Virus record (IMG/VR): IMGVR_UViG_3300032050_000676
Coordinates: 1 to 27,081 of that record
Length of the DNA: 27,081 nucleotides
Reading direction: 5' to 3' (one strand)
From: a virus
The position numbers and the translations under genes are program-made. This document shows positions 1 through 27,081 of the stretch, in pieces; position 1 is the stretch's first letter; every line of letters begins with the position of its first letter. The notes beneath the pieces were generated by a model. It searched no databases. It saw nothing but the letters and a program-made list of their open reading frames with translations, and had not been told where the DNA came from.

Positions 1-229
1 TAGCACCTTGCCATAGTTCAATCCAAGAATCAATGAACCCAGGATTAGTTTGTGGTGTGCCAGTAGTTGTTTGAATTGTTGCATCAACAGGTTCAGTGAC
101 AGTAACCGGCACATCCACAAAAGGGGTAATGTTATCTAAGTTAATTGTTACATCATCAGAGTAAGATGGTTGTGCCACAAAAATTGTTAACACAACTATA
201 GCGAAAACGCTAGAGAAGTGTCTAAACAA
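1..229 (-). CDS. Secreted protein with signal peptide, partial (3' end beyond window)
   Basis: An open frame starts with TTG immediately after the stop of the M23 peptidase gene (TAATTG junction) and stays open for 76 codons to the window edge. The N-terminus is a textbook signal peptide: a basic start (MFRHF), a hydrophobic core at about residues 8-19, and a probable cleavage site after residue 24 (PSYS, then DD). The mature part is Thr/Val/Asp-rich and looks like beta structure, including a DSWIELWQG stretch that faintly recalls the beta-sandwich of pre-peptidase C-terminal domains. That resemblance is weak. No Shine-Dalgarno is obvious, so translation is probably coupled to the peptidase. 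Its position at the end of the lysis cassette suggests a third lysis or cell-surface factor, but its function is unknown. Confidence 0.65.
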   Translation of the reverse strand, partial: MFRHFSSVFAIVVLTIFVAQPSYSDDVTINLDNITPFVDVPVTVTEPVDATIQTTTGTPQTNPGFIDSWIELWQGA

Positions 230-631
230 TTAAACCGCTAAAACGTCTTTAGGGTCAACGTCCTTAGATGCTGACCAGCGTGCACCGTCTCTTACTTCAA
301 AATGAAGATGAGGACCACTTGAGTTACCAGTATTCCCAGATTCAGCAATATGTTGACCTTTTTTAACCTTGGCTCCAGGTTTAACAAAAGTTTCCGAACA
401 GTGAGCATATATCATCCAAAGGTCTTTACCGTTAATATTGGCTTTAACAATTACTTGTTTGCCGTAGGCTTTCCCCCAGTTGTTACCTTGTACTGTCCCA
501 TCACAGGCTGCAAGAATATCTGTACCAGTTGGCACAGCATAGTCCACACCAGTGTGTTTTCCTGACTTCCACATCTTACCGGCTTTGCCGTATGGTGTGG
601 TTATTTTTCCGTTAGCGATTGGTGAGGCCAA
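230..631 (-). CDS. M23-family metallopeptidase, probable endolysin
   Basis: This 133-residue protein is essentially one LytM/M23 peptidase domain. The zinc-site HxxxD motif is HTGVD (H26, D30). H77 lies in YAHCS, and the HxH motif is HLHFE (H108, H110), so all the canonical ligands and catalytic histidines are present. M23 enzymes cut peptide bonds in the peptidoglycan stem or cross-bridge. There is no signal peptide and no cell-wall-binding domain, so export would depend on the holin-like protein encoded just upstream. The start is TTG directly after the upstream stop, preceded by AGGTGG at a good distance. Position after the holin favours an endolysin, although M23 domains also occur in virion tail tips. 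Confidence 0.9.
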   Translation of the reverse strand: MASPIANGKITTPYGKAGKMWKSGKHTGVDYAVPTGTDILAACDGTVQGNNWGKAYGKQVIVKANINGKDLWMIYAHCSETFVKPGAKVKKGQHIAESGNTGNSSGPHLHFEVRDGARWSASKDVDPKDVLAV

Positions 632-883
632 TTATTTGCCACCTTTACCTTTTGATGCTTTTTTAAACACTTCATCAACTTCTGCCAATGTGAGGTCTCC
701 GTCTTTTAGGAACTCTCTGGCCAAATCTGTTACTACACCTGCGATGGCTAGGCCACCGGCGATTGCTGCTGCTTTGACTGGTTCTACACCAGCGAATGCT
801 CCTACGCCTACGGATGGTAAAGCAAAAGATATGAATAGTGCTAGTGAGCGTGTTATTATGTTTTTTGTTACTTGTAGTGTCAT
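632..883 (-). CDS. Holin-like small membrane protein
   Basis: An 83-residue protein with two hydrophobic segments, at about residues 13-33 and 36-52, then a charged tail (DGDLTLAEVDEVFKK) ending in KKASKGKGGK. Small size, two spans, a basic C-terminus and position directly before a peptidoglycan peptidase all fit a holin, which would permeabilise the membrane so that the endolysin reaches the wall. The start was placed at the ATG at 883 because AAGGAG lies six bases before it. An upstream in-frame ATG at 907 overlaps the TATGGTTAC end of the preceding gene and has no ribosome site. Holins are assigned mainly by context, so the call remains a prediction. Confidence 0.72.
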   Translation of the reverse strand: MTLQVTKNIITRSLALFISFALPSVGVGAFAGVEPVKAAAIAGGLAIAGVVTDLAREFLKDGDLTLAEVDEVFKKASKGKGGK

Positions 884-893
884 TTGTTTCTCC

Positions 894-1475
894 TTAGTTG
901 TAACCATAAATTGAAAGTGAACCTGTGATTGTAGAAGTGGCTTCTGGAAAAAAAGTAAAACCTGTATATGAAGTTGTTACAGACATATTTCCTGCACAAA
1001 AATCACCATAAGTGTTAGTTCCGTTATTACTACTTCCTAAACTAACATATGAAGCATTTTCAGTTGTAAAAGTATCAGAAACATCTATAACACTGTTTCC
1101 TTTTCTAGCATTAGAACCACTATTAACTAACCAAGAGGTTTCAGTATTTCCACCAGTAGAACCACTTGAACCTGCTCTATTATTAAACCTTACACGTCCA
1201 TAATTTGCTGAAGAGTTATCTGAACCTGATACTCTTAATCTCATTAAAATTCCTGCTTCACTACTGTTTGTATGATTTAATACAATGCGATAATTTCTAT
1301 ACGTTGCACTAAATGCATCATTCAAACTAATACTTGATACACCACTAAAACTTACGTTTCCGTTAGCGTCAACAGACCCAGACCCAGACCCAACAGCCAC
1401 AGACGTTGGAACAATCTTAGCCAACCCACCAGGTTGCACACCGGACAGTGTTGCGTTTATTCTACCAATAGCCAT
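894..1475 (-). CDS. Fibre/decoration paralog E (VPTSVAVGSG family)
   Basis: A 193-residue, Ser/Gly/Thr/Asn-rich protein predicted to be mostly beta strand. After a short leader it carries the family signature VPTSVAVGSGSGSV near residues 22-35, then FSG.SS.SLND.FS.TY.NYRI, then an RVSGSDNSS.NY segment. It ends with GFTFFPEATSTITG and YGYN. Four other proteins here share the same layout. Such Ser/Gly-rich, strand-rich proteins in phage late operons are usually tail fibres, receptor-binding or head-decoration proteins, and which applies is not visible. It is the last paralog before the lysis cassette. AGGAAT before the ATG is a reasonable ribosome site. Confidence 0.72.
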   Translation of the reverse strand: MAIGRINATLSGVQPGGLAKIVPTSVAVGSGSGSVDANGNVSFSGVSSISLNDAFSATYRNYRIVLNHTNSSEAGILMRLRVSGSDNSSANYGRVRFNNRAGSSGSTGGNTETSWLVNSGSNARKGNSVIDVSDTFTTENASYVSLGSSNNGTNTYGDFCAGNMSVTTSYTGFTFFPEATSTITGSLSIYGYN

Positions 1476-1477
1476 AA

Positions 1478-2059
1478 TTAATTCCTATACCCGTAGACGG
1501 AAACTGAACCAGTCATAGTTCCAGCCAATGTAATTAAAGTAAAACCTGTGTAAGAAGTTGTTACAGACATATTACCACCAACAAATTGTGCAAAACCACT
1601 TGAAGCAATTTGAAAATAATTACCTACATAACCTGTTTCTTCTGCTGTAAAAGGATTAAAAAAATCTAAAGAGCTAAAACTTCTACCACTAGAGGAATGC
1701 GCCATAACTCTAAAAGAACTTGTTAAACCTGAACCACTTTGTCCTGCAATTGCTCCAGCACCTGTGTCTTTATATCCAGAAGCCCAACGATAATTATTAG
1801 AAGAATTATCTGCACCTGAAACCCTCATACGCATAGTTAAAGCAGTATCTGCTTCCGTTGAATCTGTATCTATTAGTATTTTGTAATTTGTGTAAGTTGA
1901 ACTAAAAATATCATTTAAAGACACACTAGAACTAGCACTAAAAGATACTTGACCATTACCATTAACAGTAGAAGAACCAGAACCAACCGCAACCGAAGAC
2001 GGCATAAGTTGAACTATCCCAGCATCCGGATAATCAGGATTAAGACGATTAATAGCCAC
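1478..2059 (-). CDS. Fibre/decoration paralog D (VPTSVAVGSG family)
   Basis: A 193-residue beta-rich protein of the same family as its downstream neighbour. It has MPSSVAVGSGSSTV at about residues 19-32, FSASSSVSLNDIFSSTYTNY, an RVSGADNSSNNY segment, and the ending GFTLITLAGTMTGSVS then YGYRN. The start is GTG overlapping the stop of the preceding gene by one base (TAGTG), with GAGG seven bases upstream. The central part, around residues 90-150, differs strongly from the neighbouring paralog while the N- and C-terminal frames are kept. That pattern fits duplication followed by diversification of an exposed region. Probable virion surface or receptor-contact protein; exact role unknown. Confidence 0.72.
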   Translation of the reverse strand: MAINRLNPDYPDAGIVQLMPSSVAVGSGSSTVNGNGQVSFSASSSVSLNDIFSSTYTNYKILIDTDSTEADTALTMRMRVSGADNSSNNYRWASGYKDTGAGAIAGQSGSGLTSSFRVMAHSSSGRSFSSLDFFNPFTAEETGYVGNYFQIASSGFAQFVGGNMSVTTSYTGFTLITLAGTMTGSVSVYGYRN

Positions 2060-2388
2060 TAAGCAACCTCACTGCCAAACAAACCAAAACTCAAATCAGC
2101 AGAAGAAGCATACACAGTAACAACATCTGTTGCAGCCAAAGTCAAACCAAGAGTCAAAGCAATCATATCGTTAGCCGGACAAGTAGCACCAAAAGCAATA
2201 TAATCCTCATTAGCCAACGTTGCACCAGCAACACGAATCGCAATACGATACGTGGCAGCAGAAGCCGAACGGTTACACACCGTGATAGTAGAAACCACAG
2301 CTGACTTACCTGATCCAACAGTGTAAACGTCTGTGTTTGTTGTTGCGCTTGGCGCTGATTGCGCTAAGACTTTATAAGTACTTGACAT
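2059..2388 (-). CDS. Small beta-rich virion decoration/tail-associated protein
   Basis: A 109-residue protein whose sequence (KVLAQSAPSATTNTDVYTVG near the N-terminus, VCNRSASAATYRIA in the middle, a C-terminal FGLFGSEVA) matches a small family I recognise as common in tailed-phage structural modules. It is alternating hydrophobic/polar and Thr/Ala-rich, consistent with a single beta-sandwich domain. There is no enzyme motif, signal peptide or membrane segment. A ribosome site (AGGAAA) precedes the ATG after an 11-bp gap from the glycine-rich fibre gene. It lies among fibre genes, so a small fibre-associated or capsid-decorating subunit is the best guess. The role is inferred from context only. 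Confidence 0.65.
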   Translation of the reverse strand: MSSTYKVLAQSAPSATTNTDVYTVGSGKSAVVSTITVCNRSASAATYRIAIRVAGATLANEDYIAFGATCPANDMIALTLGLTLAATDVVTVYASSADLSFGLFGSEVA

Positions 2389-2399
2389 ATTTTTTTCCT

Positions 2400-3203
2400 T
2401 TAGTTTGTTCTATATCTGATAACAACAATTCCTGAACCACCACTACCGCCTTGACCGCTTCCTTCAACATCGTTCAAAGCACCACCGCCACCACCACCGG
2501 TATTAGCAGATGCAGAACCACCCTGTTGTGCACCACCACTTGTAACAGCAGCAGCACCAACACCACCACCAGCAGGAGAAGCAAAACCGTTACCACCAGC
2601 ACCACCACCAGCATAAGTAACAGCAGAACCAGTACGCAAAGAATTAGTTAAACCAACACCAGCAGAACCAACAGAACCAGCACCACCGGCACCGCCACCA
2701 CCAGAACCACCTTGGTCTTGACCTCTGGTTGGTCCAGCATTATTACCTTGACCACTTGTTCCTGTACCATTACCGGCACCACCGGAACCACCACTGTTAC
2801 CAGTTTGGTTAACCCTGTCACCACCACCACCACCGGTAGCAGTAAAACCAAGTCCTGAAGAATTACCACCATTTGTTGCTTGAGCGTTAGAAGTATTACC
2901 ACCGCTACCACCAGGACCAACAGTAATAGTGTAAGAACCTGCAGCAATATTATTTAAAGAACCAGTAAGAAAACCACCTGCGCCACCGCCGCCGCCACCT
3001 GAATCACTAGGACCACCTCCGCCACCACCACCACCGGCAACAATAAGGTAATCACAATCACCACCAGAAAGCACACTAAAAGTTGTGTCACCTGTAGATG
3101 TAAAAGAATGAACCTTGTAATCAACACCACCAGAAGAATAAGTGGTGATAGTGCCACCAGTTGCTTCAAAACCTGCTGAACCTTGAGAACCAAGAATAAT
3201 CAT
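2400..3203 (-). CDS. Glycine-rich tail fibre protein
   Basis: A 267-residue protein. Residues about 1-50 are a normal beta-type leader (YKVHSFTSTGDTTFSVLSG, then DYLIVAGGG). Residues about 55-250 are dominated by glycine runs, with Ser, Asn and Ala between them. It closes with GGSGIVVIRYRTN. This arrangement of a VAGGGGGGG entry, a polyglycine centre and a GIVVIRY-type exit is typical of glycine-rich phage fibre or adhesin domains, which can form polyglycine-helix bundles that contact receptors. The ATG overlaps the stop of the preceding fibre gene (TAATG), implying coupled translation. The repetitive GGN codons make the locus prone to slippage and recombination. Confidence 0.8.
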   Translation of the reverse strand: MIILGSQGSAGFEATGGTITTYSSGGVDYKVHSFTSTGDTTFSVLSGGDCDYLIVAGGGGGGGGPSDSGGGGGGAGGFLTGSLNNIAAGSYTITVGPGGSGGNTSNAQATNGGNSSGLGFTATGGGGGDRVNQTGNSGGSGGAGNGTGTSGQGNNAGPTRGQDQGGSGGGGAGGAGSVGSAGVGLTNSLRTGSAVTYAGGGAGGNGFASPAGGGVGAAAVTSGGAQQGGSASANTGGGGGGALNDVEGSGQGGSGGSGIVVIRYRTN

Positions 3204-3982
3204 TAAGACACCAAGTTACCGAAAGCAACCCAAGTATCAGTATCAGTTTTCAAAACACCAGCAACAGCATACTGTGCTTTAAGTTTTAATTTACTGTTCT
3301 CTGATTGAATAGTTACACCTGAAGCACCAGTCATCAAAATAGGACCAGTACCTGTTTGAATAAAATTAACAACAGAACCAGTAGGGAAAGCCACAGAACT
3401 ATTCAAAGGAATAGTAATGGTTCCTGTAGAAGTTGTGCTAAAAGGTAACACTTTACCTTGGTCACTTAAAGCTAAAGTGTAGTTACCTGTGTTAGCGTTA
3501 AATCCATAATAGACAGCACCAGCAGTTAATGTTCCACCACTAGCAGCAGCAGTGTGAGCGTGTGTTGCGTTAACAAAAGATCCAATAGTTGGGGTAGTTA
3601 AAGTCTTATTGCTTAAAGTTTGTGAATCAGTTGTACCAACAATAGAACCAGTAACACCGTGCACAGCAGAAGAAGCAGCAATGTGTTCTTGTGGTTCACG
3701 GTAATCACGTGCAGAAGCAACGTGCTTAACCTGGGCACCAGCATCGTGAGCAGTACCAGCAGTACCATCCTGACCGCGAACAATAGTTAACGTGGTACCA
3801 GCAGCAGCCGTAACATTAACAAGTTCCTCACCAGCAGTGTCATAACTCAAAGCCAAAGTATAAGGATACGAGGCAGGAAACCCTGACACAGAAGCAACAG
3901 TGATAGAAGTACCAGAAGCATCAACAGCACCAGTTAAAGTGGTGTCAATAGCGGTAGACGAATAATAACGATTAACAGACAT
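3203..3982 (-). CDS. Tail fibre protein with N-terminal beta module
   Basis: A 259-residue protein. The N-terminal 90 residues hold a module reading TSITVASVSGFP, then EELVNVT, then LTIVRGQDGTAGTAHDAGAQV. Related RG..GT..H..G segments occur in phage fibre and connector proteins, including the 297-residue product encoded just upstream. The middle has DSQTLSNKTLTTPTI, a sequence type frequently seen in tail fibre shafts. The C-terminal 130 residues look like a beta domain (ALSDQGKVLPFSTTSTGTI, then TDTWVAFGNL). It is followed directly by the glycine-rich fibre gene through a TAATG overlap. GGAAGG precedes the ATG. Tail fibre is a confident class assignment; receptor and assembly state are not inferable. 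Confidence 0.78.
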   Translation of the reverse strand: MSVNRYYSSTAIDTTLTGAVDASGTSITVASVSGFPASYPYTLALSYDTAGEELVNVTAAAGTTLTIVRGQDGTAGTAHDAGAQVKHVASARDYREPQEHIAASSAVHGVTGSIVGTTDSQTLSNKTLTTPTIGSFVNATHAHTAAASGGTLTAGAVYYGFNANTGNYTLALSDQGKVLPFSTTSTGTITIPLNSSVAFPTGSVVNFIQTGTGPILMTGASGVTIQSENSKLKLKAQYAVAGVLKTDTDTWVAFGNLVS

Positions 3983-3985
3983 TAC

Positions 3986-4879
3986 TTACCTTCCATATCT
4001 TACGCGAATTGGGAAATCTTCCTGCTGACGTTTAGACGCAACAGTAAGCCTTTGCTGATAAAGTTGAAACAAAGCCCTAGTAACAGTTCCACCAGAACCA
4101 ATAGGTGAAGCCTGATCTATCTGGTCAACCTCAGCAGTTTGACCTGGTAAACGAGAAACATCCAGATAACCTGCAACACGGTACGCAGCACCCAACACAA
4201 CAGGTTCCTTAGCATACGCAGGCAAATAGGTTACATCCTCAAAATCATCTGATGACAAATACATTTCCTGTGGTTGACGTGAATAAACCACGTGAACAGT
4301 ACGACCAGGAACAATACCATCATAAACACTAATTGTTTTACCAGTATTAAAAGTACCAACATAGGCGTTCTTGTTAATAGAATACTGTCTGACAGGCAAC
4401 CATTCTTGTGTTGGACCTGTTGTTTGCCACATAACCTGTAGGATCTCGTCAGCTTCTGAAGGAAGTTCATAAGTGTTTTGGCTTGAGATAAAATTAAATG
4501 TTGTGTAGAACACACCAAAAATGTCAGGGAACACACCAGTGACAGAGTTGTTCAATTGTTTACGGATAACATCTTTAGGAAAACTTGGGGAGATAGTGAC
4601 TCTGTCACCAATATTATGTGGAGCTTTTTGTGTGGATCTAAATCCACGACCGTAAGGTGCAATGGTTGCAACGTTAGTGGCACGGTCAAAAGACTCAACC
4701 CACATAAGTTCATCGCCAACCTCAACAAGGCCTTTAGATAAAGTGGCAGCATCAGACACAGTCATAGTAAGTTGTGTGTCAGTCATAGCAGCAGTTAAAT
4801 AAGTTGACTGGTCTTGGCGTTGAGTGTACCCAGATAGGGCAATAAGTGTTTCGTCAACAAGGTCAGAAAATGATGGCAT
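3986..4879 (-). CDS. Putative head-tail connector/neck structural protein
   Basis: A 297-residue protein. Residues about 25-105 form a beta module (DTQLTMTV, VEVGDELMWVESFD, YGRGFRSTQKAPHNIGDRV). After it come FPKDVIRKQLNNSV, a strand-rich centre (NTYELPSEADEILQVMWQT) and a helical C-terminus ending in EDFPIRVRYGR. The size, the mixed beta centre and the helical end with basic residues resemble podovirus head-tail adaptor or tail-tubular proteins. I cannot match a named family with confidence. ATG overlaps the stop of the 92-residue gene upstream (TAATG). A virion structural role is well supported by context; the connector assignment is inference. Confidence 0.5.
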   Translation of the reverse strand: MPSFSDLVDETLIALSGYTQRQDQSTYLTAAMTDTQLTMTVSDAATLSKGLVEVGDELMWVESFDRATNVATIAPYGRGFRSTQKAPHNIGDRVTISPSFPKDVIRKQLNNSVTGVFPDIFGVFYTTFNFISSQNTYELPSEADEILQVMWQTTGPTQEWLPVRQYSINKNAYVGTFNTGKTISVYDGIVPGRTVHVVYSRQPQEMYLSSDDFEDVTYLPAYAKEPVVLGAAYRVAGYLDVSRLPGQTAEVDQIDQASPIGSGGTVTRALFQLYQQRLTVASKRQQEDFPIRVRYGR

Positions 4880-5157
4880 TAGGAAGCAACCTCTCTTAGA
4901 GCAGGAATGGCTTCAAGGCCAGATGTTCCTGCAAGTTCATTACATACAGCGTTTAAACCTTTGTAGTCTTTAGGGCTACGTCCTGCTTGTGCTTTCTGAT
5001 TAAGCGCACCAAGGATTTCTAAACCGGTTGTGCCAGCCCATTTGTTTGCAGCACCAGCCTGGTCAAGATAAACTGTGCGTGAAGGATAAGACGCACCACC
5101 ATTAGCAAGCCTGTTTAATTCGTCAACCAAAGTTGAGCCATCAAAACCGTAAGTCAT
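4879..5157 (-). CDS. Small protein with duplicated AGT(T/S)GLE motif
   Basis: A 92-residue, Ala/Gly/Leu-rich protein built partly from two copies of a short unit: NKWAGTTGLEILGALNQKA at about residues 38-56 and NELAGTSGLEAIPALREVA at about residues 73-91. Similar 'WAGTTGLE..GALN' units occur in small proteins of phage structural operons. No enzyme motif or membrane segment is seen. ATG overlaps the stop of the 50-residue basic protein gene upstream, and the 297-residue connector-like gene begins in its stop codon, so the three are translated as a block. A minor structural role is inferred from position only. Confidence 0.7.
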   Translation of the reverse strand: MTYGFDGSTLVDELNRLANGGASYPSRTVYLDQAGAANKWAGTTGLEILGALNQKAQAGRSPKDYKGLNAVCNELAGTSGLEAIPALREVAS

Positions 5158-5309
5158 TATTTCTTCTTTCTAGCAACAGCCATATTGTCAATCAAATTAG
5201 GATAAGGACGACCAGCTTTTTTGGCACGTGCTTTAGCAGCAGCCTTCTTAGCCGGTGTTAACTTTGTTGACTTCTTTTTAGGATTCTTTGTTTCCCATAC
5301 TTTTTTCAT
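5157..5309 (-). CDS. Small highly basic protein (50 aa)
   Basis: A short frame read directly from the sequence: ATG at 5309, TAA at 5157, 50 residues. It opens with MKKVWETKNPKKKSTKLTPA, continues with alternating Ala/Lys/Arg, and ends VARKKK. The 4-bp ATGA overlap with the upstream 93-residue gene and the 1-bp TAATG overlap with the downstream 92-residue gene strongly suggest real, coupled translation. More than a third of the residues are Lys or Arg, so binding to DNA or to an acidic virion surface is plausible. No family is recognised. Confidence 0.7.
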   Translation of the reverse strand: MKKVWETKNPKKKSTKLTPAKKAAAKARAKKAGRPYPNLIDNMAVARKKK

Positions 5310-5587
5310 TTACAGTTACAGTCCCAAGCTCTTAGTGATTTGTTTATACGTGAATTAGGATCACGTGCAGTTTTAGCTGAAGTCAGTTTAGACTTCATAC
5401 CACACATACGCCCACAGAAAGACTTACGTCTACCAGCAGACTTAGGTGATTTTTTGGCCTCTGCTGCTTTAACAGGGGGCTTTAGGTTTCCACCAGTAGC
5501 CTTGTTGTATGAAGCACGACCTTTGGCGTTTAAACCACCTTTAGGGTTCTTGCCTTCTTTACGTTGCCAAGCAGCAGATTTAGCCAT
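5306..5587 (-). CDS. Conserved small basic phage protein, DUF6321-like
   Basis: A 93-residue basic protein. The N-terminus (AAWQRKEGKNPKGGLNAKGR, then ASYNKATGGNLKPPV) and the middle RRKSFCGRMCGM closely resemble a family of small proteins found in many aquatic phages, which I believe is catalogued as DUF6321. The function of the family is unknown. Cysteines occur as CGRMC in the middle and CNC at the C-terminus, so metal binding is possible. It belongs to a run of small basic products between the glycosyltransferase and the connector-like gene. Its stop overlaps the next start by ATGA. Family identification is from memory of the motif, so the name is tentative, but that the gene is real is well supported. 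Confidence 0.75.
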   Translation of the reverse strand: MAKSAAWQRKEGKNPKGGLNAKGRASYNKATGGNLKPPVKAAEAKKSPKSAGRRKSFCGRMCGMKSKLTSAKTARDPNSRINKSLRAWDCNCK

Positions 5588-5588
5588 A

Positions 5589-5723
5589 TTACTTAGTCTT
5601 ACCCATTTTCTTCATAGAAGACATTTTCTTAGCCTTCTTCAAATCAGCACCAGTAATCTTCTTACGTGGATCAGCCATTGCAGCTAAACCTTTTTGTTTC
5701 TTAGAATATTTACTGTACGGCAT
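5589..5723 (-). CDS. Small basic protein MPYSKY-type (44 aa)
   Basis: A short frame from ATG at 5723 to TAA at 5589, 44 residues. It begins MPYSKYSKKQKGLAAMADPR, has KKITGADLKKAKK in the centre and ends MGKTK. Very small basic proteins with MPY.KY..KQK..A and KITGADFK-like segments are known in aquatic phage genomes, without an assigned role. ATG overlaps the stop of the gene upstream (TAATG), and AAGAAGAG lies at ribosome-site distance. One base separates its stop from the 93-residue gene. Together with its neighbours it may be a DNA-condensing or head-associated peptide, which is inference. Confidence 0.7.
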   Translation of the reverse strand: MPYSKYSKKQKGLAAMADPRKKITGADLKKAKKMSSMKKMGKTK

Positions 5724-5887
5724 TATTTGCTCTTCTTTGGTTCGTTAGAGTATTCTCCAACTTCAACATACTTTGGTTCAGGTCTGCGGGCAGGAGTTTT
5801 ACCAGATGCCTTAGCAGGATTATTCACAGCGGAACCGCCAACACCGTAAGGGTTGACAGCACCGTAACATCCACATTCGTAACACAT
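5723..5887 (-). CDS. Small Cys-containing protein (54 aa)
   Basis: A frame from ATG at 5887 to TAA at 5723, 54 residues. The N-terminus MCYECGCYGAVNPYGVGG holds three cysteines in a CxxCxC pattern, followed by Gly, Asn and Pro. The second half (PARRPEPKYVEVGEYSNEPK) is charged and probably disordered. AGGAAT lies upstream of ATG, and the end overlaps the next start by TAATG. The cysteines may bind a metal ion. No family is recognised and no function is proposed. It belongs to the run of small proteins between the glycosyltransferase and the connector-like gene. Confidence 0.65.
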   Translation of the reverse strand: MCYECGCYGAVNPYGVGGSAVNNPAKASGKTPARRPEPKYVEVGEYSNEPKKSK

Positions 5888-5889
5888 AT

Positions 5890-6210
5890 TTATATTCCTA
5901 ACTTAGAGATAGCTTTTGCTACCTTCTTATTGGCAAGCCTATGAGCCGGGGCCATCTTCTCCCCGTTATATGGTTTACCAAGATTTTCACTAGCAGTAAC
6001 AGCATCCTTAACTGCTTTCATACTTGTGCCAGCAGGTTGAATACCCTGCTTCCTAGCATCAGCGTAAGCGTTAAGTTCAGCGTCCCACTTCTTACGGGGA
6101 ACAACACGCATATGTGCTGCATCACCAGGATGCAACTCTAACGTGGAAGCCTTACAACCAAAACATCCTTCAACATACTCAGGATGGGTTCTCTGCCTGT
6201 GTAGCGACAT
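5890..6210 (-). CDS. Conserved small phage protein with EGCFGCK motif
   Basis: A 106-residue basic protein. Near the N-terminus it carries HPEYVEGCFGCKASTLEL, a C-x2-C motif of a type I recognise from small proteins in actinobacterial phages, where it is unassigned. The rest is helical and Lys/Ala-rich (KKWDAELNAYADARKQGIQP, later HRLANKKVAKAISKLG). The start at 6210 lies 32 bp inside the glycosyltransferase gene, but GGAGG six bases before the ATG supports it. The Cys pair could bind zinc or iron, although only two cysteines are present, so a site would need another ligand or a dimer. Function unknown. Confidence 0.75.
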   Translation of the reverse strand: MSLHRQRTHPEYVEGCFGCKASTLELHPGDAAHMRVVPRKKWDAELNAYADARKQGIQPAGTSMKAVKDAVTASENLGKPYNGEKMAPAHRLANKKVAKAISKLGI

Positions 6211-7249
6211 AGTTTTCCTCCAACCACTTCAAGTTATCCTGTAAGCGCCCGTCCGTTGGGTTAGCCTCAACAGCCATCTTTGCAAACTTTAATGCTTCAT
6301 CTTTTTTACCAAGTTGCCAACCGGAAACTGATAACAAATCGTAGCAACGCCAATCCCAAACACTCTTATCGTTCAGGTAGTGGGTTTGTGGTTCAAGTTC
6401 ATTAACTTTACTTGCAGCGTCCCAGCACCCCTGCCAGTTGCCAACAGTGTATGAGAACTGTGCAAAACTAAACCAAGGTTCTAACTCGTTAGGGTTCTCT
6501 TTGATTGCCCTTTGAAACCATTGTAAAGCGTTATCTTTATTACCAAGTTCCTGTGAAGCCTGACCTGCAGCACGACACACAGCAGAACGCTCAACATACC
6601 AACCACCAGCGTTTAATGTGGCAAAAGCAGACTCAATAACTTTTTCCCACTTGCGATGAAAATAGTATTCGCGTGTCAGGTAGGCCCACATTCGTGCATC
6701 GCGTGGGTCTTCGTGCACTGCTGCTTCAAGCATCGGTAAATAATAGGTTCTTGCTTTAGTGTCATCAGGTTTATGAAACACTGTCAAATCGTATTCTAAA
6801 GTTTTCTCTTCACCCTCAGCATAACGGAAGGTTACTTCGTGGCAGGGTTTAATCCACCTGTACCCGTGACGTGCGTGCAACCTGTTGTTGTTTCTCCACT
6901 TGTTACCGGTGTCCCACCAAACCCAACCACGACCAGTGTCGGGTTCCCAGGTTTCGCGAACGGTGTGGAAGAAGTTAAACTCTGGTATCTCATCCATATC
7001 AAGTGATAAACAAACATCAACATCAGCAGGGATCAAAGCTAAGGCTGCGTTTCTTGCGTCATCAAACCTGAAAGGTTTAATTGACACTTGGTGAACAATA
7101 ACGTTTGGTGCTGCTTGTAGCAAAGCAACTGTTCTGTCTGTTGAACCTGTGTCTACTACCACACGAACATCTGCGTCTCTTGTTCCTTCAAGCCAACGCA
7201 TCACGTGTTTTTCTTCATTTAATGCAATTGTGTATGCTGCTATTTTCAT
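6179..7249 (-). CDS. Family 2-type glycosyltransferase with TPR-like repeats
   Basis: A 356-residue protein. Residues 1-100 are a GT-A nucleotide-sugar-binding fold: MKIAAYTIALNEEKHVMRWL, then VVDTGSTDRT at about 31-40, FRFDDARNAAL at about 61-70, and the metal-binding DxD as LDMDE at about 83-87. H126 and the PCHEV segment near 135-139 fit the acceptor side. Residues about 180-340 are helical pairs with TPR-like spacing (ALQWFQRAIKENPNELEPW, then EALKFAKMAVEANPTDGRLQ). It would transfer a sugar to a phage or host acceptor. It sits within the fibre region, so virion-protein or host-surface glycosylation is plausible. AAGGGG precedes the ATG. Donor and acceptor cannot be read from the sequence. 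Confidence 0.88.
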   Translation of the reverse strand: MKIAAYTIALNEEKHVMRWLEGTRDADVRVVVDTGSTDRTVALLQAAPNVIVHQVSIKPFRFDDARNAALALIPADVDVCLSLDMDEIPEFNFFHTVRETWEPDTGRGWVWWDTGNKWRNNNRLHARHGYRWIKPCHEVTFRYAEGEEKTLEYDLTVFHKPDDTKARTYYLPMLEAAVHEDPRDARMWAYLTREYYFHRKWEKVIESAFATLNAGGWYVERSAVCRAAGQASQELGNKDNALQWFQRAIKENPNELEPWFSFAQFSYTVGNWQGCWDAASKVNELEPQTHYLNDKSVWDWRCYDLLSVSGWQLGKKDEALKFAKMAVEANPTDGRLQDNLKWLEENYVATQAENPS

Positions 7250-7265
7250 TAGTCCCCTTAATGAA

Positions 7266-7478
7266 TTAGACTGATAGGGTTTGTAGTTCTTCTTCTGTTA
7301 ACCCTAAGGCTGCTAGTTTTGCTAGAGCGGATTCGCGAACTTCTTCTCGTGCAGCCTTGGCTGCTTCGTTTGCTTCGTGTTCTGCTTGACGTTCAGCCAA
7401 CTCTTCATCAGTTGGACTCTCTAGGTAGACTGGTACTGCGCTTCCTGCTGGGGTTATATCTATTGCTTCTTTTGGCAT
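7266..7478 (-). CDS. Small acidic helical protein (70 aa)
   Basis: A 70-residue, Glu/Ala-rich protein. A short N-terminal strand region (MPKEAIDITPAGSAVPVYLE) is followed by a long predicted helix from about residue 23 to 55 (ERQAEHEANEAAKAAREEVR) and then the ALAKLAALGLTEEELQTLSV ending. The LAALGLTEEEL pattern is common at the ends of small proteins in phage tail regions, where such products are often suspected chaperones or assembly helpers. That is only a guess here. AAAAGGAAAT precedes the ATG. The gene lies between fibre paralog C and the glycosyltransferase. Confidence 0.7.
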   Translation of the reverse strand: MPKEAIDITPAGSAVPVYLESPTDEELAERQAEHEANEAAKAAREEVRESALAKLAALGLTEEELQTLSV

Positions 7479-7493
7479 TGTTATTTCCTTTTC

Positions 7494-8066
7494 TTAGTTG
7501 TAACCGTAAACTGACATTCTTCCAGAAAAAGTTCCTGTACCTGGAAAAAAAGTAATTCCATCATAAGAAGTATTTTGATTATGAATACCTGATACATTGC
7601 GAACACGTGACACATCTTCTGCCTGTTGCATCTGTGCTAGTATTGCGGTTTTTTCAGCCAAAAATGGTTTATAAAGTTTCATATCCAAAGCGTTTGGGTT
7701 TCCGCTACCAACTTGCCCAAGAACACCATAATTAGTAGTTTCCCTAACACCAGCAACAGTAGTGCTGTTTCCTTGAACTGATTGTGAAATGTAAGAACTT
7801 GCAGTACTGTTATCAGTACCAGCAACTCTCAAACGAAATTGTAAATTTGCTGCAGTTGTAGAACCATCACCAACAAACATTATTGAATAATAATTGTAGG
7901 TAGATGTAAAACAACCATTTAATGAAAGACTTGAACAACCTGAAAAGGTTATTGTTCCTAAAGAATCTGCTGAACCTGTACCTGAACCCACAGCAACAGA
8001 AGAAGGCACAATCTTAGCCAACCCTGCACGTGAACCCCAATCAGCGGTTTGTCTTGACCTAGTCAT
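7494..8066 (-). CDS. Fibre/decoration paralog C (VPTSVAVGSG family)
   Basis: A 190-residue beta-rich protein. The leader MTRSRQTADWGSRAGLAKIV is short, then the family signature VPSSVAVGSGTGSAD appears at about residues 21-35, followed by FSGCSSLSLNGCFTSTYNYY and RVAGTDNSTASSY. The ending is GITFFPGTGTFSGRMSVYGYN. The core AGLAKIVPSSVAVGSG is almost the same as in paralog E six kilobases away (GGLAKIVPTSVAVGSG), so those two may be the closest pair. Two cysteines occur near SGCSS and NGC. GGGGAG precedes the ATG. Likely a virion surface or receptor-binding subunit. Confidence 0.72.
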   Translation of the reverse strand: MTRSRQTADWGSRAGLAKIVPSSVAVGSGTGSADSLGTITFSGCSSLSLNGCFTSTYNYYSIMFVGDGSTTAANLQFRLRVAGTDNSTASSYISQSVQGNSTTVAGVRETTNYGVLGQVGSGNPNALDMKLYKPFLAEKTAILAQMQQAEDVSRVRNVSGIHNQNTSYDGITFFPGTGTFSGRMSVYGYN

Positions 8067-8075
8067 TGTTCTCCC

Positions 8076-9059
8076 CTAGTCCTTGTAACCGTAAACGCGA
8101 ATAGTGCCAGAAATATTACCAGAGGCAGGAAAAACAGTAAAACCGTCAAAAGAAACATCTCCATTAAACATACCTGTGGTCATTGTTGCATAAGAGTTTG
8201 CACCACTACCATCAAAGTTAGAGTTCCAAGTACCTGTATTTATAGTTAAAAATGGATTAATTACATCAACACCAGTTATAAAGTTTCTTTGTCCTGTTGT
8301 GTGATAACCAATCCTAATAAATGTAGTAATAGCACCAGAAATCCCAGAACTTCCATCTGTTCCAGTTTGATTTCCAGCATAACGATAATTAGAAGTTGAA
8401 TTATCAGCACCAGAAACACGAAATCTTAACTGAATATTAGCACTTGCTGTGTTAGACATATTTGCAAAAGATATTCTATAATTATCGTATGTGCTAGTAA
8501 AACAACCATTAAGGCTTACAGAAGATGCACCACTAAATGTTACGTTACCAATAGCATCCACAGAACCAGTACCGCTACCAACCGCTACTGATGTTGGTAC
8601 AACCATACGCAACCCTGCCGCAGCAGCAGCCACACCATCAGTCTCAGACTTAGTGTAAGCATTAGCAACAGTGAACGCAGTATAAGCAAAAATTTCAACA
8701 ACATCATTAACAGCCAAAGCGCTTGACATAACAACTGATGTGCCGTTAGTGGCAGTGTAATCCTGACCACGAACCTGCAAAGCACCATTCACATACACAG
8801 CCTCAGACCCAGCCACATAGGCTAGGGTTAAACCGTTTGCGTCAATGCCTGTGATAGAAGTTTGTCCTGCTGTTGCAACGAAGTAGTATCTGGTTAGTTG
8901 ACGGTTGTATGTGTCAACATCCCCGTCGGAGTCTATCCACAGGTCGCCTGTTGCTGGTGCTGTTGGTGCACTTGTTTGGTAGGCGATTGGTGATTGTGGT
9001 GTTGTTGGTCCTACGAGTTCAAATGTAGAACCGTTATAAAAATAAAGTGGTTTAGTCAA
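8076..9059 (-). CDS. Tail fibre protein with paralog B domain (VPTSVAVGSG family)
   Basis: A 327-residue protein and the longest paralog. Residues 1-150 are fibre modules: MTKPLYFYNGSTFELVG, then TSAPTAPATGDLWIDSDG at about 28-46, and YVNGALQVRGQDYTATNGTS at about 88-107. DLWIDSDG and NG..L..G.DYTATNG segments are typical of phage tail fibres. TKSETDGVAAAAAG forms a linker. The shared C-terminal domain starts at about residue 153 with VPTSVAVGSGTGSVD and ends with GFTVFPASGNISGTIRVYGYKD. The start is TTG, two bases after the upstream stop (TAAATTG). This gene shows that the paralog domain is carried on a tail-fibre scaffold, which supports a fibre role for the whole family. Confidence 0.8.
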   Translation of the reverse strand: MTKPLYFYNGSTFELVGPTTPQSPIAYQTSAPTAPATGDLWIDSDGDVDTYNRQLTRYYFVATAGQTSITGIDANGLTLAYVAGSEAVYVNGALQVRGQDYTATNGTSVVMSSALAVNDVVEIFAYTAFTVANAYTKSETDGVAAAAAGLRMVVPTSVAVGSGTGSVDAIGNVTFSGASSVSLNGCFTSTYDNYRISFANMSNTASANIQLRFRVSGADNSTSNYRYAGNQTGTDGSSGISGAITTFIRIGYHTTGQRNFITGVDVINPFLTINTGTWNSNFDGSGANSYATMTTGMFNGDVSFDGFTVFPASGNISGTIRVYGYKD

Positions 9060-9060
9060 T

Positions 9061-9705
9061 TTAGTTCTTCAATCCGTAGATAGAAACAGTACCTGTAATA
9101 TTAACGCTATCTGGATACAACAATAAAGAATTATAAGAAGTAGTTGTAGCCAAAGCGCCAGTAAAATTATAAAATCTTACAGCAGAAGCACCACCACTAA
9201 TTTCAGTATTAATAGAATGCCAAACAGTATTTCTTGTATTAAAAGGATTATACATTGCTACTTCAAAACCAGCATATTGTGTGCCGTTAACTTGTCCAGC
9301 CCAACCATAAGTTGCTTGTGACCTTGAACCAGAAATTGTTGTGCTATTTCCTGCAACCAATTGTGAATAATAACTGTTTCCAGTTTCATCAGTGCCACTA
9401 TTTCTCATACGAAACCACATATTTGCAGCACTAGAGCCAACAGTATTAAGAACAATTTTATAGTTATCGTAAGCAGAACTGAATACACCATTAATAGCAA
9501 CTGTGCTTGCACCACTGAAAGTAACAGTTCCGTTAGTGTTAACAGAACCTGAACCTGAACCAACGGCAACGCTAGTAGGAACAATTAATCTTGTTCCAGG
9601 AACATTGTCAGCATAAGATTGAGTAGCAAAACCAGCCAAAGACTCAACCTCAGTTGCAACACTCACCCACTGTGTACCAGACCAAACATACATTGGTTTC
9701 GGCAT
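9061..9705 (-). CDS. Fibre/decoration paralog A (VPTSVAVGSG family)
   Basis: A 214-residue protein. The N-terminal 38 residues (MPKPMYVWSGTQWVSVATEV, then FATQSYADN) resemble the opening of tail-fibre proteins and match the start of its downstream neighbour (MTKPLYFYNGS). The shared domain begins at about residue 41 with VPTSVAVGSGSGSVN, followed by FSGASTVAINGVFSSAYDNY and MRNSGTDETGNSY, and ends with LLLYPDSVNITGTVSIYGLKN. In the final motif YGY is replaced by YGL. Its ATG lies two bases after the stop of the collagen-like gene. Probable receptor-binding or decoration subunit. Confidence 0.75.
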   Translation of the reverse strand: MPKPMYVWSGTQWVSVATEVESLAGFATQSYADNVPGTRLIVPTSVAVGSGSGSVNTNGTVTFSGASTVAINGVFSSAYDNYKIVLNTVGSSAANMWFRMRNSGTDETGNSYYSQLVAGNSTTISGSRSQATYGWAGQVNGTQYAGFEVAMYNPFNTRNTVWHSINTEISGGASAVRFYNFTGALATTTSYNSLLLYPDSVNITGTVSIYGLKN

Positions 9706-9707
9706 AA

Positions 9708-10630
<923 letters not shown>

Positions 10631-10631
<1 letters not shown>

Positions 10632-10978
10632 TAAGAAGTGACCCCTTCGTAAACAGTAAAGCCACCTTCAAGTAAACGAGTCACAGTAGAATCAGGGGCA
10701 GTAACTTCAAGATCATAAACATAATTACCAGCAGCCAAAGCTGTGGTTTCAGCAGCAGTAAGATTCAAAGTAAACTTACCATCAGTAGTACCAACAGTAA
10801 TTTTACCGTTAGAAGAAGTCAAAGAAATAATTGTTGAAACAGAAGTAGGTGAATACTTAACACTCATAGCAGCAGTGTAACCGGTCACATTAACATATGT
10901 GCCATCAATTTTCCACTGTGGTCTAAGGGTAAAAGTAGCCCCTTGATAAACTTTCATATTGTATCTACCTGGTGTCAT
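10631..10978 (-). CDS. Small beta-domain structural protein (BppU-N-like)
   Basis: A 115-residue, strand-rich protein. The pattern [51 protein letters not shown] and [16 protein letters not shown] resembles the small beta-sandwich found in phage structural operons, including the N-terminal domain of baseplate upper proteins. The order 'G..F......W......V..TGY.A...V' then 'G.Y.YDLEV' is the basis of the comparison. There are no membrane or enzyme motifs. The ATG abuts the stop of the 86-residue gene (TAGATG). A head-completion or fibre-attachment role is possible, but nothing here decides it. Confidence 0.65.
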
Positions 10979-11239
10979 CTATTCCTCTATAATATTGGCG
11001 CCGTAACCGGCAGCGATTAAACTTGTACGTTCTGCATCAGAAATCAAATTCTTGTGACCACCCGGATAGTAATACAAAGCGGATTGTGTTTCATCAACGC
11101 TTGGGGTACGAACACTATAATAGGACCCGTCAGTCCTCTGTAAAACACTATTAGCCCTAGTCAACTTATAACGGTAAAACAATGCTCCACCACCGGCAGG
11201 GCCTTCTTCAACAGTAGGTGGTAAAAAATAATAAGCCAT
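10979..11239 (-). CDS. Small protein downstream of capsid gene (86 aa)
   Basis: An 86-residue aromatic-rich protein (MAYYFLPPTVEEGPAGGGAL, then FYRYKLTRANSVLQRTDGSY). The middle has VRTPSVDE, then YYYPGGHKNLISDAERTSLI and AAGYGANIIEE. The combination DGSY..VRTPS.DE....YYPGGH.......L.AAGY is one I recognise from small, uncharacterised actinobacterial phage proteins encoded near the capsid. It could be a head-decoration or head-completion protein. AAGGAGAAC precedes the ATG closely. It lies just after the capsid-gene terminator, so it is probably expressed at a lower level than the capsid protein. Confidence 0.65.
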   Translation of the reverse strand: MAYYFLPPTVEEGPAGGGALFYRYKLTRANSVLQRTDGSYYSVRTPSVDETQSALYYYPGGHKNLISDAERTSLIAAGYGANIIEE

Positions 11240-11249
11240 TGTTCTCCTT

Positions 11250-11286
11250 AAAAGGTGTAACCCCCACCGTTTCCAATGGGGGCTAC
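11250..11286 (-). terminator. Rho-independent-type terminator after major capsid gene
   Basis: On the minus strand GTAGCCCCCA pairs with TGGGGGTTAC (ten pairs, one a G-U wobble) across a ten-base loop, followed closely by CCTTTT. It begins 14 bases after the capsid stop. A leaky terminator here would raise capsid transcript relative to downstream genes, a common arrangement in phages. Confidence 0.75.
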
Positions 11287-11299
11287 AATTTCGCCTAAA

Positions 11300-12250
11300 T
11301 TAGACGTTGTTGATGCTTGAGGTTGACTCAATGCGGAACAAGGATGCTTCGCGGTAGCGAGCAAATCCAAGAACGCCGTACCATCCGATTGGACGGAAAC
11401 GCATTAACTTATCGGTAACAGGTCCGATAACTACGTGTGGTTCTTCAGCAACTGCTTCAGCAAGTGCTTGTTTACCAGCAATTAGTGTACGGAATACGCG
11501 TGTAGTTCCAGAAGCACCGTCTGTAGCGTTGTACAAACGTGGTGATTCTACGAACATTGCACCTTCGTATACACCGATTGATCCTGGCCATAGATTGCCA
11601 GCACCTGATTCGTTGTAAACGTGTGCTTCGCGCCATCCGCCTGCGCCTGTTTCTGCACGTAAGTCGTGTGAAACTTCTGGATGTATTCCAACCCAGTACA
11701 ATTCACCAACACGTGGAACAGCTTTGTTTGCACGCAATTTAGCAATAGCTCTACGGATATTTGCTGAAGTGATGACAGAACCACCGGTAACACCAGTAGT
11801 TGTTGTTCCACCACCTGAGTAAATTACGTTTGAACCTTGACGTAGCACTGTTTGTGCAAAGTTGTCAATAGAATCTGCCATATTGAATGCGATGATGTCA
11901 GCGATTGCTGGATCAACATCAGACAATGAGAACAGTTCTAATTTGCGTGTTGCGATTGCAGCGTTTCCATATTCATTTAGAGTTACGGTTACGTTGCTTG
12001 TATTTCCTAAAGCTACTGAATCTGGATCTACAGTTTCAGTTAAAGTGCCGGTTACTGCCGATAAATCAGTGTATAACTGGAATACGACAGATGAACCTGG
12101 CATAGCCTGTTGTGCAGGGCGCTTATCAGCAACATCGCGGATAAGTGGCATAGCACGCAGAGCAAATTCTACATAGCGGTCATAAGCAGTCTGTACCAAG
12201 GAAGTTCCAAGGGACGCGGTGCTAGTACTAGTATAATTTTCTGTAGGCAA
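11300..12250 (-). CDS. Major capsid protein, N4-gp56-like (HK97 fold)
   Basis: A 316-residue protein. The N-terminus is disordered (ENYTSTSTASLGTSL), then YDRYVEFALRAMPLIRDVAD, GSSVVFQLYTDLSAVTGTL, and a Thr/Val strand region with VALGNTSNVTVTLNEYGNA. The pattern of an 'A.RAMPLI...A' helix, then 'G..V.F..YTDL......L.E' and 'V.V.L.EYGNA', matches N4-gp56-type capsid proteins. The C-terminus is beta-rich (VIGPVTDKLMRFRPIGWYG, FRIESTSS). The protein assembles the capsid shell around the scaffold encoded just upstream. The start is TTG with AAGGTG seven bases before it. The size is on the short side for this family but complete. Confidence 0.88.
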   Translation of the reverse strand: MPTENYTSTSTASLGTSLVQTAYDRYVEFALRAMPLIRDVADKRPAQQAMPGSSVVFQLYTDLSAVTGTLTETVDPDSVALGNTSNVTVTLNEYGNAAIATRKLELFSLSDVDPAIADIIAFNMADSIDNFAQTVLRQGSNVIYSGGGTTTTGVTGGSVITSANIRRAIAKLRANKAVPRVGELYWVGIHPEVSHDLRAETGAGGWREAHVYNESGAGNLWPGSIGVYEGAMFVESPRLYNATDGASGTTRVFRTLIAGKQALAEAVAEEPHVVIGPVTDKLMRFRPIGWYGVLGFARYREASLFRIESTSSINNV

Positions 12251-12288
12251 TTTAGTTCACCTTCTTTCAAGGTTGATAGTAGTTGCGT

Positions 12289-12747
12289 TTATCTACCGAG
12301 TGATTGACCAAACAACAGCTGATCAAGTTCATCTTTTGTTTTCGCAGCTAAAACCTTTTGGTGTTGCGATTGCTCACCTGAAGGGTTTTGTGCTGTTGAA
12401 GTAACATTATTGATTCGTTGATTAGCGTTGATTGTTTCTTCATCAACGGCAGGTTGAACAGGCTCATCTTGTTTAATACCGAATACATCACTGTATTCGC
12501 TTAACCAAGCATCAATCTGTTCAGGTGTGTTCACATCACTAGGAATAAGTTTCGCTAGTTTATCTGATACACCTTTTGAGGCCAATACATCTTTGACGGA
12601 ACGAGAACGCATATCGGAACGCAGTTGAGAAAGTTCAGCTTCAATAGCTTCACGTTCTTTTTGTGCTTTCTTTAGTGCTTTGCGAAGTTCGGCTGGGCCG
12701 TTATCTTGCTCTTCGTATTCGTCTTCGTATTCGTATTGGTTGGCCAT
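12289..12747 (-). CDS. Capsid scaffolding protein
   Basis: A 152-residue, highly charged helical protein. An acidic N-terminus (MANQYEYEDEYEEQDNGPAE) leads into a coiled coil (KALKKAQKEREAIEAELSQL), a small helical domain (VKDVLASKGVSDKLAKLIPS, later IDAWLSEYSDVFG), a Gln/Asn-rich linker, and a C-terminal helix with DELDQLLFGQSLGR. Composition and position immediately before the capsid gene fit a scaffold that chaperones procapsid assembly and leaves later. The start is the ATG at 12747 because AAAGGGAG lies eight bases before it. A GTG three codons further upstream overlaps that ribosome site and is less likely. Confidence 0.82.
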   Translation of the reverse strand: MANQYEYEDEYEEQDNGPAELRKALKKAQKEREAIEAELSQLRSDMRSRSVKDVLASKGVSDKLAKLIPSDVNTPEQIDAWLSEYSDVFGIKQDEPVQPAVDEETINANQRINNVTSTAQNPSGEQSQHQKVLAAKTKDELDQLLFGQSLGR

Positions 12748-12866
12748 TGCAGCCACTCCCTTTCATTAAGTTGTCGTAATCCACATACACAAACAGGGGA
12801 ATCTGTGATGGCTATTACTACCGGTCTTCGGTTACGCTTCTAAGTGCCGGTGCGCTTAGCAGGTTT
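12748..12866 (-). other. Intergenic gap between ejection module and capsid module
   Basis: About 119 bp with no gene. It holds short inverted repeats (CTAAG with CTTAG; ACCGG with CCGGT) and the scaffold ribosome site. No convincing -35/-10 pair or T-tract terminator was found. As one of the few gaps in a compact operon it could carry an RNA processing site or a weak promoter. Confidence 0.4.
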
Positions 12867-13952
12867 TTAAATCTGGCCTTGTGTTCCTTGTGCAAGTGAA
12901 CTTCTACCTACACCTGCACGGCCAGCAAATGATGATTGTTCCATTTCTACAAGTCTTCTACGTCTTTGAATTGCATCAGCACTCATAGGTCCACCAAAGA
13001 CTTCAGATAACGCTTGTTCTTGATTATAATTTTGTCCATAGATTTGACCAAGTCTTTCAGCTGTTGGAAGTATTTGTGCAACTGCTTGGAAACCTTGTTC
13101 TGCTTGTTGCTCTGTAACGCCCATACCTGCATATTGTTCAGCAACAGGTTTTGCAACTTGTAAACCTTGACGAACGGCAGCAGCACCAAATTGAACAGCT
13201 TGTGCTTGTTTAGTAATAAATGGCAATGCACGTTGTGGGTCAAGAACTTGAGCAATCATATCTCCGTTAGATAGACCGTACATTTCTTGAAGGGTACGTG
13301 TGTAGTAAGGATCAGCGTTATCTATAGCAGTTTGTGCTAAATCAACACGTTGTTTAAGTTCTGTTGGGGAAACATCTGATTCAATGAATTTACTAAAATC
13401 ATCCGGTGAATCATAAAAACCTTTAGGTAAACCAGTTGATCTCATAATTTGACGATAGGCATCTTCTGTTGCAAGATATTCTTTAGGTGAAAGAACAGAC
13501 AATCCTGATTTTCTGCGTGATTCATTACCAGCAAAACGTTGTTTATATTCCGGTGTTTCTTGAAGTTTAAGAGTTACAGTATCAGGACTAAAACCTTGTT
13601 GAACATATTCTGTAATCTTAGGAGCAAGAGTACCGAGACCATAGTTATTAAACATTTGAGTTGTGTATTCAACCCAATCAGTTCTTTGTGTTTGAATACG
13701 AGCATTTTCAACTTCTTGCGCTGCACGTCTTGCTGCTTCTTCATTAGATACAGTTGCAATAGCAGGACCAGTAGGGCGGCCAGTAGAAGTTGTAGATGTA
13801 GTAGTAGTAGGTTTAGTAGTAGATTCAGTTGGCTTTTTAAGTTGTTCAAGTTTTTTAGTAGTCTCAGCAACACGTTGAGTTCTTGCTTGTTGAGCAGCCT
13901 TATTAGCAGCAACTGCTTGCTGTGTCTTAGAAGGTGATGATGGCTTTGCCAT
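12867..13952 (-). CDS. Putative internal virion protein (361 aa)
   Basis: A 361-residue protein. Residues about 1-65 are Ala/Gln/Lys/Thr-rich and disordered (TKPTTTTSTTSTGRPTGP). The remainder is helical and Gln-rich, with LKLQETPEYKQRFAGNESRR near 130-150, a run of Ala/Gln helices around 265-315 (QAQAVQFGAAAVRQGLQVAK), and an Arg-rich end (QRRRRLVEMEQSSFAGRAGV). There is no enzyme motif. Its TAATG overlap with the lysozyme-domain gene and the similar helical style of both suggest partners in one complex, probably ejected or core proteins. LQ..PEYKQRF.GN..R recalls other podovirus internal proteins, but this is not a firm match. Confidence 0.62.
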   Translation of the reverse strand: MAKPSSPSKTQQAVAANKAAQQARTQRVAETTKKLEQLKKPTESTTKPTTTTSTTSTGRPTGPAIATVSNEEAARRAAQEVENARIQTQRTDWVEYTTQMFNNYGLGTLAPKITEYVQQGFSPDTVTLKLQETPEYKQRFAGNESRRKSGLSVLSPKEYLATEDAYRQIMRSTGLPKGFYDSPDDFSKFIESDVSPTELKQRVDLAQTAIDNADPYYTRTLQEMYGLSNGDMIAQVLDPQRALPFITKQAQAVQFGAAAVRQGLQVAKPVAEQYAGMGVTEQQAEQGFQAVAQILPTAERLGQIYGQNYNQEQALSEVFGGPMSADAIQRRRRLVEMEQSSFAGRAGVGRSSLAQGTQGQI

Positions 13953-15976
13953 TAAGATACCAATCCAAAGTCTTGAAGGACTTTACGAGCCGTTCCCATA
14001 AGGTCAGTTTGAGCGTTCTTAGTAAATCTCCAACGAGGATCTTGTTTTAATTCTTGCTCAAATTGCCATAAAGCTTTAGTTGAAGGTTGACCATCAACAT
14101 TAAGCGAAGTAAATGCTTGTTTAATTGTAGGGTCTTCCATAGTAATATCATTAGGGTTAACTTCAAGAATGTTAGCCATAGATTGAAAATATGGTGAAGC
14201 AACTTGTCTAACAGTAAGTCCTGAATCAATTTGCTTAACCAATGAAGGATAACGTGATTTAGCTAATTCTTTAAGTTGTTGAGTTACAGTATCGTTGTCA
14301 ACTTTACCTGTAAGAATATCTCTAGCTGATTGGTTGTACCAAGAAGGGTCATAAGATACACCATAAGCAGCAGCAGATGCTTTTAATGCATCAATAGTTT
14401 TAGCGGCTTCACCAGTAGCAAAGTTAATGTTACCAGTTGAGGCAATGCGTGATCTAACAGTTGTTGCATCAATGTTGCCATTTGCGTATTCGTAACCAAG
14501 TGAATTAACTTGACCATCAGTAAGTTCAACACCAAGTTCGGTTGCAATAAGCCTAATTGCTTCTTTTCTGTTTTTAAGTTCTTTAGCAGAAGGGCCAGTT
14601 CCTGTACCACCGGCACCACCGGAAATCATGTTATCTACAGTTTGCCAAAGGGTTTGAGTAGGATTATCCATATTGACACCAGCTGTGTCATTTAAGGCTG
14701 ATTCCCAGTCTCTTTGAGTTGCAACTAAACCTCTAGCAGCATATTGATCTTTAAATCTTTTAACTAAAGCTTGTGCTTTTGGATCAGTATTGAACCACAT
14801 TCTTTTAAGTGTTTCAAGATCTTGAGGCACATTAGTACCAGCGGAAACAGCCATTGTTCTTGTTTCAGTTGTCTGACCAAGAGAAGGAAGTGGTACCTCT
14901 TTAAATGTTTCAACATCACCAAGATAAACTGATTCACCCATACCTCTAGGAATTATTGGTTTTGGGGAACCATCAGTATTAGTTGTTAGATTTGGATTTA
15001 CATACGCAGGAGTTTTGGGTACAAAATCTTCAACAGCTTTAACGTCTGCGTCAATTAGTAAGTTTTGTTTTTCTCTTCTTAAATCGCTAAGTTTATCTTC
15101 AAGATCTTGAACGTATCCTTTTTTTGCAGGAGAAGAAGGTCCTCTTTGACCAGGGACAACTGGCATTTTACCGGTAGATCTTATTTGATTAAGTTGTTCT
15201 TCAATACGAGAAATTTGAGTATCAGTTCTAGAAAGATCTTTTTCTTTACTTGCTTCTTTTTCTTTTCTACCTGTTACTTCTTGTATTTTTTCTTCAACAG
15301 CAATTACTTCTGCTTCTGCAGCTTCAACTTTTTTTGTTTGTTTGTCAATCTGCTCTTGAGTTACAGTAGATGTGATGTTTTCAAAGTCTTCAATTAAATC
15401 ATCTAATTTTTTACGTTCTTTGCTTAGTTTAGAATTAGCTTCTCTTTTTGCTTTAGGAATTAAAAGTGCGCTACCGCCTCGTCCAACCACAGCTGGAACT
15501 AAAAATTGATCTTTATTTTCTTCAGTTACATTTACTGTTTCTTCAGCCATAACTATTGGTTTACTTCTTCCTTTTATGCCGCCACCGGCTAGTCTAATGT
15601 TTGAACGAGAAGGACTGGTATCCATAAATTCTTTGTAGGTTCCCTCGGTAAAAGTTGTCCAGTCTTTCCAAGTCTTTCCTCTTTTGCTAATTTCGTAAGC
15701 AACTTTAGCATTGTAAACCGGATCAAATAACTTATCTTTAATCCTTAGTTTGTCTGCTTTATTAAATCTTGGGTCATTAGGGTTTTTTAAACTACGTATT
15801 TGAAATAAACCAATGCTTTCATCCCATTTATCATTAACAAGATTTTCGTCACCAATGGCATCAGTATTGCCTCTAGACTCTGCTAAAGCAATAGCAACCA
15901 TAATAGGAATATCTTTTTCTGGTATACCTGCTTCACGCAAGATACCAACGATTTCTTCTCTAGTATATTGAGCCAT
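13952..15976 (-). CDS. Internal virion protein with N-terminal lysozyme/transglycosylase-like domain
   Basis: A 674-residue protein. Residues 1-120 are a lysozyme-like (soluble lytic transglycosylase-type) domain: IPIMVAIALAESRGNTDAIG with the likely catalytic E33, ESIGLFQIRSL at about 53-63, LFDPVYNAKVAYEISK at about 87-102, and WKDWTTFTEGTYKEFM. Residues about 175-305 are coiled coil (KKVEAAEAEVIAVEEKIQEV). A Pro/Thr-rich stretch follows. Residues about 460-674 are a helical domain (GVELTDGQVNSLGYEYANGN) ending in RKVLQDFGLVS. The glycosidase domain would open peptidoglycan during DNA entry, as in podovirus ejection proteins. ATG overlaps the stop of the giant gene (TAATG), so the two are probably made together. 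Confidence 0.85.
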   Translation of the reverse strand: MAQYTREEIVGILREAGIPEKDIPIMVAIALAESRGNTDAIGDENLVNDKWDESIGLFQIRSLKNPNDPRFNKADKLRIKDKLFDPVYNAKVAYEISKRGKTWKDWTTFTEGTYKEFMDTSPSRSNIRLAGGGIKGRSKPIVMAEETVNVTEENKDQFLVPAVVGRGGSALLIPKAKREANSKLSKERKKLDDLIEDFENITSTVTQEQIDKQTKKVEAAEAEVIAVEEKIQEVTGRKEKEASKEKDLSRTDTQISRIEEQLNQIRSTGKMPVVPGQRGPSSPAKKGYVQDLEDKLSDLRREKQNLLIDADVKAVEDFVPKTPAYVNPNLTTNTDGSPKPIIPRGMGESVYLGDVETFKEVPLPSLGQTTETRTMAVSAGTNVPQDLETLKRMWFNTDPKAQALVKRFKDQYAARGLVATQRDWESALNDTAGVNMDNPTQTLWQTVDNMISGGAGGTGTGPSAKELKNRKEAIRLIATELGVELTDGQVNSLGYEYANGNIDATTVRSRIASTGNINFATGEAAKTIDALKASAAAYGVSYDPSWYNQSARDILTGKVDNDTVTQQLKELAKSRYPSLVKQIDSGLTVRQVASPYFQSMANILEVNPNDITMEDPTIKQAFTSLNVDGQPSTKALWQFEQELKQDPRWRFTKNAQTDLMGTARKVLQDFGLVS

Positions 15977-18900
15977 TATTCACCCACTGTAAATTTGTCG
16001 TAAACAAGATCATTAGATAAAAATCTATCATAAAGATCACTAAATCCAATATCTTGTTGTTTTAATTGTCCAACTGCTGCATCAAATGCTTGAGCAATTC
16101 CTATATTAGCTTTAGCACCTAAAGATTTAACTCTACGTTGTGATAACTCATCAGCAACTTGATCTCTTAATTGAAGATACAAAGCAACAGATTTCCAAGT
16201 AGGATTATTTGCATTTACTTGCATAAACTTTTCATCACTTAGAATTGCTTGAAGACCACGAATTACACGACCAGTTTTAGATCCGTCAGTATCCAACCAG
16301 TCATCACGCCAAGCAACATTTTCTGTACCAAGTTTAGTAATAAAATCATTACGCATAGCTGCAAGATCTTTTGCCCTACGATCACGAATTGAGCTTATTC
16401 CACGATCCATTAAAACTGGTTCAACTTGGGTAGACATAAACTGTCTGTATTTAACCCAACCCTTTGTTGCTTCATTTCGTCTTTGAACCTCAAAAGGATC
16501 TGAAGTACCACGAAATGTTTGCTTAGAACCAGGGGTAACTGGTGTAGCATATTGCCATTCGTAAGCTGCTTGAGAAAAATCATAACCTGTAGGGTTATTT
16601 ACTATCAAACCAATTAATGATGGTTCAGTTGCATAAAGTGTTGAAACAAGTTCCTTATTAGCTTTAGTAGCAGAAACAGCATCAACAGATGCTTGAACTC
16701 CACCAACATTTTGTGAAAGGCTAATTGCTAGATCAAAGAATTCTTCATGATCTTTTAAGAACATTTCATCAGCATCTTTACCAAATTTTCTTTGGTATTC
16801 ACGCCACATATCCATGTGCATACGGTATGGTGAATCAAAACGTGGTGAGAAAGGAAGAACTAAGTTAGCAATAGTACGCATATTGTAAAATGCTTTAACC
16901 ATTTTTTCAATCTCTTGTGGAGTTTTGTATGGTGTGCCATTTTCGCGTGCTTTATGTTGCTCAGTTGTCCAAATTAGTTGGTACATACGAGCAAATTCTG
17001 GGCTATCTTGACCTTGAGTCTTAACGATTTGACGTTTCATCCAAGTAGGAATCATAGCCATCACAGCATTGCGCTCAGGACCAAAAGGTAAAGCCCATTT
17101 TAATGATTCTTCAAGTTCTGGTTTCTTTTTAACAATGGTAGAAGCCGGAATTGCTACATAAGGACCAACAGGTAGTTCAAAACCACCACCGAAAACGATA
17201 TCTAAAGATCTCTTAGGTATACCCATTTGATTTAATGAGTTAAGACCAGGAAGTTTTTGCAATGATTGCGGTACTTCTAACCAAATTGTTCCATCAGAGC
17301 TTAATGCTTCTTGCTCAATAGGTTCGCCATCTCTGTCTGTAACAAACCCTGCACGGTTAGGTGCTGTCCAAATAAGTTGTGCTCTGTTTAAGATTACTGG
17401 ATTACGACCAACTAAGCGTGCCCAAGTTTTTATAGCGTTTTCTTGAGCACCAAAAAATGGTGAAATCATACGGATAAAGGTTAAACCACCAAGATTACTC
17501 TTGCGAATAACTGTGTAAAGAATTTTATTAACTTCGCGTACAGATTGGGTGTGAGCAGCTTTCATTAATCTGCCCATTTCAGCTGAAGTTAAAGCTCCGC
17601 CTTTTAAAGCTTCACTTAACATTACTCTTTGAGTAAAATCATTTCTGTAAAGGGTATCGTATAATGGAAGTCTTGCCCATTTATCTTCAGGTATTGTGCC
17701 TAATACTTTAAATGCTTGATTAATCCATTTGTTAAACGATTTAGCAATATTTCTAGTGTAATCTTCTTCAAGTTTTCTACCAACTATTGGTGACAATGAA
17801 CTTGTATCAGGAAACATTTTACGCAATTCATTTGGTGTAAAAACTTTACGTTTAATAATTCTGTCTACAAGTTCGTCTTTAAACGTTCCTTCAGGAATAA
17901 GATTTTTAGTATTATTAACCATTACCTGAATATACTCAGCAATATCATCAGAAGCTAAACCTAAAGAAACAGGTGCATCTTTATTAACAGATAAAGGACT
18001 AAGTCTTTTAGCAGCAGCCTTACCTTCTGGCGCATTTCTTAACCAGTTTTCTGTTTGTTTAGCGGCCTTGTCCCAATCATTTGATAACTTATATTTACTT
18101 AACAAATACCTTGTTGTAGAGTCATTCATTAATATGTTATTATGAGCTCTTGCAAATTCTTCGTAATAGTTTACCATGTCAGGGGTAATAGTTGCTTGAC
18201 CAGTAAATTCTAAATCTCTCATTAATGCTGAAGAATAACCAGTTACCTGTGATTCATAAGTACCGGCATTAGAAACGTCTCTTACGTTAAGTTCTGTACC
18301 TAAACCTCTAGAACCACGCGCAGTATATGCTTCACCAAATTGACTTGGAATAATAATGTCTTCTTGACCAATAGTTTTCTTTGTGATTGGTGCATCAATC
18401 TTTGCAATATCATCAACAATACTATTGTATTTTAATCTAAGATTTTCAAGTTCTGTTGTAAGGTTTTGTTTTTCACCATAATACAATGAAGTATCAGGAT
18501 CCCAGTTTTGTAAATACTTAGCAGCGTGTTGTTCTTCTTGAGCTTTAAGGCTTGCTCTTAATTCATCAGGAGTGTAGGATTCGCGATAAAATCTTTCTTT
18601 AGCTTCTTCAATAAATTCATTCTTTTTTGCAGTGCTTGGAAACCAATCAACTTTAACGTAGCGAGTTTTACTTCTACCATCAGTAATTGATATTTGTTCC
18701 CATTCGCCTTTACCAAAACCACCAGGACTTAATTCTGCTTGAACAACACCTTGGGTATTAATTCCAAAATCATCAACTTTATCTACATAGTCTGCACGAC
18801 CACGTTTAATAATTGCTTCAATGTATTCTGGTCCACCAACTTGCCCAAGTGGTCCTCTGCCTTCTAATCCATCAAGAATAACCTTTAATGGAAACAAACC

Positions 18901-21333
18901 CTTTTTCTTAAGTACACCTTCTTGAGCTTTACTTCTGGTGTATGATAAGATTTCATTCATTTCATCAGAAACTGGATATTCTACAGTATCATAAAATTCT
19001 TTATCAACATCTTTTAAAAATCTAGGGTTATTAACAAATATTTCATTTTGTTTATCAATTACTTTTTGAACAGATTGATCATTACCAAATTTAATAATAA
19101 GTGATTCATCAACAGTGTATCCTTCAGCTTGAAACTCTGGGATTACTGGACCTGCTTCAACTTTAGCAATTTTGTCATCTAGTGCTTTGATATTAGATTC
19201 AATTTCACCAATTTGTTTACCAAGTTGTCTAGCTTCAACATCAATTCTACTTCTATAAGAAGATACTGTTTCCTTACCTCGCCAAACTTTAATATTATCA
19301 ACTAAACGTCCAGGGACAGTTGAGGCGTTAGTAATGAAATTACCTATACCTTTAGGTATGTTCTTTAAAGCAATCATTGGGCCATAAGCAGCCATAATAC
19401 GAAGTTGTGAATCAACAGCGTTACGTGTGGTGTAACCAAGACGAAGCAAAACACCGACTTTAAACAAATCTTGCATAACATCAGCAAGATCAACAACGCT
19501 ATCCTTAAGAGTCAAAGGACCTTTAAGAACAGATAAATTGTTTTGAATTGTTCTATCAAGAACATCAAAATCCATAATAGGCATATGGTTTGCTGTTTGT
19601 GATTCATATATAGGAACCTTGATAAGGTCTCCGTTTTTATCTAAACCATAACCACGTTCTTTAAAAGATGCTAAAGCTGATTGTTTAGCGCGAGTATTAC
19701 CATCAAAAATTTCTTTAGCACGCTCTGAAGATATTCCATGTTTTTGTGCTACTTTGTTTACAACTTCTTCTTCAAGTTTTAAAATAACAATAGAACGTTG
19801 TTCAGGTGTTGTTGCAGCAGAATATTCTTTAATTATTCTACTTGCATCATCTGCACTAAAGCCTTCATAAATCATTTTACCTGCGGCATCAACTTTTTGA
19901 TTACCAATAACTTTACGAGCACGATTAACTGATGCAAGTATTTCTTGATATGAATCAGGGCTATTTATGTTAGCAATGTATGCTGGTCTCTCACCTGCAG
20001 CCCAAGTTACGCGCGCGTATGCGCGATTCCAACGGGTTGGTTGAAAAAATTCTACTGTAGAAGAACCGGGTTTTGGATTACCAAGAAGTTTAGTTACTCT
20101 ACCTTTGGCTATAAAATCTTCAAATCTTTTATAACGCTCTGACGTACCAAAAGTACGTGTAACCATTTTGTCAGTTGTGCCAACGCCTTTTTGAGATGGG
20201 GATTCAAAAGTGTCAACAAACTTTTTAAAGAAATCATTGTTTTGGTAAAGATCATCATATTCAAATCCTGCTTCTGATAAAGCTTTTGGATTTTCGTTAA
20301 TATCTAATATTCTACCAGTTTGTGGATCAAATAAAGGAGCTATTACGTTTTTATCAGCTTCGCTAAGATTACCAAACATTTTATTCATAGCTGCAGCGTT
20401 AGAAGGACGTAATTTTTGTAATTCTGTAAGTGCTGTTTTATCACCAAGAGCAGCGCGCATAGTAAACGCTACTTCATCATCTGTTTTGGCTGTACCCAGT
20501 AAATATCCAAGAGTTCCTGGATCATCTGATGATTTAACAAAATCTGTTGATAATGCATATCCTATACCATTATCACGATAATTTTTAATAGGAGTTGAGT
20601 ATTTATTAACTACACCTTCAACACCATCACGTAAAGCAACTTGTGCTTCTTTAGCTAAATCAATTTCTCTAAAAACTGCTACTTGTAATTCTTCTGGAGT
20701 TTTAAATCTTTTAAGAGAACTAATTCCTGCTTCGCCTAAACGAACACCTTTAGCAACTTTACCACCGACAAGGGTTACGTCACCAAAAAGTTGTGCAGTA
20801 AAATCAAAACTACCAGAAGCAATACGACCAAATGCTGATTGCTTAAAAACTTTGTCGCGTTCTTCTTTGTTAAAAATATCAAATTCATTAAAAAGGTTAG
20901 CACCTTTTGATTCATCAACAAAAGCGCTACGAGTAAAGGTATTACTAAAAATGTTAGCAGCAAGTGATTGACCAAGTGAGACTTCGTTTCTTGCTTCCCA
21001 AGCCTTTTCCCAAGCTGCGCTAAAATCAACATCATTATTACGCATTTCCCAGATAGCTAAAGAAGCTGTACCTAAAGGTTCGCGAATAAAGGTTCTATTT
21101 ATAGCATCAATGTCTGACAGTAAATTACCAATTGGGCGACCAACAGATTTAACAAAATTGCCAACAGATGTTTTTAAAGTATTAGAAATACCATTAAACT
21201 CTTCGGCATCATTAAGAGGAGCTGTAGCAACGTCCCACACAAGTTTAGCAGGGGATAGAACTGCTCCACCAAGATTTTTACCGAGCCTTGTTATTCGTTC
21301 GCTAAAACCCAAACGCTCGTTTAAATCAATCAA
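15976..21333 (-). CDS. Giant virion protein (1785 aa), probable ejection/internal core protein
   Basis: A 1785-residue protein, about a fifth of the window. The N-terminus (residues 1-150) is helical with amphipathic segments (SPAKLVWDVATAPL, REPLGTASLAIWEMRNND). Coiled coils lie near residues 695-735 (QLGKQIGEIESNIKALDDKI) and 945-980. A conserved-looking segment near 1285-1340 reads FIRMISPFFGAQENAIKTWA, then NRAQLIWTAPNRAG. A second near 1480-1660 includes NLVLPFSPRFDSPYRMHMDM and EEFFDLAISLSQN. I recognise these two segments as typical of giant virion proteins in some podovirus-like phages. No polymerase or protease signature was seen. TTG start with AGGGA upstream, TTGA overlap with the gene before. 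A tape-measure role is less likely given the gene set. Confidence 0.72.
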   Translation of the reverse strand: MIDLNERLGFSERITRLGKNLGGAVLSPAKLVWDVATAPLNDAEEFNGISNTLKTSVGNFVKSVGRPIGNLLSDIDAINRTFIREPLGTASLAIWEMRNNDVDFSAAWEKAWEARNEVSLGQSLAANIFSNTFTRSAFVDESKGANLFNEFDIFNKEERDKVFKQSAFGRIASGSFDFTAQLFGDVTLVGGKVAKGVRLGEAGISSLKRFKTPEELQVAVFREIDLAKEAQVALRDGVEGVVNKYSTPIKNYRDNGIGYALSTDFVKSSDDPGTLGYLLGTAKTDDEVAFTMRAALGDKTALTELQKLRPSNAAAMNKMFGNLSEADKNVIAPLFDPQTGRILDINENPKALSEAGFEYDDLYQNNDFFKKFVDTFESPSQKGVGTTDKMVTRTFGTSERYKRFEDFIAKGRVTKLLGNPKPGSSTVEFFQPTRWNRAYARVTWAAGERPAYIANINSPDSYQEILASVNRARKVIGNQKVDAAGKMIYEGFSADDASRIIKEYSAATTPEQRSIVILKLEEEVVNKVAQKHGISSERAKEIFDGNTRAKQSALASFKERGYGLDKNGDLIKVPIYESQTANHMPIMDFDVLDRTIQNNLSVLKGPLTLKDSVVDLADVMQDLFKVGVLLRLGYTTRNAVDSQLRIMAAYGPMIALKNIPKGIGNFITNASTVPGRLVDNIKVWRGKETVSSYRSRIDVEARQLGKQIGEIESNIKALDDKIAKVEAGPVIPEFQAEGYTVDESLIIKFGNDQSVQKVIDKQNEIFVNNPRFLKDVDKEFYDTVEYPVSDEMNEILSYTRSKAQEGVLKKKGLFPLKVILDGLEGRGPLGQVGGPEYIEAIIKRGRADYVDKVDDFGINTQGVVQAELSPGGFGKGEWEQISITDGRSKTRYVKVDWFPSTAKKNEFIEEAKERFYRESYTPDELRASLKAQEEQHAAKYLQNWDPDTSLYYGEKQNLTTELENLRLKYNSIVDDIAKIDAPITKKTIGQEDIIIPSQFGEAYTARGSRGLGTELNVRDVSNAGTYESQVTGYSSALMRDLEFTGQATITPDMVNYYEEFARAHNNILMNDSTTRYLLSKYKLSNDWDKAAKQTENWLRNAPEGKAAAKRLSPLSVNKDAPVSLGLASDDIAEYIQVMVNNTKNLIPEGTFKDELVDRIIKRKVFTPNELRKMFPDTSSLSPIVGRKLEEDYTRNIAKSFNKWINQAFKVLGTIPEDKWARLPLYDTLYRNDFTQRVMLSEALKGGALTSAEMGRLMKAAHTQSVREVNKILYTVIRKSNLGGLTFIRMISPFFGAQENAIKTWARLVGRNPVILNRAQLIWTAPNRAGFVTDRDGEPIEQEALSSDGTIWLEVPQSLQKLPGLNSLNQMGIPKRSLDIVFGGGFELPVGPYVAIPASTIVKKKPELEESLKWALPFGPERNAVMAMIPTWMKRQIVKTQGQDSPEFARMYQLIWTTEQHKARENGTPYKTPQEIEKMVKAFYNMRTIANLVLPFSPRFDSPYRMHMDMWREYQRKFGKDADEMFLKDHEEFFDLAISLSQNVGGVQASVDAVSATKANKELVSTLYATEPSLIGLIVNNPTGYDFSQAAYEWQYATPVTPGSKQTFRGTSDPFEVQRRNEATKGWVKYRQFMSTQVEPVLMDRGISSIRDRRAKDLAAMRNDFITKLGTENVAWRDDWLDTDGSKTGRVIRGLQAILSDEKFMQVNANNPTWKSVALYLQLRDQVADELSQRRVKSLGAKANIGIAQAFDAAVGQLKQQDIGFSDLYDRFLSNDLVYDKFTVGE

Positions 21334-21806
21334 ATTTGGTCCCTGAGTTTTCTAATAATCATACGTGTCATGTTTGATGTATTAGGATTTGCTGCAATAG
21401 TTAATAAAGCTGGCATATAAGCGGCAATTTGCGCTGCATAAGCATCATCTGCTGCTTGATCGCGACTGCCTAAACCTAAAGCATCCATACCTACGCCTGG
21501 TCCAAAATCAGCCCCGTCAGTAACTGGAATATTTGGCATTGAGGTTGGTGCATTCATTGGTACAACTGATTGTGAGGCTGCGGCTGATGCGAGGCCCGAA
21601 GGCATACTTGATTGTTCAATACTCGGAGCCGCAGCCAAAGGAGAAGCTTGCTGCGTTTGCATTAGAGCCTGTCCTTCTCCATAAGGGAGACCTGGGACAT
21701 ATTTGGCTGCTTGTGTAGCGTCACCGCTTTGACCATTACCACCACGCGCAGAAACATTCATAGGATTGTTTTGCGGTGCTGTTGGTCTCATTCCACCTCT
21801 TGCCAT
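21330..21806 (-). CDS. Small Ala/Pro/Gly/Met-rich protein between portal and giant protein
   Basis: A 158-residue low-complexity protein. It has MARGGMRPTAPQNNPMNVSA, then AAKYVPGLPYGEGQALMQTQ, QASPLAAAP, and PVTDGADFGPGVGMD. A C-terminal helix (DDAYAAQIAAYMPALLTIAA, then TSNMTRMIIRKLRDQI) is the only ordered-looking part. The GLPYGE.Q.L...Q..SPLA.AP and T.GA.FGPG.G patterns recur in small proteins encoded after portal genes in related phages, in my recollection, with no assigned function. AAGGACG precedes the ATG. Its stop overlaps the TTG of the giant gene (TTGA), so it may help set that gene's translation. Confidence 0.68.
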   Translation of the reverse strand: MARGGMRPTAPQNNPMNVSARGGNGQSGDATQAAKYVPGLPYGEGQALMQTQQASPLAAAPSIEQSSMPSGLASAAASQSVVPMNAPTSMPNIPVTDGADFGPGVGMDALGLGSRDQAADDAYAAQIAAYMPALLTIAANPNTSNMTRMIIRKLRDQI

Positions 21807-21831
21807 TATTATACGTCCTTAAATTTAATTA

Positions 21832-22014
21832 TTACTTACCAGCGCGTTTTGGTGCTTTGCCACCACGTGTACCAGATGGTTGTGCAGAGAACATTGTCTT
21901 TGACATACCTGGTTTTGCAATACTTGGAACACCAGATTTTTTAACTGGTTGTTCGTAAGCTTTTCCAGCAGACCCTTGGTTTGCTGGCTTCTTTCCGCCA
22001 CTAAATGACTTCAT
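21832..22014 (-). CDS. Small basic protein after portal (60 aa)
   Basis: A 60-residue Lys/Gly/Ser/Pro-rich protein (MKSFSGGKKPANQGSAGKAY, then KSGVPSIAKPGMSKTMFSAQ) ending in RGGKAPKRAGK. It appears disordered and positively charged. AAAGGAAA lies before the ATG, and it sits in a 14-bp-spaced position directly after the portal stop. No family is recognised. It may bind DNA or the acidic portal or scaffold surface, which is inference from charge and location. The opposite-strand frame here is a shadow. Confidence 0.65.
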   Translation of the reverse strand: MKSFSGGKKPANQGSAGKAYEQPVKKSGVPSIAKPGMSKTMFSAQPSGTRGGKAPKRAGK

Positions 22015-22028
22015 TTTTTTTCCTTTTC

Positions 22029-23855
22029 TTAGCCCGCAGGGACCATTCTTGAGACACTAGAAGATAGTGTCGGCTTGCCACCACCGGTAAGTCCGGCGAG
22101 CAAACTTTGTATTGGTGGACGACCACCTTGTCCCACTTGTCCTGGCACCACGCCACGTGGACCACCAGTTATTGCACTTAATCCTGAAGCACCACCAGAG
22201 GGAACCTGACCTGAGGAACCGGGGACGGGTTGTTCCATACCAGGTGGTACAACCTCAGCAGAAGGTGGCGCTTGAGGGGCAAACGCTTCCGCGATTACCT
22301 GCTCTATAGGTTGACCTTTTTGTCTACCAGCGATAACTGTTGCAATACGTGAAAGAATCTCACCAGGATCTTGTCCTTGTGTTGCAAGTGAAGGGATAGC
22401 TTGCGCGTATCCACTTATTGCTGCAACAAGAGAGTCACGCAGTTTTTCTATTTCAATTTTTTGTTCTTCTTGTGTAACGTTGATTTCCCAAGGCATCTGA
22501 CGGCGGAGGAAGTCGCGAGAAATTAATTGGTCTCCGCGCGCTTGGAGTCCGAATACCAAAGCCTGGTTGGGGTTTAATCCGGCCATCAGTCCATAGGTGA
22601 TATCAACCGTATAATCCCCATCAATATCTTTTTTAGGGGTGTAGGTGATTTCATACGGTGCGCCAGCATCTACGCCGCGTACCGTCTTCTCGGTATTACC
22701 GAAAAGTTTTTCGTCCATTTCAAAGCAAAGTTCAAATACTTTTTTCAATGCTTCAGCAAGAACTGATTGAGCAGTTTTAACTTGTGTATCAAAACCACCC
22801 ATAAGGGCTTCAACGCCACGACCAGTAACAATAGATCCTTGGCTTACGCCTTGTCTACCTTCTGGGTAACGTGAACCCATACGCATTTCTTGATCAAGAA
22901 TTTGTGATTCTGCAAATAATCCAGGAGGCACATTTAAATCAACACGTCTAATCTTTTCTGGAGATGCAGAACGTATAGTTGCGTCAGGTCCCATTTCAAG
23001 GACGTTAACATCTGCAGGCAAAGCAAAAGGTGCCTGAACAGATTTTTGTGCCGCCTCAAGTTGTAAAGTAGCAAAACGGGCACGGGCTACTTGAACCCAA
23101 AGAACATCATCAAACTGTCCACGTTGTTGCTCATCAGAGTCAACACCTGGACGAACAGCAAAAATAACATTAAGTTTACCAAGAGGATTCTTAGCGCGTT
23201 GTAAAATGTAATTAGCACGTTCTGGTAGAAAAAGAACTGTTTCATCTTTGTCCATATAGCGCACAAGTTGTACAGGGCGCATAGAACCACGTTGTTCAAA
23301 CTTACCAAGGATTACAGATTCGTATTCTGGAAAATCGTTAACTAGATCTTGTGCAGCTTTAATGTAAAGTTTTGTGTAAGAAAGTAAACGACCAAAACGG
23401 TCAAACTCAGGGTAAGAGTTAATAGGATTGTCAATACGAATACGAGGAGTTTTATTTTCGTAATCAGATTCAACAATAAAAGGTAGGGCACCAAAAGTAA
23501 CATAACGGTCAGCACCGGTAAACATTTCAACCTGTAGGCGTGAAGTGTCTCTATAGCCGGCTGCAATCATTGTACGCTTGTCGGCACGGGTACGTGCTCT
23601 ATCTGATACAGCATTAGTTGCTGAACAGTTAATAGCAGGCAGTGGTGCGATTACTTCAGCAATGTCGCGTGCAGCAACGTCAATAAAGTTAGCCACCATT
23701 GGCTTAGGGTATTCTGCTGGAAACAAACCAGGAAATACTTGGTTTATGTTTCCTTTACGTACCTCAAGTACGTCACCCCAACGAGCGTCACGATTTGCGT
23801 AACGTTGTTTCAGTTGTTGATAGGCGTTAGCAATATCTTCAATCTTGCGTGCCAC
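22029..23855 (-). CDS. Portal protein
   Basis: A 608-residue protein following the terminase gene directly. It begins ARKIEDIANAYQQLKQRYAN, then QVFPGLFPAEYPKPMVANFI and VAARDIAEVIAPLPAINC, which together with TSRLQVEMFTGADRYVTFGA fit the clip and wing regions of podovirus-type portals. A long helical stem is suggested by GVEALMGGFDTQVKTAQSVL and LKKVFELCFEMDEKLFG. Residues about 525-608 are a Pro/Gly/Gln-rich tail (PPSAEVVPPGMEQPVPG). Portals form the twelve-subunit ring through which DNA is packaged and ejected. The start is GTG with AGGAG four bases upstream. The low-complexity C-terminus is longer than in most portals. Confidence 0.85.
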   Translation of the reverse strand: MARKIEDIANAYQQLKQRYANRDARWGDVLEVRKGNINQVFPGLFPAEYPKPMVANFIDVAARDIAEVIAPLPAINCSATNAVSDRARTRADKRTMIAAGYRDTSRLQVEMFTGADRYVTFGALPFIVESDYENKTPRIRIDNPINSYPEFDRFGRLLSYTKLYIKAAQDLVNDFPEYESVILGKFEQRGSMRPVQLVRYMDKDETVLFLPERANYILQRAKNPLGKLNVIFAVRPGVDSDEQQRGQFDDVLWVQVARARFATLQLEAAQKSVQAPFALPADVNVLEMGPDATIRSASPEKIRRVDLNVPPGLFAESQILDQEMRMGSRYPEGRQGVSQGSIVTGRGVEALMGGFDTQVKTAQSVLAEALKKVFELCFEMDEKLFGNTEKTVRGVDAGAPYEITYTPKKDIDGDYTVDITYGLMAGLNPNQALVFGLQARGDQLISRDFLRRQMPWEINVTQEEQKIEIEKLRDSLVAAISGYAQAIPSLATQGQDPGEILSRIATVIAGRQKGQPIEQVIAEAFAPQAPPSAEVVPPGMEQPVPGSSGQVPSGGASGLSAITGGPRGVVPGQVGQGGRPPIQSLLAGLTGGGKPTLSSSVSRMVPAG

Positions 23856-23873
23856 TAGACTCCTAATTTAATA

Positions 23874-25778
23874 TTAATACCAGCCAGCATTGGCTAATCG
23901 TTGTTTCCTTGCATATTCTTCTAAATCCACCACTTGGCGTTTAGCCAAATCAATTGGTGTAGCAAAAGGGTTACGAACCCAAGTTTTGCCATAACTACCT
24001 TGCTGATTTACATAATCCCTTAATTGGGTTTCAGCGAACCACAAAGCCATAGGGCCGTCCTGTTTATTTTTAGTACCAGGAGACCAAGTGATCAGTTGTT
24101 CAATAAGAGCTTTAACGCCCTCTGACTCGGCGCGAGGGAACTCAATAAGATTATTCTTAGCAGGTTTACCATCAGGACCAAAGGTACCAAAAAGAGTATT
24201 AAGAGAAGCCACACCATATTCAAGGTCCATCTTGTTAGAACCCGTGTAGTGTTGGACAAGCCTGATGCCCCGTGATTGTAAGAAAGCATTAATCTCTTCA
24301 TCCTGTGTTAAGAATAATTGAAAAGCATTTTTTTCAATAACCCAAACAGCTGGTTTATATTTTTCAGTCCAAGTAAAAATTATTTCACGAATACGTTGAG
24401 GTGTTGGTGCAGGCATACGGGAAGCATCTAAAAGATAACGCTTCTTAGTACTTCTGTCACCAGTAATGGCCACAGTGAAAGTATCACCAGACATAGCAGG
24501 GTCCATAGCACAAACGGTGTAGAAGCCTGTAACGTCAGCAGGATAGCCAGGAGCGCCTGCAACAAGAGGACCACAACCACGCATACCATTAGCAGCAGCA
24601 CGAACCAGTTCTGGTGCAAACACAGACTCAGATTCAACATCTTGCTGTTGGTAAACCATAGCCCACGTTTTAGCATCCAAAACGCTACGGCGTTGCTTTA
24701 GTCTAGTTCCATCCCATCTAGGGAAGAAACCACTCTCATCAGGATCCACAGGATCCCCAGGCCAAGGCCTATCAGAATGAGGCCAAAGAGTAATCCAATT
24801 CTCAGGTTTCTCATCAAACTCCAAAACAGCCGGCATAGCCAAATACGTCCAAGGACTATTAGCTTCCGGATAACGATCAGGATTACGCAATTCTCGGTAC
24901 ATGTCAATTGGATCAACACGGGTACCAACAATAAGAAGTTTACCAGTAGGACCAATACGTGTCAAGACTTCTTGCTGAATCCATCTAATCTGTTTATCGT
25001 ACTCACCAGCATTAGACAAAGTCACACAGTCATCAAGAATAATTAAGTCAGCACGGGCACCGTAGATTTGACCACCAATACCCAAAGCTTGAAGGGTAGG
25101 ATCTTTTTCGCCGGATTCGCGTTCAATATAAATTGCGTCTTGCGTCCACTTATCAGCAGTAGCCTTAAAGCCATCAGCCGGGGCAAACCTACGTTGTAGG
25201 TCTATATAAAACGGGGAAGTAAGTCTTTGCTTAACAGCATACAAAAACTCTTTAGCCATCGTCTGTGTCTTAGACACAACCTTAATACGAACAGCCGGAT
25301 CAACACAAATCCTATAGGTGATGTAGTCAATAGACACCGTCATAGACTTAGCATGCTCCGGTGGCATATTCACCAAAACATACTGGTCAGTACCCTTCTC
25401 ATACATCATAGAAGGATGCACCCAAGACGGAGCCTGGTTTTCAATCAAATCAATAATATTTTGTTGGTGAGCAAAAGTCTCAGACTTCATGAACTCTTTA
25501 CGAAAGTCCCTAAACGTCATAGCCTTATCTTCGTCAGAGATATGACCACCTCGGGCCTTCAAGGCCCTAACCAGCTGAACCTGTTTCTTAAAATCAGGAT
25601 CAGACTCGGTGTAATAATAAAAAGTTTTACTAGACTTACCAACAGCGTGGCAAGCATCCTCAACAGAGAAACCAGCCTGAATCAATTCTAGGAGCCTGGA
25701 CTTAGCATCACTGGCATTAAGTTTGGCACCAGGTTTCAACCGAAGGTGCAAAGAATCTGTAGGTTTAACCGGTTTCAA
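23874..25778 (-). CDS. terL: Terminase large subunit with N-terminal helix-turn-helix region
   Basis: A 634-residue packaging motor. Residues about 25-75 form a helix-turn-helix-like region (ELIQAGFSVEDACHAVGKSS, then TFYYYTESDPDF), typical of small-terminase DNA recognition. The ATPase domain has a Walker A-like VNMPPEHAKSMT at 136-147 (Ala where Gly is usual), Walker B as DLIILDD at 244-250, and a coupling motif LLIVGTRVDP at 281-290. The nuclease domain shows acidic residues D426 (CAMDPAMSG), E482 (VWVIEKNAF) and probably D574 (KQDGPMALWF). It translocates and cuts phage DNA at the portal. The start is TTG eight bases after AGAGGAG. No separate small terminase gene is visible in the window. 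Confidence 0.92.
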   Translation of the reverse strand: MKPVKPTDSLHLRLKPGAKLNASDAKSRLLELIQAGFSVEDACHAVGKSSKTFYYYTESDPDFKKQVQLVRALKARGGHISDEDKAMTFRDFRKEFMKSETFAHQQNIIDLIENQAPSWVHPSMMYEKGTDQYVLVNMPPEHAKSMTVSIDYITYRICVDPAVRIKVVSKTQTMAKEFLYAVKQRLTSPFYIDLQRRFAPADGFKATADKWTQDAIYIERESGEKDPTLQALGIGGQIYGARADLIILDDCVTLSNAGEYDKQIRWIQQEVLTRIGPTGKLLIVGTRVDPIDMYRELRNPDRYPEANSPWTYLAMPAVLEFDEKPENWITLWPHSDRPWPGDPVDPDESGFFPRWDGTRLKQRRSVLDAKTWAMVYQQQDVESESVFAPELVRAAANGMRGCGPLVAGAPGYPADVTGFYTVCAMDPAMSGDTFTVAITGDRSTKKRYLLDASRMPAPTPQRIREIIFTWTEKYKPAVWVIEKNAFQLFLTQDEEINAFLQSRGIRLVQHYTGSNKMDLEYGVASLNTLFGTFGPDGKPAKNNLIEFPRAESEGVKALIEQLITWSPGTKNKQDGPMALWFAETQLRDYVNQQGSYGKTWVRNPFATPIDLAKRQVVDLEEYARKQRLANAGWY

Positions 25779-25786
25779 TGTAGATA

Positions 25787-25793
25787 CTCCTCT
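25787..25793 (-). promoter_or_regulatory. Ribosome binding site fixing the TTG start of terL
   Basis: AGAGGAG on the minus strand lies eight bases before the TTG at 25778 and is among the best Shine-Dalgarno matches in the window. No in-frame ATG or GTG is better placed. Confidence 0.8.
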
Positions 25794-25803
25794 GGCCCGT
25801 GAC

Positions 25804-25839
25804 TAGGTATATACCGGTAAAAAAATTTATAAAACCTAG
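25804..25839. repeat. Inverted and near-direct repeats upstream of terL
   Basis: CTAGGT at 25804-25809 and ACCTAG at 25834-25839 are inverted arms around an AT-rich centre that includes the palindrome GGTATATACC (25806-25815). The same sequence contains a near-direct repeat, CTAGGTATATACCGG and CTAGGTACCGG. These could be protein-binding sites near the start of the late operon. Confidence 0.5.
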
Positions 25840-25853
25840 GTACCGGGAGCGAA
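25826..25853 (-). promoter_or_regulatory. Weak candidate late promoter upstream of terL
   Basis: On the minus strand TTCGCT (25848-25853) is followed after 16 bases by TATAAA (25826-25831), a good -10 but a poor -35. It lies about 50 bp before the terL start and downstream of the hairpin cluster. Phages often use modified late promoters, so this is only a candidate. Confidence 0.3.
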
Positions 25854-25868
25854 CCGAAGTTAATGAGT

Positions 25869-25982
25869 GAGCGACCTCGTTTATACTCGTCGCTCTGAGC
25901 GTAGCCCCAAGCGAAGCGAAGAGCTTTCGGGCTGGAAGCCCTCAAGCCGGTAGAGGGGCGGGGCTTTTAAAAGCCCCTCTAC
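25869..25982. repeat. Cluster of three strong hairpins in noncoding locus
   Basis: Three inverted repeats stand side by side: GAGCGAC with GTCGCTC (25869-25895, 13-base loop); GGGCT with AGCCC (25929-25941, three-base loop); and GTAGAGGGGC with GCCCCTCTAC (25950-25982), which encloses a perfect 18-bp palindrome GGGGCTTTTAAAAGCCCC at 25960-25977. The last pair can form two competing stems. TATATATA follows on its right. These could be transcription stops, packaging signals or replication structures. Confidence 0.7.
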
Positions 25983-26170
25983 TATATATAAGGCTGCAAG
26001 TTATAGATTTCTTGCACACCATGTTTGACCTGCGAAAACACACCCCCCAGGTTTAGAAAAAATATGTTGGTAGAGACTATTGACTATAAGTTACTCCGGT
26101 TTAATAACCCCGGGTCAATGCCTTACCCTCCTATTAGGACTTGGTTGTGGGTGTGCCAACCCATCTAATC

Positions 26171-26185
26171 GTGTGCTTCGCACAC
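26171..26185. repeat. Short GC hairpin GTGTGC-TTC-GCACAC
   Basis: Six-base arms with a three-base loop. No T-run follows closely on either strand, so it is not a typical terminator. Confidence 0.55.
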
Positions 26186-26220
26186 TCATTTATTAAAAGA
26201 AAGGGTTCCAAATTTACGCA

Positions 26221-26320
26221 GAACGCGCAATTATTTGTATAGAACGCCTAAGTTATAGGAACGGGAACGCTGACTATCCTCAGCCCCCAAAAAACATGAA
26301 GCGCGCCCCAATCGGAACGC
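26221..26320. repeat. GAACGC short repeats
   Basis: GAACGC occurs at 26221, 26242, 26265 and 26315, with a GAACGG directly before the third at 26259. The first three are spaced 21 and 23 bases apart, about two helical turns, which would put them on one face of the DNA. The fourth lies in the arm of the terminator hairpin. They could be repressor or replication-protein sites, or chance. Confidence 0.4.
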
Positions 26321-26322
26321 GC
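26289..26322 (-). terminator. Rho-independent-type terminator after the right-hand operon
   Basis: On the minus strand GCGCGTTCC pairs with GGGGCGCGC (nine pairs, two G-U wobbles) around a GATT loop. TTCATG and then six T follow. It starts 18 bases after the stop of the 26-residue gene and would separate that operon from terL. The six-base gap before the T-run makes it less than ideal. Confidence 0.6.
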
Positions 26323-26339
26323 CACATATCGGACTATTA

Positions 26340-26420
26340 CTAGATGAACAAACTAAAGAACAACACCCACCAAGCACCGGCAAGCGCCACGCATGCCCAG
26401 AATATTAGTTTGCTTCTCAT
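26340..26420 (-). CDS. 26-residue single-span membrane peptide
   Basis: A short frame from ATG at 26420 to TAG at 26340. The product is MRSKLIFWACVALAGAWWVL followed by FFSLFI: a basic N-terminus and an almost wholly hydrophobic stretch long enough to span a membrane once, with three Trp. The ATG overlaps the TAA of the upstream glutamine amidotransferase-like gene (TAATG), the same coupling used by several established genes in this window. A terminator follows at once. It could be a small inhibitory, superinfection-exclusion or lysis-modulating peptide, but no homolog is recognised. Because it is short, chance cannot be excluded. Confidence 0.5.
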   Translation of the reverse strand: MRSKLIFWACVALAGAWWVLFFSLFI

Positions 26421-27081
26421 TAGTATTCACCCCCGAAAAGTGATTCCTGTTGCAAGTCTGGTCGGTAACACAAACAATCGTTCAGGTCGGTCACACAATC
26501 CAGACAAGCGTTGCAAGTTGCACACACAAAATCTACAAGCGCGTGTGGCTCATACATTTCACAATTGAAACAAAATTCTGTCTCATAATTGTCAACATCT
26601 TTCACATAATCCCATGATGAGTGATAATCCTTAAACCAAGAATTACGCACCTGATAGGAATAATTTGACCACCAAAGACCACCAACCCAATGACCCAAAT
26701 CCTCATTAAGAATATAGACCTGACTTTGCAATTCGGGTGCAGTTGAAAATATGGCAATCTTAGAACCGGAAACCAATTCTTCCAACTCACCAAATCCGGC
26801 TTCATCATCCAGCAATTCCAGAAAATTAGGCAACCAATCTTCAGCGAATACAAGTGTGTCAGACCTATCATCACCGGCAGGAATCTCCACACCAAGAACC
26901 CCATTATGAGCCAAGATTATGTCCTGACGACCCCCAACCTCGTAAGGATGAGAATTAGTAGAACAAACTGACCCATGAGTAGCCCAACGAGCGTGAAACA
27001 TAGCCCAAGCATCCGGATATTGTGCGCGAACTTTCAGGAACTTGGACACCACACTTTCAGCGTTCAATCCCTTACCTGTCA
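26420..27081 (-). CDS. Class II glutamine amidotransferase-like protein, partial (5' end beyond window)
   Basis: The visible 219 residues contain the class II amidotransferase pattern HARWATHGSVCSTNSHPYEV, then ILAHNGVLG and SDTLVFAEDWLP, equivalent to the TRWATHG...N.HP...HNG...SDT motifs of GlmS and PurF N-terminal domains. The nucleophile Cys normally at residue 2 is not in view: the frame stays open to the window edge and the family needs roughly 50 more residues. A TTG at 27067 is a poor start because its purine-rich site is too close. The C-terminus adds CFNC, then CATCNACLDC and CLC, a possible zinc site. It would release ammonia from glutamine for an unseen partner, perhaps nucleotide or surface modification. 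Confidence 0.8.
   Translation of the reverse strand, partial: TGKGLNAESVVSKFLKVRAQYPDAWAMFHARWATHGSVCSTNSHPYEVGGRQDIILAHNGVLGVEIPAGDDRSDTLVFAEDWLPNFLELLDDEAGFGELEELVSGSKIAIFSTAPELQSQVYILNEDLGHWVGGLWWSNYSYQVRNSWFKDYHSSWDYVKDVDNYETEFCFNCEMYEPHALVDFVCATCNACLDCVTDLNDCLCYRPDLQQESLFGGEY

Follow-up and report, generated by a model that had tools for sequence, protein, structure and literature searches.

Why would one small phage carry the same protein domain five times, and what differs between the copies? The question was raised by the window analysed here, a 27,081-bp stretch (positions 1 to 27,081 of IMG/VR virus record IMGVR_UViG_3300032050_000676) from a freshwater phage encoding five copies of one fibre-tip domain. 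The five open reading frames reported in a preliminary description were all present, at 894-1475 (P0001), 1478-2059 (P0002), 7494-8066 (P0003), 8076-9059 (P0004) and 9061-9705 (P0005), and all were on the minus strand, a point missing from that description. Pairwise BLASTP among the five proteins gave 33-44% identity over 177-203 residues (E 4.6e-24 to 1.1e-37, 84-119 bits), compared with 37.7 bits, the highest score among 1,000 shuffles; these statistics bore out the claim of a single domain family co-encoded in five copies. The common domain spanned ~173 residues, and the alignment of the five proteins had 29 invariant columns. The VP(T/S)SVAVGSG entry, the F-S...N..F..xY..Y segment, R-x-R..G-x-D and the YG(Y/L) ending, motifs recognized earlier, aligned in 5/5 proteins. 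When the full 27,081-bp record was searched with a profile, just these five copies and no sixth were returned, even at E<=10. No match to the tip domain was found in Pfam (all five proteins) or NCBIfam (four tested), no relative was returned by a PDB sequence search, and a near-identity search of named phages gave no match; PHROG gave weak matches to portions of minor tail and fibre families. Judged by its sequence, the tip domain is one new, unnamed domain family.

The domain was C-terminal in 5/5 proteins, preceded by different N-termini. Only ~20 residues stood before it in P0001 (the last gene before a holin-like gene), in P0002 (GTG start; nearest kin a copy in relative L021, 56%) and in P0003, whose N-terminus, TRSRQTADWGSRAG, was 100% conserved among the relatives compared. 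P0005 had its own ~40-aa fibre-like N-terminus. P0004 (TTG start) joined a fibre-type N-terminus (aa 1-150) to the tip domain (aa ~152-327); its match to PHROG 38058 'tail fiber' (E 1.8e-11) agreed with the earlier remark that one copy rides on a fibre N-terminus, and residues ~27-154 gave tblastn matches to Pelagibacter, Limnohabitans and Bradyrhizobium phage tail proteins. P0003, P0004 and P0005 lay in an island (site 1, 6211-10978, minus strand) that started with a collagen-like fibre gene (9708-10631, minus); in relatives L070 and L169 the tip domain was fused to a homologue of this collagen-like protein. Site 1 adjoins the capsid genes, a position also compatible with decoration of the capsid or with a head fibre. 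A small 70-aa ORF (7266-7478, minus) came after the tip array, and its homologues followed 203 of the 283 testable domain copies, making it a candidate assembly partner. P0001 and P0002 occupied a second variable region (site 2, 894-3982, minus), together with a fibre gene (3203-3982), a Gly-rich gene (2400-3203) and the segment 2059-2388. From terminase to lysin, all genes ran one way, so a single late operon is plausible, though gaps of 148 nt (5158-5305) and 302 nt (5588-5889) interrupt the series. Neither Rfam families nor tRNA genes were found in the window, and the scans for promoters and terminators did not rise clearly above chance.

Relatives were collected using the SU10-type tail adaptor (3986-4879, minus) as a backbone marker. 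In all, 337 domain copies were found in 247 of the fetched loci, a count that includes overlapping stretches of the same contigs. Copy number varied as anticipated, from 0 to 3 at site 1 and from 0 to 2 at site 2, in relatives with an 86-100% identical adaptor. In some relatives another domain had replaced the tip outright; in L007, for instance, a C1q domain stood there. Planktophila phages E7 and F5 (PMC10202952), in which a variable host-recognition island with collagen-like genes has been described, were backbone relatives: the major capsid protein (a second backbone marker, 11300-12250, minus) was 65-79% identical, portal 54%, TerL 48% and adaptor 39%. Unlike the window, F5 had no tip domain and no site 1 island in the stretch examined, and homologues of 10979-11239 and 5890-6210, which flank site 1 here, stood 4 nt apart. 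The host search in genome contigs retrieved only three MAG contigs, and the likely host was instead read from synteny with F5; phages with this tip domain probably prey on Nanopelagicales.

The variable part of the domain was the whole central ~70-100 residues, strands included. Over aa 96-165 of P0003, column identity was 0.14-0.15 in beta strands and 0.18-0.23 in non-strand residues; strand columns were as low as non-strand columns, showing that the whole central sheet changes and not, as first proposed, an exposed loop. The expectation that centres vary between related contigs held. In relatives with a near-identical backbone, the constant N-terminal part of the P0004 gene (8604-9059, minus) kept 82-92% nucleotide identity next to unrelated domain bodies, the body fell to chance (34-40% nucleotide, 12-24% amino acid identity) and the last 12 residues were 75-83% identical. 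The domain was thus hypervariable and exchanged relative to the backbone, as a receptor-binding tip would be. Most deep branches of a domain tree of 87 copies lacked resolution, so the tree was used for close pairs only and dependence on gene position (slot) was tested by permutation. Body identity was 0.14 within the same slot and 0.14 between different slots (p=0.58); the entry (p=0.0005) and the C-terminus (p=0.0015) did depend on slot. Further, the body DNA of P0003 (7520-7959, minus) was 85% identical over 444 nt to a copy in L022, a phage with no core genes detectably in common with the window's, and this likeness was weak in the entry and gone before the C-terminus. Bodies that keep no memory of gene position, together with one shared with an unrelated phage, indicate that exchange dominates; as read from the sequences, the bodies were mostly exchanged and not diverged in place. 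Two relatives, L166 and L167, were 99-100% identical over ~8 kb and carried unrelated bodies from within the joint onward; this looks like a recent swap and is offered in support only, since the long identical block common to both contigs could reflect an assembly chimera. We do not claim a recombination site at the window-type entry PTSVAVGSG, where third-position identity was 0.39-0.53 compared with 0.34-0.41 in the body; DNA-level conservation of the entry was found only in a branch with the entry SFS(A/G)VASQ (third-position identity 0.90).

AlphaFold predicted a confident all-beta domain for P0003 (pLDDT 94.2, pTM 0.87), and the predicted P0003 and P0004 domains had the same strand order; the unrelated folds that the preliminary description had named as a refutation were not seen. 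The N-terminal half of full-length P0004 was of low confidence and was left without interpretation. PDB fold matches were weak, the best being AbnA domain 4 (TM 0.40) followed by CBM6, CBM8 and SPRY (0.3-0.4), and no PDB fold matched the P0004 domain below E 1e-3. Among viral structure models there were 135 matches at E<=1e-3 (TM up to 0.85), including fibre tips on collagen-like or Stf-like stalks. The weak PDB matches were CBM/lectin-like, and the ligand class is a guess because there was no PDB relative by sequence and fold matches stayed at TM <= 0.4.

About 11 distinct siphovirus-like relatives carried the same domain in an invertible cassette with two states, next to a gene for a tyrosine recombinase, and in these phages the tip gene came after tape-measure-like and distal-tail-like genes. 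In L204, L114 and others, the cassette held a convergent second copy without an N-terminus and was bounded by inverted sites. The joint TTAGTG(C/G)AGT was present at both cassette ends, with one end cut by the contig end in L114 and L196; in L204 the TTAGTG joints stand at 2283 and 3667. L204 and L114 shared a 100% identical 2,288-bp flank and then differed by one exact 1,385-bp inversion without mismatch, demonstrating both cassette orientations for one virus; flipped forms of three further cassettes were not found in IMG/VR. The adjacent gene matched a PHROG integrase (7.5e-24), Xer-type NCBIfam models (E 9.7e-12 and weaker, all below curated cut-offs) and PF00589 (8.7e-6, just below cut-off), and its product is the putative catalyst of inversion at the joint. 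In L204 this gene spans 4224-5057. These cassettes belong to the SFS(A/G)VASQ sub-branch, which is not represented in the window.

The Mu G and P1 C segments are organized as S-U/U'-S'. The cassettes of the relatives resemble them in having convergent pairs of a fibre tip and a small gene, one copy without an N-terminus, flipped as a unit. They differ in that the adjacent gene matched tyrosine and not serine recombinases, and in that the small ORF (~70-85 aa) had no detectable family. The Rin shufflon of Bifidobacterium phages (Mavrich et al. 2018, PMC6109161) has a constant receptor-binding protein N-terminus, alternative C-termini, an adjacent Xer-like tyrosine recombinase and a short asymmetric crossover site, with inversion between genomes; all of these traits recur in the relatives, though not in the window. 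Unlike Rin, the relatives' cassette is two-state, with two convergent tips each accompanied by a small ORF, the tip domain is another one, and the site TTAGTG(C/G)AGT, unlike the 11-bp rix TTCCCTAACCC, falls within the codons for FS(A/G)V. The window itself resembles modular tail-fibre mosaicism, in which a constant N-terminal anchor bears a swapped C-terminal recognition part with recent cross-family exchange (Smug et al. 2023, PMC10684548), and metaviromic islands with hypervariable host-recognition genes (Mizuno et al. 2014, PMC3909814). It departs from both in that a single small phage has as many as five copies of the same unnamed domain, and in that exchange affects the central part of this domain, with the entry and exit on either side conserved.

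We consider it probable (about 0.72) that the five genes encode fibre-tip adhesins with slot-fixed anchors and exchanged central bodies, giving one phage several adhesins. The receptor-contact role suggested in the preliminary description is a strong inference, because in relatives this domain forms part of an invertible tip cassette. An unlikely alternative is that the proteins coat the capsid or collagen-like fibres as a mixed decoration, for loose surface adhesion and no specific receptor recognition. It would suit the location of site 1 directly after the capsid gene and two small head-region genes, the collagen-like gene at its start, the three copies almost without a fibre shaft and the fusion in L070. 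However, P0004 has a tail-fibre N-terminus, site 2 adjoins the adaptor and tail fibre genes, and the gene order and inversion in the siphovirus-like relatives fit a tail tip.

That the copies arose by ordinary duplication and then diverged by point mutation in an exposed loop is very unlikely, and as the main process this is largely refuted by bodies independent of slot, at chance DNA level beside 82-92% identical anchors, shared at 85% with an unrelated phage, and varying in strands as much as in loops. The original account of repeated duplication with divergence was thus too simple, but duplication may still have had a part in the origin of the tandem slots: the genes stand in tandem, and the adjacent P0001 and P0002 are 44% identical with a common 57-nt stretch at 82% identity. 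A diversity-generating retroelement or an invertible cassette at work inside the window's own virus is extremely improbable. The centres are hypervariable and relatives do show inversion; however, all five copies lie on one strand, the joint had no exact match in the window (three single-mismatch matches against 5.0 expected by chance), and what separates one body from another is replacement of the whole block plus indels rather than base-specific substitution. The ORFs searched included neither a reverse transcriptase nor a recombinase, an absence that is not final because the record is a 27-kb fragment. The five tips look co-encoded, without a switch of the Mu/P1 or Rin type.

Under the preferred reading of slot-fixed tip adhesins, the slot-specific N-terminus would fix each protein to the virion, the conserved entry and exit would form the first and last strands of the all-beta domain, and the binding face would lie on the central ~70-100-residue body. 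Bodies would move between phages as blocks by recombination within or close to the conserved ends, so that each slot keeps its anchor and changes specificity. With several slots in one genome, several adhesins would be borne by one phage at the same time. Since their anchors are only ~20 residues long, P0001-P0003 may, speculatively, be mounted at the ends of the collagen-like or Gly-rich fibres encoded nearby. The tip proteins are presumably present in the virion, their bodies would bind a host surface glycan or protein, and the five copies would act together. A broader scheme, quite unlikely as a whole, is that freshwater phages of one host group trade tip bodies across unrelated phages via conserved joints, a pool from which the five fixed slots would draw for joint display; the SFS(A/G)VASQ joint, conserved at the DNA level, would be the target of the tip-cassette tyrosine recombinase, possibly acting in trans on other phages in a co-infected cell.

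Nanopelagicales are among the most abundant freshwater bacteria, and the analysis provides a testable anatomy for an abundant, unannotated fibre-tip domain, with exact candidate inversion sites and a candidate recombinase. Comparison with the relatives supports well the view that the tip domain is an interchangeable host-recognition part. Variation in host recognition would be stored in the central body between conserved ends, and the one domain serves two uses, in several fixed slots or in a two-state switch.

The five minus-strand tip-domain genes of the window (P0001, 894-1475; P0002, 1478-2059; P0003, 7494-8066; P0004, 8076-9059; P0005, 9061-9705) were real ORFs and related, with pairwise E values of 4.6e-24 to 1.1e-37 and 84-119 bits compared with 37.7 bits for the best shuffle. 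As the preliminary description had claimed, they shared conserved segments (29 invariant alignment columns), and one copy, P0004, carried a fibre-type N-terminus. No sixth copy of the ~173-residue domain was found in the window, and none of the Pfam and NCBIfam models covered it. The AlphaFold2 model of P0003, with 83 relatives as alignment input, was predicted to be all-beta (mean pLDDT 94.2, pTM 0.87). The N-terminal half of the full-length P0004 model was low-confidence; its C-terminal domain, mostly above pLDDT 90, had the same strand order as P0003, in agreement with a related fold. A Foldseek search of solved structures returned nothing close, the best matches being carbohydrate- or ligand-binding beta sandwiches (TM 0.3-0.4); a glycan would be no more than a plausible guess for the ligand. 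Predicted viral structures gave 135 matches at E<=1e-3 (TM up to 0.85); most of these proteins came from uncultured Caudovirales, and some bore the name tail fibre, collagen repeat or Stf repeat.

Among 83 copies, the entry, core and C-terminus had a mean column identity of 0.38-0.51, compared with 0.15-0.19 for the centre, or body (P0003 residues 96-165). Divergence had initially been ascribed to an exposed loop. However, strand columns of the centre (0.14-0.15) were as variable as its other residues (0.18-0.23), so the loop reading fails and the variable part is the complete central sheet.

Tips were exchanged within a slot structure. Centres differed between related contigs: in the P0004 gene of same-backbone relatives, the first 152 codons were 82-92% identical in nucleotides while the middle of the body in intact orthologues was 34-40% identical (12-24% in amino acids), and identity rose again to 75-83% of amino acids in the last 12 residues. 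When 22 copies from three slots were compared by permutation, body identity was 0.14 both within and between slots (p=0.58); entry identity was 0.74 within vs 0.66 between (p=0.0005), and C-terminal identity 0.54 vs 0.50 (p=0.0015), so the two ends, unlike the body, retained a slot signature. Over 444 nt, the P0003 body and a copy in L022 were 85% identical, although none of the window's MCP, portal, terminase, adaptor, glycosyltransferase and M23 lysin had a match in the 18 kb of L022. The similarity between these two copies was weak in the entry and gone near the C-terminus. The P0004 tip was swapped for another domain in the relatives L007 (a C1q domain) and L014, and the P0005 tip likewise in L013. 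Endonuclease VII and HNH endonuclease genes lay in or beside the tip array (L013:10326-10799, L014:12185-12760) and could promote tip exchange.

The window, an entire IMG/VR record of 27,081 bp, probably represents part of a larger genome; the same virus in a 33.7-kb contig (L005/L164) was identical where compared. The genes of interest, all on the minus strand, ran from terminase, portal, internal virion proteins, capsid, two small head-region genes and a collagen-like gene through P0005, P0004, P0003, a 70-aa ORF, a glycosyltransferase, small genes and an SU10-type adaptor to a fibre, a Gly-rich protein, P0002, P0001, a holin-like gene and an M23 lysin, a gene set pointing to podovirus-like morphology. 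The closest isolated relative found, Planktophila phage F5 (OX376641.1), had four of these genes in the same order, with identities of 65-79% (capsid protein), 54% (portal), 48% (terminase) and 39% (adaptor). Since F5 infects a 'Ca. Nanopelagicales' strain (PMC10202952), a Nanopelagicales-type host is likely. A truncated secreted protein with TTGTPQTNPGFIDSWIELWQ (2-229) also occurred in siphovirus-like relatives, adjoining their lysin, which suggests one host group.

Copy number was compared among contigs with adaptors 86-100% identical, some of which ended before the second site. The first site (6211-10978, with P0003-P0005) held three copies in the window, L172 and L178, two in L169 (one fused to a collagen-like protein), one in L170/L171 and L177, and none in L166, L167, L168, L173-L176, L179 and L180. 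The second site (894-3982, with P0001 and P0002) held two in the window, one in L166, L167 and L178, and none in further contigs. Copy number thus varied from 0 to 3 and from 0 to 2, respectively. The first-site flanking genes of F5 were 4 nt apart, indicating an empty site. The glycosyltransferase (6179-7249), which has TPR repeats, lies at the island edge and is missing there in F5. An ORF of ~70-85 aa (7266-7478, minus strand, 70 aa in the window) followed 203 of the 283 tip copies that could be assessed. It belongs to a family with no Pfam call over cut-off; from its position, we guess that it may be a tip-specific assembly partner.

About 11 distinct siphovirus-like relatives (L204:2283-3667, L114:3508-4892; also L241, L232, L208, L110, L111, L118, L125, L126 and L196) carried a cassette in which the domain gene and a small ORF were followed, in convergent orientation, by another small ORF and another domain copy without N-terminus. 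Where enough sequence was available in the relatives examined, a tyrosine recombinase adjoined it, matching Xer-type NCBIfam models and a PHROG integrase, with PF00589 just under cut-off. TTAGTG(C/G)AGT stood at both inverted joints (one end being the contig end in L114 and L196) and was conserved far past codon need, third-position identity being 0.90 there, 0.33-0.41 in the sequence upstream and about 0.38 in the body. Contigs L204 and L114 came from different metagenomes; they shared a 100% identical 2,288-bp flank, and 1,385 bp were inverted between them with zero mismatches, representing both orientations of one virus. This inversion, which includes the small ORFs, swaps two tips behind a constant N-terminus. 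The breakpoint stretch identical between both joints, TTAGTG, is so short that an assembly artefact would explain the inversion poorly. The organisation is that of Mu-type tip switching, except that the recombinase is of the tyrosine type, as it is in the Rin shufflon (PMC6109161). Because relatives keep the domain under tip-switching inversion, it is very probably the host-contact tip.

An exact match to the joint was lacking in the window, whose copies have another entry, and its searched ORFs included no recombinase. The exact motif occurred in 88 IMG/VR stretches. Synonymous-site conservation of the SFS(A/G)VASQ-coding DNA was seen at L043:9989-10080 and similar joints (37 copies), including podovirus-like phages with no visible second copy (L166, L016, L045). 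L166 (11716-12273) and L167 (11716-12264) were 99-100% identical for ~8 kb starting at about 3,800, and their tip bodies were unrelated from inside the joint (about 11,820) onward, reflecting either a recent swap or an assembly chimera.

The principle has well-known precedents in modular receptor-binding proteins and host-recognition islands (PMC10684548, PMC3909814). Within the scope of the present searches, the novel elements are the domain family whose exchange unit lies at its centre, the arrangement in five slots, and the two-state cassette together with its site. In the proposed mechanism, slots with fixed anchors take up interchangeable bodies, and one genome carries several tips. The comparisons demonstrate the exchange, the slots and the variation in copy number; the tips may be located on the virion, bind a ligand and act jointly.
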